Shown here piece after piece: positions 1-64,000 of a DNA stretch of 64,000 nucleotides; position 1 is the stretch's first letter, and each line of letters opens with the position of its first letter. Below the pieces are notes generated by a model. It had not been told where the DNA came from. It saw only the letters and a program-made list of their open reading frames with translations, and ran no database searches. The translations under genes and the position numbers were made by a program. Origin of the DNA: Streptomyces sp. Q6 (lineage in GTDB: Bacteria > Actinomycetota > Actinomycetes > Streptomycetales > Streptomycetaceae); the NCBI RefSeq assembly GCF_036967205.1, contig NZ_CP146022.1:6510001-6574000 (forward strand). The letters run 5' to 3'.

Positions 1-1
1 G

Positions 2-445
2 AATGACGCGATCAAGGCATCAGGGCTGACCAAGTCCATGGAGGACAAGAATCTCGAGACACTCAACTTCACCGTGGTCGGCATCATCGTCGTCTTCGCC
101 TGCATCATGTTGATCAACTCTCTGTACGCCGCGACGTCCTACCGCGTACGGGAGTTCGGCCAGCAGCGCCTGGCCGGGGCGACCCCGTCCCAGGTCCTCG
201 CGACCGTCGCGGTCGAGGGCGTCGTCCTGACCGTCACCGGAGTGTTCTTCGGCACACTCGCGGCGCTCGCGGGCATCCTCCCGTTCACCGCCGTACGCAC
301 CGACGGCCTCCTGCCCGATCAAGGCCTCGGCATCTGGATCACGGTGGTGGCCATTGCCGCCGCTGCCACACTGGTCACCAGCCTGGCCACCGCGCGACGC
401 GGCCTGCGGGTCCCGGCGGTGGAAGCGGTGTCCCTCGCCGCATGA
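2..445 (+). CDS. FtsX-like ABC transporter permease, C-terminal fragment
   Basis: The gene enters from the left edge, so its start is outside the window. The visible 147 residues contain three hydrophobic segments: FTVVGIIVVFACIMLINSLY, then one starting VLATVAVEGVVLTVTGVFFG, and GIWITVVAIAAAATLVTSL. Between the first and second is the charged cytoplasmic stretch YRVREFGQQRLAGATPSQV. This layout (segment, R-E-F/L-x-x-x-R-L-A-G-A-T, two segments) is that of the last FtsX domain in MacB/LolC-type permeases, which couple an ATPase to periplasmic or extracellular work rather than to classic uptake. The ATPase partner and substrate lie to the left and cannot be judged. The stop TGA is followed by about 100 bases before the next gene. 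Confidence 0.8.
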   Translation, partial: NDAIKASGLTKSMEDKNLETLNFTVVGIIVVFACIMLINSLYAATSYRVREFGQQRLAGATPSQVLATVAVEGVVLTVTGVFFGTLAALAGILPFTAVRTDGLLPDQGLGIWITVVAIAAAATLVTSLATARRGLRVPAVEAVSLAA

Positions 446-552
446 GTGTGCGGGCGTTCCGGACCGTGTCGGTGTTGGGCTGAACGGGTGACATGGCGTA
501 AGAATTGGCCGGTGCAGACAACAGTGCGAGCCCGGACGGGGTGGGTGCAGTA

Positions 553-939
553 GTGAACAGCCACGACGTCACAGACGAACAGTGGGAAGGGCTCGCCCAG
601 GTCGTACCGCTGCGCAGCCGCAACGAATGGCCGTCAGCGGTCGACCACCGGGCGATCCGCGAACCGGAGACGGAACCGCGCCGCCGTTTCGTCGTCCTGA
701 GGGTCAACGTCTTCGGTGACGCCCGCGAGGTCGCCGAGACGGTGATGTCCGGCATCCCGGTGCTGCTCGATCTCTCCGGCGCCGAGACCGATGTGGCCAA
801 GCGCGTCCTGGACTTCAGCAGCGGCGTCGTCCTCGGTCTCGGCTGCGGCATGCACCGCGTCGACCGCAACGTCTTCCTGCTGGCCCCTCCGGGGACCGAG
901 GTCCAGGGACTCGTGGCGGGTGCGGGCGCCCTGTCCTGA
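553..939 (+). CDS. SepF-like cell division protein (SflA/SflB type)
   Basis: About 128 residues. The C-terminal half has the SepF fold pattern: a basic/hydrophobic strand RRFVVLRVNVFGDAREVAET, then GIPVLLDLSGAETDVAKRVLDFSSGVVLGLGCGMHRV and NVFLLAPPG, matching the two strands and helix that form the SepF dimer and bind the FtsZ tail. Streptomyces carry one canonical SepF plus two shorter paralogues (SflA, SflB) that affect Z-ring assembly; this is probably one of those because it stands alone rather than in the dcw cluster. I chose GTG at 553 (MNSHDVTDE) because the upstream TTG at 505 would add only a low-complexity leader; no strong Shine-Dalgarno resolves this. Which paralogue it is remains inference. 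Confidence 0.75.
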   Translation: MNSHDVTDEQWEGLAQVVPLRSRNEWPSAVDHRAIREPETEPRRRFVVLRVNVFGDAREVAETVMSGIPVLLDLSGAETDVAKRVLDFSSGVVLGLGCGMHRVDRNVFLLAPPGTEVQGLVAGAGALS

Positions 940-964
940 CCGTCGGCGTCCGCGGGACGTCCGG

Positions 965-1010
965 CGCGGGTGGCAATTCCAGAGGGCCGCGGGTGGCAAT
1001 TCCAGAGGGC
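965..1010. repeat. perfect 23-bp tandem duplication
   Basis: Two identical 23-bp units abut at 965-987 and 988-1010; each contains GGTGGCAATTCCAGAGGGC. They lie in the 143-bp gap between the SepF-like gene and the ATPase gene. The length is about two helical turns, so a paired regulator site or a replication-slippage duplication are both possible. Confidence 0.9.
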
Positions 1011-1082
1011 ATAGTCCCTCGTTCGTAGGAAGGTCACCCAGGACGAACGGTTCTGCGGCGCAGGTCCGCCTAAGTTCACCGC

Positions 1083-2252
1083 ATGACCGTGCTCCACCGG
1101 GGCGCGCCCCCGTTACCGCCGGGGGACACCCCGGCCCGCCCGCACGTGAGCGAGCTGCGGCTCTCCGCCTTCGCCCGCCACCGCGGCCGCACCGTCCCGC
1201 TCGGCCCGTTCACCGTGCTGTCAGGACCGAGCGGCAGCGGAAAGAGCGGCGTCCTGAAGGCTTTCGAGGCGCTCGCCAGGCTCGGCGGCGGAGCGGAGCT
1301 CGCGGAGGTCTTCCCCGATCCCGCCGCCTACGTTCCCGAGGGCGCCCGCCCGGACGCACAGCACCGCCGCGGCTTCCGTATCGGCTGCACCGTCGAGGGG
1401 CCCACCGGACCCGTCCGCCTCGATCTCGCCGTCCAGGCCGAGCCCGAACTGCGCATCGTGGGCGAGCGGTTGACCGGGACGAACGTCACCTACCTGGAGA
1501 CCGCGCTGCGCGACCCGGGCCGCCGGGACGTGCAGGCCGCCTGGCACACCGCAGGTTCGGTCCCCGTGACACGCGGCCCGCTCCCCGACGACCTCCTCGG
1601 CACGGCCCTGCTGCCGCTGCGCGTGGCCGGCCGCACCGAAGGGCAGCGGCAGGTGCTCGCCGCGGCGGAACAGGTCGTGGTCGGACTGCGCTCCGCGTTC
1701 GCCTGCGCTCCGGATCCGGCCCGGATGCGTACGCCGGTGACGCCGCACGCCGACCGGCTCCTGACCGGCTGCGACAACCTCGCCGCGGTCCTGCGCCGCA
1801 CCCGCGCCGAGTGCGGTACGCGGCACGCCCTCCTCGTCGCGGCGGCCCGTGCGGGCCTCGCCGGCCCGGTGGTGGACGTCCTCGCCGAGACCACGCCCGA
1901 CGGCGCCGTCCGCGCCGTCGTCGACCGGGGCGACGGACACCGCACCCCCGTGGAGCGGCTCGCGGACGGCGAGTTGAGATATCTGGCCCTCGCTCTCGTC
2001 CTGCTCACCGGACCCCGGGTCCTGGAGGTCGACGCGGCGGCCGAGATCCCGGAGGCCTACCAGACCCTCACCGTCCTGGTGGACGGCCTCGACCGCGGCC
2101 TCGACCGCACCCAGAGCACGGAACTGGCCGCGCTCGCCGCCCGGATGTGCGCCCGCGGCCATATCCGCCTGATCGCCGCGGTGGGCGACGCCTCGTGCGC
2201 GGACGGGGCGGCGCGGGAGCACGGGGCGGCGATGGTAGACCTGAGACCGTGA
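1083..2252 (+). CDS. AAA/ABC-like ATP-binding protein of unknown role
   Basis: 389 residues. A Walker A motif GPSGSGKS sits at about 48-55, after the strand LRLSAFARHRGRTVPLGPFTVLSG, which is the arrangement of RecF/OLD-like AAA_15 proteins (a short ORF-encoded strand, then P-loop). Near the C-terminus LADGELRYLALALVLL resembles a signature helix and VLVDGLDRGLD a Walker B with acidic residues. No nuclease (TOPRIM) domain or membrane segment is visible, so it is a stand-alone ATPase. Its TGA overlaps the GTG of the MazG-like gene by 4 nt (GTGA), so the two are probably co-translated. Substrate is unknown; a link to nucleotide-pool or DNA-end surveillance is only suggested by the neighbour. 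Confidence 0.7.
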   Translation: MTVLHRGAPPLPPGDTPARPHVSELRLSAFARHRGRTVPLGPFTVLSGPSGSGKSGVLKAFEALARLGGGAELAEVFPDPAAYVPEGARPDAQHRRGFRIGCTVEGPTGPVRLDLAVQAEPELRIVGERLTGTNVTYLETALRDPGRRDVQAAWHTAGSVPVTRGPLPDDLLGTALLPLRVAGRTEGQRQVLAAAEQVVVGLRSAFACAPDPARMRTPVTPHADRLLTGCDNLAAVLRRTRAECGTRHALLVAAARAGLAGPVVDVLAETTPDGAVRAVVDRGDGHRTPVERLADGELRYLALALVLLTGPRVLEVDAAAEIPEAYQTLTVLVDGLDRGLDRTQSTELAALAARMCARGHIRLIAAVGDASCADGAAREHGAAMVDLRP

Positions 2253-2665
2253 CAGACGGAACCCATGACCAGGCCGAACCCGCCCGTCCGCTCGACGTGG
2301 CGGGCCTCCAGCACCGGCTCGCGCGCTTCGCCGCCGCGCGGAACTGGCAGCCCTTCCACACCCCGAAGAACCTGGCGGTGGCGCTCAGCGTCGAGGCGTC
2401 CGAACTGGTCGAGATCTTCCAGTGGTTGACCCCCGAGCAGTCCGCCCGTGTGATGGAGGACCCGGACACCGCCCACCGCGTCGAGGACGAGGTCGCCGAC
2501 GTCCTCGCGTATCTGCTCCAGCTGTGCGAGGTCCTAGGCGTCGACGTGCTCGCCGCGCTCGCGGCGAAGATCGACCGCAACGAGACGCGCTTCCCGGTCC
2601 CGGGGACGGGAAGCGCCGCCGTCGATATCGCTCCCCTCGACGACGGTCACTCTCCGGAGTCATAG
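2249..2665 (+). CDS. MazG-like nucleotide pyrophosphohydrolase
   Basis: 138 residues from GTG 2249, which overlaps the previous stop. The all-alpha NTP pyrophosphohydrolase signature is clear: ExxE at E49-E52 (SVEASE), EIFQWL at 55-60, and ExxD at E81-D84 within EDEVADVLAY; these acidic residues bind Mg2+. EIFQW and DVLAYLLQL place it with the RS21-C6/dCTPase branch of short MazG-like enzymes, which hydrolyse (d)NTPs, often non-canonical ones, to the monophosphate and PPi. Likely a house-cleaning enzyme; exact substrate unknown. The reading frame stays open far upstream but without homology, which is normal in DNA this GC-rich. Confidence 0.85.
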   Translation: MTDGTHDQAEPARPLDVAGLQHRLARFAAARNWQPFHTPKNLAVALSVEASELVEIFQWLTPEQSARVMEDPDTAHRVEDEVADVLAYLLQLCEVLGVDVLAALAAKIDRNETRFPVPGTGSAAVDIAPLDDGHSPES

Positions 2666-2667
2666 AA

Positions 2668-2694
2668 ATATCCACAACGGATTCCGTGTCCACA
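2668..2694 (+). other. two DnaA-box-like 9-mers in an AT-rich pocket
   Basis: ATATCCACA at 2668-2676 and GTGTCCACA at 2686-2694, same orientation, start points 18 bp apart. Each differs at one position from the TT(A/G)TCCACA consensus. They lie in an unusually AT-rich gap for this genome, between the MazG-like gene and the next one. Could be a DnaA-responsive promoter; chance is a real alternative. Confidence 0.3.
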
Positions 2695-2783
2695 GATTTC
2701 GGGCTTCCTCTGGCTTTTCGTCGCGCGGACCTTCACTCTGGGTAGTGGACAACGGAGTTCGGGCGGGCAGGACGGGGACGCGG

Positions 2784-3281
2784 ATGGACGCGGTGCGGCT
2801 CATCGGGGTCGGTCGACGGGCCCTGGCGCAGAGCCAGGACGCGCCGGACATCATGAGGGAGGCGTGGCAGGCGCAGGCACTGGCACAGGCGATAGGAGGG
2901 CGGCTCGCGGCGCACGGGCCCCCGGAGTTAAGAGGCGAGGCGCGCAGTCTGAGCGAGGCGGGAGCGCGGGGCAGCGGCGGCTCCGCGGTCCCGGTGGTCG
3001 GCGCCGGCGGAATACGGGCGGCGCAGCTGACCGAACTGGGGGATGTGCGGCAGGCGTTGGTGGGCCTGGGCGTGCTCCTCGGCGACGTGGGCATCGCGCT
3101 CGTCGCCGTGGCGAGCGCGTCGTTCGAGGAGGGGGCCTACTGGCAGTGCATGGAAGCGATCGACGCGGCGGACGAGTCGCGGGACCACGTCCTGGAGCTG
3201 CTGCGGCGGCTGCCGGAGCACGGCACCGCGATGTCCACGCCTGAGTCGCGGCCCGACTCGGACTCCGACTCGGCGGCCTGA
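2784..3281 (+). CDS. DUF6099-like protein, TTA-containing
   Basis: 165 residues from ATG 2784, preceded by GGACGGGGA; a GTG at 2745 would add 13 residues. The N-terminus MDAVRLIGVGRRALAQSQDA is followed by MREAWQAQALAQAIGGRLAA, a helix-rich pattern I recognise as the actinobacterial DUF6099 family (recognition from memory). The C-terminal half is also helical and ends in an acidic Asp/Ser tail (PDSDSDSAA). No catalytic motif or membrane segment. Leucine 49 is encoded by TTA (2928-2930), immediately followed by the rare AGA codon; in Streptomyces TTA is read only by the bldA tRNA, so translation should depend on bldA and be linked to development. Function unknown. Confidence 0.7.
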   Translation: MDAVRLIGVGRRALAQSQDAPDIMREAWQAQALAQAIGGRLAAHGPPELRGEARSLSEAGARGSGGSAVPVVGAGGIRAAQLTELGDVRQALVGLGVLLGDVGIALVAVASASFEEGAYWQCMEAIDAADESRDHVLELLRRLPEHGTAMSTPESRPDSDSDSAA

Positions 3282-3314
3282 CCGGGAGCGGGCCGCTCCC
3301 GGCAGGCGGTGCCG

Positions 3315-3515
3315 TCAGACGTCCTCGGCGGCGGGGCGTGACGTGCCCGTGGTCGGGGTGCCCGGGGACTGTTGGAGATCGGCGTCGAGCTGGGACAGGT
3401 CGGCGTTGAGCGCCGCCATCAGCTCCTCCATCTGCTGCAACAGGCCCTTGGGTGCACCCTGCTGTTCCGGCACGGTCGTGTCGTGCACAGCCTCGGGCAC
3501 GGCTTCCTGGGACAT
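3315..3515 (-). CDS. small acidic coiled-coil protein, unknown
   Basis: 66 residues from ATG 3515, chosen because GAGGAGG lies about six bases upstream on the minus strand; an ATG 22 codons further up has no comparable site. The central part (GLLQQMEELMAALNADLSQL and following DADLQQ) is a heptad-patterned amphipathic helix, flanked by disordered acidic and Thr/Pro-rich ends. There is no signal peptide, cysteine or zinc motif in this version, and no modification enzyme nearby to suggest a ribosomal peptide product. It is convergent with the DUF6099-like gene. I do not recognise the family; an oligomerising partner or adaptor is possible. Confidence 0.55.
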   Translation of the reverse strand: MSQEAVPEAVHDTTVPEQQGAPKGLLQQMEELMAALNADLSQLDADLQQSPGTPTTGTSRPAAEDV

Positions 3516-3845
3516 GACGGCCTCCTCGGCCCTCGCCCTCCCACTCGGGGACGGGCAGTTGACGCAAGTGACGCCCGGCATCGACCGCCGGCGCGGGTGC
3601 CGGGCGGTCCGGCTCCGCCCGAGCCAACGATCACTGCGGGGACCTGGTCACTGCCGTGGACCACCACCACGTGCGGGGTTGACGCAATTTCACCCGCCCG
3701 TGGTGGCGGAGCACCGGCGCGGCCGACGCGTTGACGCCTGTTCGACCAGCGGCTTTCCGAGCGGCCGCGCCATGGCCGACCCCGGCGCGGCTCAGCTCGG
3801 CCCTGGCCTGCCCTGCCCTGCCCGGCCTGGCCCGGCCCGCTCGGC
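3516..3845. other. 330-bp intergenic stretch
   Basis: No convincing gene. It holds the presumed promoter of the small minus-strand protein, three copies of TTGACGC (about 3558, 3679 and 3732), and near 3790-3845 a simple-sequence run of CCCTG/GGCC units ending against the stop of the LLM gene. The simple repeat could fold as a terminator, but no clear stem stands out. Confidence 0.5.
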
Positions 3846-4769
3846 TCAGTTCAGCTGGGGTGCCACCTCGGCGGCGATCAGCTCCAGGTGGTCCAGGTCG
3901 TCGAGGTCGAGCATCTGGAGGTACATCCGCTGTGAACCGACGGCCTGGAAGGAGGCGATGCGCTCGACCACTTCGGCGGGGGAGCCGGCGAGCCCGTTGG
4001 CCTTCAACTCGTCGACGTCACGGCCGATCGCGTCGGCACGGCGCTTCACCTCGGCGTCGGTGCGGCCGACGCAGGCGATCAGGGCGTTGGAGTAGACGAG
4101 CGCGTCGTCCGCGCGACCGTGCTCGACGGCCGCGGCGCGCACCCGCTTGAACTGCTGCTCGGTGTCGGAGAGAGAGGCGAACGGAATGTTGAACTCGGTG
4201 GCGAACTTCGCGGCCAGCGCCGGCGTCTTCTTGGTGCCGTGGCCGCCGACCAGGATCGGCACGCGCGTCTGTGCGGGCTTGGGCAGCGCGGGGGAGTCCT
4301 TCAATTGGTAGTAGGTACCGTCGAAGTTGAAGCGCTGGCCGACCGGCGTCTCCCACAGGCCCGTCACGATGGCGAGCTGCTCCGACAGGCGCCCGAACTT
4401 CTCCTTGGGGAACGGGATGCCGTACGCGGCGTGCTCCTCCGCGTACCAGCCGGAGCCGAGGCCGAGTTCGACGCGGCCGCCCGACATCTGGTCGACCTGC
4501 GCCACCTGGATGGCGAGCACGCCCGGCAGTCGGAAGGTGCCCGCGGTCATCAGCGTGCCGAGGCGGATCCGCTTGGTCTCCCGGGCCAGGCCGGCGAGTG
4601 TCGTCCAGGCGTCCGTGGGTCCGGGCAGGCCGTCGACCGAGCCCATGTGCAGATAGTGGTCCGAGCGGAAGAAGGCTCCGTAGTTCAGCTCCTCCGCGGC
4701 CTGGGCGACGCGGAGGAGGGTCTCGTAGGTGGCACCTTGCTGGGGTTCGGTGAAAACGCGAAGATCCAT
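3846..4769 (-). CDS. LLM-class F420-dependent oxidoreductase
   Basis: 307 residues from ATG 4769. Luciferase-like monooxygenase features: MDLRVFTEPQQG start, FFRSDHYL with the SDH cofactor-site motif, RIRLGTLMTAGTFRLPGVLA, GGRVELGLGSGWYAEEHAAYG, and VPILVGGHGTKKTPALAAKFATEF. These define the single-domain F420-dependent branch used in actinobacteria for hydride transfer from F420H2. The substrate cannot be told. It is divergent from hen1 (81 bp between starts), so the two may share a control region, but no functional link is known. The frame remains open far upstream through hen1 antisense; homology begins only at 4769. Confidence 0.85.
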   Translation of the reverse strand: MDLRVFTEPQQGATYETLLRVAQAAEELNYGAFFRSDHYLHMGSVDGLPGPTDAWTTLAGLARETKRIRLGTLMTAGTFRLPGVLAIQVAQVDQMSGGRVELGLGSGWYAEEHAAYGIPFPKEKFGRLSEQLAIVTGLWETPVGQRFNFDGTYYQLKDSPALPKPAQTRVPILVGGHGTKKTPALAAKFATEFNIPFASLSDTEQQFKRVRAAAVEHGRADDALVYSNALIACVGRTDAEVKRRADAIGRDVDELKANGLAGSPAEVVERIASFQAVGSQRMYLQMLDLDDLDHLELIAAEVAPQLN

Positions 4770-4850
4770 ACCGTCATGATGCCCGGCGGCCGCCGTCGGC
4801 CGGCAAAACTCGCTGGTCGCGCCCGAGTCCGTCGGGGGAGACTGGGCCGT

Positions 4851-6377
4851 GTGTTCCTGACGATCAGTACCACCGGCACCCCGGACCGTCCCGCGACCGA
4901 CCTCGGATTCCTGCTGCACAAGCATCCCGACAGCGCGCAGGCGTTCTCCACTTCCTACGGCACCGCGCACGTCCTCTACCCCGAGGCGAGCGCGGAGCGG
5001 TGCACGGCCGCGCTGCTGCTGGAAGTCGATCCGGTGGCGTTGGTGCGGCGCGGGAAGAAGAAGGACCGTGCGGCCCCGGACGCGGCGCTCGCGCAGTATG
5101 TGAACGACCGGCCCTACGCCGCGTCGTCGCTGCTCGCCGTGGCGCTGAGCAGCGTCTTCTCCAGCGCCCTGCGCGGTGTGTGCAAGGCGCGCCCCGAGCG
5201 GGCCGAGGAGACGCTTCCCCTGCGGATCGAGGTGCCCGCGCTGCCGGCGCGGGGCGGTAGCGACCTCGTACGGAAGCTGTTCGAGCCGCTGGGGTGGCAG
5301 GTGACGGCGGACGCCGTGGCGCTGGACACGCAGTTCCCCGAGTGGGGGGACTCGCGGTACGTACGGCTCGTCCTGGAGGGGGAGTTGAGGCTCGCGCAGG
5401 CGCTGCGGCACCTGTACGTGCTGCTGCCCGTGCTCGACGACGCCAAGCACTACTGGGTCTCGGCCGACGAGGTCGACAAGCTGCTGCGGGCCGGGGAGGG
5501 CTGGCTCGCCGAGCACCCCGAGCAGAAGCTGATCACCAGCCGCTACCTGTCGCGGCGCTGGTCGCTGACCCGGCAGGCGATGGAGCGGCTCGAACTGGTA
5601 CGGCTCGCCGACGCCGACGACACGGACGTCGAGGAGATCGACAACGCCGTGGACGAGACCAGCGACACCGAGGAGAAGCCGGTGCCGCTCGCCGTGCGGC
5701 GGCGCGACGCGATCCTCGCCGCGCTGCGCGAGGCCGGTGCGGCGCGGGTGCTCGATCTCGGGTGCGGACAGGGCCAGTTGGTGCAGGCACTGCTCAAGGA
5801 CGCGCGGGTCACGGAGGTCGTGGGCGTCGACGTGTCCGTGCGGGCGCTCACCATCGCCGCGCGGCGCCTCAAGCTGGACCGCATGGGTGAGCGGCAGGCC
5901 TCGCGCGTGCAGCTCTTCCAGGGCTCGCTCGCGTACACCGACAAGCGGCTCAAGGGGTATGACGCGGCGGTGCTCAGCGAGGTCGTTGAGCACCTCGACC
6001 TGCCCCGGCTGCCCGCTCTCGAATACGCGGTGTTCGGCTCGGCGCGGCCCCGCACGGTCCTCGTGACCACGCCGAACGTCGAGTACAACGTCCGCTGGGA
6101 GACCCTCCCGGCGGGCCATGTCCGGCACGGTGACCACCGGTTCGAGTGGACGCGCGAGGAGTTCCGCGCGTGGGCGGAGCGGGTCGCCGCGCGGCACGGC
6201 TACGACGTGCGGTACGTGCCGGTCGGGCCCGACGACCCCGAGGTGGGCCCGCCCACACAGATGGCCGTGTTCACCCTGGCCGACACCACGACGGACCCGA
6301 AGACCGACACCACGACGGACCCGACGACCGGCGCCACGGCCGGCACCGCGACAGCGAAGGAGGCGAAGGCCGCATGA
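4851..6377 (+). CDS. hen1: 3'-terminal RNA ribose 2'-O-methyltransferase Hen1
   Basis: 508 residues from GTG 4851, with a GGGGGAG site about 11 bases upstream. Bacterial Hen1 methylates the 2'-OH at the broken end of RNA so that, after Pnkp seals it, it cannot be cut again. The N-terminal ~250 residues (FLTISTTG, DLGFLLHKHPDSAQAF, YVNDRPYAASSLLAVALSSV) are the Hen1-N domain that activates the Pnkp ligase. The C-terminal methyltransferase has VLDLGCGQGQ near 298 for SAM, and metal ligands E377, E380, H381 (in SEVVEHLDL) and H429; the 48-residue spacing between the two His equals that of Clostridium Hen1 as I recall it. The tail after about 475 is a Thr/Asp low-complexity run from a 24-bp tandem repeat. 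ATGA overlap with pnkp. Confidence 0.95.
   Translation: MFLTISTTGTPDRPATDLGFLLHKHPDSAQAFSTSYGTAHVLYPEASAERCTAALLLEVDPVALVRRGKKKDRAAPDAALAQYVNDRPYAASSLLAVALSSVFSSALRGVCKARPERAEETLPLRIEVPALPARGGSDLVRKLFEPLGWQVTADAVALDTQFPEWGDSRYVRLVLEGELRLAQALRHLYVLLPVLDDAKHYWVSADEVDKLLRAGEGWLAEHPEQKLITSRYLSRRWSLTRQAMERLELVRLADADDTDVEEIDNAVDETSDTEEKPVPLAVRRRDAILAALREAGAARVLDLGCGQGQLVQALLKDARVTEVVGVDVSVRALTIAARRLKLDRMGERQASRVQLFQGSLAYTDKRLKGYDAAVLSEVVEHLDLPRLPALEYAVFGSARPRTVLVTTPNVEYNVRWETLPAGHVRHGDHRFEWTREEFRAWAERVAARHGYDVRYVPVGPDDPEVGPPTQMAVFTLADTTTDPKTDTTTDPTTGATAGTATAKEAKAA
6282..6329. repeat. 24-bp tandem repeat in the hen1 3' end
   Basis: Two units, 6282-6305 and 6306-6329, differ at one base and encode D-T-T-T-D-P-(K/T)-T. 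They extend the C-terminus of Hen1 with a disordered acidic/Thr tail. Confidence 0.9.
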
Positions 6378-9043
6378 CCGGTACCAGCGAGACCAGTGGG
6401 ACCAGTGGAACCAGTGGGACCAGTGAGACCAGAAACATCACTGGGACCAGCGAGATCACGGGGAGCGGTCAGGCCGCCGGGCGCGGCAGCGCGCGGACGC
6501 TGGCTGTCACCGATCTCTCCCTCGTCGTGCTCGTGGGGGCGTCCGGCTCGGGCAAGTCCACGTTCGCGCGGGCCCACTTCAAGCCCACCGAGATCCTCTC
6601 CAGCGACTTCTGCCGCGGCCTCGTCGCCGATGACGAGAACGACCAGAGCGCGAGCCGCGACGCGTTCGAGGTGCTGCACTACATCGCCGGCAAGCGCCTC
6701 GCCGCCGGACGCCTCACCGTCGTCGACGCGACGAACGTCCAGCAGGAAGGACGCCGCCAGCTGATCGACCTCGCCCGCTCGTTCGACGTCCTGCCGATCG
6801 CGATCGTCCTCGACGTCCCGGAGGACGTGTGCGCCGCGCGGAACGCGGAGCGCACCGACCGGGCCGGCATGCCGCGTCGCGTCATCACCCGCCACACCCG
6901 CGAACTGCGGCGCTCCCTGCGGCACTTGGAGCGCGAGGGCTTCCGCAAGGTGCACGTGCTGCGCGGTGTGGAGGACGTGGCGGGCGCGAGCATCGTCCGC
7001 GAGAAGCGGTTCAACGACCTCACGCACCTCACGGGACCGTTCGACATCGTCGGCGACATCCATGGCTGCGCGAGCGAACTGGAGACGCTGCTCGCCGAGC
7101 TGGGCTACGTCGACGGGACGCACCCCGAGGGCCGCACCGCCGTCTTCGTCGGTGACCTCGTCGACCGCGGGCCCGACAGCCCCGGCGTGCTGCGCCGCGT
7201 GATGTCGATGGTGAAGGCGGGCACCGCGCTGTGCGTCCCCGGGAACCACGAGAACAAGCTCGGCCGCTACCTCAAGGGCAGGAACGTGCAGCACACGCAC
7301 GGACTCGCCGAGACCATCGAGCAGTTGGACAAGGAGAGCGAGGAGTTCCGCGCCGAGGTGCGGCAGTTCGTCGACGGACTCGTCAGCCACTACGTCCTCG
7401 ACGGCGGCAGGCTCGTCGTGTGCCACGCCGGTCTGCCCGAGCGGTACCACGGCCGGACCTCGGGCCGGGTGCGCTCGCACGCGCTGTACGGGGACACGAC
7501 CGGCGAGACCGACGAGTTCGGGCTGCCCGTGCGCTACCCGTGGGCGGAGGACTACCGAGGCACGGCGGCGGTGGTCTACGGCCACACCCCGGTCCCGACC
7601 GCCACATGGCTGAACAACACCATCTGCCTCGACACCGGCGCCGTGTTCGGCGGCAAGCTCACCGCGCTGCGCTGGCCGGAGCGCGAGCTCGTCGACGTAC
7701 CGGCCGAGAAGGTCTGGTACGAGCCGACGAAGCCGCTCGCGACCGAGGCCCCCGGCGGGCACGAGGGCCGGCCGCTCGACCTCGCCGACGTGTACGGGCG
7801 GCGCACCGTCGAGACCCGGCACAGCGGCCGCGTCACCGTGCGCGAGGAGAACGCGGCGGCGGCGCTCGAAGTCATGAGCCGCTTCGCCGTGGACCCGCGG
7901 CTCGTGCCGTACCTGCCGCCGACGATGGCGCCCACGGCGACGGCCGGGGCCGAGGTCAGGGAGGGAGCCGCCGACGCGCAGTTCCTGGAGCACCCGGCCG
8001 AGGCGTTCGCTCAGTACGCCGCCGACGGCGTGGCCCGCGTCGTGTGCGAGGAGAAGCACATGGGGTCGCGGGCCGTGGCGCTGGTGTGCCGTGACGCGGG
8101 CACGGCGCGCGAGCGTTTCGGGGTGGAGGACGACGCGGTCACCGGCTCGCTCTACACGCGCACCGGGCGGCCGTTCTTCGCGGACCAGGAGACGACGGAG
8201 GCCGTGCTCGCGCGGGTCAGGGACGCCGCCACGGCGGCCGGACTCTGGGCGGAGCTGGACACCGACTGGCTGCTGCTCGACGCCGAGTTGATGCCCTGGT
8301 CGCTCAAGGCGTCGGGGCTGCTGCGGTCGCAGTACGCGGCGGTGGGGGCGGCGTCCGGCGCGGCGTTCCCCGGTGTGCTCGGGGCGCTGGAGACGGCGGC
8401 CGCGCGCGGTGTCGACGTGACGGACCTGCTGGAGCGCCAGCGCGGGCGGGCCGCGGACGCCGCCGCGTTCACGGACGCGTACCGGCGCTACTGCTGGACC
8501 ACGGACGGGCTCGACGGGGTGCGGCTCGCGCCGTTCCAGATCCTCGCCGCGCGCGGCCGGTCGCTCGCCGCGCTGCCGCACGACGAGCAGCTCGCGCTCA
8601 TCGACCGCATGGTCGAGCACGACGCGAGCGGGCTGCTCCGGACGACACGGCGGCTGTACGTCGACACGGGTGACGCCGCGTCGGTGCGCGCGGGCGTCGA
8701 CTGGTGGCTGGAGATGACCGGGCGCGGCGGCGAGGGCATGGTCGTCAAGCCGGTCGGCGCGCTGGTCAGGGACGGGAAGGGGCGGCTCGTGCAGCCCGGC
8801 ATCAAGTGCCGCGGCCGCGAGTACCTCCGGATCATCTACGGGCCGGAGTACACCCGGCCGGAGAACCTGGCCCAGCTGCGGAACCGCTTCCTCGGCCACA
8901 AGCGGTCGCTGGCGATCCGCGAGTACGGGCTCGGTCTGGAGGCCCTGGACCGGCTGGCGGAGGGGGAGCCGTTGTGGCGGGTGCACGAGGCGGTGTTCGC
9001 CGTGCTGGCGCTGGAGTCGGAGCCGGTCGACCCTCGACTGTGA
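6374..9043 (+). CDS. pnkp: polynucleotide kinase-phosphatase (RNA repair), Pnkp
   Basis: 889 residues; ATG 6374 overlaps the hen1 stop. Three enzyme modules in order. Kinase: Walker A GASGSGKST at 55-63, then SSDFCRGLVADDENDQ and VVDATNVQ, phosphorylating 5'-OH RNA ends. Phosphatase: D228 and H230 in GDIHGC, GDLVDRGP near 262, GNHEN at 290-294, CHAGLPE and VYGHTPVP, a binuclear metallophosphoesterase that removes 2',3'-cyclic and 3' phosphates. Ligase: nucleotide-binding Lys561 in EKHMGSRAV, EGMVVKP motif, and the Pnkp-specific C-terminal lobe; this ligase needs Hen1 to act. The protein starts with a ~35-residue Thr/Ser/Gly-rich extension made by a 9-bp repeat, not part of the usual kinase fold. 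All catalytic motifs are intact. Confidence 0.95.
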   Translation: MTGTSETSGTSGTSGTSETRNITGTSEITGSGQAAGRGSARTLAVTDLSLVVLVGASGSGKSTFARAHFKPTEILSSDFCRGLVADDENDQSASRDAFEVLHYIAGKRLAAGRLTVVDATNVQQEGRRQLIDLARSFDVLPIAIVLDVPEDVCAARNAERTDRAGMPRRVITRHTRELRRSLRHLEREGFRKVHVLRGVEDVAGASIVREKRFNDLTHLTGPFDIVGDIHGCASELETLLAELGYVDGTHPEGRTAVFVGDLVDRGPDSPGVLRRVMSMVKAGTALCVPGNHENKLGRYLKGRNVQHTHGLAETIEQLDKESEEFRAEVRQFVDGLVSHYVLDGGRLVVCHAGLPERYHGRTSGRVRSHALYGDTTGETDEFGLPVRYPWAEDYRGTAAVVYGHTPVPTATWLNNTICLDTGAVFGGKLTALRWPERELVDVPAEKVWYEPTKPLATEAPGGHEGRPLDLADVYGRRTVETRHSGRVTVREENAAAALEVMSRFAVDPRLVPYLPPTMAPTATAGAEVREGAADAQFLEHPAEAFAQYAADGVARVVCEEKHMGSRAVALVCRDAGTARERFGVEDDAVTGSLYTRTGRPFFADQETTEAVLARVRDAATAAGLWAELDTDWLLLDAELMPWSLKASGLLRSQYAAVGAASGAAFPGVLGALETAAARGVDVTDLLERQRGRAADAAAFTDAYRRYCWTTDGLDGVRLAPFQILAARGRSLAALPHDEQLALIDRMVEHDASGLLRTTRRLYVDTGDAASVRAGVDWWLEMTGRGGEGMVVKPVGALVRDGKGRLVQPGIKCRGREYLRIIYGPEYTRPENLAQLRNRFLGHKRSLAIREYGLGLEALDRLAEGEPLWRVHEAVFAVLALESEPVDPRL
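6383..6432. repeat. 9-bp microsatellite at the pnkp 5' end
   Basis: About 5.5 copies of ACCAG(T/C)G(G/A)(G/A), each encoding Thr-Ser-(Gly/Glu). Because the unit is a multiple of three, copy-number change keeps the frame and only alters linker length. Confidence 0.9.
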
Positions 9044-9097
9044 CGGGTCCCCCGGGCTCCGGCGGGCTTTCGGCCGGGCCGGGGCGCTGTGAGGTGC

Positions 9098-9190
9098 GTC
9101 GGCGGGTGCGGGGTTCACGGTGGCCGGTCGCGCGGTTCCCCGCCCCCTGCTGAGGGCTTGCGGCTTCGCCGCTGGTTCTCAGCAGGTCCG
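9098..9190 (+). repeat. dispersed intergenic repeat, copy 1
   Basis: Within the 189-bp gap between pnkp and the arginine deiminase gene. It contains GTCGGCGGGTGCGGGGTT, GGTCGCGCGGTTCCCCGC and GCTTGCGGCTTCGCCGC in this order. The reverse complement of 16963-17045 holds the same three blocks in the same order. The last block folds as a short hairpin (GCGGC-TTC-GCCGC class), so it may act as a terminator. Confidence 0.7.
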
Positions 9191-9232
9191 GGCGGCCGCG
9201 CATACCCGCCCGCCCCGGGGAAAGATGACTCC

Positions 9233-10456
9233 ATGGCATTTCACGTCGACTCCGAGGCCGGGCGGCTGCGCCGCGTCATTCTGCACCGGCCCGATCTGGA
9301 GCTGAAGCGGCTCACGCCCAGCAACAAGGACCAGTTGCTCTTCGACGACGTGCTGTGGGTGCGTCGGGCGCGGCAGGAGCACGACGGGTTCGCCGACGTG
9401 CTGCGCGACCGGGGCGTGACCGTGCACCTCTTCGGCGACCTGCTCACCGGGACGCTCGACGTGGACGCGGCCCGCTCCCTCGTCCTGGACCGCGTCTTCG
9501 ACGAGAAGGAGTACGGGCCGCTGGCCACGGGCCCGTTGCGGGCCGCTTTCGAGACGCTGCCGTCCGAGGAGCTGGCCGCGGCGCTGATCGGCGGCATGAC
9601 CAAGCGGGAGTTCCTGGACGCGCACCCGGAGCCGACCTCCGTCCGGTTCCACGCGATGGAGCTCGACGACTTCCTGCTCGGGCCGCTGCCCAACCACCTC
9701 TTCACCCGGGACACCTCGGCCTGGATCTACGACGGCGTCTCCATCAACGCGATGCGTCTGCCCGCCCGGCAGCGCGAGACCGTCCACTTCGAGGCGATCT
9801 ACCGGCACCACCCGCTCTTCCGCGACGAGACCTTCCACGTCTGGTCCGAGGGCCAGGCCGACTACCCGTCGACCATCGAGGGCGGCGACGTACTGGTCAT
9901 CGGGCAGGGCGCCGTGCTCATCGGGATGAGTGAGCGCACCACCCCGCAGGCCGTGGAGATGCTCGCGCACAAGCTGTTCGCGGCGGGTTCGGCCCGCACC
10001 ATCGTCGCGCTCGACATGCCGAAGCGGCGGGCCTTCATGCACCTCGACACCGTGATGACCATGGTCGACGGCGATACGTTCACGCAGTACGCGGGGCTCG
10101 GCATGCTCCGCTCGTACACCATCGAACCGGGCTCGTCGCCCAGGGAGTTGAAGGTCACCGACCACCCGCCGGAGCACATGCACCGCGCGATCGCCGCCGC
10201 GCTCGGACTCAGCGAGATCCGGGTCCTGACCGCCACGCAGGACGTGCATGCGGCCGAGCGGGAGCAGTGGGACGACGGGTGCAACGTCCTGGCGGTCGAG
10301 CCCGGGGTCGTCGTCGCGTACGAGCGGAACGCCACGACCAACACCTACCTGCGCAAGCAGGGCATCGAGGTCATCGAGATCCCGGGCAGCGAGCTGGGCC
10401 GGGGCCGGGGCGGCCCCCGCTGCATGAGCTGCCCCGTCGAACGGGACCCCGTATAG
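9233..10456 (+). CDS. arcA: arginine deiminase
   Basis: 407 residues from ATG 9233, with GGGGAAAG about eight bases upstream. It hydrolyses L-arginine to citrulline and ammonia, first step of the cytoplasmic arginine deiminase pathway. Family marks: [52 protein letters not shown] with the catalytic His, and the C-terminal [13 protein letters not shown] with nucleophile Cys397. Directly followed by ornithine carbamoyltransferase and a basic/amino-acid permease, so uptake, deimination and carbamoyl transfer are grouped. Carbamate kinase, which would complete ATP formation, is not in this window. Confidence 0.95.
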
Positions 10457-10477
10457 AAATGTGGATGGTCGTATAGA
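10451..10477 (+). promoter_or_regulatory. candidate argF/arcB promoter with repeated GTATAGA
   Basis: GTATAGA occurs at 10451-10457 and 10471-10477, exactly 20 bp apart; the second (TATAGAC) is a good -10 element for the downstream gene, giving a start near 10484. The first overlaps the arcA stop. No recognisable ARG box was seen. Confidence 0.4.
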
Positions 10478-10528
10478 CTTCCAGTGTTGTCACTGTCCCG
10501 TCCCCCCGTCGTACCCCAGGAGCGCCCC

Positions 10529-11545
10529 ATGGCGACCACCGCCCGCCCCGACCTCGCCGGCCGCCACTTCCTCAAGGAGGTGGACTTCACCGCCGAGGAG
10601 TTCCGAGGCCTGGTCGAGCTGGCCGCCGAGCTGAAGGCCGCCAAGAAGGCGGGGACGGAGAAGCAGCACCTCAAGGGCAAGAACATCGCGTTGATCTTCG
10701 AGAAGTCCTCGACGCGGACCCGCTGCTCCTTCGAGGTCGCGGCCGCCGACCAGGGCGCCTCGACGACGTACATCGACCCGGCCGGTTCGCACATCGGCAA
10801 GAAGGAGTCGAGCAAGGACACCGCCCGCGTCCTCGGCCGGATGTTCGACGCGATCGAGTTCCGCGGTGACGCGCAGGAGACGGTGGAGACCCTCGCCGCA
10901 TTCGCGGGTGTGCCGGTCTACAACGGTCTGACGGACGACTGGCACCCCACCCAGATGCTCGCCGACGTGCTCACCATGACCGAGCACTGCGCCAAGCCGC
11001 TGACCGGGACGGCCTTCGCCTACCTCGGCGACGCCCGGTTCAACATGGGCAACTCGTACCTGGTGACCGGCGCGCTGCTCGGCATGGACGTACGGATCGT
11101 CGCGCCGAAGGCCTACTGGCCCGCCGACGAGATCGTCACCCGGGCCCGCGCGCTGGCCGCCGAGAGCGGCGCGCGCATCACGCTCACCGAGTCCGTCGAG
11201 GAGGGCGTCGCGGGAGCCGACTTCGTCGTCACCGACGTCTGGGTCTCCATGGGGGAGCCGGAGGAGGTCTGGGACGAGCGGATCAAGGCGCTCACGCCGT
11301 ACGCGGTCACGATGGACGTGCTGCGCGCGACGGGCAACGCGGACGTGAAGTTCCTGCACTGCCTCCCCGCCTTCCACGACCTCGGCACCAAGGTCGGCCG
11401 GGAGATCCACGCGAAGTACGGTCTGGAGTCCCTCGAAGTGACCGACGAGGTCTTCGAGTCGGAGCACTCCGTGGTCTTCGACGAGGCCGAGAACCGGATG
11501 CACACCATCAAGGCCGTCATGGTCGCCACGCTCGGCCGGCCGTAA
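10529..11545 (+). CDS. arcB: ornithine carbamoyltransferase
   Basis: 338 residues from ATG 10529, behind CAGGAG at a six-base spacing; an in-frame TTG at 10484 has no support. It interconverts ornithine plus carbamoyl phosphate and citrulline. Carbamoyl-phosphate site STRTR at 61-65, HPTQ in [11 protein letters not shown], ornithine-loop HCLPAFHD starting at 277, and [13 protein letters not shown] between the domains. Placement after arginine deiminase argues for the catabolic role; the same enzyme could serve arginine synthesis, since sequence alone does not separate ArgF from ArcB. It ends 36 bp before a strong hairpin. Confidence 0.93.
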
Positions 11546-11579
11546 TAAGCCACCTAAGTCACCCATAACTGTTCAAACT

Positions 11580-11611
11580 GGTGGGGCCGGAACACCTTCT
11601 CCGGCCCCACC
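11580..11611 (+). terminator. hairpin after ornithine carbamoyltransferase gene
   Basis: Perfect 12-bp stem: GGTGGGGCCGGA and TCCGGCCCCACC around the 8-nt loop ACACCTTC. There is no U-tract, as usual in Streptomyces. The permease start lies 55 bp downstream, so read-through control between the two genes is likely. Confidence 0.75.
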
Positions 11612-11665
11612 GGCATGCGGCACACCCCGCCGCACACCCGCACCACAAGAAAAGAGCACCACCGC

Positions 11666-13117
11666 ATGTCGCCCACCCCCACAGGGCTGCGCATCAAGTC
11701 CCCCGAGTCCCTCATCGCCGAGTCCGGCGCCGACCTGGAGGGGCACGGGCTCAAGCGCACCATGGGGCTCTTCCAGCTCGTGTGCTTCGGCGTCGGGGCG
11801 ATCGTCGGCACCGGCATCTTCGTCGGCCTGTCCGACACGGTCGCCGAGGCCGGGCCCGCCGTCATCGTCTCCTTCGTGCTCGCCGCCGTCACCTGCATCT
11901 TCACGGCGTTCTCCTTCGCCGAGCTGGGCGGCGCCATCCCGGTCTCCGGATCCTCGTACTCCTTCGCCTACGCGACCCTCGGCGAGCGCATCGCGTTCCT
12001 GGTCGGCTGGTGCCTGCTCCTGGAGTACGGCGTCTCGGTGTCGGCCGTCGCGGTCGGCTGGAGCCAGTACCTGAACGAGCTGCTCGACAGCCTCTTCGGC
12101 CGGCAGATCCCCGCCGCGCTGTCCGCCGGGCCCGGCGACGGCGGAGTGATCAACCTGCCCGCCGTGATCGTGATATTGATGGCCGCCACCCTGCTCGTGC
12201 GCGGTATCCGCGAGAGCGCGGGGGCCACCGCCGCCATGGCCGTCCTCAAGATCGGGATCCTGATCGCGTTCTGCGCCATCGGCTTCAGTGCCTTCCAGGC
12301 GGACAACCTGACGCCGTTCATGGCCGAGGGCGTCGGCGGTATCACCTCGGGCGCCTCGCTCGCCTTCTTCTCGTACATCGGCTTCGACGCGATCACCACG
12401 GCGGGTGAGGAGGTCAAGAACCCGCGGCGGAACATCCCCGTGGCGATCATGATCTGCATCGGTGTCGTCACACTGTTGTACTGCGCCGTCGCCGTCGCGG
12501 CCATCGGCGCGCTCGGCGCCGACGAGGTCGGGAACAAGCCCGCCGCGCTCTCCCTGGTCGTCGACCAGGTCACCGGTTCGTCCGTCGGCGGCGGCATCAT
12601 CGCGTTCGGCGCGGTCGTCGCCATCGCGTCCGTCGTGCTCGCCGTGATGTACGGGCAGACGCGGATCCTGATGTCGATGTCCCGGGACGGACTGATCCCG
12701 CGGACCTTCGAGCGGGTCTCCCCGAGGACGGCGACGCCCGTGGCCAACACCTGGATCGTCGCCACCGTCTTCGCGATCCCCGCGGCCTTCGCCTCGCTGG
12801 ACGTCGTGGTCAACCTGACCACCATCGGGACGCTCGCGATCATGGCCGTCGTCAACGTCGCGGTCGTCGCGCTGCGCCGCTCGCACCCGGAGCTGAGGCG
12901 CTCGTTCCGGGTTCCGCTGTACCCGCTGAGCCCGGTGCTGGGCATCGCGATGTGCCTCTACCTGATCTGGGGCACGGGCTGGACGACGTGGGTGCAGTTC
13001 GTGGTGTTCGTCGCCGTGGGCGCGCTCGTGTACGCCTTCTACGGGCGCCGGAACTCGCGGCTCGGCGCGGTCACGCCTCCGACGGCGGGCGCTGCGCCGG
13101 TACCGCGGGAAGGGTGA
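11666..13117 (+). CDS. APC-superfamily cationic amino-acid permease (CAT family)
   Basis: 483 residues from ATG 11666 (SPTPTGLRIKSPESL). About twelve to fourteen hydrophobic segments; the first carries CFGVGAIVGTGIFVGLS, the G-x-G-x-G-I-F substrate/ion loop of APC transporters, followed by GPAVIVSFVLAA and FSFAELGGAIPVSGSSYS. SYIGFDAITTAGEEVKNPRR is the family signature after segment six. Close to YhdG/CAT proteins that carry arginine, lysine or ornithine; position after arginine deiminase and ornithine carbamoyltransferase suggests arginine uptake or arginine/ornithine exchange (inference). Its 3' end overlaps the convergent ATPase-domain gene by 47 bp. A second CAT-type paralogue is at 55373. 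Confidence 0.88.
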   Translation: MSPTPTGLRIKSPESLIAESGADLEGHGLKRTMGLFQLVCFGVGAIVGTGIFVGLSDTVAEAGPAVIVSFVLAAVTCIFTAFSFAELGGAIPVSGSSYSFAYATLGERIAFLVGWCLLLEYGVSVSAVAVGWSQYLNELLDSLFGRQIPAALSAGPGDGGVINLPAVIVILMAATLLVRGIRESAGATAAMAVLKIGILIAFCAIGFSAFQADNLTPFMAEGVGGITSGASLAFFSYIGFDAITTAGEEVKNPRRNIPVAIMICIGVVTLLYCAVAVAAIGALGADEVGNKPAALSLVVDQVTGSSVGGGIIAFGAVVAIASVVLAVMYGQTRILMSMSRDGLIPRTFERVSPRTATPVANTWIVATVFAIPAAFASLDVVVNLTTIGTLAIMAVVNVAVVALRRSHPELRRSFRVPLYPLSPVLGIAMCLYLIWGTGWTTWVQFVVFVAVGALVYAFYGRRNSRLGAVTPPTAGAAPVPREG

Positions 13118-13577
13118 ACCAGACCGCCTTGCCGGAATCGGTGGGGCGGTGCCCGCACGAGGAGGACAGCGTGCGGATGAGGAGCAGGCCGCGGCCGTGT
13201 TCCTGCCAGGGATCGGGCGCCTCGGCGTCGTCCGGATTGGTGAGGTCCGCGGGCGGCGCCGGGTCCGCGTCGTGCACCTCGACCTGACAGCCGGACTCCA
13301 GGAGCTCCACGACCAGCTCGATCGGCGCGTCACCCGTCGTGTGCTCCACCGCGTTCGCCACCAGCTCCGCCGTGAGCAGCTCGGCGGTGTCCGTGTCGGC
13401 CGCCGGCGACTCGATCTCGGTCAGCGCGGTCCGCACCAGAGCGCGCGCGACCGGTACGGCGGCCGACGTGTGCGGCAGGGCGATACGCCACGAGGTGGGC
13501 GTCGATGGAGGGGGCAAGGCGGGGTCCTCGGAGGCGGCTCGGGGACGGGCTGGCTGGAGGGACGTCGCCGGTGACAC
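13071..13577 (-). CDS. RsbW-like histidine kinase-type ATPase (anti-sigma/switch family)
   Basis: 168 residues from GTG 13577. A single HATPase_c_2 domain: N-box ELVANAVEHT, degenerate G1 box VHDADPAPP, and G2 box HGRGLLLIRTL. The N-terminal 30 residues are disordered. Streptomyces genomes encode dozens of these small ATPases; some phosphorylate anti-anti-sigma factors, most are uncharacterised. No sigma factor or STAS protein is adjacent, so the partner is encoded elsewhere; the SpoIIE-type phosphatase at 38.5 kb is an example of the opposing activity but no link is implied. Its stop lies inside the permease 3' end, so convergent transcripts would be complementary over 47 bp. Confidence 0.8.
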   Translation of the reverse strand: MSPATSLQPARPRAASEDPALPPPSTPTSWRIALPHTSAAVPVARALVRTALTEIESPAADTDTAELLTAELVANAVEHTTGDAPIELVVELLESGCQVEVHDADPAPPADLTNPDDAEAPDPWQEHGRGLLLIRTLSSSCGHRPTDSGKAVWFTLPAVPAQRPPSEA

Positions 13578-13802
13578 GGGGTGACCGTCCTGCTTTCAAC
13601 CTTATGAATGGTACGACGGGTGCGATAGGGGCTCCCGGCGGGCTCTCTCGGGACGTCCGTCCCTTTCTGGCCCTTTCCGGCTCTCGTGCGACGCTTTATC
13701 GCGCACTCGTGACGGCGGTCACGATGCGGTGATACCGTCGATGTGCCGTCCTCGGCTCGCTCCGCCCCGCCCGCCGCACCGCCGTCCGTCGGAGGCACCC
13801 GT

Positions 13803-14633
13803 ATGAGTCCCTTCACCGGCTCCGCCCCCCGCACCGAGACCTGGCGCCACCTGACGTACACCGTGGACGCGCACGGCGTCGCGACCGTCACGCTCGCCCG
13901 GCCCGAGAAGCTCAACGCCCTCACGTTCGGCGCCTACGCCGATCTGCGCGACCTGCTCGCCGAGCTGGCCCGCGAGAAGTCCGTCCGCGCCCTCGTCCTC
14001 ACCGGGCAGGGGCGCGGCTTCTGCTCCGGGGGCGACGTGGACGAGATCATCGGCGCCACCCTCGCCATGGACACCGCGCAGCTGCTCGACTTCAACCGGA
14101 TGACGGGGCAGGTCGTACGGGCCGTGCGCGAGGCCCCGTTCCCGGTGATCGCCGCCGTGCACGGGGTCGCCGCGGGCGCGGGCGCCGTGCTCGCCCTCGC
14201 CGCCGACTTCCGGGTCGCGGACCCGAGCGCCCGGTTCGCGTTCCTGTTCACCAAGGTGGGCCTGTCCGGCGGGGACATGGGCGCCGCCTACCTCCTGCCG
14301 CGCGTCGTCGGCCTCGGCCACGCCACCCGGCTCCTCATGCTGGGCGACCCCGTCCGCGCCCCGGAGGCCGAGCGGATCGGCCTGCTCAGCGAGGTGACCG
14401 AGGAGGGCCGCGCCGACGAGGCCGCCCTCGCCCTGGCCCACCGCCTCGCCGAGGGCCCGGCCCTCGCGTACGCGCAGACCAAGGCGCTGCTCACCGCCGA
14501 GCTCGACATGCCGCTCGCCGCGGCCGTCGAGATGGACGCCGCGACCCAGGCGCTGCTTATGAACGGCGAGGACTACGCCGAGTTCCACGCGGCCTTCACC
14601 GAGAAGCGCCCGCCCAAGTGGCAGGGGAGGTGA
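13803..14633 (+). CDS. enoyl-CoA hydratase family protein (aromatic-CoA catabolism)
   Basis: 276 residues from ATG 13803, directly after GGAGGCACCC. Crotonase fold: ARPEKLNALTFGAY, GQGRGFCSGGDVDEI (oxyanion-hole GG), then FPVIAAVHGVAAGAGAVLAL and LSGGDMGAAYLLPRVVG with the acidic residue (D in GGD) at the place of a crotonase catalytic carboxylate. It binds acyl-CoA thioesters. The next gene starts 7 bp later and encodes a monooxygenase/reductase fusion of the 2-aminobenzoyl-CoA/salicylyl-CoA type, so this hydratase probably acts on the dearomatised ring product rather than on straight fatty acyl-CoAs. The downstream SD lies within its last codons. Confidence 0.85.
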   Translation: MSPFTGSAPRTETWRHLTYTVDAHGVATVTLARPEKLNALTFGAYADLRDLLAELAREKSVRALVLTGQGRGFCSGGDVDEIIGATLAMDTAQLLDFNRMTGQVVRAVREAPFPVIAAVHGVAAGAGAVLALAADFRVADPSARFAFLFTKVGLSGGDMGAAYLLPRVVGLGHATRLLMLGDPVRAPEAERIGLLSEVTEEGRADEAALALAHRLAEGPALAYAQTKALLTAELDMPLAAAVEMDAATQALLMNGEDYAEFHAAFTEKRPPKWQGR

Positions 14634-14640
14634 CGCCGTA

Positions 14641-16926
14641 GTGCGTCCCCAGAAGATCGCCGTCGTCGGCGGTGGCCCCGGCGGCCTGTACGCGGCCGCG
14701 CTCCTCAAACGCCTCGACCCGGACCGCGAGATCACCGTCTGGGAGCGCAACGCGCCGCACGACACGTTCGGCTTCGGCGTCGTCCTGTCCGACGAGACCC
14801 TCGGGGGCATCGAGCACGCCGACCCGGTCGTCTACGCTGCGCTGCGCGACGAGTTCGTGCGCTGGGACGACATCGACATCGTGCACCGCGGCGTCCGGCA
14901 CACCTCGGGCGGCCACGGCTTCGCGGCACTCGGCCGTCGCCGTCTCCTGGAGATACTGCAGGGCCGCTGCCGCCAGCTCGGCGTCGAGCTGCGCTTCCGC
15001 ACGGAGGCACCGCCCGCGGCCGAGCTCTCCGCGGCGCACGACCTGGTGATCGCCGCCGACGGAGTGCGCAGCCGTACGCGCGAGACGTACGCCGACGCGT
15101 TCCGCCCGCACATCGAGGAGCACCGCAACCGCTACATCTGGCTCGCCGCCGACTTCGCCTTCGACGCGTTCCGCTTCGAGATCGCCGAGACCGAGCACGG
15201 CGTGATGCAGCTGCACGGCTACCCGTTCAGCGACCACGAGTCGACCGTGATCGTCGAGATGCGCGAGGAGGTGTGGCGGGCGGCCGGCTTCGACGACATG
15301 GACGTACGGGAATCGGTGGAGCGCAGCGCGAAGATCTTCACGGACGCGCTCGGCGGGCGGGGCCTGAAGTCCAACAACTCGTCCTGGCTGACCTTCCGCA
15401 CGGTCGTCAACGACCGCTGGTCGCACGGCAATCGCGTCCTCATCGGCGACGCCGCGCACACCGCTCACTTCTCCATCGGCTCCGGCACCAAGCTCGCCGT
15501 CGAGGATGCCCTCGCGCTCGCCGCCTGCCTGCACGAACACCCCACCACCGGTGCGGCGTTGAAGGCGTACGAGGCCGAACGCCGCCCCGTCGTCGCCTCC
15601 ACGCAGCGCGCGGCGCGGGCCAGCCTGGAGTGGTTCGAGGAGCTGGGCCGCTACCTGGACCAGCCGCCGCGCCAGTTCGCCTTCAACCTGCTCACCCGCT
15701 CGCGCCGCGTCACGCACGACAACCTGCGGCTGCGCGACGCACGCTTCACGGAGTCGGTGGAGAGGGAGTTCGGCTGCCCGGAGGGTACGCCGCCGATGTT
15801 CACCCCGTTCGCGCTGCGCGGGCTGCGGCTGCGGAACCGGGTCGTCGTCTCGCCGATGGACATGTACTCGGCGGTCGACGGGGTGCCCGGGGACTTCCAC
15901 CTCGTGCATCTGGGGGCGCGGGCGCTCGGCGGGGCGGGCCTGGTGATGACGGAGATGGTGTGCGTGAGCCCGCGGGGCCGCATCACCCCCGGCTGCGCCG
16001 GGCTCTACACCCCCGAACAGGCCGCCGCCTGGCGCCGGATCGTGGAGTTCGTGCACACCCGGGCGCCCGGCACGGCGATCGGGGTGCAGCTCGGGCACTC
16101 CGGCCGCAAGGGATCGACGCGGCTCATGTGGGAGGGCATCGACGAACCATTGCCCGACCCGGACGACAACTGGCCGCTCGTGGCGGCCTCTCCGATCCCG
16201 TACAAGCCAGGTGTCAGCCAGACCCCGAGCGAGCTGACCGCCGCCCAACTGGAGGAGATCCGGGAGGAGTTCGTGTCGGCGGCGTGGCGCGCGGCGCGGG
16301 CCGGCTTCGACCTCCTGGAACTGCACTGCGCGCACGGCTATCTGCTGTCCGGTTTCCTGTCGCCGCTGACCAACCGGCGCACGGACGCGTACGGAGGTTC
16401 CCTGGAGGGCCGCCTGAAGTTCCCGCTGGAGGTCTTCGACGCGGTGCGCGGGGTGTGGCCCGACGACCGGCCGATGACCGTGCGGATCTCGGCGACGGAC
16501 TGGGCGCAGGGCGGTACCGGCGCCGAGGACGCCGTGGCGTTCGCGCGGGCCTTCGCCGCGCACGGCGCCGACGCGATCGACGTGTCCACGGGGCAGGTCG
16601 TCGCGGAGGAGCGGCCCGCGTACGGGCGCTCGTACCAGGTGCCGTACGCGGACCGGATCAGGGGCGAGGCCGGGATCCCGGTGATCTCGGTCGGGGCGAT
16701 CTCGTCGTGGGACGACGTCAACTCGCTGGTCCTGGCCGGACGTACGGACCTGTGCGCGCTGGCCCGGCCGCACCTGTACGACCCGAACTGGACGCTGCAC
16801 GCCGCCGCGGAGCAGGGCTACACGGGGCCGGGTGTCGTCTGGCCCGAGCCGTACCGCGCGGGGAGCCGCCGCCCGCAGACAGGACGCTCGGACGACCCCC
16901 GGCCACGCCTTGTCCTGCCGGGGTGA
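14641..16926 (+). CDS. bifunctional 2-aminobenzoyl-/salicylyl-CoA monooxygenase-reductase
   Basis: 761 residues from GTG 14641 (SD AGGGGAGG). N-terminal half (1 to ~385): FAD aromatic hydroxylase with GGGPGG at 10-15, ERNAPHDTFGFGVVLSDETL and RVLIGDAAHTAHFSIGSGTK. C-terminal half (~386-761): Old Yellow Enzyme fold, starting MFTPFALRGLRLRNRVVVSP, with GVQLGHSGRKG, LHCAHGYLLSGFLSP, NRRTDAYGGS and a late VISVGAI. This fusion is the architecture of Azoarcus 2-aminobenzoyl-CoA monooxygenase/reductase; database copies are also named salicylyl-CoA 5-hydroxylase/oxidoreductase. It would hydroxylate and then reduce an aromatic CoA ester. The matching ligase and beta-oxidation-type genes lie at 22.4-26.6 kb. 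Exact ring substituent not decided by sequence. Confidence 0.88.
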   Translation: MRPQKIAVVGGGPGGLYAAALLKRLDPDREITVWERNAPHDTFGFGVVLSDETLGGIEHADPVVYAALRDEFVRWDDIDIVHRGVRHTSGGHGFAALGRRRLLEILQGRCRQLGVELRFRTEAPPAAELSAAHDLVIAADGVRSRTRETYADAFRPHIEEHRNRYIWLAADFAFDAFRFEIAETEHGVMQLHGYPFSDHESTVIVEMREEVWRAAGFDDMDVRESVERSAKIFTDALGGRGLKSNNSSWLTFRTVVNDRWSHGNRVLIGDAAHTAHFSIGSGTKLAVEDALALAACLHEHPTTGAALKAYEAERRPVVASTQRAARASLEWFEELGRYLDQPPRQFAFNLLTRSRRVTHDNLRLRDARFTESVEREFGCPEGTPPMFTPFALRGLRLRNRVVVSPMDMYSAVDGVPGDFHLVHLGARALGGAGLVMTEMVCVSPRGRITPGCAGLYTPEQAAAWRRIVEFVHTRAPGTAIGVQLGHSGRKGSTRLMWEGIDEPLPDPDDNWPLVAASPIPYKPGVSQTPSELTAAQLEEIREEFVSAAWRAARAGFDLLELHCAHGYLLSGFLSPLTNRRTDAYGGSLEGRLKFPLEVFDAVRGVWPDDRPMTVRISATDWAQGGTGAEDAVAFARAFAAHGADAIDVSTGQVVAEERPAYGRSYQVPYADRIRGEAGIPVISVGAISSWDDVNSLVLAGRTDLCALARPHLYDPNWTLHAAAEQGYTGPGVVWPEPYRAGSRRPQTGRSDDPRPRLVLPG

Positions 16927-16962
16927 GGGTTTCGTCGCGGGTGGCGGGTCCGCGAGCTCGCT

Positions 16963-17045
16963 GGGGGAAAGCGCGGCGAAGCCGCAAGCTTTCAGGGGCG
17001 CGGGGAACCACGCGACCAGCCCCCACCGAACCCGCACCCGCCGAC
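16963..17045 (-). repeat. dispersed intergenic repeat, copy 2, with terminator hairpin
   Basis: Reverse-complement relative of 9098-9190. It contains the stem GAAAGC-GCGGC (16967-16977), loop GAA, GCCGC-AA-GCTTTC (16981-16993), placed between the convergent ends of the monooxygenase gene and cysN. It probably terminates both transcripts. Confidence 0.7.
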
Positions 17046-17049
17046 AGAT

Positions 17050-18258
17050 CTACCCGGGCAGCACCACCATCCCCGCGGTCAACGTCGTCCCCTCCACCGG
17101 GTCCACGACCAAGAACGCCCCGGTCCGCCGAATCGCCGCGTAATCGTCGACGACAACCGGCTCCGCCGTGCGCAGCACAACCCGCCCGAGGTCGTTCACG
17201 CCCAAGGTGTCCGCCCCGTCCAGCGACCTGACGACGGCCCTCACCGTCCGCGTGGTGTGCCGCACCAGAACACGCTGCCCCACCACCAACGGCTGATCCG
17301 CCAGATGGCACACCGCCGCCGTCACGTCCCGCGTCACGACCGGCGCCCGGTCGTCCGCCGGAGCGATCAAGTCGCCCCGCGCCACGTCCAGTTCATCGGC
17401 GAGCCGCACCGTGAACGAGGCCCCCGCGTGGGCCTCGACCGCCTCCGTGCCGAGCACGTCCAGGCCCACGATCGTCGTCGTACGGCCCGACGGGTGCACG
17501 GTCACGGCATCGCCGACGCGCAGCGTGCCGGACACCAACTGCCCGGCGTAGTAACGGGATTCACCGTGCCGGATGACGTACTGGACGGGGAAGCGGGCGG
17601 GCGTCCCGGACGGCTCGGCGGACACCGGCACCGTCTCCAGGTGCTCCAGGACGGTCGGGCCGCCGTACCAGTCCATGTTGGCGGACGGCTCCACGACGTT
17701 GTCACCGGCGAGCGCGGAGATCGGGATCGCGGTGACCGCCGATACGCCCAACTCCCGCGCGTACGCGGCGAACTCCTCGGTGATCGCGGCGAACACGGAC
17801 TCCTCGTAGCCGACCAGGTCCATCTTGTTCACGGCGAGCACGACGTGCGGCACGCGCAGCAGGGCGGCGATCGCCGCGTGCCGGCGGGTCTGCTCGACGA
17901 CGCCGTCGCGCGCGTCCACCAGGATGACGGTGAGCTCGGCCGTGGACGCGCCGGTGACCATGTTCCGGGTGTACTGCACGTGCCCCGGGGTGTCCGCGAG
18001 GATGAAGCGGCGGCGCGGGGTCGCGAAGTAGCGGTAGGCCACGTCGATGGTGATGCCCTGCTCGCGCTCGGCGCGCAGCCCGTCCGTGAGCAGCGCCAGG
18101 TCCGGCGTGCCCGTGCGGGAGATCGACTCCAGCTGGTCGGCGAGGACCGACTTGGAGTCGTGCAGCAGACGGCCCACCAGCGTGGACTTGCCGTCGTCGA
18201 CGGAACCGGCCGTGGCCAGGCGCAGCGTGCCGACCTCGGCCGCGGTGGATGTGCTCAT
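17050..18258 (-). CDS. cysN: sulfate adenylyltransferase large subunit (GTPase)
   Basis: 402 residues from ATG 18258. CysN is the GTPase that drives CysD to form adenosine 5'-phosphosulfate from ATP and sulfate. G-motifs: GSVDDGKST from 18, switch region EREQGITIDVAYRYF, DTPGH at 89-93, NKMD at 144-147. Shorter than the E. coli protein (about 475) and not fused to APS kinase, which is separate here. Last gene of a six-gene minus-strand operon; the cysD stop ends 2 bp before this start. The operon opens with a sulfotransferase and contains no APS/PAPS reductase, so its APS is probably for PAPS-dependent sulfation rather than cysteine synthesis (inference). Confidence 0.93.
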   Translation of the reverse strand: MSTSTAAEVGTLRLATAGSVDDGKSTLVGRLLHDSKSVLADQLESISRTGTPDLALLTDGLRAEREQGITIDVAYRYFATPRRRFILADTPGHVQYTRNMVTGASTAELTVILVDARDGVVEQTRRHAAIAALLRVPHVVLAVNKMDLVGYEESVFAAITEEFAAYARELGVSAVTAIPISALAGDNVVEPSANMDWYGGPTVLEHLETVPVSAEPSGTPARFPVQYVIRHGESRYYAGQLVSGTLRVGDAVTVHPSGRTTTIVGLDVLGTEAVEAHAGASFTVRLADELDVARGDLIAPADDRAPVVTRDVTAAVCHLADQPLVVGQRVLVRHTTRTVRAVVRSLDGADTLGVNDLGRVVLRTAEPVVVDDYAAIRRTGAFLVVDPVEGTTLTAGMVVLPG

Positions 18259-18260
18259 GT

Positions 18261-19169
18261 CTAGAAGTACCCTTCGCGCTTGCGGTCTTCCATCGCGGCC
18301 TCGGACATCTTGTCGTCGGCGCGCGTGGCACCGCGCTCGGTGAGCCGGGACGCCGCGATCTCCGCGATGACCTGCTCCAGCGTCTCGGCGTCGGAGTCGA
18401 CGGCGCCCGTGCAGGACATGTCGCCGACCGTGCGGTAGCGCACCTGCCGCTTCTGTGGGATCTCGCCCTCCTCGGGGCCGCCCCACGCCCCGGCGGTCAG
18501 CCACATGCCGCCCCGGTCGAACACCTCGCGCCGGTGGGCGAAGTAGATCTCCGGCAGCTCGATCCGCTCGCGGGCGATGTACTGCCACACGTCGAGCTCG
18601 GTCCAGTTGGAGAGCGGGAAGACGCGGACGTGTTCGCCGGGCGCGTGGCGGCCGTTGTAGAGCTGCCACAGCTCGGGGCGCTGGCGGCGCGGGTCCCACT
18701 GCGAGAACTCGTCCCGCAGGGAGAACACCCGCTCCTTGGCGCGTGCCTTCTCCTCGTCGCGGCGCCCGCCGCCGAAGACGGCGTCGAACTTCTCCGCCTG
18801 GATCTTCTCCGTCAGCGGCACCGTCTGGAGCGGGTTGCGCGTCCCGTCGGGGCGCTCCTTGAGCACACCGCGGTCGATGTAGTCCTGCACGTGCGCGACG
18901 TGCAGCCGCAGCCCGTGCTCGGCGACGACGCGGTCGCGGTACGCGAGGACCTCCGGGAAGTTGTGCCCGGTGTCGACGTGCAGCAGCGGGAACGGCACCG
19001 GCGCGGGCGCGAACGCCTTGAGCGCCAGGTGCAGCATGACGATCGAGTCCTTGCCGCCGGAGAAGAGGATCACCGGCCGCTCGAACTCGCCCGCCACCTC
19101 ACGGAAGATGTGCACCGCCTCGGACTCCAGAGCGTCCAGGTGGCTCAGCGCGTACGGTGAGTCGCTCAC
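18261..19169 (-). CDS. cysD: sulfate adenylyltransferase small subunit
   Basis: 302 residues from GTG 19169, which overlaps the cysC stop (GTGA). PP-loop ATP pyrophosphatase motif SGGKDS at 37-42; then LLHVDTGHNFPEVLAYRD, AVFGGGRRDEEKARAKER, FPLSNWTELDVWQYIARE and the C-terminal AAMEDRKREGYF, which is the usual end of CysD. It makes the AMP-sulfate anhydride bond, coupled to GTP hydrolysis by CysN. Normal length; all motifs present. Confidence 0.95.
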   Translation of the reverse strand: MSDSPYALSHLDALESEAVHIFREVAGEFERPVILFSGGKDSIVMLHLALKAFAPAPVPFPLLHVDTGHNFPEVLAYRDRVVAEHGLRLHVAHVQDYIDRGVLKERPDGTRNPLQTVPLTEKIQAEKFDAVFGGGRRDEEKARAKERVFSLRDEFSQWDPRRQRPELWQLYNGRHAPGEHVRVFPLSNWTELDVWQYIARERIELPEIYFAHRREVFDRGGMWLTAGAWGGPEEGEIPQKRQVRYRTVGDMSCTGAVDSDAETLEQVIAEIAASRLTERGATRADDKMSEAAMEDRKREGYF

Positions 19170-19723
19170 ACCAGCCCCCTCGCCGCGAGGACCGCGTGCA
19201 CCGAGGCCACCGACTCCACCGGCGTCCGGTGCCGCGTCTCCAGGACCAGATCCGGGTCGACCGGCGGCTCGTACGGGTCGTCGACGCCGGTCAGTCCCTT
19301 GAGCTGCCCCGCGGCCTGACGCGCGTACAGGCCCTTGACGTCGCGCTCGCGGCACACCTCGACCGGAGTGGCGACATGCACCTCGAGGTACGGGGTGTCG
19401 CTCGTCGCGTGCCGCTTGCGCACGGCCTCGCGGCTGTCGGCGTAGGGCGCGATGACGGGTACGACGGCGAGGATGCCATTGCGGGCGAGGATCTCGGCGA
19501 CCAGGCCGATGCGCTGCACGTTCGTGTTGCGGTCCTCGCGGCTGAAGCCGAGGCCCGCCGACAGGAAGCGGCGGATCTCGTCGCCGTCGAGCACCTCGAC
19601 CCGGTGCCCCTCGGAACGCAGCCGTCCGGCGAGGGCGCGCGCCACCGTGGTCTTGCCGGAACTGGGCAGCCCCGTCAGCCAGATCGTGGCTCCCTGCGGG
19701 CGGGTCGTCGTGGCCGTAGTCAT
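19166..19723 (-). CDS. cysC: adenylyl-sulfate kinase
   Basis: 185 residues from ATG 19723, overlapping the glycosyltransferase stop (ATGA). APS kinase phosphorylates APS at 3' to give PAPS, the sulfuryl donor. GLPSSGKT P-loop at 18-25, LDGDEIRRFLSAGLGFSRED, the APS-binding RNTNVQRIG, CRERDVKGLYARQAAGQLKG and GVDDPYEPP. As a stand-alone kinase between the sulfotransferase and cysDN, it completes a full sulfate-to-PAPS route inside one operon. Confidence 0.95.
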   Translation of the reverse strand: MTTATTTRPQGATIWLTGLPSSGKTTVARALAGRLRSEGHRVEVLDGDEIRRFLSAGLGFSREDRNTNVQRIGLVAEILARNGILAVVPVIAPYADSREAVRKRHATSDTPYLEVHVATPVEVCRERDVKGLYARQAAGQLKGLTGVDDPYEPPVDPDLVLETRHRTPVESVASVHAVLAARGLV

Positions 19724-20958
19724 ACGTGCTGTCCTTTCGCGGCGCCGGGCGCGGGCCGCAGGCCATCGGGGGTGGTCAGTTCGGTGAAGAGGGCTTCCCA
19801 GCGCGGGTGCACCGCGTCGGGCCCGTAGGCGGCGGCCGTCAGGAGCGCCGCCGTGCCCATCTCCGTACGCAGGTCGTGGTCGCCCATGAGGCGGCCGAGC
19901 GCGTCGGCGAGGGCGTCCGGGTCCTGCTCCGGCACGAGCAGACCGTCCACGCCGTGCGTGAGCACGTCGGAGGGGCCCGTCGGGCAGTCGAAGGAGACCA
20001 CCGGGAGGGCGTGGGCCATCGCCTCGATCATCACCATGGGCAGGCCCTCGAACCGTGAACTCAGCACGTACACAGAGGACTTGGCGAGTTCGTCGTCGAG
20101 GCGGTCGGTGTGGCCCATCAGGAAGACGTGGTTGTAGAGGTGGTGCTCCTCGATGAGGGCGCGCAGCTGCGCCTTCTTCTCGCCGCTGCCGTAGATCCTC
20201 AACTGCCAGTCGGGGTAGGCCTCGACGAGCTTCGCCCACGCGGTGATCAGCAGGTCGAAGCCCTTCTGCGGGAACAGCCGGCCGGCCGCGACCACGATCT
20301 TCGCCTCGTGGTTCGAGGGGACCTGGTCGAGCGAGTGCACGGCGTTCGGGATGCGCACGACGCGCGTGCCGGGCAGCAGCCGCGCGTACTCCGTGCGATC
20401 ACGCTCCGTCAGAACGGCGACCGCCGCGAAGCGTTCGTAGGTCTCGACGATCCGCCGCTGCACGTCCGGCCGGTGCGTGCCGTGGTTCATGTGCTCCTGC
20501 GCGACCCGCACGACGCCGTTCGTGGCGTGGGCGGCGGACAGGAAGTTCAGGGCGGGCCGCGTCGTGACGAGCACGCCGTCGGTGAGCGAGCGCAGGTAGT
20601 CGGCGAGGGCGAGTTCGAGGCGCCGGTCGAAGTACCGGTAGCCGAACTCGCCGCGGGGTATCTCGCGCGCCGGCCGGTCGATCAGCCGCTCGCGCCTGCG
20701 GGCGCGCCACCGGCCGGCGAGGCCGCGCGCGGGCTCCGGCGGCGCCTCGGCGCTCTCGCGCAGATCGACGAGCGTGCGGACGCGGACGCGCGTGTCCAGC
20801 GGGAACTGGAGCTCGTCACGGCGGCGCACCGCGCTGACGATCTCCACGTCCCAGCCCGCCGCCGTGAGGGAGTTGGCCTGGTTGAAGACGGTGCGGATGG
20901 TGCCGCCGCGTCCGTACGCGTGCAGGAGGAGGTATCTCACCTTCACGGGAGTCGTCAT
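19720..20958 (-). CDS. GT4-family glycosyltransferase in sulfation operon
   Basis: 412 residues from ATG 20958, overlapping the upstream stop. GT-B fold: N-terminal VRYLLLHAYGRGGTIRTVFN (acceptor/nucleotide loop), central IPNAVHSLDQVP, donor half AAGRLFPQKGFDLLITAWAK, LRIYGSGEKKAQLRALIEE, and the E-x7-E element in SSRFEGLPMVMIEAMAHALP followed by PTGPSDVLTHGVDGLLV. Retaining transferase of the GT4 class using an NDP-sugar, cytoplasmic. Similar enzymes work in wall teichoic-acid-like or capsule assembly in actinobacteria. With the sulfotransferase beside it, a likely job is adding or extending the sugar that is sulfated; that is inference. Confidence 0.85.
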   Translation of the reverse strand: MTTPVKVRYLLLHAYGRGGTIRTVFNQANSLTAAGWDVEIVSAVRRRDELQFPLDTRVRVRTLVDLRESAEAPPEPARGLAGRWRARRRERLIDRPAREIPRGEFGYRYFDRRLELALADYLRSLTDGVLVTTRPALNFLSAAHATNGVVRVAQEHMNHGTHRPDVQRRIVETYERFAAVAVLTERDRTEYARLLPGTRVVRIPNAVHSLDQVPSNHEAKIVVAAGRLFPQKGFDLLITAWAKLVEAYPDWQLRIYGSGEKKAQLRALIEEHHLYNHVFLMGHTDRLDDELAKSSVYVLSSRFEGLPMVMIEAMAHALPVVSFDCPTGPSDVLTHGVDGLLVPEQDPDALADALGRLMGDHDLRTEMGTAALLTAAAYGPDAVHPRWEALFTELTTPDGLRPAPGAAKGQHV

Positions 20959-21368
20959 GAGCGACACTCCAGCGACAGGTTGTCCTCGACCGTGAAGTAC
21001 GGCCGTACGGCGAAGTCCGCGCCGGGGACGGGCTGTTCGGGGTACACCATCACGGCCTTCTTGCCGCGGATGTCGTCGAGCTTGCGGCCGACGCGCAGCG
21101 TGTGGGACCCGTCCGTCAGGTGCAGGTCCCACTGCTCGGTGCCGGTGAAGCCGTCGTACGCGGCGAGGTCGGACACCTTCCACGTACAGGTGAAGTCCGC
21201 GCCCTCCCGCTCGGCGTCGTAGCGCAGGACGTGCTCGGTGCGTGAGCGGCGGGTCAGCAGCAGCCGCCAGCGGGCCCCCGCACCGTCGGTCAGCCCGTGC
21301 AGGCGGCCGACGACCCGGATCCGCCCGTCGCGCGGCCACACCTGCTCCACCTCGGCCCGGGGCTTCAC
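20955..21368 (-). CDS. small beta-rich protein of the sulfation operon, unknown
   Basis: 137 residues from GTG 21368 (GTGA overlap with the sulfotransferase stop) and ending in an ATGA overlap with the glycosyltransferase start. No signal peptide, membrane segment or catalytic motif. Alternating hydrophobic strands (RIRVVGRLHGL, RWRLLLTRR, FTCTWKVSDLA, EQWDLHLTDG, HTLRVGRKLDDI, FAVRPYFTVEDNLSLECR) suggest an immunoglobulin-like beta-sandwich. Similar sandwich modules are appended to some Streptomyces glycopolymer transferases, and a stand-alone version may dock the glycosyltransferase or sulfotransferase to its polymer. I do not recognise a named family. Confidence 0.75.
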   Translation of the reverse strand: MKPRAEVEQVWPRDGRIRVVGRLHGLTDGAGARWRLLLTRRSRTEHVLRYDAEREGADFTCTWKVSDLAAYDGFTGTEQWDLHLTDGSHTLRVGRKLDDIRGKKAVMVYPEQPVPGADFAVRPYFTVEDNLSLECRS

Positions 21369-22261
21369 TTGAGGTACCCCCACGCCTGGCTCATGGGCCG
21401 CAGGATCTCGGGGATCTCGTCGTCCTGCGGCAGCGGGCGGCCCTGCTGCACGCTGCCCGTGCGGATCTTGTCGCGCCAGTCGCCGAGGCCCTTCTGGATC
21501 TGCGTGTCGTCCTTCTTGCCGTACTCCAGCATCGACGGCTCGAAGTCCACGCCGAGGAAGGTGCACAGCGCGCGCAGCTTCGCCTCGGGGTCCTTGGTGA
21601 GGTCCTCGTAGCGCACGGTGTGCCCGCCGGTGAGGCCCTTGCGGGCGTGGTCGACGGCCTTCATGTAGCGCAGCGCGTCGGCGCACGCCTCCTCGTACGT
21701 CCGCTTCTCCGGGTCGCCCTCGTGCCACGACCGGGCGATGGAGGCGGGGTGACGCAGCAGGAACACGAAGCGGGCGTCGGGCCAGCAGTCGCGTATCCGC
21801 CGGTGGACGAAGGCGTTGCTCGGCGTCTTCTCGACGATGAAGTCCTTGCCGGAACGGGTGAGTTCACGGTGCAGGACGCGGTCCCACAGCAGATGCTCCA
21901 GATCGCCGCGGCCCAGGTCGAGGGCGTCCATGGCCCGCTCCGACAGCTTGCTGCCGTAGCCCACCTCCAGGCGGCGGATGTGCAGTTCGTGCGGGGCGTG
22001 CAGCCGCGGGTGCGCGTCGAGCAGCATGCGCAGCAGGGTCGAGCCGGAGCGCACCGGAGACATGATGAAGACCGGCCGTCGCAGCAGCCGATCGGTCGCC
22101 AGGTCGCCGGTCGTTCGATACGTCACGGCCGCCGCCGCGCGCTTCGCGGGCTGCGGGGCCCTGGCGGCCGGGGGCGTCACCTTCGGTGCGCTCCCGGCCC
22201 GGCGGACCTCGAGACCCGTGGCCGCGGACAGGGCCCGGTTCAGATTGCGCTTCAGACTCAT
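21365..22261 (-). CDS. PAPS-dependent sulfotransferase
   Basis: 298 residues from ATG 22261, first gene of the operon. The 5'-phosphosulfate loop is FIMSPVRSGSTLLRMLL (SPVRSGST at 68-75); the 3'-phosphate site follows in RFVFLLRHPASIARSWHEG, and KTPSNAFVHRR and VRYEDLTKDPEAKLRALCTFLG match the Sulfotransfer_1/3 fold. No membrane segment or signal peptide, so it works in the cytosol on a small molecule, lipid-linked glycan or precursor. With cysC-cysD-cysN downstream in the same transcript, the operon supplies its own PAPS. The preceding 112 bp hold the promoter, divergent from nothing (the PaaX gene converges on it from the right as the next minus-strand gene). Confidence 0.9.
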   Translation of the reverse strand: MSLKRNLNRALSAATGLEVRRAGSAPKVTPPAARAPQPAKRAAAAVTYRTTGDLATDRLLRRPVFIMSPVRSGSTLLRMLLDAHPRLHAPHELHIRRLEVGYGSKLSERAMDALDLGRGDLEHLLWDRVLHRELTRSGKDFIVEKTPSNAFVHRRIRDCWPDARFVFLLRHPASIARSWHEGDPEKRTYEEACADALRYMKAVDHARKGLTGGHTVRYEDLTKDPEAKLRALCTFLGVDFEPSMLEYGKKDDTQIQKGLGDWRDKIRTGSVQQGRPLPQDDEIPEILRPMSQAWGYLK

Positions 22262-22373
22262 ACGTCACGACGCTAAGCGCGCATTCTGAGAAGAGGGCCG
22301 GAGAGACCTGAGGGTTCCCTTAGCACCCTCTCATGTGGCGGGGATCACTTCCGATGTGTCGTTGATGCGGTCT

Positions 22374-23201
22374 TCACGAAGCGGCCTGCACGAAGCGGGC
22401 CCCGGCGGTCCGCAGCCGCTCGTCGAGCGCCCGGAACACCTCCGCGGAGCGGATCCCCGGCCAGCCCTCGGGCAGCAGCCGGGCGGGCAGCCCCGGGTCC
22501 GCGTACGGGAGATGCCGCCACGAGTCGAGCGCCGGCAGGTAGTCGCGGTACGCCTCCCGCGGCGGCGTGTCGACGCGGCCCTGCCAGGCGCGCAGCACGG
22601 GTTCGTGCTCGTCGAGGAACGCCTCGTGCAGTTTGGCCAGGGCGGACAGGTCCCACCAGCGGGCCACCGCGTCGGCCGTCGCCGTGAAGCCCAGGTGCTC
22701 GCCGCGGAACAGGTCGACGTATCCGGAGCAGCCGATCCGCTCCAGCGTGTGCCGGGTCTCCTCGTACAGGCCGGCCGGCGCCAGCCACACGCCCGGCGCG
22801 GCCGTGCCGAAACCGAGGCCGGTGAGCGTAGAGCGCAGGACGTGGCGCCGGGCCCGCTCGGACTCGGGGACGGAGAACACGGCGAGCACCCAGCCGCCCG
22901 CCGCGTCCCGGCTGCCGTAGATCCGGCGGTCGCCGTCGTCCAGGAGCTGGCGGGCGTCGTCGGACAGCGCGTATCCGGCGGCGCCCTCGGCCGTCCGCGC
23001 CGGCAGCAGCAGGCCGCGGCGCTTGAGCCGGGAGACGGCCGAGCGCACCGCGGGCGCGTCGACCCCGGCCGCGCCGAGCAGCCGGATCAGCTCGGCGACC
23101 GGGACGGGACCGGGGAAGTCGCGTCCGTAGGCGCCGTACAGGGTGACGATGAGGGAGCGCGGGGTGTGGGTGCTGCTGCTGTGAAAGGGCTGCTCGGACA
23201 C
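22374..23201 (-). CDS. PaaX-family transcriptional regulator
   Basis: 275 residues from GTG 23201, four bases after the ligase stop. N-terminal winged helix: PRSLIVTLYGAYGRDF, then VAELIRLLGAAGVDAPAVRSAVSRLKRRGLL with the recognition helix, followed by the PaaX C-terminal domain (GWVLAVFSVPESERARRHVLR, LGFGTAAPGVWLAP). Relatives repress phenylacetate catabolism and are released by the aryl-CoA thioester. Co-transcription with the aryl-CoA ligase gene fits a local repressor that senses the ligase product. Its likely operator is the divergent region 24871-25029. Confidence 0.88.
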   Translation of the reverse strand: MSEQPFHSSSTHTPRSLIVTLYGAYGRDFPGPVPVAELIRLLGAAGVDAPAVRSAVSRLKRRGLLLPARTAEGAAGYALSDDARQLLDDGDRRIYGSRDAAGGWVLAVFSVPESERARRHVLRSTLTGLGFGTAAPGVWLAPAGLYEETRHTLERIGCSGYVDLFRGEHLGFTATADAVARWWDLSALAKLHEAFLDEHEPVLRAWQGRVDTPPREAYRDYLPALDSWRHLPYADPGLPARLLPEGWPGIRSAEVFRALDERLRTAGARFVQAAS

Positions 23202-23205
23202 CTGA

Positions 23206-24870
23206 TCACTCTACGGTCCGGCCCGGCTCGCGCAGCCGGAACCGCTGGAGCTTCCCCGTCGCCGTGCGCGGCAGCGCGTCCAGGAACTCGATCACGCGTG
23301 GGCACTTGTACGGCACGAGTTCCGCCTTCACGAACTCCCGCAGCGCGTCCGCCGTCCCGGTGTCGCGCCGGGCGCCGGGACGCAGCACGACGTACGCGAC
23401 CGCGATCTGCCCGCGCTCCTCGTCGGGCCGCCCGACGACCGCCGCCTCCGTCACGTCGGGGTGGCGCAGCAGCGCGTCCTCGACCTCCGGGCCCGCGATG
23501 TTGTACCCGGCGGAAATGATCATGTCGTCGGCGCGGGCCACGTACCGGAAGTAGCCGTCGGGCTCGCGGACATAGGTGTCCCCGGTGATGTTCCAGCCGT
23601 GCCGTACGTAGTCGGTCTGCCGCTCGTCGGCGAGGTAGCGGCAGCCGACCGGACCGCGCACGGCGAGCAACCCCGGCTCCCCGTCCGGGAGTTCGGTGCC
23701 GTCCGCGTCCACGATCCGCGCCTGCCAGCCGGGCACGGGCAGGCCCGTCGTGCCCGGCCGGATCGCGTCGTCGGCGGCGGAGATGAAGATGTGCAGCAGT
23801 TCGGTGGCGCCGATGCCGTTGATGACGCGCAGCCCCGTCGCCTCCTGCCAGGCGTGCCAGGTCGCCGCGGGCAGGTTCTCGCCCGCGGAGACGCAGCGGC
23901 GCAGCGAGGACAGATCGCGGGGTCCGGTCTCCGCCAGCATCGCCCGGTACGCCGTCGGCGCGGTGAACAGGACCGACACCCGGTGCTCGGCGATCGCGGG
24001 CAACAGCTGCCGCGGGCCCGCCTGTTCGAGCAGCAGCGCCGACGCCCCGGCGCGCAGCGGGAACACGACGAGCCCGCCGAGCCCGAAGGTGAAGCCGAGC
24101 GGCGGACTGCCCGCGAACACGTCGTCGGGGGTGGGCTTGAGGACGTGCCGGGAGAACGTGTCGGCGATGGCGAGCACGTCCCGGTGGAAGTGCATGCACC
24201 CCTTGGGCCGCCCGGTGGTCCCCGAGGTGAAGGCGATCAGCGCGACGTCGTCGGCCGCGGTCGCCACGGCCTCGTACGACGACGGCTTCGCGGCGGCCCG
24301 GTGCAGTAGGTCGTCGGGGCCGTCACCGCCGAACGTGGTGATCCGCAGCCCCGGCGCCTCGGCCTTCGCCAGATCGTCGACCGACCGTACGTCGCACAGC
24401 GCGTGGCCCACCTCGGCGATCTCGCACATCGTGGCCAGCTCGCCCGGCCGCGCCTGCGCGAGCACGGTCACGGCGACGCCGCCCGCCTTCATCACGGCCA
24501 GCCAACAGGCCGCCAGATGGCGGGTGGTGGGGCCGCGCAGCAGTACGCGGTTGCCGGGCACGACACCCAGATCGTCCGTCAGGACGTGTGCGATCCGGTC
24601 GACGGTGACCTGCAACTCCCCGTACGACCACGGGGGTTGTCCGGGGGAGTGGAACGCGGGCCGGTCCGCGCCGAACCGCTCCACGGTCGCGTCGAGGAGC
24701 TCGGCGCCGCAGTTGAGCGGCCCGGAGCGACGCAGCTCGGGCGGGTCGAGGACGAGGCCGGGCCAGAGCGCGGCGGGAGGCAGGTGGTCGCGGGCGAAGG
24801 TGTCGCGGTGGCCCGAGGGTGACAGGCCGGGATGCGGGCTGGTCGTCGGCGGTGTGGATGGGGAGGTCAT
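23206..24870 (-). CDS. aryl-CoA ligase (2-aminobenzoate/benzoate-CoA ligase type)
   Basis: 554 residues from ATG 24870. Adenylate-forming enzyme: TSGTTGRPKGCMHFHRD near 215, PPLGFTFGLGGLVVFPL (aryl-binding region), GIGATELLHIFISA, GYNIAGPEVEDALLRHPDV and C-terminal Lys in TATGKLQRFRL. The HRDVLAIADTFSRHVL and GLGGLVVFPL stretches are those of benzoate/2-aminobenzoate CoA ligases rather than acetyl-CoA synthetases. It would activate an aromatic acid to the CoA ester used by the monooxygenase/reductase at 14.6 kb. Divergent from the acyl-CoA dehydrogenase gene. Confidence 0.85.
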   Translation of the reverse strand: MTSPSTPPTTSPHPGLSPSGHRDTFARDHLPPAALWPGLVLDPPELRRSGPLNCGAELLDATVERFGADRPAFHSPGQPPWSYGELQVTVDRIAHVLTDDLGVVPGNRVLLRGPTTRHLAACWLAVMKAGGVAVTVLAQARPGELATMCEIAEVGHALCDVRSVDDLAKAEAPGLRITTFGGDGPDDLLHRAAAKPSSYEAVATAADDVALIAFTSGTTGRPKGCMHFHRDVLAIADTFSRHVLKPTPDDVFAGSPPLGFTFGLGGLVVFPLRAGASALLLEQAGPRQLLPAIAEHRVSVLFTAPTAYRAMLAETGPRDLSSLRRCVSAGENLPAATWHAWQEATGLRVINGIGATELLHIFISAADDAIRPGTTGLPVPGWQARIVDADGTELPDGEPGLLAVRGPVGCRYLADERQTDYVRHGWNITGDTYVREPDGYFRYVARADDMIISAGYNIAGPEVEDALLRHPDVTEAAVVGRPDEERGQIAVAYVVLRPGARRDTGTADALREFVKAELVPYKCPRVIEFLDALPRTATGKLQRFRLREPGRTVE

Positions 24871-24932
24871 GGCCGGGCGCCCCCTTGTAGTGGGCCGCTG
24901 GCCGCCGCGGTGTCGGGCGGCCGCGCATCGAG

Positions 24933-24972
24933 CGTATCGTGATGGTGACGACAGTCAATGGAGCGCGATACG
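24933..24972. promoter_or_regulatory. inverted repeat in divergent ligase/dehydrogenase promoter
   Basis: CGTATCG at 24933-24939 and CGATACG at 24966-24972, a perfect 7-bp inverted repeat with a 26-bp spacer, centred between the two divergent genes. It is a good candidate PaaX-type operator; PaaX proteins bind spaced dyads. No binding data can be read from sequence. Confidence 0.45.
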
Positions 24973-25029
24973 GTTCCGTGAGGGCCGGAGGCGAAGCGGC
25001 GCCGCCCGCCCGGAGAGGAGCACCGGCGT

Positions 25030-26157
25030 ATGGGCACGTTCTCGCTCGAACCGGAACAGCTCGCCTGGTGTGCGGAGCTGCGCGATCATGCCGCGCGGCG
25101 CCTCGCACCCCTCGCGGAGAAGGGCGAACCGGGCCGCGTCAATCGCCCGCTCGTCGCCGAACTCGGCCAACTCGGCCTTCTGGAGCGCCTGTTCACCTCC
25201 GGCGCGCTCGACCTCTGCCTGATGCGCGAGTCGCTGGCCCGCGTCTGCACCGAGGCGGAGACCGCACTCGCCCTGCAAGGGCTCGGCGCCCACCCCGTGC
25301 ACGCGTACGGCACGCCCGCGCAGCGGGAGCGCTGGCTGCCGGGGGTCCGCGCGGGCGAGACCGTCGCCGCCTTCGCGCTGAGCGAGCCCGGCGCGGGCTC
25401 CGACGCCGCGGCGCTGGCCCTGCGGGCCGCCCGTGACGGCGACGGCTGGCGGCTGACCGGCGAGAAGTGCTGGATCTCGAACGCCCCCGAGGCGGACTTC
25501 TACACGGTCTTCGCCCGCACCACCCCCGAGGCCGGCGCCCGTGGCGTCACCGCCTTCCTCGTCCCCGCCGACCGCCCCGGCCTGACCGGCACCCCGCTCG
25601 ACCTGATCGCTCCGCACGCCGTCGGCGCCCTGGACTTCGGCGGGGTGCCCGTCACCGCGGACGACGTCCTCGGCGAGGTGGACCGCGGCTTCCGTGTCGC
25701 GATGACGACCCTGAACCTGTTCCGCCCCAGCGTCGGTGCCTTCGCCGTGGGCATGGCGCAGGCCGCGCTCGACGCGACGCTGGCGCACACCGCCCAACGG
25801 GACGCGTTCGGCGGCAAGTTGAAGGACCTCCAGGCCGTCGCCCACCAGGTCGCCGACATGGAGGTGCGCACGGAGAGCGCCCGCCTCGCGGTGTACGCCG
25901 CCGCGAGCGCGTACGACGCCGGCGCCCCCGACGTCGTACGCCGCGCCGCCCTCGCGAAACTCCTGGCCACAGAGGCGGCGCAGCACGTCGTCGACACCGC
26001 GGTCCAACTGCACGGCGCCCGCGCCCTGCAACGCGGGCACCTCCTCGAACACCTCTACCGGGAGGTCCGGGCCCCGCGCATCTACGAGGGCGCCAGCGAG
26101 GTCCAACGCGCCATCATCGCCGCGGAGTTGTACCGGGAGCAGGGGGTCGAAGCGTGA
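25030..26157 (+). CDS. acyl-CoA dehydrogenase family protein
   Basis: 375 residues from ATG 25030 (SD GGAGAGGAG). FAD-dependent alpha,beta-dehydrogenation of a CoA thioester: AFALSEPGAGSDAAAL, GEKCWISNAPEADFYTVFA, AQRDAFGGKLKDLQAVAHQVADM and the C-terminal RIYEGASEVQRAIIAAE, where the Glu in YEGAS (about 353) aligns with the catalytic base of medium-chain enzymes. In this operon the substrate is probably the cyclic acyl-CoA left after the monooxygenase/reductase step. It overlaps the Rid gene by 4 nt. Confidence 0.9.
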   Translation: MGTFSLEPEQLAWCAELRDHAARRLAPLAEKGEPGRVNRPLVAELGQLGLLERLFTSGALDLCLMRESLARVCTEAETALALQGLGAHPVHAYGTPAQRERWLPGVRAGETVAAFALSEPGAGSDAAALALRAARDGDGWRLTGEKCWISNAPEADFYTVFARTTPEAGARGVTAFLVPADRPGLTGTPLDLIAPHAVGALDFGGVPVTADDVLGEVDRGFRVAMTTLNLFRPSVGAFAVGMAQAALDATLAHTAQRDAFGGKLKDLQAVAHQVADMEVRTESARLAVYAAASAYDAGAPDVVRRAALAKLLATEAAQHVVDTAVQLHGARALQRGHLLEHLYREVRAPRIYEGASEVQRAIIAAELYREQGVEA

Positions 26158-26567
26158 CGGACACCAACGGCCACCTGCGCCGCGTCAACCCGCCCCACCT
26201 CTCCCCGCCGACCGGCTTCTCGCACGCCGTCACCGCGACCGGCGGCCGCCTGGTCTTCCTCGCGGGCCAGACCGCCCTCGACGCGGACGGCAAGGTCGTC
26301 GGCAGTACGGTTCCCGAGCAGTTCAGGCGCGCCCTGTCGAACCTCCTCGCCGCACTGCACGCGGCGGGCGGCACCGCCGCCGACCTCGCCCGCGTCACGG
26401 TCTACGTCACGGACGTCGCCGCGTACCGGGAGCACGCGCCCGAACTGGGGCGCATATGGAAGGAGTTGGCAGGCCGCGACTATCCGGCGATGGCCGTCGT
26501 CGGCATCGTCCGGCTCTGGGACGAGCAGGCACTGATCGAACTGGACGGCTTCGCCGTCCTGCCGTGA
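26154..26567 (+). CDS. Rid-family protein (YjgF/YER057c), non-archetypal
   Basis: 137 residues from GTG 26154. YjgF fold: GFSHAVTATGGRLVFLAGQT, DADGKVVGSTVPEQFRRALSNL, GGTAADLARVTVYVTDVAAY and YPAMAVVGIVRLWDEQALIELDGFAVLP. Archetypal RidA enzymes hydrolyse enamines/imines using an Arg in a RSxV motif; here that position reads AMAV, so the Arg is missing, as in other Rid subfamilies found in catabolic operons. Translational coupling with the acyl-CoA dehydrogenase suggests it handles a reactive intermediate of the same pathway, for example an enamine from an amino-substituted ring (inference). Confidence 0.85.
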   Translation: MTDTNGHLRRVNPPHLSPPTGFSHAVTATGGRLVFLAGQTALDADGKVVGSTVPEQFRRALSNLLAALHAAGGTAADLARVTVYVTDVAAYREHAPELGRIWKELAGRDYPAMAVVGIVRLWDEQALIELDGFAVLP

Positions 26568-26688
26568 CACCGCGCACACACCGGCCACGCCGCGCCCCGG
26601 ACACACCGCAGTACGCCCAACCCCCGCCCCGGACAGACCGCAACACCCGGCGACGCCACAGCGCCCGGCGACGCCCTAGCATCGGCCC

Positions 26689-27525
26689 ATGACGCTACAG
26701 ACCGAACTCTCCGTAGGTCCGATCGCGTACGACGACACGGGAGGCGACGGCACGCCCGTCGTCCTCCTCCACGGGCTCGCCCAGGACGGCACGGTGTGGC
26801 GACACGTCGTGGACGAACTCGGCGCGTCCGTCCGCTGTATCGTCCCCACCCTCCCGTACGGCAGCCATCGCACACCGCTGCGGCCCGGCGCTCACCTCAC
26901 CCCGCACTCCATGGCGTTGCTCATCGGCGAGTTCGCCGACGCGCTGAAGCTGGGCGACGAGACCGTGTTCGTGGAGAACGACGCGGGCCGTCTCCAGCAG
27001 CTCGCCGCCGAACGCCCCGAGCGGGTCGGCCGCATGGTGATCGCGGGCTGCGAGGCGTTCGACAACTATCCGCCGGGCCCGGCAGGGAAGCTCCTCGATG
27101 TCGCCGCCCGCGTCCCCGGCGGCATCGCGCTCCTCGCGGCGGTCCTGTCCGTCCGCCCGCTGCGCCGGATGCCCGGCACCGGATACGCGGTGATGTCGTA
27201 CCGGCCCGTTCCGCACGAGCTGATCGACCGCTGGGTCGAGCCGCTGCGCAAGGACCCTGCGGCGCGGGCCGTCCTGCTGCGCTATCTCCGCTCGGGTGTG
27301 AGGACGGAGATGATGGAGGCGGCGGACGCCCTGCGGACCTACGACCGCCCCGCGCTCGTCGTCTGGGGCAAGCAGGACAAGATGATGCCCCTCGCGCACG
27401 GCCGCCGCCTGGCCGACCTCCTCCCGCGGGGACGTCTGGTGGAGCTGGACGAGTGCGGCACCCTCATCCCGCTGGACCGCCCCCGCGAACTGGCCGCCGC
27501 CATCAGGGAGTTCGCGACGTCCTGA
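26689..27525 (+). CDS. alpha/beta hydrolase
   Basis: 278 residues from ATG 26689. VVLLHGLAQDGTVWRHV carries the HG oxyanion motif; the nucleophile elbow is VFVENDAGRLQQL, so the nucleophile is Asp98 rather than Ser, as in haloalkane dehalogenase/epoxide hydrolase-like members. RPALVVWGKQDKMMPLAHG provides the acid region, but the usual catalytic His near the C-terminus falls in DECGTLIPLDRP, where no His is visible. That makes hydrolase activity uncertain. TAGCAT at 26677-26682 seven bases before the ATG, with no Shine-Dalgarno, indicates a leaderless message. It converges on the FG-GAP gene with a 10-bp gap. Confidence 0.75.
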   Translation: MTLQTELSVGPIAYDDTGGDGTPVVLLHGLAQDGTVWRHVVDELGASVRCIVPTLPYGSHRTPLRPGAHLTPHSMALLIGEFADALKLGDETVFVENDAGRLQQLAAERPERVGRMVIAGCEAFDNYPPGPAGKLLDVAARVPGGIALLAAVLSVRPLRRMPGTGYAVMSYRPVPHELIDRWVEPLRKDPAARAVLLRYLRSGVRTEMMEAADALRTYDRPALVVWGKQDKMMPLAHGRRLADLLPRGRLVELDECGTLIPLDRPRELAAAIREFATS

Positions 27526-27535
27526 GGGCCTGACC

Positions 27536-29050
27536 TCAGTTCGTCGGGGAGGCGTACACCCGCGGCTTCACCCATCGGGTGGCGTCGAACACCGCCCGGT
27601 CGCGGTCCGAGATCCCGTCCGTGATCCACCAGTGGGTGGGGTCCTCCCCGTAGAGCCCGAACATGCTGTCCGCGCCCCAGGTCAGCACCAGTTCGTCCCG
27701 TCCGTCCCCGTCGAAGTCCGCGGCGCCGTACGGCCGCGCGGGCCGCCGCTCGGCACGGACCTTCTTGCCCTGCGCGCGGGCCGGCCCCTGCCGCGCGACC
27801 TCCACCTGCCGCGCACCGCCCCCGTCACCGATCCCGTCGAGCAGCACCATCGCGTCGAACGTCGGCACGAGGATCCCGTCGCGACCGTCGCCGTCCGGGT
27901 CCGCCGCCACGTACACGAGCGGACTGCTGAACCCGCGGCGGCGCCGGGAGGCCTCGGGCAGCTCCTGGTCGACCGGCGTTCCACCGTCGCCCGGGTAGAC
28001 GGTCAGGGAGCCGTCGACGTCGGGCGCCTCGGTCTCGGCGCCGGGCTCGTCGTTGCGGCTCCCGTCGTCGCCGACGGCCACGTCGCGCCGCCCGTCGCCG
28101 TCGAAGTCGCCGAAGGCGTGGGCGTTGCCCTCACGCAGTTCACGGCCCCGGCCGGTGGTGGGTGCCGTGTAGAGCGTGCTTCCGGTCTGCTCGCCGTCGT
28201 CCCCGTCGTGCGCCAGGAGGGGCGTGACGCGCGGGTGCTCGCCGGTCGGGTCGACGTCGTCGGCGTACAGCGACCCTCCGGACATCGGCAGCGTCCCGGT
28301 GCGGGCGGGCGCCCCCGTCGCCCGGTCGAACGGCCCGTACAGGAGCCACGCCGTGGTTCCCGACACCGCACGTCCGGCCAGGTCGAGTCGCCCGTCCCCG
28401 TCGAAGTCCCCGCGCACCACCGAGTCGAGGCCCGACGCGGCGGCCCGCGCGGGGAGCCGCATGGGTGTCGCCTTCCCGCCGCTGCCGCCGGGACCGCGCG
28501 CGGAACCCCACACCACGTACACGGTGTACCGCTGGGCCGCGTACGTCCCGTCGGTGGCCCGCTCCTTGCCGATGATCGGCAGTGCGAGATCGGCGAACCC
28601 GTCGCCGTCCAGATCGGCGCTCGCCGCGGACCGCGCGTCGACGCCCTCGGGTCGCTCGACTCCCGAGTACGACTCAGCGGCGGGAAGCCCCAGGTCGCTG
28701 CGTCCGTACACGGACCGGGTCGCCGGATCGAGCCCGTGCGAGGACCCGTACACCACCAGCAGCCGCCCGTCGGAGGGCTCCCACTGCGGCTCCCCGCCGG
28801 GGGTCTCCAGCGGCAGCAGCAGATCGCGGTGGCCGTCCCCGTTCAGGTCGTCGGGGTCCTTCGAACCGGTGCCGACGGCGGGGGAGCGGCTCGCGATCGG
28901 CGCGCCGAAGCCCGTCGGACTGCCGCCGGGCGAGGGGGACGTGTCGTTCCCGTCCGCCGAACCGCTCCCGCATCCGGTGAGCAGCGCCAGCGCGCAGCAC
29001 ACGGCGGGCAGGGCGGCGAGGGCGGACAGCCGGAGGGTGGGGCGCGTCAT
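27536..29050 (-). CDS. secreted lipoprotein with FG-GAP (integrin-like beta-propeller) repeats
   Basis: 504 residues from ATG 29050. Lipoprotein signal peptide with lipobox LLTGC (Cys about 27), then a Ser/Gly/Pro linker. At least five calcium-binding loops of the D-x-D-G-D-G-x-x-D class: DLNGDGHRD, DLDGDGFAD, DFDGDGRLD, DFDGDGRRD, DFDGDGRDE, plus a degenerate DPDGDGRDG. Each sits in an FG-GAP blade, so a seven-bladed, Ca2+-stabilised propeller anchored outside the membrane is expected. No catalytic residues evident; binding of glycans or proteins is the usual role. It starts 27 bp after the HTH-MurA gene on the same strand, likely the same transcript. Confidence 0.85.
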   Translation of the reverse strand: MTRPTLRLSALAALPAVCCALALLTGCGSGSADGNDTSPSPGGSPTGFGAPIASRSPAVGTGSKDPDDLNGDGHRDLLLPLETPGGEPQWEPSDGRLLVVYGSSHGLDPATRSVYGRSDLGLPAAESYSGVERPEGVDARSAASADLDGDGFADLALPIIGKERATDGTYAAQRYTVYVVWGSARGPGGSGGKATPMRLPARAAASGLDSVVRGDFDGDGRLDLAGRAVSGTTAWLLYGPFDRATGAPARTGTLPMSGGSLYADDVDPTGEHPRVTPLLAHDGDDGEQTGSTLYTAPTTGRGRELREGNAHAFGDFDGDGRRDVAVGDDGSRNDEPGAETEAPDVDGSLTVYPGDGGTPVDQELPEASRRRRGFSSPLVYVAADPDGDGRDGILVPTFDAMVLLDGIGDGGGARQVEVARQGPARAQGKKVRAERRPARPYGAADFDGDGRDELVLTWGADSMFGLYGEDPTHWWITDGISDRDRAVFDATRWVKPRVYASPTN

Positions 29051-29076
29051 GCGCCCCACCCTCACACCGATGACCC

Positions 29077-30606
29077 TCAGATGTCGCGGAAGATCTCGAT
29101 CTGGGCGCCCACGGAGTTGAGCCGCTCCGCCAGGTCCTCGTAACCGCGGTTGATGACATACACGTTGCGCAGCACCGACGTGCCCTCGGCCGCCATCATG
29201 GCGAGCAGGACGACGACGGCGGGCCGCAGCGCGGGCGGGCACATCATCTCGGCCGCGCGCCAGCGGGTCGGGCCCTCCACCAGCACCCGGTGCGGGTCGA
29301 GGAGTTGGAGGCGCCCGCCGAGCCGGTTGAGGTCCGTCAGGTAGATGGCGCGGTTGTCGTAGACCCAGTCGTGGATCAGGGTCTTGCCCTGGGCCGCCGC
29401 CGCGATGGCCGCGAAGAACGGGACGTTGTCGATGTTCAGCCCCGGGAACGGCATCGGGTGGATCTTGTCGATCGGCGCCTCCAGCTTGGAGGGCCGGACC
29501 GTGAGGTCGACGAGGCGCGTGCGGCCGTTGTCGGCGACGTACTCGGCCGTGCGGTCGTGGTCGAGCCCCATCTCCTCCAGCACCGCGAGCTCGATCTCCA
29601 GGAACTCGATCGGCACCCGCCTGACGGTGAGTTCGGACTCCGTGACGACGGCGGCGGCCAGCAGGCTCATCGCCTCGACCGGGTCCTCCGACGGGGAGTA
29701 GTCGACGTCGACGTCGATCTGCGGCACCCCGTGCACGGTGAGCGTCGTCGTACCGATGCCGTCGACCCGTACGCCCAGGGCCTCCAGGAAGAAGCACAGG
29801 TCCTGGACCATGTAGTTCGACGAGGCGTTGCGGATGACCGTGGTGCCGTCGTGCCGGGCCGCGGCCAGCAGCGCGTTCTCCGTCACGGTGTCGCCGCGCT
29901 CGGTCAGCACGATCGGGCGGTCGGGCGCCACGTCCGGCACCACCTCGGCGTGGTACAGGCCCTCGGTCGCCGTGATGTCGAGGCCGAACCGGCGCAGCGC
30001 GATCATGTGCGGCTCGATGGTGCGGGTGCCGAGGTCGCAACCGCCCGCGTACGGCAGCTTGAAGCGGTCCATGCGGTGCAGCAGCGGGCCGAGGAACATG
30101 ATGATCGAGCGGGTGCGGCGGGCCGCCTGCGCGTCGATGGCGTCCATGTCGATCTCGGCGGGCGGCACGATCTCCAGGTCCACGCCGTCGTTGATCCAGC
30201 GGGTGCGCACGCCGATGGAGTTGAGGACCTCCAGGAGGCGGTAGACCTCCTCGATGCGGGCGACGCGGCGCAGTACGGTGCGCCCCTTGTTCAGGAGCGA
30301 CGCGCACAGCAGCGCCACACACGCGTTCTTGCTCGTCTTCACGTCGATCGAGCCGGACAGTCGGCGTCCGCCGACCACCCGCAGATGCATCGGGCCCGCG
30401 TAACCGAGGGACACGATCTCGCTGTCCAGGGCTTCACCGATTCGGGCGATCATCTCAAGGCTGATGTTCTGGTTTCCGCGCTCGATCCGGTTCACGGCGC
30501 TCTGGCTGGTGCCGAGCGCCTCGGCAAGCTGCGTCTGTGTCCAGCCCCGGTGCTGACGGGCGTCACGGATGAGCTTGCCGATGCGTACGAGGTAGTCGTC
30601 TGCCAT
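29077..30606 (-). CDS. XRE-type HTH fused to MurA-like enolpyruvyl transferase
   Basis: 509 residues from ATG 30606. Residues ~6-60 are an XRE/Cro helix-turn-helix (LIRDARQHRGWTQTQLAEAL, GTSQSAVNRIERGNQNIS). Residues ~75-509 are a full MurA fold: K93-N94 in TSKNACVALL, Cys190 in PYAGGCDLGTRTIEPH at the PEP-binding Cys position, and VYDNRAIYLTDLNRLGG matching the ENR-F/L-NR-G element. MurA makes UDP-GlcNAc-enolpyruvate for peptidoglycan. The catalytic residues look present, so it could be an enzyme, a UDP-GlcNAc/PEP-sensing regulator, or both. Streptomyces also carry an ordinary MurA elsewhere. A dyad directly upstream of its own ATG recurs before aconitase. Confidence 0.9.
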   Translation of the reverse strand: MADDYLVRIGKLIRDARQHRGWTQTQLAEALGTSQSAVNRIERGNQNISLEMIARIGEALDSEIVSLGYAGPMHLRVVGGRRLSGSIDVKTSKNACVALLCASLLNKGRTVLRRVARIEEVYRLLEVLNSIGVRTRWINDGVDLEIVPPAEIDMDAIDAQAARRTRSIIMFLGPLLHRMDRFKLPYAGGCDLGTRTIEPHMIALRRFGLDITATEGLYHAEVVPDVAPDRPIVLTERGDTVTENALLAAARHDGTTVIRNASSNYMVQDLCFFLEALGVRVDGIGTTTLTVHGVPQIDVDVDYSPSEDPVEAMSLLAAAVVTESELTVRRVPIEFLEIELAVLEEMGLDHDRTAEYVADNGRTRLVDLTVRPSKLEAPIDKIHPMPFPGLNIDNVPFFAAIAAAAQGKTLIHDWVYDNRAIYLTDLNRLGGRLQLLDPHRVLVEGPTRWRAAEMMCPPALRPAVVVLLAMMAAEGTSVLRNVYVINRGYEDLAERLNSVGAQIEIFRDI

Positions 30607-30615
30607 AGGGGCAGG

Positions 30616-30633
30616 TTATCTCAGATATGAGAT
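30616..30633. promoter_or_regulatory. dyad TTATCTC-N6-GAGAT before HTH-MurA gene
   Basis: ATCTCA-GATA-TGAGAT is a perfect 6-bp inverted repeat 11-28 bases upstream of the HTH-MurA start codon. The same 12 bases with the same N6 spacing occur upstream of aconitase (31881-31898). Likely autoregulatory operator. Confidence 0.6.
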
Positions 30634-30690
30634 GACGCATTCTGGGGGGTCCATCGGGGTGACGGACCCCCGACGGACCCTGACGGGACG

Positions 30691-30891
30691 TCAGTGACGC
30701 TTGGCGCTGCGGGTGCGACGCCAGCCGAAGGGACCCGGCAGGTCCATCGACGTCGTCCGACGCCCGGTGCTGCTGTGCGTGTGCCGCGGGCCGTGCCGGC
30801 CGCCGCCGGTCGTGACGGACCACGACTTGCGGTTGATGTTGAGCCGGACGCCGGGCAGGATGCGGAAGCTCTTGCGGAACGTGAGCGGCAT
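30691..30891 (-). CDS. DUF4236-like small protein
   Basis: 66 residues from ATG 30891, with GGAGGGG at good spacing on the minus strand. MPLTFRKSFRILPGVRLNIN followed by RKSWSVTTGGGRHGPRHT is the DUF4236 core (F-R-K-S-x-x-x-x-P-G-V-R-x-N-x-x-x-x-x-S-x-T-x-G) seen as small basic proteins in many bacteria. The C-terminal RRTRSAKRH is strongly basic. Function unknown. Two tandem dyads precede it. Confidence 0.75.
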   Translation of the reverse strand: MPLTFRKSFRILPGVRLNINRKSWSVTTGGGRHGPRHTHSSTGRRTTSMDLPGPFGWRRTRSAKRH

Positions 30892-30914
30892 GACGGATTC
30901 CCCTCCGTGGTCCC

Positions 30915-30966
30915 TCCGTACTTCCCTTCGTACGGATGCGTCGGTCCGTACTTCTCTTCGTACGGA
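30915..30966. promoter_or_regulatory. two tandem 22-bp dyads before DUF4236 gene
   Basis: TCCGTAC-N8-GTACGGA at 30915-30936 and again at 30945-30966, period exactly 30 bp. The N8 spacers differ by one base (TTCCCTTC, TTCTCTTC). Located 24 bp upstream of the DUF4236 start, between it and the MBL gene stop. Most likely a pair of repressor/activator sites; the hairpin potential also allows a terminator for the MBL gene. Confidence 0.65.
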
Positions 30967-30998
30967 TACGAGAAGGCGGGTACCCGGGACCGTGCCGA

Positions 30999-31763
30999 TC
31001 AGTCGGCGGAACCGACCGGGAACACCGCCCCCGGCGCCGCGTAGGCCACCGGCCCCGCGAACCGTGACGCCGCCCGCGTCACGGCGTCCCCGGGAGCGAT
31101 CGCCCGCCCCACGTGCGTCACGATCAGCCGCCCCACGCCGGCCGCCGCGGCCGTCTCCCCGGCTTCCTCCGGCGAGTGGTGCACCCCGCCCCCGTCGTCC
31201 CCGTCCGCCTCGCACAGCAAGGTCCCGCATCCGGCGGCCAGTTCGGTCAGCGTGGTGCAGGGTGCGCTGTCCCCGGAGTAGACGAGCGACTGCCCCCGGT
31301 GCTCGACGCGCAGCGCGAACGCGGGCATCCCGTGCGCCACCTCCCGTGTGGCCAGATCGAGGGAGCCGACCCGCGCGCAGTGCCCGTCCGACAGTTCGCG
31401 TACGTCGAAGGCCCGCTCGACCGGGCTGCGCCGCTCGCCGTTCGTGAGGAAGTCCGCGAGCCGGTCGGCGATCCCCGGCGGCCCGTACAGGGGGAGCGGC
31501 GCCTCGCGCCGGACGTCCGCGTACAGGAGTCCGTACTGGGCGGTGAGCAGATCGGCGCTGTGGTCGGCGTGCAGGTGCGAGATCCAGACGGCGTCGATCT
31601 CGTCGAGCCGCGCGTATCTCTGGAGCGCCCCGAGGGTTCCGCTCCCCGCGTCCACCCACAGGCGTGTGCCGCCCCCGGTGACGAGGTACCCGGAAGACGG
31701 GTTCCCCGCGGCGGGGTAGGGCGTGGCGCTGCCGAGGACGGTGAGACGTAGATCACTGGCCAT
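30999..31763 (-). CDS. MBL-fold metal-dependent hydrolase (RNase Z-like)
   Basis: 254 residues from ATG 31763. LRLTVLGSATPYPAAGNPSS at the N-terminus, zinc motif SHLHADHSADL (HxHxDH), GHCAR, VYSGDSAPC (third ligand Asp), and VTHVGRAIAPGDA near the end. Belongs to the ElaC/RNase Z-like branch of small MBL proteins common in actinobacteria; the long exosite arm of true tRNase Z is absent, so tRNA processing is not assured. Divergent from aconitase with a 280-bp regulatory gap. Confidence 0.85.
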   Translation of the reverse strand: MASDLRLTVLGSATPYPAAGNPSSGYLVTGGGTRLWVDAGSGTLGALQRYARLDEIDAVWISHLHADHSADLLTAQYGLLYADVRREAPLPLYGPPGIADRLADFLTNGERRSPVERAFDVRELSDGHCARVGSLDLATREVAHGMPAFALRVEHRGQSLVYSGDSAPCTTLTELAAGCGTLLCEADGDDGGGVHHSPEEAGETAAAAGVGRLIVTHVGRAIAPGDAVTRAASRFAGPVAYAAPGAVFPVGSAD

Positions 31764-31880
31764 TGCCGGACGCTATCGGACGGGTCGCCGCGTCGCCGTC
31801 CCGGGGTTGCCGTACGACCATGAGGAGAGCGAACGCACGCGAGGAGGGGCTCGACGGCAGCGTCGGGTCATGTACTAGAG

Positions 31881-31898
31881 TTATCTCGACATCGAGAT
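31881..31898. promoter_or_regulatory. dyad TTATCTC-N6-GAGAT upstream of aconitase
   Basis: TATCTCGA-CA-TCGAGATA is a perfect 8-bp inverted repeat (31882-31899), about 145 bases before the aconitase start. Its TTATCTC and GAGAT half-sites and N6 spacer are identical in layout to the dyad in front of the HTH-MurA gene. Confidence 0.6.
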
Positions 31899-31954
31899 AT
31901 CTGCCGAGGCGCACTGCGGCCGCCCGCCGGGCCGAGTCCGACGGTAAGGGTTAC

Positions 31955-31973
31955 CTAACTTAGCCTTACCTTA
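31955..31973 (-). promoter_or_regulatory. iron-box-like sequence upstream of aconitase
   Basis: Read on the minus strand, TAAGGTAAGGCTAAGTTAG matches 15 of 19 positions of the DmdR/IdeR iron box TTAGGTWAGSCTWACCTAA (consensus from memory). It lies 70-90 bases before the aconitase start, suggesting iron-responsive control of this 4Fe-4S enzyme. Confidence 0.45.
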
Positions 31974-31974
31974 G

Positions 31975-34758
<2,784 letters not shown>

Positions 34759-34779
34759 TCGGTTCGGTAAGGCGGTCGA

Positions 34780-34811
34780 GGGCCGCATCCCCGGTGACGG
34801 GGGTGCGGCCC
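34780..34811. terminator. hairpin between aconitase and convergent gene
   Basis: GGGCCGCATCCCCG and CGGGGGTGCGGCCC form a nearly perfect 14-bp stem around a short loop (GTGA), 22 bases after the aconitase stop and 8 before the convergent stop. Bidirectional terminator. Confidence 0.8.
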
Positions 34812-34818
34812 TTCGCCG

Positions 34819-36009
34819 TCACAGGACCGGGAAGCTGCCCCAGTACTTCAGTGCCGGGGCCCCCGCGTCGGCGTCATCGGCCGGGGCCCGCACCGGGCAG
34901 GGGGCGTCGGCCGCGATCTGCTCGCCCCAGCAGATCCACCGGTTGCCGGTGTTGTCGGCCCGGAACTCGATCAGCTGCCGCGGCCTCGTCGGCAGTCCCG
35001 GGGTGTGGAAGGCGTCGTCGCGGACGACCTTCGTCCGCTGCTGCCCGGCGTGGACGTAGGACACCTTGAACGCCCAACTGCACTGGTCCGTCACGGTGAG
35101 CACGTCCATGAGCGCGGCCCAGGACGTCTGTCCGTTGCCCAACTCGATGTACTGGTGGGCGAAGTACGGGCCGGGGTCCTCCTGCGACTGCTGGAGCAGC
35201 GGCGCCTCGCGATCGCCGGCGGCCAGGTCGACGGCGACCTCCTCGATCGGCTCCTCGCCCTCCGGCGGCAGGGAGATGACGGTCGTCGCCGTCGAGGGGG
35301 CGCACGTCACGTCGACGGCGTCCATGCCGCGCACCGAGACCGCCTGCGCGCGGGCGCTCTGGAGCGTCATCCCGTAGGCGAAGTCGACACGGTGTTCGCC
35401 GGTCGTCCGGTTCCCGCCGTCGTAGACGAGGACGGGTTTGTGCGTGAAGCCGTCCAGCATCCGCAGGAACTGCTCCATCGTCTCGTTCTCGCCCAGCGGG
35501 TGGGCGAGGATCTCGCCCTGCTCCTCCGGGGTGAGCGGGGCGGTGAAGAGCACCCAGCGCACGTCGAGACGGTTGTTGCGGACGGCGGAGTCGACGTCGC
35601 TCGCCGGGCTCACCGCCGTCGTGAACGGCTCCTTGCCGTCCTCGACGGCCTGCCCCGCCGCGTCCGCGGCCCGGGTGGTGGCCTTCATGGTCAGCAGGTT
35701 GAAGTTGAACTGGATGTACGACGTCGTCACCGTGGCGACGAGCGTCAGGACCATGAGCAGCGTGACGATCTTCCACCGGCCCCGCCGGTCGGCCACGGCG
35801 AACCCCGGGACCCGGCTGTCGATGACCCTGACCACCGGCGACGGCCCCGGTGGATACGTCGGTCGGGGTGGAACGGGCCGTCGCGGCGGCTGAGGTGTCG
35901 GAGGCGGCGGCTGTGGCCCCGCGGGCTGCTGGGGCGGTACGGACGGCCGTGGTGGCTGCGACGGCGGCGGCGGAACAGGCGGCGGTACATGCGGTGGTAC
36001 GGGCGACAT
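34819..36009 (-). CDS. proline-rich single-pass membrane protein, unknown
   Basis: 396 residues from ATG 36009. The first ~58 residues are an extreme Pro/Gln-rich cytoplasmic tail, then RGRWKIVTLLMVLTLVATVT begins one membrane segment near 80-100, and the rest is outside. The outer part contains single cysteines (VTCAPS, TDQCSWAF, RWICWGEQ, DAPCPV) that may pair, and several Trp-rich strands, but no enzyme motif. The Pro-rich N-terminus could bind SH3-like or WW-like partners or stretch across a crowded septum. I do not recognise the family; similar proteins are common next to Streptomyces aconitase in my memory, but no function is known. Confidence 0.8.
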   Translation of the reverse strand: MSPVPPHVPPPVPPPPSQPPRPSVPPQQPAGPQPPPPTPQPPRRPVPPRPTYPPGPSPVVRVIDSRVPGFAVADRRGRWKIVTLLMVLTLVATVTTSYIQFNFNLLTMKATTRAADAAGQAVEDGKEPFTTAVSPASDVDSAVRNNRLDVRWVLFTAPLTPEEQGEILAHPLGENETMEQFLRMLDGFTHKPVLVYDGGNRTTGEHRVDFAYGMTLQSARAQAVSVRGMDAVDVTCAPSTATTVISLPPEGEEPIEEVAVDLAAGDREAPLLQQSQEDPGPYFAHQYIELGNGQTSWAALMDVLTVTDQCSWAFKVSYVHAGQQRTKVVRDDAFHTPGLPTRPRQLIEFRADNTGNRWICWGEQIAADAPCPVRAPADDADAGAPALKYWGSFPVL

Positions 36010-36204
36010 CGGCCACTCCTGAACAGGTGCGGCCCCGCGAACGGGTACGGCATCCTAGCCGTGGTCGGCCCTCGGCCACCAGATCGAGGAGACCGGTAAA
36101 ACGCGCGCCGCATTCGGCGAGGTGCCGCGTCGCCGTGCGATGAGTTCTCGGAGCCGGGAGAGTCTCTGTGACGGGAGCCGCACCTCAAGATTCAGGAGAA
36201 GCAC

Positions 36205-36852
36205 GTGACGCAGCTGTTGAAGGTCCAGAACTTCACCGTCTCCGGTGACGGGTTCGGCGCCGGTGACGGGCAGAGCCTGGAGCGACCGTTCGGGCACGCC
36301 GATCCCGGGACGATGTTCACGTGGGCCGGGGCCACGGCGAGCTGGCCCAACCGCACCGAACCGGGCGGGAGCCGCGGCCTCGACGACTATCTGACACGGG
36401 ACTTCGCCCACAACATCGGCGCCGAGATCATGGGACGCGCCAAGTTCGGCCCGCAACAGGGGCCGTGGGAGGACCACGAGTGGCGCGGCTGGTGGGGCGA
36501 GGAGCCGCCGTTCCACACACCGGTGTTCGTGATGACCCACCACACGCGGCCGTCGTTCACGCTCTCCGACACCACGTTCCACTTCGTCGACGGCGAACCG
36601 GCCGCGGTGCTCGCGGCCGCGAAGGACGCGGCGCGCGGCAAGGACGTCCGGCTCGGCGGCGGGGCCCGCACCATCCGGCAGTTCCTCGACGCGGACCTGG
36701 TCGACACCCTGCACGTGGCGGTGGCGCCGTCGGTGAAGATCGGGTCGGGATCGCGGCTGTGGGAGTCCCCGGACGAACTGCGCGACCGGTTCCACGTCGA
36801 CGTCGTGCCCAGCCGGAGCGGCGTCATCCACCACCTGTTCTGGCGCAAGTGA
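36205..36852 (+). CDS. dihydrofolate reductase/RibD C-terminal-like reductase
   Basis: 215 residues from GTG 36205 behind CAGGAGA. QNFTVSGDGFGAGDGQSLER is the N-terminal strand and substrate loop; AEIMGRAKFGPQQGPW and FVMTHHTRPSF the central part; VRLGGGARTIRQFLDADLVD carries the GGG nucleotide-phosphate loop of RibD C-terminal domains. These NADPH-dependent reductases act on pyrimidine/pteridine-like or unknown substrates. No folate or riboflavin genes nearby, so the substrate is open. Confidence 0.85.
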   Translation: MTQLLKVQNFTVSGDGFGAGDGQSLERPFGHADPGTMFTWAGATASWPNRTEPGGSRGLDDYLTRDFAHNIGAEIMGRAKFGPQQGPWEDHEWRGWWGEEPPFHTPVFVMTHHTRPSFTLSDTTFHFVDGEPAAVLAAAKDAARGKDVRLGGGARTIRQFLDADLVDTLHVAVAPSVKIGSGSRLWESPDELRDRFHVDVVPSRSGVIHHLFWRK

Positions 36853-36905
36853 CCGGATCGGCGCGGGCCAGGAGCTGAGGTTGCGCCCGCGCCGCGACCG
36901 ATCGG

Positions 36906-37433
36906 CTACGCGGCCGTGTCCGGGCCCTGTGCCCGGACACGGCGCACCTGCTCCAGGGACGCGCTCAGCTCGGCGAGCCAGTCGTCGGCGTTGCGCTGCA
37001 CCAGACGTACGCACCACGCGAGCGCGTCGCTGCGGCTGCGCGCCACGCCGCCCGCGACCAGGGTGTCGAGGACCTGCCGCTCGGGCTGACGCAGCCGGGT
37101 CATGACCGGCGCCGACACGTGCGTGAACAGGGCCTCGTCGGCCCCGCAGCGCACGCCCCACGACACCTTCTTGCGGAACCGGTGCTCGGCCTCCCGCGCG
37201 ACCTCCACGCGCTCCCCGCGCGTGCGCTCCCTGAACTCCTGGATGCGGCCTTCGACGGCGGCCGCACGCTCCGCGTCCGAGGCGTCCTTGTCGAGCTGCG
37301 GCTCGGCGATGCGGCCGACGACGGTGATCTCCTCGCGGTCCACGGTCACGTCGGCGGGTCCCTCGAAGAGCCCTGCGGGCAGACGGCCGGTGAACCAGCC
37401 GCGCACCTTCTCGTGCTGTTCGGCTGTAAGCAT
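36906..37433 (-). CDS. hypothetical protein (actinobacterial)
   Basis: 175 residues from ATG 37433. N-terminal part MLTAEQHEKVRGWFTGRLPA, FEGPADVTVDREEITVVGRI, and an Arg/Glu-rich helix EFRERTRGERVEVAREAEHRF; C-terminal helical part APVMTRLRQPERQVLDTLVA, VARSRSDALAWCVRLVQRNADDW. The latter resembles the helical dimer surface of small regulatory proteins with ribbon-helix-helix-like A-R-S-R-S-D-A-L, but I cannot assign DNA binding. No membrane segment. Converges with the DHFR-like gene. Confidence 0.7.
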   Translation of the reverse strand: MLTAEQHEKVRGWFTGRLPAGLFEGPADVTVDREEITVVGRIAEPQLDKDASDAERAAAVEGRIQEFRERTRGERVEVAREAEHRFRKKVSWGVRCGADEALFTHVSAPVMTRLRQPERQVLDTLVAGGVARSRSDALAWCVRLVQRNADDWLAELSASLEQVRRVRAQGPDTAA

Positions 37434-37525
37434 GTAATCACCGTTGCACCGAAGGGAGTTGAGGGCAAGGGCGGCGGGCGGAAATCCGGGTGACCGAGGC
37501 CACCGGGCGGCGCTACCGTCCCCCG

Positions 37526-38305
37526 GTGACCGATGACCGCACCCCCGTACACCCGACCGACGCCGTCGAGGACGGCTACTTCCCGGAGAGCGTCGCCGCC
37601 ACCTACGACGAGGGCGAGGACCCGGGCCGCGCGACCCTCGCCGCGGACTTCCTCGCCGCGCTCGCCGACGGCGGCCCGGCCTTCGAACTCGCCGTCGGCA
37701 CCGGCAGGATCGCCCTGCCGCTGGCGGCGCGCGGTGTGCCCGTCACCGGGACCGACCTCTCGCGCGCCATGGTGGCGCGGCTGCGCGCCAAGCCCGGCGG
37801 CGCCGAACTCCCCGTCACCATCGGCGACATGACCACGACCAAGGTCGACGGGGCCGGCACCTTCACCCTCGCCTACCTCGTCTACAACACCATCAACAAC
37901 CTCACCACGCAGGACGCCCAGGTCGACGCCTTCCGCAACGCCGCGGCCCATCTCGCGCCCGGCGGCCGCTTCGTCGTCGAGGTCGGCGTGCCCGCGCTGC
38001 GTCACCTGCCGCCCGGCCAGGAGGCCGTGATCTTCGGCCTGTCCGGCGAGCGTGTCGCCTTCGACCGGTACGACGACCTCGTCCACCAGCGCTTCAGCTC
38101 GAACTACGTCTCCGTGGACGCCGACGGCCGCGGCAGATACCGGTCCATCCCCTTCCGCTACGTCTGGCCCGCCGAGCTCGACCTGATGGCCCGGCTCGCC
38201 GGAATGCGCCTGGAGCAGCGGTACGCGGACTGGGGGCGCGCCCCGTTCACCTCCGAGAGCGACAGCCATGTGTCCGTGTACGTGAAGACCGACGCCGGGG
38301 ACTGA
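37526..38305 (+). CDS. class I SAM-dependent methyltransferase
   Basis: 259 residues from GTG 37526. I prefer this start to GTG 37490 because TACCGT at 37514-37519 sits seven bases upstream, the mark of a leaderless transcript. Motif I is FELAVGTGRIALPLAARG, motif II VTGTDLSRAMVARL, and LPVTIGDMTTTK supplies the adenine-binding Asp; LVYNTINNLTTQDAQVDAF and LAPGGRFVVEVGVP follow. Stand-alone small-molecule methyltransferase; substrate unknown. The N-terminal FPESVAATYD is the usual lead-in helix of such enzymes. Confidence 0.85.
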   Translation: MTDDRTPVHPTDAVEDGYFPESVAATYDEGEDPGRATLAADFLAALADGGPAFELAVGTGRIALPLAARGVPVTGTDLSRAMVARLRAKPGGAELPVTIGDMTTTKVDGAGTFTLAYLVYNTINNLTTQDAQVDAFRNAAAHLAPGGRFVVEVGVPALRHLPPGQEAVIFGLSGERVAFDRYDDLVHQRFSSNYVSVDADGRGRYRSIPFRYVWPAELDLMARLAGMRLEQRYADWGRAPFTSESDSHVSVYVKTDAGD

Positions 38306-38495
38306 TTCCCGGCGGGCGGGCGGGTGACGGGCGGCGGAGCGTGAGAGGTGCCGCACGGGGCGTGAGGGACGAGTTCAGATTCCGGACATACCATTTCTTT
38401 TCCTGAATTTGACCTGTACGTTGACAGGATCGCCTGAATAGGTCCATTCAGTGAACTGTCGACGGGCGGCCGACCCGGCCGGCCCTGGAGCCCCG

Positions 38496-39695
38496 ATGCG
38501 CGCACCCTCGTTCCCCGCGTTGCCCACCTGGCCCGCCGCGCTCTGCCCCGGCATCGTCGCGGCCGTGGTCATCACCGTCTGCGACGCCCTGCTCGGCGAC
38601 GTCGGACTGCTGCCGCTGTACGCGGTCTGCCCCGCGCTGACCGCCTGCTGCGCCTCACCGCGCCGGGTGGCGATCTGCGGAGCGTTCGCGATGCTGCTGT
38701 GCGCCGCCGTGGCCGGCTACGACGACCTGCTCTTCACACGGCGCGGCACCGTGGCCCTGACCAGCGTCTTCCTGGTGAGCGTCGCCTCCGCCGTCGCCGC
38801 CCACGCACGCGTCCAGCAGGAGCGGCGCGCGGCGCAGCAGCGCCGGATCTCGGAGTTCGTCCAAGGGGTGATCCTCGCCCCCGTGCCCGGCGACACCGGC
38901 CCCGCGGCCATCGCCGCCTCGTACCTCTCGGCGGCCGAGGACGCCCGGATCGGCGGGGACTTCTACGAGGTGGTCCCGGTGCGCGGCGGGGTCCGCCTCC
39001 TCATCGGCGATGTCCAGGGCAAGGGACTCAACGCCGTGCGCACGGCCTCCGTCACACTCAGCGCCTTCCGGCTGAGCGCCCACGACGCCACCGACCTGGA
39101 CGGCGTCGCGTTCAGCATCTCCTGCGCGCTGCACCGCAGGGGAGTGGAGGAGCAGTTCGTCACCGCGGTCCTCGCCGAACTCGACGAGGCGGGCCGCCTC
39201 ACCCTGCTCTCCTTCGGGCATCCGCCGCCCCTGATCGTGCGGGCCGACGGCACCCACGAACTCGCTCACCCGCCGAGCCCGGCCATGCCCTTCGGCCTGT
39301 CGTGGCTGGACCCGGATCCGCCCGAGCCGCGCCATGTCGACCTGGCGCACGGCGACCGCGTACTGCTCTACACCGACGGACTCGCCGAGGCGCGCAACAC
39401 CGAGGACGCGTTCTACCCGCTGGTGCAGCGGGTCGCGCTGCTGCGCGGCGCGTCCCTCGACGACTGCCTGGTCCAGCTCCGCCACGACGTGCACGAGCAC
39501 ACCGGCGCGGGGGTCGACGACGACTCCGCGCTGATGCTCCTCGAATACCGGCCATCCCCGGAGCCGGTCGCCCCCGAGGGCCGCCCGCGGCTCCCCGTCC
39601 AGCAGGACGACGACCACCGGCACGGGCCGTACGGCCGCTCCTGCGCGATATGCAGCGTCCGGGACTGCCCGCTGACACGCGACGGGCGGGCGTGA
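38496..39695 (+). CDS. membrane-anchored SpoIIE-type PP2C phosphatase
   Basis: 399 residues from ATG 38496 (TGGAG upstream); GTG 38451 is possible. Three or four hydrophobic segments (from WPAALCPGIVAAVVITVCDA through VALTSVFLVSVASAVAAHAR), then a coiled linker and PP2C domain: ARIGGDFYEVVPV, LLIGDVQGKGLNAVRTA, LLSFGHPPPLIVRADG, DRVLLYTDGLAEARN, DDDSALMLLEYRP. The conserved Asp residues that bind Mn2+ are present. Such phosphatases dephosphorylate anti-anti-sigma factors. Unusual: after the catalytic domain comes HRHGPYGRSCAICSVRDCP, a short His/Cys cluster that might bind a metal. Confidence 0.88.
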   Translation: MRAPSFPALPTWPAALCPGIVAAVVITVCDALLGDVGLLPLYAVCPALTACCASPRRVAICGAFAMLLCAAVAGYDDLLFTRRGTVALTSVFLVSVASAVAAHARVQQERRAAQQRRISEFVQGVILAPVPGDTGPAAIAASYLSAAEDARIGGDFYEVVPVRGGVRLLIGDVQGKGLNAVRTASVTLSAFRLSAHDATDLDGVAFSISCALHRRGVEEQFVTAVLAELDEAGRLTLLSFGHPPPLIVRADGTHELAHPPSPAMPFGLSWLDPDPPEPRHVDLAHGDRVLLYTDGLAEARNTEDAFYPLVQRVALLRGASLDDCLVQLRHDVHEHTGAGVDDDSALMLLEYRPSPEPVAPEGRPRLPVQQDDDHRHGPYGRSCAICSVRDCPLTRDGRA

Positions 39696-39713
39696 ACGCT
39701 CCACGCCCGCCCG
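39683..39713. terminator. bidirectional hairpin between phosphatase and GH92 genes
   Basis: CGGGCGGGCGTG and CACGCCCGCCCG form a perfect 12-bp stem around AACGCTC. The left arm overlaps the last codons of the phosphatase gene, and the GH92 stop is 19 bp away on the other strand. Confidence 0.8.
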
Positions 39714-39731
39714 CCGGTCACTCACGTGTGC

Positions 39732-42700
39732 CTACGACAGCAGCTCCACCTCCGCCAGCGTCGCCGGTTCCGTACCGGCGAACACCAGCCGGTAGTGCTG
39801 GTACGTGCCCGGCGCGCTCACCGAGAAGGCCCGCGTCTGCTTGTCCCAGCTGAAGGACTCGCCGGAGCGCGCGTCGACCGTCTTCCACGACGTACCGTCG
39901 TTCGACGCCTCCAGCTTCCAGCCCGCCGGGGCCTTCGCCCTGTCGTCCGACGTCAGCGTGTACTGCACGGCCTTCGTGCCGTCCGCGCCGACCGGCAGCT
40001 CCACCGGACCCGCCGAACTCGCGCTCGTGGCCGAGGTGTTGTCGAACAGCGGACCCGATCCGGTGATCGCGTCGGACCGCGGCGACGGCACCTTGTCGTC
40101 CTTCGTGAGGGACGTCGGCGCCGCGTCGGCACCCGTACCCCACGACGACGGCTTGTCGCCCATCGCGAACTCGATGACACCGCCGTTCGCGACGACCGAG
40201 TGCGGCAGCGACGTCTTCGACCACGTACGGCCGTTGACCTTCACGCCCTGCACGTAGATGTTCTTCGCGCTGTTCCTCGGCGCCTTGACGACGAGGTCCT
40301 TGCCGTTCTCCAGGTGCAGCGTCATCTTCGTGAACTGCGGGGAGCCGATGGCGTACTCGCCACTGCCCATCACGAGCGGGTAGAAGCCGAGCGACGAGAA
40401 GAGGTACCAGGCGGACTGCTCGCCGTTGTCCTCGTCGCCGTGGTAGCCCTGCCCGATCTCGCTGCCCGTGTAGAGGCGGGAGAGGACCTCACGGACCTTC
40501 TCCTGCGTCTTCCACGGCTGTCCCGCCGCGTCGTACATGTACGTGATGTGGTGCGCGACCTGGTTCGAGTGGCCGTACATGCCCATCCGTACGTCCCGCG
40601 CCTCCGTCATCTCGTGGATGACACCGCCGTACGAACCGGCCACGGCCGACGTGGCCGTCTCCGGCGTCGAGAAGAACGTGTCGAGCTTCTTCGCGAGGCC
40701 GTCCTTGCCGCCGTACAGGTTGGCGAGGCCGCGGCTGTCCTGCGGGGCGGTGAAGGCGTAGCCCCAGGCGTTGGTCTCCGTGTAGTCGTAGCCCCAGATC
40801 GCCGGGTCGAAGTCCGCCGACTTCACACGCCAGTCGCCCTTCTCGTCCTTCCCCTGGAAGAACCCGGTCCCGGCCGCCTTGTCGTCGAACATGTTGACGT
40901 AGTCACGGGCCCGGTTTCGGAAGTACTCCGCCTCCTCCTTGTACTGCTTCTTGCCCGTCTTCTTGTAGAGCGCCTCGCCCATCTGCGCGATGCCGTAGTC
41001 GTTGAGGTAGCCCTCCAGCGCCCACGACAGGCCCTCGTGCGTGTCCGTCGACGTGTAGCCGAGGAACGGGGAGGTCGTCATGCCCTTGCGGCCCACGCCC
41101 GACTGCGGCGGCACCACGGTCGCGTTCTTCACGGCCGCCTTGTACGCCGATTCGACGTCGAAGCCGTCGACGCCCTTCACGTACGCGTCGGCGAACGCCA
41201 CGTCCGACGACGTGCCCGTCATCAGGTCCGCGTACCCCGGCGACGACCACCGCGAGATCCAGCCGCCGTCCCGGTACTGCTGCACGAAGCCGTCGACCAG
41301 CTCACCGGCCTTCTTCGGCGTGAGCAGCGAGTACGCGGGCCAGGTCGTCCGGTACGTGTCCCAGAAGCCGTTGTTGACGTACGGCTTGCCCTCGACGATC
41401 TTCGCGCCGGTGTGCGTCGGGGTGTCGGGACCCGGCATCGCCGAGAACGGGGACGCGTACTTGTACGTCGCCTTGCCCTGCGAACGGACCTTCTCGAAGC
41501 CGGAGTTGGGGTACAGGTACAGCCGGTAGAGCGACGAGTACAGCGTCGTGCGCTGGTCGTCCGTCGCGCCCTCGACCTCCACCTTCTTCATCAGCGTGTC
41601 CCACTGGGCGCGCGCCGCGTCCCGTACGTCGGTGAAGGACCGGCCCGCCGGGAGCTCCTGTGCCAGGTTGTCCTTGGCCTGGTCGATACCGATCAGGGAC
41701 GTCGCGAGGCGCAGGGTGACCGTGCGGTCCTTGCCCGCGTCGAACGTGAAGTGCCCCTTCACGCCCGCCGCCGCGGCGTCCTTCACCGGCTTGTCGAAGA
41801 CGCCGTAGACGAAGAGGCGGGTGGCGCCGGTGGACAGCCCGGACTTCACGTCCGAGTAGCCGGTGACGGTCCCGGTCTCCTTGTCGAGCGTGAGGCCGCC
41901 CTGCTCGGAGACGTTGTCGAAGACGACACTCGCGTCGTCCCCGGGGTAGCTGAAGCGCAGCGCCGCGGCGTGGTCGGTCGGCGTCATCTCCGCCTTCACG
42001 CCGTTCTCGAACGTCACGCCGTAGTAGTACGGGCGGGCCGTCTCGTTCTCGTGCCGGAAGGCCAGCGCGCGGCCGGAACGCGACGTGTCCACCGCGTCGC
42101 CGGCCTTCGCCGACGGCATCATCTGGAACGTCTGCCGGTCACCCATCCACGGGCTCGGCTCGTGGCTCGCGGCCAGCGCCTCCATCGTGGGCAGGTTGTC
42201 CGCGTTGTTGTCGCGCGCGTAGTCGTACAGCCAGCTGAGCGAGCCCGCGTTCGTCACCGGCGTCCAGAAGTTGAAGCCGTGCGGGACGGCTGTCGCCGGG
42301 AACGTGTTGCCGCGCGAGAAGCCGCCGCTGGAGTTCGTGCCGCGCGTCGTCGACGCGTAGTCGCTCAGGTGGGCCTTGGGGCGCGACGGCGCGGCCCGGT
42401 CGATGTCGATGTCGTCGAGCCAGCCGCGGAACTTCGCCGGTCCCTTCGCGGAGTCGTACGCGACGAGGATCCGGTCGACCGTCTTGCCGGCCGCGACCGA
42501 CCCGATGCCGGACTTCACGGCGTTCCACTGGTTCACGTACAGCCGCTTGGCGTCGCCCTGCCCCTGCGGGGTCAGCAGCCCGCCGTGGGAGTCGACGGCC
42601 TTCAGATCGCTCAGGTACGTGCCGTCGGTGAAGGCCAGGTCCACGGAGACGTTCGTGGCGTCGTAGTCACGGTCGCCGTCCGCCATCGACGGGAAGATCT

Positions 42701-43595
42701 TGTACGACAGCTCGGTGTCGCTCGCCACCGCCACATCGACGTCGAAGACCTTGTTGTACGAGTACGCGCGCCCGTCCGTCTTGTGCGTGCCCGCGTAGCG
42801 CAGGGCCCGTGTCCCGGTGAAGCCCGCGCCCGCCTTCGCCGTCGGGGAGCCGCTCGGGCCCTTGTCCACGAGCGAGAGCATGTCCTCGGGCGCCGGCGCC
42901 TGGTCGCCGCCCGTCGACAGTTGGAAATCGGCCAACTGCGTGGCGTCGTTCGCACCGTTGTTCTTCGTGAACTCGATACGGAAGTGGCGGTACTCGGCGG
43001 GGGTCTGAAGGTCGTACGTCTTCGCCTGGAACCGCTCGCCGAACGTCTCGCCGGAGCGCGTGTCGAGAGTGGTCCAGTCCTTTCCGTCGGCCGAACCCTT
43101 CAGGGTCCAGTCCTTCGGGTCGCGCTCGTCGTGGTCGTTGGCCGACGTCAGCGCGTATTTGGTGATCTTGACCGGTTCGTCCAGGTCGTACTCGACCCAC
43201 GCGGTCGGCGTGAACGCCAGCCACTTCGTCGTCGCCTCGCCGTCGACGAGGTTCGCCGCGACCTCACCGCCGCCACTGTTCTCGCCGCTGGCGCGGACGT
43301 CGGTGACATGCCCGTTGACATTGCCCGGGATGCCGCCGGTGTAGCCGCCGTCGACGCCGCTCGCCCGCTTGCCGCCGTCCGCCGCGGTGTCCACGGTGTT
43401 CAGCCAGTCGGGGGCGGGCTGCCCGGCCTCGAACGAGGAGCTGAACTCCCGCTCGGCGCCCGGTTGTTGCCTCGGCTGCGCGACGGCACCGCCCTGCGCC
43501 GTCGCCGTGAACACCAGCGCCGCCGCTCCCACGGCGGCGGTGGCGGTCACGCGGTATCTGTTGCGGGATCTGAATCGGCTGGATCTGCCCTGCAT
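39732..43595 (-). CDS. secreted GH92 alpha-mannosidase with F5/8 C domains
   Basis: 1287 residues from ATG 43595. Sec signal peptide (basic start, VTATAAVGAAALVFTATAQG), an F5/8 type C (carbohydrate-binding) domain near 85-200, then the GH92 catalytic region, and a second discoidin-like domain at ~1190-1287. GH92 marks: YASTTRGTNSSGGFSRGNTF, FWDTYRTTWPAYSLLTPK, ALEGYLNDYGIAQMGEALYK (general acid region), GHSNQVAHHITYMYDAAG, and GDEDNGEQSAWYLFSSLGFY with D1054 and D1056 as the Ca2+-assisted base. GH92 enzymes cleave alpha-mannosides by inversion. Q1012 in SNQVAHH replaces the Glu of the classic NEPSHH motif of alpha-1,2-mannosidases. Divergent from the NgcEFG transporter genes. Confidence 0.9.
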   Translation of the reverse strand: MQGRSSRFRSRNRYRVTATAAVGAAALVFTATAQGGAVAQPRQQPGAEREFSSSFEAGQPAPDWLNTVDTAADGGKRASGVDGGYTGGIPGNVNGHVTDVRASGENSGGGEVAANLVDGEATTKWLAFTPTAWVEYDLDEPVKITKYALTSANDHDERDPKDWTLKGSADGKDWTTLDTRSGETFGERFQAKTYDLQTPAEYRHFRIEFTKNNGANDATQLADFQLSTGGDQAPAPEDMLSLVDKGPSGSPTAKAGAGFTGTRALRYAGTHKTDGRAYSYNKVFDVDVAVASDTELSYKIFPSMADGDRDYDATNVSVDLAFTDGTYLSDLKAVDSHGGLLTPQGQGDAKRLYVNQWNAVKSGIGSVAAGKTVDRILVAYDSAKGPAKFRGWLDDIDIDRAAPSRPKAHLSDYASTTRGTNSSGGFSRGNTFPATAVPHGFNFWTPVTNAGSLSWLYDYARDNNADNLPTMEALAASHEPSPWMGDRQTFQMMPSAKAGDAVDTSRSGRALAFRHENETARPYYYGVTFENGVKAEMTPTDHAAALRFSYPGDDASVVFDNVSEQGGLTLDKETGTVTGYSDVKSGLSTGATRLFVYGVFDKPVKDAAAAGVKGHFTFDAGKDRTVTLRLATSLIGIDQAKDNLAQELPAGRSFTDVRDAARAQWDTLMKKVEVEGATDDQRTTLYSSLYRLYLYPNSGFEKVRSQGKATYKYASPFSAMPGPDTPTHTGAKIVEGKPYVNNGFWDTYRTTWPAYSLLTPKKAGELVDGFVQQYRDGGWISRWSSPGYADLMTGTSSDVAFADAYVKGVDGFDVESAYKAAVKNATVVPPQSGVGRKGMTTSPFLGYTSTDTHEGLSWALEGYLNDYGIAQMGEALYKKTGKKQYKEEAEYFRNRARDYVNMFDDKAAGTGFFQGKDEKGDWRVKSADFDPAIWGYDYTETNAWGYAFTAPQDSRGLANLYGGKDGLAKKLDTFFSTPETATSAVAGSYGGVIHEMTEARDVRMGMYGHSNQVAHHITYMYDAAGQPWKTQEKVREVLSRLYTGSEIGQGYHGDEDNGEQSAWYLFSSLGFYPLVMGSGEYAIGSPQFTKMTLHLENGKDLVVKAPRNSAKNIYVQGVKVNGRTWSKTSLPHSVVANGGVIEFAMGDKPSSWGTGADAAPTSLTKDDKVPSPRSDAITGSGPLFDNTSATSASSAGPVELPVGADGTKAVQYTLTSDDRAKAPAGWKLEASNDGTSWKTVDARSGESFSWDKQTRAFSVSAPGTYQHYRLVFAGTEPATLAEVELLS

Positions 43596-44694
43596 GGGTG
43601 GCGCCCTCCCGGCGGCTCAATCAACCAGACAACGTTGTCAGTTCGCTGCGCAAGGTCCAGTAGGGCCGCAAGTGGGCTGTGGTGTCAAGGGTGTTGAGGA
43701 GGGTCGGGCGTGGCGTCCGACGGTCGCGGATACGGGAGCGCGTGGCAGTCGGGCGGGAGCGGGGGCGGCGGTCGGGTGAGGGCGGGGCGGTAACCGGCGG
43801 AGGCGCGGCGGGAGACCGGCCGTGACCGCGGAGCGTCCGCCTCCGCTCTGCCGCTCGTTCAAGACCCGAACGCGTCGCGCCCCGAACCGTCCGGCACGAC
43901 CCTGTTCGCCCCACTGCTCCGCAGATGACCGCCCGGAGAACCGCTCGACGGACGCATTCCGCTACACCCTTTGTAGACAGGCGAGTTGACAAGATCGACT
44001 CGCCCCACGCTGCGGCTTATTTCCGGGAGGTCTCAACTCGGAAAAGACCGACGTCCAAACCTGCATTCGATCTTGCCCCGCTCACAGGGAGTGGACTATA
44101 CCTGTCGGCGTCCGGCCCGGACGGTCTCACGACCGGGTCAGGACCCGGGGGAGGGGGGAAACGGCGAAGCGTGCGATCGCACCGACTGCCGTAGGTCTCC
44201 GTCGATCCCGGAACTTCCAGTACCACCCAGCTCCAACTGCGTTCCCTCGGGCCAGTGCATTTCCGGACGAGTTCCGTCGATGCCATTCCGGTCCGGGGTC
44301 CGGGGATTCGTCCCCGGTACGACACAGCACGTCACCGCGGTGCCGGGGAGGATCCGGTTCACCGCCTGAGTCCTGGAGAAGGCGAGGACTTGAGCATGGG
44401 ATCCACCCCCGGCGTAGGCCATCGCGATCTGATCGAGCGAAGCGCGACTGTCGCTCCCACCGCGGCCCCGGCGACCGCTTTTCCCACCTCGCTCAGCTGA
44501 TCACCACCGGTGCCGCCGAGCGGCTCCGGTACGACGGCTGAACGACCCGATGCGCGTCCGCGCCGACATCACGGGCGAAGAACCGCATCAGGAAGCGCTC
44601 CAAGAGAAGTGCGGCAAGCACGGGGCCCATCCGGCCCGGCAGCCGAACACGCAGCACACCCGTAGAAATTCAATCGATCAGTGAGGATGCAGAG
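43596..44694. other. 1.1-kb divergent regulatory region, GH92 / ngcE
   Basis: No convincing gene. GC falls between about 43960 and 44400. It contains the LacI-type palindrome at 43628-43639; an inverted repeat GGCGAGT-N11-ACTCGCC at 43980-44004 that carries TTGACA at 43986-43991; a nested structure at 44350-44404 (GGATCC outside, AGTCCT/AGGACT inside); and a 34-codon open frame from ATG 44396 to TGA 44500 preceded by GAGGA, which could be a leader peptide. I saw no clear DasR site (ACTGGTCTAGACCACT class) in front of ngcE. Confidence 0.5.
43628..43639. promoter_or_regulatory. LacI-type operator before GH92 gene
   Basis: GACAACGTTGTC, a perfect 12-bp palindrome with central CG, 33 bases upstream of the GH92 start. 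It has the form of LacI-family operators in Streptomyces, so the mannosidase is probably induced by its sugar product. Confidence 0.65.
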
Positions 44695-46101
44695 ATGACC
44701 ATTCGTGCCGGCTCTCTTGACAGGCGGACGCTCCTTCGCGGGGCGATCGCGACGGCAGCCATGGGTTCGTTCGCGGTTGCGTGTGGCTCTCCCTCCAGCA
44801 ACGACAACAACAGCGGCGGCCCCAAGGGCAAGAAGGGTGCCAAGAACCCGTTCGGCGTCGCCGCGAACTCCAAGGTCGACGCGGCCATCTTCGACGGCGG
44901 TTACGGCACCGACTATGTCGACTACGCCAACAAGGTCATGGGCAAGCAGGTCAAGGGCGTCAAGGTCCAGGTCAAGCCGGTCGTCGACATCGCTCCGGAA
45001 CTCCAGCCCCGGTTCGTCGGCGGCAACCCGCCGGACCTCATCGACAACTCGGGTGAGGACCAGATCGGCTTCCTCGGCATTCTCGACCAGCTCGAGGAGC
45101 TCGACGACGTCTTCGAGGCCGAGAACTACGAGGGCAAGAAGATCGCCGACACGGTTTACGCCGGCGTCAAGGAGCCCGGCACCTTCAAGGACAAGTTCGT
45201 CGCGCTGAACTACGTGATGACCGTGTACGGCGTCTGGTACTCCAAGACCCTGTTCGAGAAGAACGGCTGGACCCCGCCGAAGACGTGGGACGAGGCGCTC
45301 GACCTCGGCCAGAAGGCCAAGAAGAAGGGCAAGTACCTCTTCGTCCACGGCAAGGAAGCGGCGACGTACTACCAGACGCTGCTCATCGGCGGAGCGATCA
45401 AGGAGGGTGGCGACGAGGTCCGTATCGCCCTGGAGAACCTGGAGAAGGACTCCTGGTCGCACCCGGCCATCCAGGGAATCCTCAAGGTCATGGAGACCAT
45501 GGTCAAGGAGAAGATGTTCGTCCCCGGTGGCTCCGGCACCCAGTTCCAGAAGGCGCAGGCGATCTGGAGCAACGACCAGAAGGCGCTGCTCTATCCGACC
45601 GGTGGCTGGATCGAGAACGAGATGAAGAAGGCCACCAAGGCCGACTTCCAGATGACCGGCATCCCGGAGATGACGCTCACCAGCAAGCCGAAGATGGCCT
45701 ACGAGGCCGTTCACGCGGCCGCGGGCGAGCCGTTCATCGTGCCCAAGCAGGGCAAGAACCCGGCCGGCGGCAAGGAAGTTCTGCGCGCCATGCTGTCCAA
45801 GGACGCGGCCGCCAACTTCTCCAAGACGAAGCTGGCCCCGACGATCGTCAAGGACACCGTGCCCGCGGACGGTTACGGCTCCTCGGCGCTGGTCTCGCAG
45901 TCGAAGATGCTCGCCGACGCGGGCGAGAACATCTTCACCTGGAACTTCGTCTCCGCCTACGGGATGAACACCGACCAGCTGGTGCCGTGGAACTCGTTCC
46001 TCGCCGGCGACCTCGACGCCAAGGGTCTGACCTCGGCGCTCCAGAAGATCTCCGACAAGATCCGGGAAGACGACTCCGTCGACAAGATCAAGGTCAGCTA
46101 G
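44695..46101 (+). CDS. ngcE: NgcE-like sugar-binding lipoprotein (GlcNAc/chitobiose type)
   Basis: 468 residues from ATG 44695. Twin-arginine lipoprotein signal: R10-R11 in SLDRRTLLRGAIATAAMG and lipobox AVAC (Cys30), with an anchored Ser/Asn/Gly linker. The mature part is an extracellular solute-binding protein family 1: VDIAPELQPRFVGGNPPDLI, YGVWYSKTLFEKNGWTPPKT, WSNDQKALLYPTGGWIENEM. Its partners are the two permeases that follow. Assignment to NgcE, which binds N-acetylglucosamine and chitobiose in streptomycetes, rests on sequence impression plus order next to rok7B7/xyl genes; other disaccharides are possible. No ATPase in the operon, as usual when a shared MsiK serves. Confidence 0.75.
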   Translation: MTIRAGSLDRRTLLRGAIATAAMGSFAVACGSPSSNDNNSGGPKGKKGAKNPFGVAANSKVDAAIFDGGYGTDYVDYANKVMGKQVKGVKVQVKPVVDIAPELQPRFVGGNPPDLIDNSGEDQIGFLGILDQLEELDDVFEAENYEGKKIADTVYAGVKEPGTFKDKFVALNYVMTVYGVWYSKTLFEKNGWTPPKTWDEALDLGQKAKKKGKYLFVHGKEAATYYQTLLIGGAIKEGGDEVRIALENLEKDSWSHPAIQGILKVMETMVKEKMFVPGGSGTQFQKAQAIWSNDQKALLYPTGGWIENEMKKATKADFQMTGIPEMTLTSKPKMAYEAVHAAAGEPFIVPKQGKNPAGGKEVLRAMLSKDAAANFSKTKLAPTIVKDTVPADGYGSSALVSQSKMLADAGENIFTWNFVSAYGMNTDQLVPWNSFLAGDLDAKGLTSALQKISDKIREDDSVDKIKVS

Positions 46102-46108
46102 CACTGCG

Positions 46109-47170
46109 ATGAAAGACACGACCCCCACCTCCGACACCGCGAGCCGCCGGCCGACGCCGGCCGCTCGCGGTGGGCGGCCCCGACGCCGCAAACTCACCTT
46201 CGACCGGGTGACGTTCTTCCTCGCGTTCCTCGGTGTCCCGCTGGCCATCTTCGTGACCTTCGTCCTGATCCCCTTCGTCCAGGCGATCTACTGGGGGATG
46301 ACGGACTGGCGCGGGTTCAGCCCGGACTACACCTTCGTCGGATTCGACAACTTCACCAAGATGTTCCAGGACGACATCTTCGTGAAGGCGCTGCGCAACG
46401 TCACGTTGCTGGCGATCTTCGTGCCGCTGGTGACGTTGACGCTCGCCCTCGGGGTCGCGGTGGCCATCACCCTGGGCGGGCCCAGCAAGGGCCCCGTCCG
46501 GGGGATCCGGGGAGCGTCGTTCTACCGGATCATCTCGTTCTTCCCCTACGTCGTGCCGGCGATCATCGTCGGCCTGATCTGGGCGCAGATGTACGACCCG
46601 AACGCCGGCCTGGTCAACGGCGTCCTCACGGCGCTGGGCCTCGACCAGTTCGACACGTTCGCCTGGCTGGGTGAGACGTCGAGCGCGATGCCGGCCCTGA
46701 TGTTCGTCATCGTGTGGGGGCTCGTCGGCTTCTACGCGGTGCTCTTCATCGCGGCGATCAAGGGCGTCCCGGCCGAGCTGTACGAGGCGGCCAGGATCGA
46801 CGGAGCCGGCCGGTTCCGGACGACGCTCTCGATCACCCTGCCGGCGATCCGGGACACGGTGCAGACGGCGTACGTCTACCTGGGCATCGCCGCCCTCGAC
46901 GCGTTCGTCTACGTACAGGCGATGCTGCCGAACGGCGGGCCGGACAACTCGACCCTGACGATCAGCCAGCGACTGTTCAACGTCGCCTTCGCCAAGCAGC
47001 AGTTCGGGTACGCCACCGCGATGGGTGTCGTCCTCGCCGTCGTCACCCTGGTGTTCGCGGCGCTGGTGTTCCTCGTCAACCGCCTGACCGGCGGTGGCGA
47101 CAGCGAAGGCAAGACGAAAGCGCCTGGGTTCAGGGCGCGGCGTGCCGCAGCCAAGGGAGGTGCCCAGTGA
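46109..47170 (+). CDS. ngcF: sugar ABC transporter permease (NgcF-like)
   Basis: 353 residues from ATG 46109, 7 bp after the ngcE stop. N-terminal ~30 residues are basic and disordered, then six membrane segments beginning VTFFLAFLGVPLAIFVTFVL. MalF-type: FIAAIKGVPAELYEAARIDG followed by AGRFRTTLSITLPAIRDT is the EAA loop that docks the ATPase, and LPNGGPDNSTLTISQRLFN is the periplasmic loop before the last segment. Stop overlaps the next start (GTGA). Partner of ngcG and ngcE. Confidence 0.85.
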   Translation: MKDTTPTSDTASRRPTPAARGGRPRRRKLTFDRVTFFLAFLGVPLAIFVTFVLIPFVQAIYWGMTDWRGFSPDYTFVGFDNFTKMFQDDIFVKALRNVTLLAIFVPLVTLTLALGVAVAITLGGPSKGPVRGIRGASFYRIISFFPYVVPAIIVGLIWAQMYDPNAGLVNGVLTALGLDQFDTFAWLGETSSAMPALMFVIVWGLVGFYAVLFIAAIKGVPAELYEAARIDGAGRFRTTLSITLPAIRDTVQTAYVYLGIAALDAFVYVQAMLPNGGPDNSTLTISQRLFNVAFAKQQFGYATAMGVVLAVVTLVFAALVFLVNRLTGGGDSEGKTKAPGFRARRAAAKGGAQ

Positions 47171-48075
47171 GCGCCATAGCCGCCGACCGGAAGTCGGCCA
47201 GCGACCGGAAGCCGACGAGTGACCGGAAGCTGACGAGAGCCGTCGTGAGCAGCGACCGCAGGTTCGCGGCGATCTCGCACGCGTTGCTGATCCTGTGGTC
47301 GGTGATCGTGATCGTGCCCATGCTCTGGGTGCTGGTGTCGTCGTTCAAGTCGACCGGCGAGATCCTGTCGTCACCGTTCGCGCTGCCGGATCACTGGAGG
47401 GTCGAGAACTACGCGCACGCGTGGACCGACGCGAGCATCGGGAAGTACTTCCTGAACTCCGTGATCGTCGTGGTCTGCGCGCTGTTCCTGGTGATGCTCC
47501 TCGGCGCGATGTGCGCGTACATCCTGGCGCGGTTCGAGTTCCCCGGGCGCCGGCTGATCTACTACGTGATGCTCGCGGGGCTGACCTTCCCGGTCTTCCT
47601 GGCGATCGTGCCGCTCTTCTTCCAGCTCCAGAACTTCGGGCTGCTGAACACGCGTCCCGGACTGATCCTCACGTACGTCGCGTTCGCGCTGCCGTTCACG
47701 ATGTTCTTCCTGTACTCGTTCTTCCGGTCGCTGCCGCACGACGTCTACGAGGCGGCGTTGATCGACGGCGCCGGTGACTGGCGGGCGTTCTTCCAGGTGA
47801 TGCTGCCGATGGCACGTCCCGGCATGGCGGCGGTGGCGATCTTCAACTTCCTGGGGCTGTGGAACCAGTTCCTGCTGCCGGTGGCGCTCAACACCGACCA
47901 GGACAAGTGGGTCCTGACCCAGGGGATGGCCGCCTACGCGTCCTCGCAGGTGTACGACATCGACTACGGCGCGCTGTTCGCTGCGATCGTGATCACGGTG
48001 GTGCCCGTCCTGATCGTGTACTGCATCTTCCAGCGGCGGATCGCCGGTTCGGTGTCGCAGGGCACCTTCCGCTGA
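47167..48075 (+). CDS. ngcG: sugar ABC transporter permease (NgcG-like)
   Basis: 302 residues from GTG 47167. MalG-type: six segments starting HALLILWSVIVIVPMLWVLV; EAALIDGAGDWRAFFQVMLP is the EAA loop; ends IAGSVSQGTFR. The N-terminus contains three S/T-D-R-K repeats from an 18-bp tandem repeat (GACCGGAAG at 47185, 47203 and 47221), a basic cytoplasmic tail not needed for transport. The operon ends in a very long hairpin. Confidence 0.85.
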   Translation: MSAIAADRKSASDRKPTSDRKLTRAVVSSDRRFAAISHALLILWSVIVIVPMLWVLVSSFKSTGEILSSPFALPDHWRVENYAHAWTDASIGKYFLNSVIVVVCALFLVMLLGAMCAYILARFEFPGRRLIYYVMLAGLTFPVFLAIVPLFFQLQNFGLLNTRPGLILTYVAFALPFTMFFLYSFFRSLPHDVYEAALIDGAGDWRAFFQVMLPMARPGMAAVAIFNFLGLWNQFLLPVALNTDQDKWVLTQGMAAYASSQVYDIDYGALFAAIVITVVPVLIVYCIFQRRIAGSVSQGTFR

Positions 48076-48111
48076 CGCCGACCGCCGTGTGACGGCCGCT
48101 TCACCCGTTGT

Positions 48112-48161
48112 GCGCAGGGGTCCGGCCCCGGAGAGCTCTCTCCGGGGCCGGACCCCTGCGC
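48112..48161. terminator. perfect 50-bp palindrome, terminator
   Basis: Left arm 48112-48135 and right arm 48138-48161 are perfectly complementary over 24 bp with centre GAGAGCTCTC. Located 37 bases after the ngcG stop and before the rok gene. Strong terminator; as DNA it could extrude a cruciform. Confidence 0.9.
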
Positions 48162-48184
48162 GTTCACGGTGTGGAACCGATTTC

Positions 48185-48245
48185 CGTCAAGGGCTTGACG
48201 CCACAGGTGCCTTCAGCGGAGCTTGGGGTTCATAACTTGTACAAG
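48185..48245 (+). promoter_or_regulatory. rok7B7 promoter region with two palindromes
   Basis: CGTCAAG-GG-CTTGACG at 48185-48200 (the right half doubles as a TTGACG -35) and CTTGTACAAG at 48236-48245, about 80 bases before the ROK start. Both are candidate self-binding sites. CTTGACGC also occurs before xylF at 49567. Confidence 0.45.
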
Positions 48246-48325
48246 GTCCGGTCACTCTCCGTGTGTGATGCGGACCACAGGGGGGCGAAGGGGCTCCCCG
48301 GTCAACGGGACGAGGGTGTGGGTCA

Positions 48326-49525
48326 ATGGAGACTCCGGGGTCGCAGTCGTCGCTGCACCGGGCCAATCTGGAGCGGGTCGTGCGCGCCGTGCGGCTCGCG
48401 GGTTCGCTCACGCAGGCGGAGATCGCGAGGACGACGGGCCTGTCCGCGGCGACGGTCTCCAACATCGTCCGGGAGCTCAAGGACGGGGGGACGGTCGAGG
48501 TCACGCCCACCTCGGCCGGGGGCCGCAGGGCCCGCAGCGTCTCGCTCAGCGGCGACGCGGGCATCGTGATCGGCGTCGACTTCGGTCACACCCACCTGCG
48601 CGTCGCCATCGGCAACCTCGCGCACCAGGTGCTGGCCGAGGAGTCCGAGCCGCTCGACGTCGACGCCAGCGCCGCGCAGGGCTTCGACCGCGCCGAGCAG
48701 CTGGTGGAGCGGCTCGTCGCCGCGACCGGAATCGACCGGACGAAGGTCGCGGGCGTCGGGCTCGGCGTACCGGGCCCCATCGACGTGGAGAGCGGCACCC
48801 TGGGCTCGACGTCGATCCTGCCCGGCTGGACCGGCACCAAGCCCGCCGAGGAGCTCAGCCGCCGCCTCGGCGTCCCCGTGCACGTCGACAACGACGCCAA
48901 TCTGGGCGCGCTCGGCGAGCTGGTGTGGGGCAGCGGGCGCGGCGTGAAGGACCTCGCGTACATCAAGGTCGCGAGCGGTGTCGGCGCCGGCCTGGTGATC
49001 TCCGGGCAGATCTACCGGGGCCCGGGGGGCACCGCGGGCGAGATCGGGCACATCACGCTCGACGAGTCGGGCCCGGTGTGCCGCTGCGGCAACCGCGGCT
49101 GCCTGGAGACGTTCACGGCCGCCCGGTACGTCCTGCCGCTGCTCCAGTCGAGCCACGGGACCGATCTGACCATGGAGGGCGTCGTGCGGCTCGCGCGCGA
49201 CGGCGACCCCGGCTGCCGTCGCGTGATCGCGGACGTGGGCCGGCACATCGGCTCGGGTGTCGCGAATCTCTGCAATCTGCTGAACCCGAGCCGGGTCGTC
49301 CTCGGCGGCGATCTGGCGGAGGCCGGGGAGCTGGTCCTGGGGCCCATAAGGGAGTCCGTGGGCCGCTATGCGATCCCCAGCGCCGCCCGCCAACTCTCGG
49401 TCCTCCCAGGGGCGTTGGGCGGCCGCGCGGAGGTGCTCGGGGCGCTCGCGCTGGCCCTCAGCGAGATGGGTGACTCGACCCTTTTGGACGGGGTTGTACC
49501 CGCACCGGCACCTGCCTTCACTTAG
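48326..49525 (+). CDS. rok7B7: ROK-family transcriptional regulator (Rok7B7-like)
   Basis: 399 residues from ATG 48326. Winged helix GSLTQAEIARTTGLSAATVS plus NIVRELKDGGTVEV at 29-60, then the ROK sugar-kinase-like fold: VIGVDFGHTHLRVAIGNL (phosphate loop), VDNDANLGALGE, and the zinc site CRCGNRGCLE with Cys252, Cys254, Cys259. Located between the ngcEFG-like and xylFGH-like operons, the arrangement in S. coelicolor where Rok7B7 controls the xylose transporter and links carbon control to antibiotics and development (family knowledge). The ATP-binding residues suggest a sugar-sensing role. It probably regulates the two flanking transporters. Confidence 0.88.
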   Translation: METPGSQSSLHRANLERVVRAVRLAGSLTQAEIARTTGLSAATVSNIVRELKDGGTVEVTPTSAGGRRARSVSLSGDAGIVIGVDFGHTHLRVAIGNLAHQVLAEESEPLDVDASAAQGFDRAEQLVERLVAATGIDRTKVAGVGLGVPGPIDVESGTLGSTSILPGWTGTKPAEELSRRLGVPVHVDNDANLGALGELVWGSGRGVKDLAYIKVASGVGAGLVISGQIYRGPGGTAGEIGHITLDESGPVCRCGNRGCLETFTAARYVLPLLQSSHGTDLTMEGVVRLARDGDPGCRRVIADVGRHIGSGVANLCNLLNPSRVVLGGDLAEAGELVLGPIRESVGRYAIPSAARQLSVLPGALGGRAEVLGALALALSEMGDSTLLDGVVPAPAPAFT

Positions 49526-49577
49526 AGAACGCATGACACCGTTGCCATCTCGTTAAGTATTTACTCCTTGACGCTTA

Positions 49578-49618
49578 CGTTGCGGCCGAGTTGACTCCAA
49601 TCCACCTCGGCCGCAACG
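49578..49618 (+). promoter_or_regulatory. 13-bp stem hairpin in the xylF leader
   Basis: CGTTGCGGCCGAG (49578-49590) pairs perfectly with CTCGGCCGCAACG (49606-49618) around a 15-nt loop. It lies just after TTGACG (49568-49573) and 28 bases before the xylF start, so it would be an operator dyad or, if transcribed, a leader stem near the ribosome site. Confidence 0.65.
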
Positions 49619-49646
49619 ACGCGGCCTCGTCAGGGAGGTTTCTGAA

Positions 49647-50771
49647 GTGAACACGCGTATGCGTCGTGCCGCCGTTGCTTTCTGCGCCACCGGTATGGCT
49701 GTGTCCCTCGCCGCTTGTGGCAGTGCCAAGGAGTCCGGCGACAAGGCCGACAGCTCCAAGTCGGCCGGCAAGAAGGGCGACGCCATCACCGTCGGCCTGC
49801 TCCTGCCGGAGAACCAGACGGCTCGCTACGAGAAGTTCGACAAGCCGATCATTGAGAAGCAGATATCGACGCTGACCAATGGCAAGGGCAAGGTCGAGTA
49901 CCTGAACGCCAAGCAGGACGCGACCGTCCAGTCGCAGCAGATCGACACGATGATCACCAAGAAGGTCGACGTGCTGATCCTGGACGCGGTCGACTACAAG
50001 GCCGTCGCGAGCGGCGTGAAGAAGGCCAAGGACGCGGACATCCCCGTCGTGGCCTACGACCGCCTCGCCCAGGGCCCGATCGCCGCCTACACCTCCTTCG
50101 ACAACCAGGAGGTCGGCAAGACGCAGGGTGAGGCCCTGCTGAAGGCCATGGGCGACGACGCCAAGCCCAGCAGCAAGATCGTCATGATGAACGGCGCGAT
50201 CACGGACCCGAACGCGGCCGACTTCAAGAAGGGCGCCCTCTCCGTCCTCAAGGGCAAGGTGGCCATCGCCAAGTCCTACGACACCAAGGAGTGGAAGCCG
50301 GAGAACGCCAACGCCAACATGGAAGGCGCCATCTCCGCGATCGGCAAGGACAAGATCAAGGGCGTCTACTCGGCCAACGACGGCATGGCCGGCGGTATCA
50401 TCACCGCCCTCAAGTCCGCCGGTCTGAGCAAGCTCCCGCCGGTCACCGGCCAGGACGCCGAGCTCGCCGGTGTGCAGCGCATCGTCACGGGCGACCAGAA
50501 CATGAGCGTGTTCAAGTCGTACCCGCAGGAGGCCGAGACCGTCGCCAAGATGGCCGTCTCGATCGCCAAGGACGGCAAGCTGGACAGCTCGCTGGCCACC
50601 GGCACCGTCGACAGCGACACCGACAAGGGCATCCCCTCGGTGATCGTCCCGGTCGTCTCCCTGACGCAGGACAACATCAAGGACACGGTCGTCAAGGAGG
50701 GCTACTACACCCTCGACGAGATCTGCACGCCGAAGTACAAGGCCGCGTGCGACAAGATCGGTCTGAAGTAA
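49647..50771 (+). CDS. xylF: XylF-like sugar-binding lipoprotein
   Basis: 374 residues from GTG 49647, after AGGGAGG. Lipoprotein signal with lipobox LAAC (Cys24) and a Ser/Lys linker. Periplasmic-binding-protein type 1 fold: ITVGLLLPENQTARYEKFDK, ILDAVDYKAVASGVKKAKDA, PVVAYDRLAQGPIAAYTSFD, GVYSANDGMAGGIITALKSA, PVTGQDAELAGVQRIVTGDQ. This ENQTARYE plus YDRL pattern is that of D-xylose binders. High, biased codon use predicts abundant protein. Followed by a 17-bp-stem hairpin before xylG, which would keep binding-protein mRNA in excess over the ATPase and permease. Confidence 0.88.
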   Translation: MNTRMRRAAVAFCATGMAVSLAACGSAKESGDKADSSKSAGKKGDAITVGLLLPENQTARYEKFDKPIIEKQISTLTNGKGKVEYLNAKQDATVQSQQIDTMITKKVDVLILDAVDYKAVASGVKKAKDADIPVVAYDRLAQGPIAAYTSFDNQEVGKTQGEALLKAMGDDAKPSSKIVMMNGAITDPNAADFKKGALSVLKGKVAIAKSYDTKEWKPENANANMEGAISAIGKDKIKGVYSANDGMAGGIITALKSAGLSKLPPVTGQDAELAGVQRIVTGDQNMSVFKSYPQEAETVAKMAVSIAKDGKLDSSLATGTVDSDTDKGIPSVIVPVVSLTQDNIKDTVVKEGYYTLDEICTPKYKAACDKIGLK

Positions 50772-50855
50772 CCGTAGGAACCCCTCCGGGAGTCTCCACT
50801 CCCTCTCGCTGTACGGGACTTGCGCACCACTCGAAGTAGCGCTCCCGTGTAAGCA

Positions 50856-50911
50856 CGTCCGGCGCCCCGCCGCCGACAGCCCCGCAAAGCTCAACGGCGG
50901 GGCGCCGGACG
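50856..50911 (+). terminator. intra-operon hairpin between xylF and xylG
   Basis: Seventeen perfect base pairs: 50856-50872 (CGTCCGGCGCCCCGCCG) with 50895-50911, loop 22 nt. In a position typical for partial termination/mRNA stabilisation after a binding-protein gene. Confidence 0.8.
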
Positions 50912-50987
50912 GAAGTCACTCCCCTCCAGTCTTCTCTGTTCAACCTCCCGCCGGGTCAGGCCTTTGGCGGCGAAGGAGATGGTTCAC

Positions 50988-51770
50988 GTGTCCGCTACGC
51001 CCGTGTTGGCGTTGCGCGGGGTCTCCAAGCGATTCGGTGCCGTCCAGGTGCTCACCGACGTAGAGCTTGAGGTCCACGCCGGTGAGGTGGTCGCCCTCGT
51101 CGGCGACAACGGCGCCGGAAAGTCCACCCTGGTCAAGACGATCGCCGGTGTGCACCCCATCGATGACGGTGTCATCGAGTGGCAGGGCAAGACCGTCGCG
51201 GTCAACAAGCCGCACGACGCCCAGAACCTGGGTGTCGCGACGGTCTACCAGGACCTCGCCCTGTGCGACAACATCGATGTCGTCGGCAACCTCTTCCTGG
51301 GCCGCGAGATCAAGAAGCGCGGCGTCCTCGACGAGGTCGAGATGGAGCGCCGGTCGCGGGAGCTGCTCGACACGCTGTCGATCCGCATCCCCAGCGTCCG
51401 CATCCCGGTCGCCTCGCTCTCCGGCGGTCAGCGCCAGGTCGTGGCCATCGCCCGCTCGATGCTCGGCGAGCCCAAGCTGGTCATCCTCGACGAGCCCACC
51501 GCCGCCCTCGGCGTCGAGCAGACCGCCCAGGTCCTCGACCTCGTCGAGCGGCTGCGCGAGCGCGGTCACGCGGTCATCCTCATCAGCCACAACATGGCCG
51601 ATGTGAAGGCCGTCGCGGACAAGGTCGCGGTCCTGCGCCTCGGCCGCAACAACGGCGTGTTCGATGTCAAGAGCACGTCCAACGAAGAGATCATCTCCGC
51701 CATCACCGGCGCCACGGACAACGCCGTGACCCGTCGTGCGGCGCGCACCAACGCGGAGGCTCAGAAGTGA
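50988..51770 (+). CDS. xylG: sugar ABC transporter ATPase, single-domain (XylG-like)
   Basis: 260 residues from GTG 50988, nine bases after GAAGGAG (ATG 50979 would overlap that site). One ABC domain: Walker A GDNGAGKS at 39-46, signature SLSGGQRQVVAIARSM, Walker B LVILDEPTAALG, switch His in LISHNMADVKAVAD. The E. coli XylG/RbsA class has two fused ABC domains (about 500 residues); this half-size form must dimerise, as in the FrcA-type systems common in actinobacteria. Overlaps xylH by 4 nt. Confidence 0.9.
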   Translation: MSATPVLALRGVSKRFGAVQVLTDVELEVHAGEVVALVGDNGAGKSTLVKTIAGVHPIDDGVIEWQGKTVAVNKPHDAQNLGVATVYQDLALCDNIDVVGNLFLGREIKKRGVLDEVEMERRSRELLDTLSIRIPSVRIPVASLSGGQRQVVAIARSMLGEPKLVILDEPTAALGVEQTAQVLDLVERLRERGHAVILISHNMADVKAVADKVAVLRLGRNNGVFDVKSTSNEEIISAITGATDNAVTRRAARTNAEAQK

Positions 51771-53056
51771 GCATCGACAAGACGGACCAGTCACAGCCCC
51801 AGGTGGACGCCGCTCCCGCGGCGGCCGGCGCGGCGGTCGCCGCCGTCGACCCCCGCCTCTTGGTGCGCGAGCAGGGGTTCGCCGGATACGTCGGCGAGTT
51901 CAAGCGCAAGATCAAGGGGGGTGACCTCGGTGCGATACCCGTGGTCATCGGCCTGATCGTCATCTGCGCGATCTTCCAGAGCCTCAACTCGGCGTTCCTC
52001 GGCGCGGAGAACCTGAACAACATCTTCGTCGCCATGGTGGCCACCGGCATGATGTCGGTCGGCATCATCTTCGTGCTGCTGCTCGGCGAGATCGACCTGT
52101 CGGTCGGCTCCGTCTCCGGTGTCTCCTCGGCGATCACCGCGGTACTGAGCGTCACGCACGGCGTGAACGAGTGGCTCGCCGTCCTCGTCTCACTCGCCGC
52201 GGGCGCGCTCATCGGTGCCCTGCACGGCTTCTTCTTCGCCCGGATCGGCGCCCCCGCGTTCGCCGTGACCCTGGCGGGCCTGCTGTTCTGGAACGGCTTC
52301 ATGCTCCAGATCCTGGGCTCCAACGGCACGATCAACATCGACAGCGACGGTGTGGTCGGCAAGCTCACCTCGTACTACTTCACGGACGTCGCCGCCGCCT
52401 ACGCCCTGGCCGTCGTGGCCGTGGCCGGGTACTTCCTGTCCGCGTTCCTGGGCAACCGGCGGCGCGAGGCCGCGGGCATCCCGTCCCGCCCGCTGAGCGA
52501 CATCGTGATGCGTACGGTGCTCCTCGCGGTCGCCGTGTTCGCCGTGGCGATCATGTTCAACCAGTACAAGGGCCTGCCCCTCGCGGTGCTGCTCTTCGCG
52601 ATCGTCCTCGTCGGCAGCGACTTCGTGCTGCGCCGTACCTCGTACGGCCGCAAGATCTTCGCGCTCGGCGGCAGCGTCGAGGCGTCCCGCCGCGCGGGCA
52701 TCAACGTCACGGCGATCCGCGTCTCGGTCTTCGCCATCGCGGGCCTGTTCGCGGCGGTCGGCGGTCTCTTCTGGGCCTCCAAGATCGCGGCGGCCAACCA
52801 GAGCGCCGGCGCCGGTGACCTCCTGATGAACGTCATCGCCGCGGCCGTCATCGGCGGCACCAGCCTCTTCGGCGGCCGGGGCCGCACCTGGAACGCGCTG
52901 CTCGGTGTGCTGGTGATCACCTCGATCCAGTACGGCCTCGCGCTCCAGGGCATCGCGACGCCGATCCAGTACATGATCACCGGTGGTGTGCTCCTCGCCA
53001 CGGTCGTCATCGACTCGATCACCCGCAAGACCCAGAAGTCGGCCGGCCGCGCCTGA
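51767..53056 (+). CDS. xylH: XylH-like sugar ABC permease
   Basis: 429 residues from GTG 51767. Cytoplasmic Ala/Gln-rich start, then about ten membrane segments: AIPVVIGLIVICAIFQSLNS, IFVLLLGEIDLSVGSVSGVS (family motif LLLGEIDLSVGS), APAFAVTLAGLLFWNG, FALGGSVEASRRAGINV and VIGGTSLFGGRGRTWNALLG near the C-terminus. RbsC/XylH family (BPD_transp_2). It forms the channel used with xylF and xylG. Ends with a strong terminator. Confidence 0.9.
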   Translation: MSIDKTDQSQPQVDAAPAAAGAAVAAVDPRLLVREQGFAGYVGEFKRKIKGGDLGAIPVVIGLIVICAIFQSLNSAFLGAENLNNIFVAMVATGMMSVGIIFVLLLGEIDLSVGSVSGVSSAITAVLSVTHGVNEWLAVLVSLAAGALIGALHGFFFARIGAPAFAVTLAGLLFWNGFMLQILGSNGTINIDSDGVVGKLTSYYFTDVAAAYALAVVAVAGYFLSAFLGNRRREAAGIPSRPLSDIVMRTVLLAVAVFAVAIMFNQYKGLPLAVLLFAIVLVGSDFVLRRTSYGRKIFALGGSVEASRRAGINVTAIRVSVFAIAGLFAAVGGLFWASKIAAANQSAGAGDLLMNVIAAAVIGGTSLFGGRGRTWNALLGVLVITSIQYGLALQGIATPIQYMITGGVLLATVVIDSITRKTQKSAGRA

Positions 53057-53084
53057 CGGCTGCCGGACCCCTTCTGGCCTCGAC

Positions 53085-53124
53085 TGACTGTGCCCGGCGT
53101 CAACGGTGACGCCGGGCACAGTCA
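53085..53124. terminator. terminator after xylFGH
   Basis: TGACTGTGCCCGGCGTCA and TGACGCCGGGCACAGTCA form a perfect 18-bp stem with loop ACGG, 28 bases after the xylH stop. Confidence 0.9.
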
Positions 53125-53239
53125 TGCTCCGAACGCACAGCCCGCCCGCCGCTCGCGGCGGCGGAACATTAGACTCGACAGACCCGGCAAGCTCGAACAG
53201 CTCAGCCAGCTTTAACAGCTCTATTGCAAGGAGGCACGG

Positions 53240-55165
53240 GTGCCGCTGCTGACCCGCATCACGGGACCGCGCGATCTGGACCGGCTCAGCCTGGAGCAGC
53301 TGGACCAGCTGGCAGGAGAGGTCCGGACGTTCCTCGTCGACGCGGTCTCCAAGACCGGCGGCCACCTCGGCCCCAACCTCGGCGTCGTCGAGCTGACGAT
53401 CGCCCTGCACCGCGTCTTCGAGTCGCCCAAGGACAAGGTCCTGTGGGACACCGGCCACCAGTCCTACGTGCACAAGCTGCTCACCGGCCGGCAGGACTTC
53501 TCCAAGCTGAAGATGAAGGGCGGCCTCTCCGGCTACCCGTCGCAGGCGGAGTCCGAGCACGACGTGATCGAGAACTCGCACGCGTCCACCGTCCTCGGCT
53601 GGGCCGACGGCATCGCCAAGGCCAACGAGGTCCAGGGCCGGGACGACCACGTCGTCGCCGTCATCGGTGACGGCGCGCTGACCGGCGGCATGGCCTGGGA
53701 GGCGCTGAACAACATCGCGGCCGCCAAGGACCGCCCCCTGGTCATCGTCGTGAACGACAACGAGCGCTCGTACGCCCCGACCATCGGCGGCCTCGCCAAC
53801 CACCTGGCCACCCTGCGCACCACGGACGGCTACGAGCGCTTCCTGGCCCGCGGCAAGGACCTCCTGGAGCGCACGCCCGTCGTCGGCAAGCCGCTGTACG
53901 AGACGCTGCACGGCGCCAAGAAGGGCCTCAAGGACTTCATCGCCCCGCAGGGCATGTTCGAGGACCTCGGCCTGAAGTACGTCGGCCCGATCGACGGCCA
54001 CGACATCGAGGCCCTGGAGTCGGCGCTGACCCGCGCCAAGCGCTTCGGCGGCCCGGTGATCGTCCACTGCCTCACCGAGAAGGGCCGCGGCTACACCCCC
54101 GCCCTCCAGGACGAGGCGGACCGCTTCCACGGCATCGGCCCGATCCACCCCGACACCGGCCTGCCGATCAAGGCCTCCGGCGCCGACTGGACCTCGGTCT
54201 TCGGTGACGAGATGGTCCGCCTCGGCCAGGAGCGCGAGGACATCGTCGCGATCACCGCCGCGATGCTCCAGCCGGTCGGCCTGAAGAAGTTCGCCGACGC
54301 CTTCCCGGACCGCGTCTACGACGTCGGCATCGCGGAGCAGCACGGCGCCACGTCGGCCGCCGGCCTCGCCGCGGGCGGCCTGCACCCGGTCTTCGCCGTC
54401 TACGCCACGTTCCTCAACCGCGCCTTCGACCAGCTCCTCATGGACGTGGCGCTGCACAAGTGCGGAGTCACCTTCGTCCTGGACCGGGCCGGCATCACCG
54501 GCACCGACGGCGCCTCGCACAACGGCATGTGGGACATGTCGATCCTCCAGGTCGTCCCCGGCCTGCGGATCGCCGCGCCGCGCGACGCCGACCAGGTCCG
54601 CGCCCAGCTGCGCGAGGCGGTCGAGGTCTCCGACGCCCCGACGGTCGTCCGCTATTCCAAGGGCGCGGTCGGCCCGGCGGTCGAGGCCGTCGGCAAGGTC
54701 GGCGGCATGGACGTCCTGCGCAAGCCGGCCACCGAGGACCGCCCCGACGTCCTGCTGGTCTCGGTCGGCGCCCTGGCCCCCATGTGCCTGGAGATCGCGG
54801 ACCTGCTCGACAAGCAGGGCATCACGACGACCGTCGTCGACCCGCGCTGGGTCAAGCCGGTCGACGAGGCGATGGCCCCGCTGGCCGAGCGCCACCGCGT
54901 CGTCGTCACGGTGGAGGACAACTCCCGCGTGGGCGGCGTCGGTTCGGCCGTCTCCCAGGCCCTGCGCGACGCGGGCGTCGACGTCCCGCTGCGCGACTTC
55001 GGCATCCCGCCGCGCTTCCTCGACCACGCCTCCCGCAAGGAGGTCATGGCGGAGATCGGCCTGACGGCCCCGGACATCGCCCGCCAGGTCACGGGCCTGG
55101 TGGCGAAGCTGGACGGCCGCGTCGAGCGCGCCACGGCCCAGGAGATGGAACCGGCCCGCGACTAG
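53240..55165 (+). CDS. dxs: 1-deoxy-D-xylulose-5-phosphate synthase
   Basis: 641 residues from GTG 53240 behind AAGGAGG. First step of the non-mevalonate isoprenoid route: pyruvate plus glyceraldehyde 3-phosphate to DXP with thiamine diphosphate. TPP features: [43 protein letters not shown]; transketolase centre [20 protein letters not shown] with the catalytic Glu; [26 protein letters not shown] near 53171 is a likely -10. Streptomyces often have two dxs genes; this one stands alone, not in a terpene cluster. Its stop codon TAG is formed by one CTAG flank of the MITE-like inverted repeat that follows. Confidence 0.95.
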
Positions 55166-55227
55166 GCCTGTCTCCCAGATCCCTCCGTCCGCCCGAAGGG
55201 CGGGAGAGATCTGGGAGACAGGCCTAG
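55162..55227. mobile_element. 66-bp inverted repeat with CTAG flanks, MITE-like
   Basis: Twenty perfect base pairs: CTAGGCCTGTCTCCCAGATC at 55162-55181 and its complement at 55208-55227, with an inner stem around CCGCCC-GAA-GGGCGG. The outermost CTAG on each side could be a target duplication, leaving a 58-bp core (55166-55223). CTAG fits the YTAR target of IS5-type elements. A separate terminator follows at 55244, so this one looks superfluous as a terminator. A plain terminator is the main alternative. Confidence 0.5.
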
Positions 55228-55243
55228 GGCACCCACCCCGATT

Positions 55244-55278
55244 CCGGCCGGACTCACCCAAGAGGTGGGTCCGGCCGG
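55244..55278 (+). terminator. dxs terminator
   Basis: CCGGCCGGACTCACCC and GGTGGGTCCGGCCGG form a 15-bp stem with one mismatch and loop AAGA. Confidence 0.85.
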
Positions 55279-55372
55279 TCTCGTTCGCGTGAACCTGGAG
55301 GACTGACCGGCCCGCCGGAGGCAACTCGTCTCGATCATGTCGAGGACGACGAAGCCAAACGGAGGTACGCCG

Positions 55373-56902
55373 GTGACCACCCAGTCAGACCCAGAAGCGG
55401 AGCGCACCCGCACGGGGCTGTTCCGTACGAAATCCATCGAGCAGTCCATCCGGGACACCGAGGAGCCCGAGCACCAGCTCAAGAAGTCGCTGTCGGCGCT
55501 CGATCTGACCGTGTTCGGCGTCGGCGTCGTCATCGGCTCGGGCATCTTCGTCATCACCGGAACGGCGGCCACCGAGTACGCCGGTCCGGCCGTGACCATC
55601 TCCTTCGTCGTCGCCGCCGTGGTCTGCGCCCTCGCGGCCCTGTGCTACGCGGAGTTCGCCTCCACGGTCCCGGTCGCCGGATCCGCGTACACCTTCGCGT
55701 TCGCCTCGCTCGGCGAGTTCCCCGCCTGGATCATCGGCTGGGACCTCATCCTCGAACTCGCCCTGGGCTGCGCCACCGTGGCGGTCGGCTGGGCGGGCTA
55801 CGTGCAGTCCCTGCTGGACAGTTGGGGCATCCCGCTGCCGGAGGCCCTGCGCGGGCCGAGCTCGCACACCAGCGGCTTCAGCTTCAACATCGCCGCGTTC
55901 CTGCTCGTCCTCGCCGTGATGACGGTCGTCGTCCTCGGTATGAAGCTGTCCGCGTGGGTCACCTCCGTCGTCGTCGCCATCAAGGTGACCGTCGTGCTCA
56001 TCGTGATCGCCGTCGGCGCCTTTTTGATCAACGGCTCGAACTACTCGCCGTTCATCCCGCCGGCCCAGGACACCGAGGGCGGCACCGGACTGAGCGCCAC
56101 CCTCCTGGAGGCCATCGCCGGCTTCACCCCGTCCAGCTTCGGCGTGATGGGCATCTTCACGGCCGCGGCGGTGGTCTTCTTCGCGTACATCGGCTTCGAC
56201 GTCGTCGCCACGGCCGCCGAGGAGACCCGCAACCCGCAGAAGGACGTCCCGCGCGGCATCCTCGGCTCGCTCGCCATCTGCACGGTCCTGTACTGCGCCG
56301 TCGCCGTCGTCGTCACCGGCATGCAGAACTACAAGGACCTCGACCCGAGCGCCCCGCTCGCCGAGGCGTTCAAGGCGGTCGGCCACCCGTTCTGGGCGGG
56401 CGTCATCTCCTTCGGCGCGGTCGTCGGCCTCACCGTCGTCTGCATGATCCTGCTGCTCGGCCAGAGCCGGGTGTTCTTCGCGATGAGCCGCGACGGCCTG
56501 CTGCCGCCGGTCTTCAGCGCGGTGCACCCAAAGTTCCGCACGCCGTACCGCTCCACGATCATCCTCGGCTTCGTGACCGCTCTGGTGGCCGGCTTCATCT
56601 CCCTCGAGGAGCTCTCCAAGCTGGTCAACATCGGCACCCTCTTCGCCTTCGTGGTCGTCGCCCTCGGCGTGCTCATCCTGCGCCGCACGCGCCCCGACCT
56701 GCCGCGCGGCTTCAAGGCCCCGTGGGTCCCCGTCCTGCCGGTCGCCTCGGTCGCCTGCTCGGTGTGGCTGATGCTCAACCTGTCGGTGGAGACCTGGCTG
56801 CGGTTCGCGATCTGGATGGTCATCGGCGTCGTCCTCTACTTCCTGTACGGCCGCCGCCACAGCCGCGCGGCCGCGGGCAACGCCACCGGCAACTCCCAGT
56901 AA
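55373..56902 (+). CDS. APC-superfamily amino-acid permease, second CAT-type paralogue
   Basis: 509 residues from GTG 55373 (GGAGGTA eight bases upstream); ATG 55337 would add 12 residues without a site. LTVFGVGVVIGSGIFVITGT is the G-x-G-x-G-I-F loop; YCAVAVVVTGMQNYKDLDPS, FFAYIGFDVVATAAEETRNP and LLGQSRVFFAMSRDGLLPP are CAT-family marks shared with the 11666 permease, which is its relative within the window. About twelve membrane segments. Substrate probably a basic or neutral amino acid; no amino-acid gene is adjacent. Confidence 0.88.
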   Translation: MTTQSDPEAERTRTGLFRTKSIEQSIRDTEEPEHQLKKSLSALDLTVFGVGVVIGSGIFVITGTAATEYAGPAVTISFVVAAVVCALAALCYAEFASTVPVAGSAYTFAFASLGEFPAWIIGWDLILELALGCATVAVGWAGYVQSLLDSWGIPLPEALRGPSSHTSGFSFNIAAFLLVLAVMTVVVLGMKLSAWVTSVVVAIKVTVVLIVIAVGAFLINGSNYSPFIPPAQDTEGGTGLSATLLEAIAGFTPSSFGVMGIFTAAAVVFFAYIGFDVVATAAEETRNPQKDVPRGILGSLAICTVLYCAVAVVVTGMQNYKDLDPSAPLAEAFKAVGHPFWAGVISFGAVVGLTVVCMILLLGQSRVFFAMSRDGLLPPVFSAVHPKFRTPYRSTIILGFVTALVAGFISLEELSKLVNIGTLFAFVVVALGVLILRRTRPDLPRGFKAPWVPVLPVASVACSVWLMLNLSVETWLRFAIWMVIGVVLYFLYGRRHSRAAAGNATGNSQ

Positions 56903-56928
56903 TCGCACACCGATCCGGCTTCGCCACC

Positions 56929-56970
56929 CCGGCCCCGTATGTCCCGTTTAGACGGGAAGTGCGGGGCCGG
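56929..56970. terminator. nested hairpin after the permease
   Basis: CCGGCCCCG (56929-56937) pairs with CGGGGCCGG (56962-56970); inside, CCCGT pairs with ACGGG. It directly abuts the next -10 element, TAGTTT. Confidence 0.75.
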
Positions 56971-56984
56971 ATAGTTTGGCGCCC

Positions 56985-58448
56985 ATGCTCACCGAGGCGC
57001 CGCCGTCACTACCGTACGTATCCGAAGACCGCGGGGTGGCCGCCACCTCGGACCTCGCCTACTGGGGACGCCTGCTCCCGCTCCTCGCCGCCCTGGCCTG
57101 CGTCACCCGCGCCCCCTCCTTCCGTCCCCGCCTCTGGAACCCCGACGAGGGCTATCTCGCCGTCCAGGCGCGGATGTTGGCGCACGGCGGCACGCTCTAC
57201 GAGACGGTCGTCGACCGTAAACCCCCGCTCGTCCCCTGGCTGTACGAGGCGGCGTTCGCGCTCTTCGGCTCCGACTCGCTCACCCCGCTGCGGCTGTGCG
57301 CGATCGGGGCGCAGCTGGCGACCGCCGTCCTGCTCGCCTCCCTCGCCCGCCGCCGCTGGGGCGACGCGGCGGGCCGCACGGCGGGGGCGCTGTCCCTGCT
57401 CATCTCCGTCGGCCTCAACCCGGAGGACGCGCAGGCCGCCACGTTCGAGGTGTTCATACTGCCGTGGACGGCGGCGGCGATGTGGTGCGCGGACCGCCGC
57501 CGCTGGGGCCTGTGCGGCCTCGCGATCGCCGGGGCGTTCCTGGCCAAGCAGACCGGGGGAGCGGTGCTCGTCCCGGCCCTGTGGATGCTGTGGCGGTGCG
57601 CCGCGCCGCGAAGTGGCCTGACACGCCTGTCGGTCGGCGCGATCGCCCCCGTACTGGCCGTGGCCCTCGCCACGAACCCGGCGGGCTTCCTCTTCTGGAC
57701 GGTGACCGGCTCCGGCGCCTACGCGTCCTTCACCGGCTCCGAACTCCACGTCCTCGTACGAGGATTGACGAACGCGGCGATCCTCGCGGCGGCCTGCGCG
57801 GGCATCATCCCGCCGGTCGTGCGCGTCCTGCGCATCGCCCGCACGGGCAGCACGGACCTGTGGCTCTGGCTGGCGTCGTCCGGTGCGGCGGTCCTCCTCG
57901 GCTTCCACTTCTTCGGCCACTACTTCCTCCAACTCACCCCACCCCTCGCGCTCTTGGGCACGGCGGCACTCCAGATCCTCCCGCGCGAGCGCATGGTGGA
58001 CGCCCTCCTCGCCTCCACCTGCTGCTGCGCCCTGTTCCTGACGTGGGGCCTGCTGGCCCCCCGCCCCGAACTCGCCCACGCCGAACGCGTCGCGGCGACC
58101 CTCCGCACCCACACGTCCCCGGACGACCGCGTCCTGGTCTGGGGCATGCACCCGGAAACGTACTGGCTCTCCGCCCGCGAACCGGCGAGCCGCTTCCTCA
58201 CGGCGGGCCTCCTGACGAACTACAGCGGGGGGCGGGACGGGCCTCAGGTGGGGGAGAAGTGGGGGGTGGAGGGGGCGTGGCCCACGTTCCGCGCCGAGTT
58301 CGCCGAGCGTCCCCCCGCGGTCGTGGTGGACGACTCGCGGGGGGCGCCCTACCGGGTGGAGCGGGTGGGGTCGCTGCGGCGGATGCTGGCGGGGTACGAG
58401 GCGGTCGGGACCGTGGACGGGGCCGTGGTGTACGCGCGACGGGGGTGA
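56985..58448 (+). CDS. GT39/ArnT-like membrane glycosyltransferase
   Basis: 487 residues from ATG 56985; TAGTTT seven bases upstream and no Shine-Dalgarno point to a leaderless message. About ten membrane segments. Early D54-E55 in RLWNPDEGYLAVQARMLAHG and VDRKPPLVPWLYEAAFALFG are the first-loop motifs of the PMT/GT39 and ArnT clan, which take a sugar from a polyprenyl-phosphate donor and transfer it outside the membrane. The extracellular C-terminal part has WGMHPETYWLSAREPASRF. Acceptor may be protein or cell-wall polymer; unknown. The last ~80 bases of its gene have an unusual G-run on the plus strand. Confidence 0.78.
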   Translation: MLTEAPPSLPYVSEDRGVAATSDLAYWGRLLPLLAALACVTRAPSFRPRLWNPDEGYLAVQARMLAHGGTLYETVVDRKPPLVPWLYEAAFALFGSDSLTPLRLCAIGAQLATAVLLASLARRRWGDAAGRTAGALSLLISVGLNPEDAQAATFEVFILPWTAAAMWCADRRRWGLCGLAIAGAFLAKQTGGAVLVPALWMLWRCAAPRSGLTRLSVGAIAPVLAVALATNPAGFLFWTVTGSGAYASFTGSELHVLVRGLTNAAILAAACAGIIPPVVRVLRIARTGSTDLWLWLASSGAAVLLGFHFFGHYFLQLTPPLALLGTAALQILPRERMVDALLASTCCCALFLTWGLLAPRPELAHAERVAATLRTHTSPDDRVLVWGMHPETYWLSAREPASRFLTAGLLTNYSGGRDGPQVGEKWGVEGAWPTFRAEFAERPPAVVVDDSRGAPYRVERVGSLRRMLAGYEAVGTVDGAVVYARRG

Positions 58449-58461
58449 GCCCTCACCGTGG

Positions 58462-58812
58462 CTATGGATACACCGTTCGCGGGCCCACGCATGTGGCACC
58501 CAACTCCTCCACCCTGCGCCGCAGTTCACGATCGGCCGTGACCACCACGCACGGCCCCTGCGCGGCCGCGGCCACCGCCACGATGTGGTCGTCTCCCTCG
58601 CCCGGAGCGTCCTCGACGCGGACACCCGGAACCGACTCCACGCCGCGTGCCCGGCCCTCGACGACCAGGACGACGTCCTCGTCCGGGTGCAGCGCGGCAT
58701 ACTCGGTGAGACGGTCGCGCAGTCGTACGGCCGCGGCGCGACGGTCGCGCCACCAGCCGTCGGGGACGGAACCGACGACGTTCGCGCCGTCCACCACCAG
58801 CAGTCCGTTCAT
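58462..58812 (-). CDS. NYN (PIN-like) domain protein
   Basis: 116 residues from ATG 58812. LLVVDGANVVGSVPDGWWRD has the first catalytic Asp (about 8) and N of the NYN fold; VLVVEGRARGVES, EGDDHIVAVAAAA (second acidic patch, DD) and VVTADRELRRRVEEL (third Asp) complete it. Such small single-domain NYN proteins are predicted Mg2+-dependent RNases, often acting in RNA processing or as toxin-like nucleases; no antitoxin gene is adjacent. Convergent with the GT39 gene, divergent from the first beta-propeller gene. Confidence 0.85.
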   Translation of the reverse strand: MNGLLVVDGANVVGSVPDGWWRDRRAAAVRLRDRLTEYAALHPDEDVVLVVEGRARGVESVPGVRVEDAPGEGDDHIVAVAAAAQGPCVVVTADRELRRRVEELGATCVGPRTVYP

Positions 58813-58863
58813 GCGGCCAGGGTCGCACGTGGCCTCGCCGGACACCCGCTTAAGGTGGGGCAC

Positions 58864-59886
58864 GTGAATGGCGATTGGCTGATACGCGGACGCGACGGAA
58901 GGTTCTGCGGCTACACGCTCGCCCCGGAAGGCGACGCGGTTCTCTGCCGTACGGAGCGCACCCCGGGTGGCCCGTGGTCGGCCCCGCGCACGGTCGGGGG
59001 CGACCAGCGTCTGCATCCGGTCCTCGCCGTCGCGCGGAGCGCGAACGGCTATGCGCACCTGGTCTCCTGGCGCCCCACGGTCCCCGGCGAATCGGGCCTG
59101 GTGCACTCGACACACTTCCAGTCGCACCTCGCGGCGCTCGACTGGACGCCCCTCGGCCACCCCAACAAGAAGGGCGACCGTACGGGCCCGCCCGCCGTCG
59201 CCGTCGACGCGCAGGGCCGGGCCCATGTCTTCGTTCGCAACCGGGGCGGCGGTGTCAGCATGCGCGCCCAGCTGGAGAAGGGTGGCTGGGGCCCGTGGCG
59301 CGACCTCAAGGGCAGTCGGGTACACGGGGAACTCACCGCCGTGGCAGGGGAGTCGGGCCTGATCACGCTCTGTGCGTCGGCTCCTGACACGATCCTGTGC
59401 TGGCGGCAGCGGGAGGCGGGGGCCACCCCGCAGGAGGACAAGCCGCTGTCCTTCGGCGCGCGTGCGGGAACTTTGCGGGCCCTTGCCACGTCGCCCGCCC
59501 GTACCACTCTCTTCTTCACCGGTGAGGACGATGTCGTGTACGCGTGGCGCCCGGACGACGAGCCGGTGCCGCTCCTGGCCGCGGCCGGCCCCGGCCCCCT
59601 GGCGGCCGTCCGTTGCCTGCTCGACGACGTGGACTGCACGGTGCTCGCCCAGCGTGCGTCGAGCGGCCGCGTCGCCTTCGCCGCGTACCCCACGGAACAG
59701 GAGTCGGCAGGCGCCTGGTGGACGGAGTCCGGGCCGCGGCTGCCCCAGGATGCGGCCATCGGGCTGTCCGTGGACGCGGACGGAGACATCGTGGCGGCGA
59801 CGGTCTCGCCCTCGACGGGCCAATGGCTTGTCACCCGGCGCAAGGACGAGCCGGGCCTCGCGCTGCGGCCCTGGCAGCCGGTCTGA
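58864..59886 (+). CDS. predicted beta-propeller protein, lectin-like (paralogue 1)
   Basis: 340 residues from GTG 58864. TAAGGT at 58851-58856 seven bases before the start, without a Shine-Dalgarno, suggests leaderless translation. No signal peptide or membrane segment. Repeated blade motifs: PPAVAVDAQGRAHVFVRNRG, then GGVSMRAQLEKGGWGPWRDL, GLSVDADGDIVAATVSPSTG, each with V-D-(A)-x-G-x-x-x-V and a W-x-x-W-x-D-L element, as in PLL/BBL-type bacterial fucose-binding propellers and tachylectin-like proteins. Fold call is by pattern only. The next gene is its paralogue. Cytoplasmic location is puzzling for a glycan binder. Confidence 0.6.
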   Translation: MNGDWLIRGRDGRFCGYTLAPEGDAVLCRTERTPGGPWSAPRTVGGDQRLHPVLAVARSANGYAHLVSWRPTVPGESGLVHSTHFQSHLAALDWTPLGHPNKKGDRTGPPAVAVDAQGRAHVFVRNRGGGVSMRAQLEKGGWGPWRDLKGSRVHGELTAVAGESGLITLCASAPDTILCWRQREAGATPQEDKPLSFGARAGTLRALATSPARTTLFFTGEDDVVYAWRPDDEPVPLLAAAGPGPLAAVRCLLDDVDCTVLAQRASSGRVAFAAYPTEQESAGAWWTESGPRLPQDAAIGLSVDADGDIVAATVSPSTGQWLVTRRKDEPGLALRPWQPV

Positions 59887-60079
59887 GACGGCGGTCGGCC
59901 CCAGCACGCAGGATCCACGAACGTCGGGCGACGTCACCGGCAGGTGGGCCCCCGGCCATGTGCCCGTCCCACGTACTTTCCCGGGACTCCACCTATGATG
60001 GGGCGGCTCGGTGCCGTACAAGGGTTCGGGACAGGAGGTCCCGCGCACCGAGAGTCTGAGAAAAGGGGCAGGTCACGTC

Positions 60080-61201
60080 ATGCGGACCAGATCCGGGCGC
60101 GGCGACGCCCACGCGAGAGCGGTCACCGGGGCAGAGCACGTGCAGGACGAGCGGCGCCGTGCCGAGAGGCCGCTCGACGGTCGCTGGCTGGCCCTGGGCA
60201 AGGACGGCCGGCTCACCGCTTACGCCCGTACCGCCGGCGGCTTGCTGCGCTGGACGGAGATCCGGCCCGGCGGCCCCGCGTGGACGGGCCCTGACTTCTT
60301 CCCCGTGGCGGGACTGACCCACCTGTCCGTGACCCAGGGCGCCGACACCTACGTCCATTTCGTGGGCCGGCGCGAGGTGCCCAAGGCCGACGGTCCGCCC
60401 GCGGTCGATGTGATACATGCCATTCAGTACCAGACAGGACGCCCCGTCACCGAGTGGCGATCGCTGGGCAACCCGCACAAGGACCGCGCGAAGGCGGCTC
60501 GCTTCGGGATCCCCTCCGCCGCGGTGAGCGCCTCCGGCACGGTGTACGTCTGCGCGCGCAACGCGGGCGGCGGCGTCATGCTGCGCAGGGAACTGCCCGG
60601 TGGCAAGTGGGGCCCGTGGACCGACCTCAAGGGCAGCGGCGCACAGGACCCGGTCGTGGCGACCGCGGACGTCGCGGGCCACGTCGAGGTGATGGCGGGT
60701 GGACAGGACCTCGTCATGCGCTGGACCCAGAGTGAACCCGACGGCGACTTCCAGCAGGTCCCGAACACCCCGCTGGCCGTGACGCCGGGAACCCTCGCGG
60801 CACTCGAGACGGCCCCGGGCCGCCTCACGTACTACTGGACCGACCCGGGGACGGGTGCTCTGGTGGGGCACCGGTTCGGCAGTTGGGTGCTGCCGCTGGG
60901 CGGCATCCCTGCGCAGGAGCAGTCGGCCGTGCTCCGCGCGTCGATCGACGGGTACGACTGCACGGTGCTGGCCCATCGGGACGTCGAGGGGCAGGTCATG
61001 CTCGCTGCCTTCGGTACGGAGAACGAACAGGGCGGCCTGTGGTGGTCGCCCACCGGGGAACGGTCGGCGGGCGCCCCGGCCCTGGCCTGTGACGTGTACG
61101 GGCGTGTGGTCCTCGGGACGATCGGTGCGGACGGCGCGCTGTACATCGCTCGGCAGAGCGGCGAGAGCGGCTTCGCGCTGGCGCCCTCGCAGCGCGTCTG
61201 A
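60080..61201 (+). CDS. predicted beta-propeller protein, lectin-like (paralogue 2)
   Basis: 373 residues from ATG 60080 (AAAGGGG upstream at a long spacing); starting earlier at 60011 is possible. Same plan as the preceding gene: SAAVSASGTVYVCARNAGGG, LRRELPGGKWGPWTDLKGSG, ALACDVYGRVVLGTIGADG, so the pair arose by tandem duplication and diverged. No signal peptide. Function unknown; binding of a sugar or a surface glycopolymer is suggested by the fold guess and by the cell-wall genes downstream. Ends before a long terminator. Confidence 0.6.
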   Translation: MRTRSGRGDAHARAVTGAEHVQDERRRAERPLDGRWLALGKDGRLTAYARTAGGLLRWTEIRPGGPAWTGPDFFPVAGLTHLSVTQGADTYVHFVGRREVPKADGPPAVDVIHAIQYQTGRPVTEWRSLGNPHKDRAKAARFGIPSAAVSASGTVYVCARNAGGGVMLRRELPGGKWGPWTDLKGSGAQDPVVATADVAGHVEVMAGGQDLVMRWTQSEPDGDFQQVPNTPLAVTPGTLAALETAPGRLTYYWTDPGTGALVGHRFGSWVLPLGGIPAQEQSAVLRASIDGYDCTVLAHRDVEGQVMLAAFGTENEQGGLWWSPTGERSAGAPALACDVYGRVVLGTIGADGALYIARQSGESGFALAPSQRV

Positions 61202-61207
61202 ACCACC

Positions 61208-61261
61208 GGCGGATACGTGAGCGGGGCCCCACCCAGGTGGGGCCCCGCTCACGTATCCGCC
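61208..61261. terminator. 54-bp palindrome, bidirectional terminator
   Basis: 26 perfect base pairs, 61208-61233 with 61236-61261, and two central bases. It lies between the convergent stops at 61201 and 61270. Confidence 0.9.
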
Positions 61262-61269
61262 CGCCGCGA

Positions 61270-62370
61270 TCAGGGAGTTGATCCGCCGGTCGCCGGGGAC
61301 TTCTTCGCGGACTCGGGGATCTCCGCGTCCGCGCGCAGGGCCTTCCACAGGGTGCCCGCCTGCGGCTCGGCGGCGACCACCCGGTTGGGGTCCTGCTTGT
61401 CGTACGCCACCGGCAGCATGATCGTCTCCATGGAGGCGGGGTCCACGCCGTTCATGCTCCGCCCGAACTCGGCGAGCTTGGTGAGCGAGGCGAGCCCGGA
61501 GTCCGTGGTCATCGACTCGGTCAGACTGTTGGCGATCCTGTACGCCTTGGTGGGGCTGCCCAGCAGGTCCTGCTGCTTGATCTCGGAGAGCAGCGCGATC
61601 ATGAACTTCTGCTGGAGTCCGATGCGGCCGAGGTCGCTGCCGTCCCCGACACCGTGCCGGGTGCGGACGAAGGCGAGTGACTGGGTGCCGTCCAGCTTGT
61701 GCGTGCCGGCCTCCAGGTCGAGGCCGCTGGACTTGTCGTGGATGGCCTCGTCGACGGTGACGGTCACGCCGCCGATCGCGTCCACGAGTCCCTTGAAGCC
61801 CGCGAAGTCGATCTCCACGAAGTGGTCCATGCGGACACCCGACATCTTCTCGACCGTCTTCACCACACAGGCCGGACCGGCCGCGGAGTACACCGAGTTG
61901 AACATCACACGCTTCGCGGACGGCAGGGCCGAGCCGCTCGCGGTGGTGCACTCGGGGCGGGTGACGAGAGTGTCGCGCGGGATGCTGATCGCGACTGCCT
62001 GCTTGCGGCCCTCGGGTATGTGCATCACCAGGGCGGTGTCTGAGCGGGCGCCGGAGACCTTGCCCGTGCCCAGTGAGGCGTTGTCACCGGAGCGGGAGTC
62101 GGAGCCGAGGACCAGGATGTTCTGCCCCGAGGTGGGCAGCTTCTCCGGCCGGTCCGTGCCGATGGCCTGATCCAGGTCGACGCCCTTGATGTTGCCGTTC
62201 AGGTTGCTGTACAGCCAGTACCCCGTACCGCCGACGGCCAGCAGGACGACGACGAAGCCGAGCGCGACCCAGCGCCAGACCCTCCTGCGCCGGGGCGCCT
62301 TGGCCTTCCGGCGTGCAGGCGCGCGCCTGGATCTGCGGCCGTGGCCCGGCTCCGTCGGGGCGTGCGTCAT
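61270..62370 (-). CDS. LCP (LytR-CpsA-Psr) family glycopolymer ligase
   Basis: 366 residues from ATG 62370. Highly basic cytoplasmic tail (RKAKAPRRRRVWRW), one membrane segment VALGFVVVLLAVGGTGYWLY, then the extracellular LCP domain: NILVLGSDSRSGDN (LGSDSR substrate motif), ARSDTALVMHIPEGRKQAVAISIPRDT, MDHFVEIDFAGFKGLVDAIGGV, SLAFVRTRHGVGDGSDLGRI. LCP proteins transfer teichoic acid-like or other polymers from lipid carrier to peptidoglycan. Divergent from the Stealth gene with a shared, AT-rich control region. Confidence 0.92.
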   Translation of the reverse strand: MTHAPTEPGHGRRSRRAPARRKAKAPRRRRVWRWVALGFVVVLLAVGGTGYWLYSNLNGNIKGVDLDQAIGTDRPEKLPTSGQNILVLGSDSRSGDNASLGTGKVSGARSDTALVMHIPEGRKQAVAISIPRDTLVTRPECTTASGSALPSAKRVMFNSVYSAAGPACVVKTVEKMSGVRMDHFVEIDFAGFKGLVDAIGGVTVTVDEAIHDKSSGLDLEAGTHKLDGTQSLAFVRTRHGVGDGSDLGRIGLQQKFMIALLSEIKQQDLLGSPTKAYRIANSLTESMTTDSGLASLTKLAEFGRSMNGVDPASMETIMLPVAYDKQDPNRVVAAEPQAGTLWKALRADAEIPESAKKSPATGGSTP

Positions 62371-62837
62371 GCCTCGGTGTCCTCTCCAGCTGATGGCTCG
62401 GCGCATGCGGCGGCGAGCCGGGTGACGGCGTTGGGGGAGGGCACGCGTGGGGGGAATGAGTCGGGCCCCGTGCGACCGGCCGAGCGGGTCGCGATGTTTC
62501 CGAACTATAGACCGAATCCGAGGGGCGTCGATGGAGGATGGTTTACCTAACCATCACCTCTCGTTAAGTCAAGTTGACCTTCCCTGAGCCCTTTACGTCA
62601 TTTGTGACTGCTGTTGACAGAAGTGTGAGGGGTTGGTGACTATGTGCCGGGCCTTTGAATCTTAAAGGGCCGTTAAGTGTGTGAGCCGGTGAATGAACAC
62701 CGGTGTGCAAGTGGTCGCGGTTCGAGCCGGGGGGCACGAGGCCGAGCGATCACTGGGGCTCGTCATCGGCCTGTCGGCCGGGCGAGGAGAAGGAGGGTGG
62801 CAGTGCTGTCTGCGCAGGCCCCTGAAGGGCAGCGAAC
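62371..62837. other. 467-bp divergent regulatory region, LCP / Stealth
   Basis: GC is unusually low from about 62500 to 62690. It has GATGGTT-TACCT-AACCATC (62537-62555), a 7-bp inverted repeat, and TTGACA at 62614-62619 with a TATGTG-type -10 about 21 bases downstream, pointing to the Stealth gene. A short open frame (VAVLSAQAPEGQRT) begins at 62797 after AGGAGGG and stops just past the Stealth start; it may be a leader peptide. Confidence 0.5.
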
Positions 62838-64000
62838 GTGACGACGGTTTCCGAACCGGCGCTCCGCCAAGCGACCGACGGATCGGGTCGGCCGTGGCCC
62901 GCCACCGCCGGCGGAGCACGCCCGACGCCCTCCCACGCCTCGACGGCACCCGCCCAGGCCGAACGCGAGGACGTCTATGTCGAGCCCGGCCTGACCCCGC
63001 TCGCCGCGCGCGAGGCCAACCGGCGCGCCCTCACCGCCCTGCTCGACGTCGTCGGCGTGGCGTACTTCGCCGTCCGCGGCACCTCCGACCACGGCACCGT
63101 GATCGGGGTCGCGGAGCACGACCGGGAGCGGGTGCTCGGCGCCCTCTTCCGCGGTCTGGGGCAGTACCCGGGGCACCTGAGTGTGATCGACCCGGACGCG
63201 CTGCGGGCCGCCAAGCCCGTCTCCTCGCGCGACCCGCGGGCCTGGCGCGAGGTGAACTCCGCCCGGATCGTCCAGGTCAGCTGGTACCGCACCGACCCCG
63301 GACGGCACCTGCTGCTCGGTCACGAGTACGGCTGCGCCATCGAGTTCTGGCAGCCGCAGGGCACCTACCTCGTCGCGCCCCGCGCCAACCGGGCGACCTG
63401 GGCCGTGCTGGCGAACAGTGCGAACGTGCTCGGCGCCGCTCGCCTGTTCAGCCGCTTCGTGTCGGACTGGACCGATCAGCACCTGGCGCCCGCGCTCGCC
63501 ACCCGGCCCGAGTTCCTGGTCAACTGCGCCGACGACATCGCCTTCCCCGTCGACGCCGTCTACACCTGGGTCGACGGCAACGACCCGGCGTGGAAGCAGC
63601 GCAAGGCCCAGGCGAAGGGCGAGGTCTACCACGCGGAGTCGGCCAGCGACGCGCGCTTCATCAGCCGCGACGAACTGCGCTACTCGGTGCGCTCGTTGCA
63701 CCTGTTCGCGCCGTGGATACGCAACATCTACATCGTCACCGACGACCAGGTGCCGGAGTGGCTCCGCGAGGACCTGCCCGGACTGCGTATCGCCAGCCAC
63801 CGGGAGATCTTCCGCAACCCCGCCGACCTGCCGACATTCAACTCGCACTCCATCGAGAGCCAGCTCCACCACATCGAAGGGCTCGCCGAGCACTTCCTCT
63901 ACTTCAACGACGACATGTTCATGGGCCGACCGGTGGCCCCGCACGCCTTCTTCACCCCGTCCGGCACCGCCCGCTACTTCCCGTCGCGCAACCGCATCCC
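62838..64000 (+). CDS. Stealth-family phosphotransferase, N-terminal part
   Basis: Open from GTG 62838 (AAGGG upstream) to the window end: 387 codons, C-terminus missing. The first ~240 residues are a non-catalytic domain (LAAREANRRALTALLDVVGV, WREVNSARIVQVSWYRTDPG). Then Stealth region CR1 VDAVYTWVDGNDPAWKQRKA, CR2 RFISRDELRYSVRSLHLFAP with WIRNIYIVTDDQVPEWL, and CR3 NSHSIESQLHHIEGLAEHFL followed by YFNDDMFMGRP. These are the conserved regions shared with GlcNAc-1-phosphotransferase and capsule enzymes that join hexose-1-phosphates into phosphodiester polymers. It probably builds an extracellular phosphoglycan; the divergent LCP protein would attach it. Confidence 0.9.
   Translation, partial: MTTVSEPALRQATDGSGRPWPATAGGARPTPSHASTAPAQAEREDVYVEPGLTPLAAREANRRALTALLDVVGVAYFAVRGTSDHGTVIGVAEHDRERVLGALFRGLGQYPGHLSVIDPDALRAAKPVSSRDPRAWREVNSARIVQVSWYRTDPGRHLLLGHEYGCAIEFWQPQGTYLVAPRANRATWAVLANSANVLGAARLFSRFVSDWTDQHLAPALATRPEFLVNCADDIAFPVDAVYTWVDGNDPAWKQRKAQAKGEVYHAESASDARFISRDELRYSVRSLHLFAPWIRNIYIVTDDQVPEWLREDLPGLRIASHREIFRNPADLPTFNSHSIESQLHHIEGLAEHFLYFNDDMFMGRPVAPHAFFTPSGTARYFPSRNRI

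Follow-up and report, generated by a model that had tools for sequence, protein, structure and literature searches.

In the 64,000-nucleotide stretch of Streptomyces sp. Q6 DNA analyzed here (the window), two dyads with identical outer bases stand upstream of two different genes, one encoding an XRE helix-turn-helix domain fused to a MurA-like enolpyruvyl transferase (HTH-MurA) and the other encoding aconitase, which raises the question of whether a single regulator serves both. The original prediction was that HTH-MurA represses its own gene and also controls aconitase, tying PEP/UDP-GlcNAc status to the TCA cycle. Our comparative analysis partly supports this interpretation, with the sequence evidence favoring self-repression by HTH-MurA and not favoring its control of aconitase. 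We consider it highly probable that the dyads belong to two independent repressor-operator pairs, HTH-MurA with dyad 1 and the MarR family protein TamR with dyad 2, and that their outer bases are alike by happenstance.

Both dyads are present as described. A pattern scan of the window located TTATCTC-N6-GAGAT exactly at 30616-30633 and 31881-31898, and at ≤2 mismatches gave four strand-wise matches (each of the two dyads read on both strands) where 0.65 would be expected, with none of 100 shuffles reaching four, in keeping with the claim that chance occurrence is improbable. The distances also hold: dyad 1 had been placed 11-28 bases before the ATG, which is correct to within a base (10 bases separate the 18-mer from the HTH-MurA ATG at 30606), and dyad 2, in the form first given, ends 145 bases ahead of the aconitase GTG at 32044, as estimated. 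Agreement between the dyads is limited to the outer bases, the inner six being AGATAT in dyad 1 vs. GACATC in dyad 2, and it is these inner bases, a point missed originally, that tell the two site families apart. In the genome-wide search that had been proposed as a check, dyad 2 was the single exact match to TATCTCN6GAGATA in the 8.95 Mb genome and dyad 1 one of four sites with one mismatch; the 51 sites at ≤2 mismatches compare with 25 for the reversed pattern, so that the looser matches are mostly background. A dyad-1-like sequence with two mismatches, TATCTCAGGCGTGAGTTG, lies elsewhere in the genome at G000:C1:5344113-5344130. A third candidate site at C1:371977 (TATCTCGACATCGAGGTG) was rejected, as it lies inside a long open reading frame and not at tamR. 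Coordinates of the features are collected in Table 1. Of the two genes between the dyads, the hydrolase scored 154 bits against the NF041851 phosphodiesterase model, under its cut-off of 400; the dyads are just ~350-700 bp apart in a number of relatives, and this intervening gene pair (30694-31763) therefore looks variable.

Table 1. Features of the HTH-MurA and aconitase region, with the distant tamR gene; positions refer to the window unless a contig is given.
Feature	Position	Strand	Description
HTH-MurA gene	29077..30606	-	509 aa, coordinates include stop; from ORF and Pfam
Proposed HTH-MurA -10 element, TAACCT	30613..30618	-	Its TA is also the end of dyad 1; six bases from ATG
Dyad 1	30617..30634	-	TATCTCAGATATGAGATG as 18-mer; CATCTCATATCTGAGATA in gene orientation; proposed HTH-MurA auto-operator
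DUF4236 gene, small	30694..30894	-	PF14020 5.4e-17; between dyads; outside proposed circuits
Metallo-beta-lactamase-fold hydrolase gene	30999..31763	-	PF12706 4.2e-20; between dyads; outside proposed circuits
Proposed aconitase -10 element, TAGAGT	31876..31881	+	Abuts dyad 2; transcription start probably inside dyad
Dyad 2	31882..31899	.	TATCTCGACATCGAGATA; proposed TamR (MarR family) operator of aconitase gene
Iron-box-like (DmdR1) site	31955..31973	.	Between dyad 2 and aconitase gene
Aconitase gene	32044..34758	+	GTG start; Pfam Aconitase 8.3e-168
tamR (MarR) gene	G000:C1:4941762-4942256		Beside, and divergent from, trans-aconitate-methyltransferase-type gene

The predicted fusion was borne out by profile searches, which placed an XRE helix-turn-helix at the N-terminus of HTH-MurA (residues ~9-64; Pfam HTH_3, PF01381, 1.6e-15) ahead of the enolpyruvyl-transferase domain (Pfam EPSP_synthase, 3.3e-42). 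The protein passes the broader NCBIfam model NF006873 (319 bits, cut-off 297) and falls under the cut-off of the murA equivalog TIGR01072 (306 bits vs. 392.7); it carries ALR where two aligned PDB MurAs have DLR. In an alignment of 39 HTH-MurA sequences K93, N94, R166, C190, and R195 are invariant and R419, R461, and R487 at least 90% conserved, residues which we take to correspond to the catalytic positions K22, N23, R91, C115, R120, R331, R371, and R397 of MurA. The recognition helix is intact, with T33, S34, Q35, and A37 at least 90% conserved in the same alignment, and after the designed protein DBP48 the nearest PDB chains to the HTH are C.AhdI, C.BclI, and HipB. A further MurA-like gene, at C1:3349440, encodes a protein with 33% identity to HTH-MurA. 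We regard HTH-MurA as the ortholog of S. coelicolor SCO5998 on account of its place beside aconitase; PMC12161575 names SCO5998 MurA2. Among the titles and abstracts listed from the open-access literature, none concerned an HTH-fused MurA as a regulator.

Orthologs were found in 36/36 sampled congeners (one split across two contigs), in 16 of 396 genomes drawn across the phylum at E ≤ 1e-90, the window's genome included, and in 71 of 248 genomes from a different order at E ≤ 1e-110. The 80 best of at least 556 relatives take in the named carriers Aeromicrobium, Mumia, Brachybacterium, Nocardioides, Kribbella, Actinopolymorpha, Kitasatospora, and Streptomyces. A genome from another family of the same order (G051) has, on a small contig (C743:3165-4691), an HTH-MurA of 85% identity; the other 13 sampled members of that family are without a comparable match, pointing to contamination or transfer.

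Dyad 1 is conserved with the gene. The consensus TATCTCAnnnnTGAGATA was matched at ≤3 mismatches in 178 of 184 distinct orthologous promoters vs. 0 of 184 shuffled promoters (one base shuffle each), where identical upstream regions were counted once, a locus at a contig edge that lacks the start was left out (L042), and one further locus gave no HTH (L195). Best matches had 0-3 mismatches in 178 promoters, 4-5 in four, and 7 in two, compared with 4-8 in the shuffles; the best-site listing settled ties by position and so hid near-start sites of some loci, and 178/184 is the count to use. The conservation spans Streptomyces, Kitasatospora, Nocardioides, Aeromicrobium, Kribbella, Brachybacterium, and further families. 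The conservation in other streptomycetes that had been asked of dyad 1 was likewise found, with exact YATCTCANNNNTGAGATR present in 42 of 61 Streptomyces genomes, of which 41 hold it once and the other (G028) twice. The HTH-MurA position was placed in 26 of the 42, and comparison by eye put a site immediately upstream of the gene in all 26; 19 of the 61 genomes lack the exact sequence, and a variant site was seen in seven of these. Judged by exact sites, of which a genome mostly has one, the apparent regulon is the HTH-MurA gene itself.

The geometry of the site is equally constant. A scan of 152 loci found a dyad within 140 bp in 147; L059, L195, L207, L210, and L211 had none in that range, those of L210 and L211 being located farther upstream. 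In 122 of the 147 loci the first in-frame start codon follows the dyad by 10-11 bp, and in 20 an in-frame codon at +2 had precedence. In 145 of the 147 the last TA of the dyad opens a TAnnnT hexamer, of which the T four bases after the dyad is the independent part, since the TA belongs to the searched pattern. This arrangement is expected of a leaderless actinobacterial promoter, with the operator over the spacer and the -10 element, and the HTH-MurA promoter is probably of this kind.

The operator also changes with the protein. Most loci pair the recognition helix TSQSA with the half-site TATCTCA or CATCTCA, and lambda CI presumably recognizes TATC through a glutamine and a serine at the equivalent positions of its helix. 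The helix is TSQGA in four loci (L199, L201, L202, L205), all with AACTCA...TGAGTTA, that is, AACTC in both halves; in the protein tree L199 falls among TSQSA relatives, away from the other three (support 0.71), and these may therefore be two events. In a fifth locus, L224, the helix is TTQSV and the operator TATCGC...GCGATA; the usual pair is retained in L056 and L227, which are closely related to it. Two loci of one genus, L059 and L207, have a rewritten helix (MTEQD and MTGTD) and no dyad, with a -10-like TACGAT remaining. The dyad thus changes alongside the helix in five loci and is lost where the helix is rewritten, and this covariation, albeit of few events, supports autorepression. The link of serine-to-glycine with TAAC is not exclusive, as L365 and L382 combine a TSQSA helix with TAACTC in one half-site. 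The genomes with rewritten helices and no operator are G196 (L059/L063), where the frame is cut short at ~388 residues, and G534 (L207), and they are perhaps natural losses of autoregulation.

Some loci with an intact helix have poorer sites. Among 182 loci whose helix is not rewritten, four have 4-5 mismatches to TATCTCAnnnnTGAGATA; despite a TSQSA helix, the best-site listing gave weak sites only for L363, L383, and L388, and sites are asymmetric in L362, L378, L380, L385, and L386, these weak or asymmetric cases falling mostly in two families. The dyads of L362, L380, L385, and L386, all from one family, have a GGTATA end, such as TATCTCAGGGAAGGTATA, which suggests a changed second half-site or a looser dimer geometry.

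Taken together, the conserved position, the helix/operator covariation, and the mostly single exact site make HTH-MurA self-repression a well-supported reading, and dyad 1 is most likely the auto-operator of this HTH-enzyme fusion. An HTH_3-type domain with an intact helix, and an operator that lies over the predicted promoter of the same gene and co-varies with the helix, are the features of an XRE autorepressor. An HTH-MurA dimer would bind dyad 1 via the XRE domain, and because the dyad extends across the spacer into the -10 element of the putative leaderless promoter, binding would block RNA polymerase; HTH-MurA would thereby repress its own gene, perhaps that one alone. What the DNA itself displays is the conservation, the geometry, the covariation, and the single exact site in most Streptomyces genomes; that HTH-MurA binds and represses, that its transcript is leaderless, and that enzyme ligands have any influence is inferred.

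The aconitase dyad has a different candidate. According to the review PMC5487221 (which gives Huang and Grove, 2013 and Huang et al., 2015 for TamR and the tam-sacA regulon), the MarR family protein TamR acts in S. coelicolor as a repressor of the aconitase gene, and citrate and trans-aconitate cause its release. In the genome studied here TTTCTTGACATCAAGAGA and TCTCTTGATGTCGAG lie between the tamR gene and the divergent methyltransferase gene, whose product scores 381 bits against NF010703 (cut-off 320), which we take to be the trans-aconitate methyltransferase family. Sites within one mismatch of NNTCTYGANNTCRAGANN occur at 47 of 49 other tamR loci (scanned whole, one best site each), and at the two exceptions, the TamR-positive L189 and L190, the region ahead of tamR is without a TamR-type site. 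In one family four loci, from genomes without HTH-MurA, have TATCTCGAYRTCGAGATA upstream of tamR, and one of the four (L176) has the exact aconitase dyad TATCTCGACATCGAGATA there. That dyad was to be conserved in other streptomycetes as well, and it is exactly TATCTCGACATCGAGATA in 39/39 Streptomyces. The consensus beside it across these 39 is aTGtACTAGaGT (capitals ≥95%, lower case ≥75%), and as the likely -10 element abuts dyad 2, a repressor bound to the dyad would mask the transcription start. Dyad 2 is most likely a TamR box, a known kind of site, to which TamR, encoded elsewhere in the genome, would bind just past the likely aconitase -10 element and block transcription until released by citrate or trans-aconitate.

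In order to separate the two regulators, aconitase upstream regions were compared in 119 genomes (72 in a first set, minus one with no match, G060, and one fragmented, G059; 53 in a second set, four of them without a match at the cut-off), a site being counted at ≤2 mismatches within 260 bp. It was present in 39/39 Streptomyces, and shuffled upstream regions yielded 1/119. Outside Streptomyces the site was present in 67/67 genomes with TamR vs. 1/13 without (Fisher p = 2e-13, phylogeny ignored), where absence of TamR means no match at E ≤ 1e-25 (plus, in Streptomyces, G001) or, in the second set, at E ≤ 1e-40, the second-set TamR-negative genomes G476, G482, and G695 hold relatives of 44-47% identity, and some of the proteins scored as TamR at 51-55% identity, among them those of G050, G493, and G515, may be paralogs. 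The TamR-positive genomes had the site in 35/35 cases with HTH-MurA (possibly contaminated G051 counted as a carrier) and in 32/32 without, and the TamR-negative genomes in 0/2 and 1/11, respectively; HTH-MurA alone showed a weak association with the site (p = 0.03, Fisher, phylogeny ignored). The exception, G476, has the site with a TamR-like protein of only 47% identity, and G482 has a 45% relative and no site; in Streptomyces, G001 (79% complete) has the site and a best TamR match of 45% identity. The site thus tracks TamR and not HTH-MurA.

Cross-scoring with two matrices gave the same separation. The HTH-MurA matrix was built from 36 distinct non-Streptomyces sites, and the TamR matrix drew likewise on 36 distinct sites, found at 47 of the 49 tamR loci. 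Dyad 1 scored 31.6 bits with the former and -7.6 with the latter, and dyad 2 15.4 and 32.5 bits, respectively, the median of tamR-locus sites being 30.6. The half-sites are TATCTCA(T/C)A for HTH-MurA and TATCT(T/C)GA(C/T) for TamR; with TATCT common to both and C allowed at base 6 of TamR sites (0.33), the twelve shared bases are unsurprising once both operators exist.

These data bear directly on the reading that HTH-MurA binds both dyads and links PEP/UDP-GlcNAc status to aconitase, which we regard as improbable. Besides the twelve identical outer bases, the identical spacer, and the invariance of the aconitase dyad in Streptomyces, it could appeal to dyad 2 being the second-best HTH-MurA-matrix site in the window (the next scores 4.2 bits), so that weak cross-binding is possible. 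Against this, the aconitase site is retained by every TamR-positive genome that lacks HTH-MurA and is missing from both HTH-MurA carriers that lack TamR, and HTH-MurA's own non-Streptomyces sites score at least 26.2 bits (in-sample) vs. at most 15.7 for 107 aconitase sites. Furthermore, in the 35 non-Streptomyces carriers with the site, the aconitase dyad has the T6/A13 form in 25 and the C6/G13 form in 4. A tie between the C6/G13 form and HTH-MurA carriage was considered and found unconvincing (4/35 carriers vs. 1/33 non-carriers, with a single family supplying three of the four). On the sequence evidence, dyad 2 appears to be bound by a different, unlinked regulator, and the predicted control of aconitase by HTH-MurA is not supported.

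The converse, that TamR or another MarR protein binds both dyads while the HTH of HTH-MurA is idle, is hardly credible: the common outer TATCT is offset by the negative TamR-matrix score of dyad 1, which is missing the GAYRTC core, by the covariation of dyad 1 with the HTH-MurA helix, and by dyad-1-like sites kept at L058 and L382, in the genomes G053 and G495, which are without a TamR match at E ≤ 1e-12. A single regulator for both dyads was accordingly rejected on the inner bases, the cross-scoring, and the co-occurrence. Dyad 1 could instead be bound by an unrelated, unlinked regulator and merely be located before the HTH-MurA gene, a reading to which a few intact-helix loci without a clear dyad lend something, given that HTH-MurA binding is deduced from sequence; the helix/operator covariation, the loss of the dyad in both rewritten-helix loci, and the fact that most Streptomyces genomes with an exact site have just one, at this very gene, make it improbable too. 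The pairing of HTH-MurA with dyad 1 and of TamR with dyad 2 is thus the reading that we prefer.

A further element lies between dyad 2 and aconitase. The iron-box-like sequence has 4-6 mismatches to the iron-box consensus TTAGGTTAGGCTAACCTAA in 39/39 Streptomyces, compared with 7-11 in shuffled upstream regions, and a match with 5-6 mismatches occurs in 5 of 80 other genomes. It is at the place corresponding to a predicted DmdR1 site between SCO5998 and SCO5999, reported in PMC12161575; it is separate from both dyads and part of neither. SCO5998 is listed as a putative DmdR1 target in that paper, and HTH-MurA may therefore also answer to iron.

The proposal gives a role to the HTH half of Streptomyces' second MurA-like protein, namely that of an autorepressor with a defined operator in many actinobacterial families. 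The aconitase half is a known circuit, now followed beyond Streptomyces. It also carries a warning that identical half-site bases within 1.3 kb can serve unrelated regulators, which inner bases and phylogeny separate. More speculatively, and with rather less than an even chance in our estimation, HTH-MurA may be a widespread actinobacterial trigger enzyme, one that senses UDP-GlcNAc and/or PEP with its MurA-like domain and controls its own leaderless promoter via the XRE domain, and which in Streptomyces may weakly touch the aconitase TamR box in its TATCTC...GAGATA form.

Both pairs resemble known systems. The aconitase circuit shares with TamR/tam-sacA of S. coelicolor its target, a MarR gene divergent from a methyltransferase-type gene, and a TCTTGAYRTCAAGA-like motif between the two that matches the aconitase dyad; there is no difference in principle, the Streptomyces aconitase site being C6/G13 and most sites upstream of tamR T6/A13. 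For HTH-MurA, the XRE repressors lambda CI and HipB have TATC...GATA operators, and HipB, one of the nearest PDB chains to the HTH, is also alike in the 18-bp dyad with TATC ends; HipB works with a toxin kinase, whereas the partner domain of HTH-MurA is a covalently joined MurA-like enzyme. BirA, PutA, and NadR are enzyme-fused autorepressors, and HTH-MurA would resemble them in carrying a DNA-binding domain on a metabolic enzyme and acting on its own gene, while differing from them in its enolpyruvyl transferase fold, its XRE domain, its putative leaderless promoter, and its apparent one-gene regulon.
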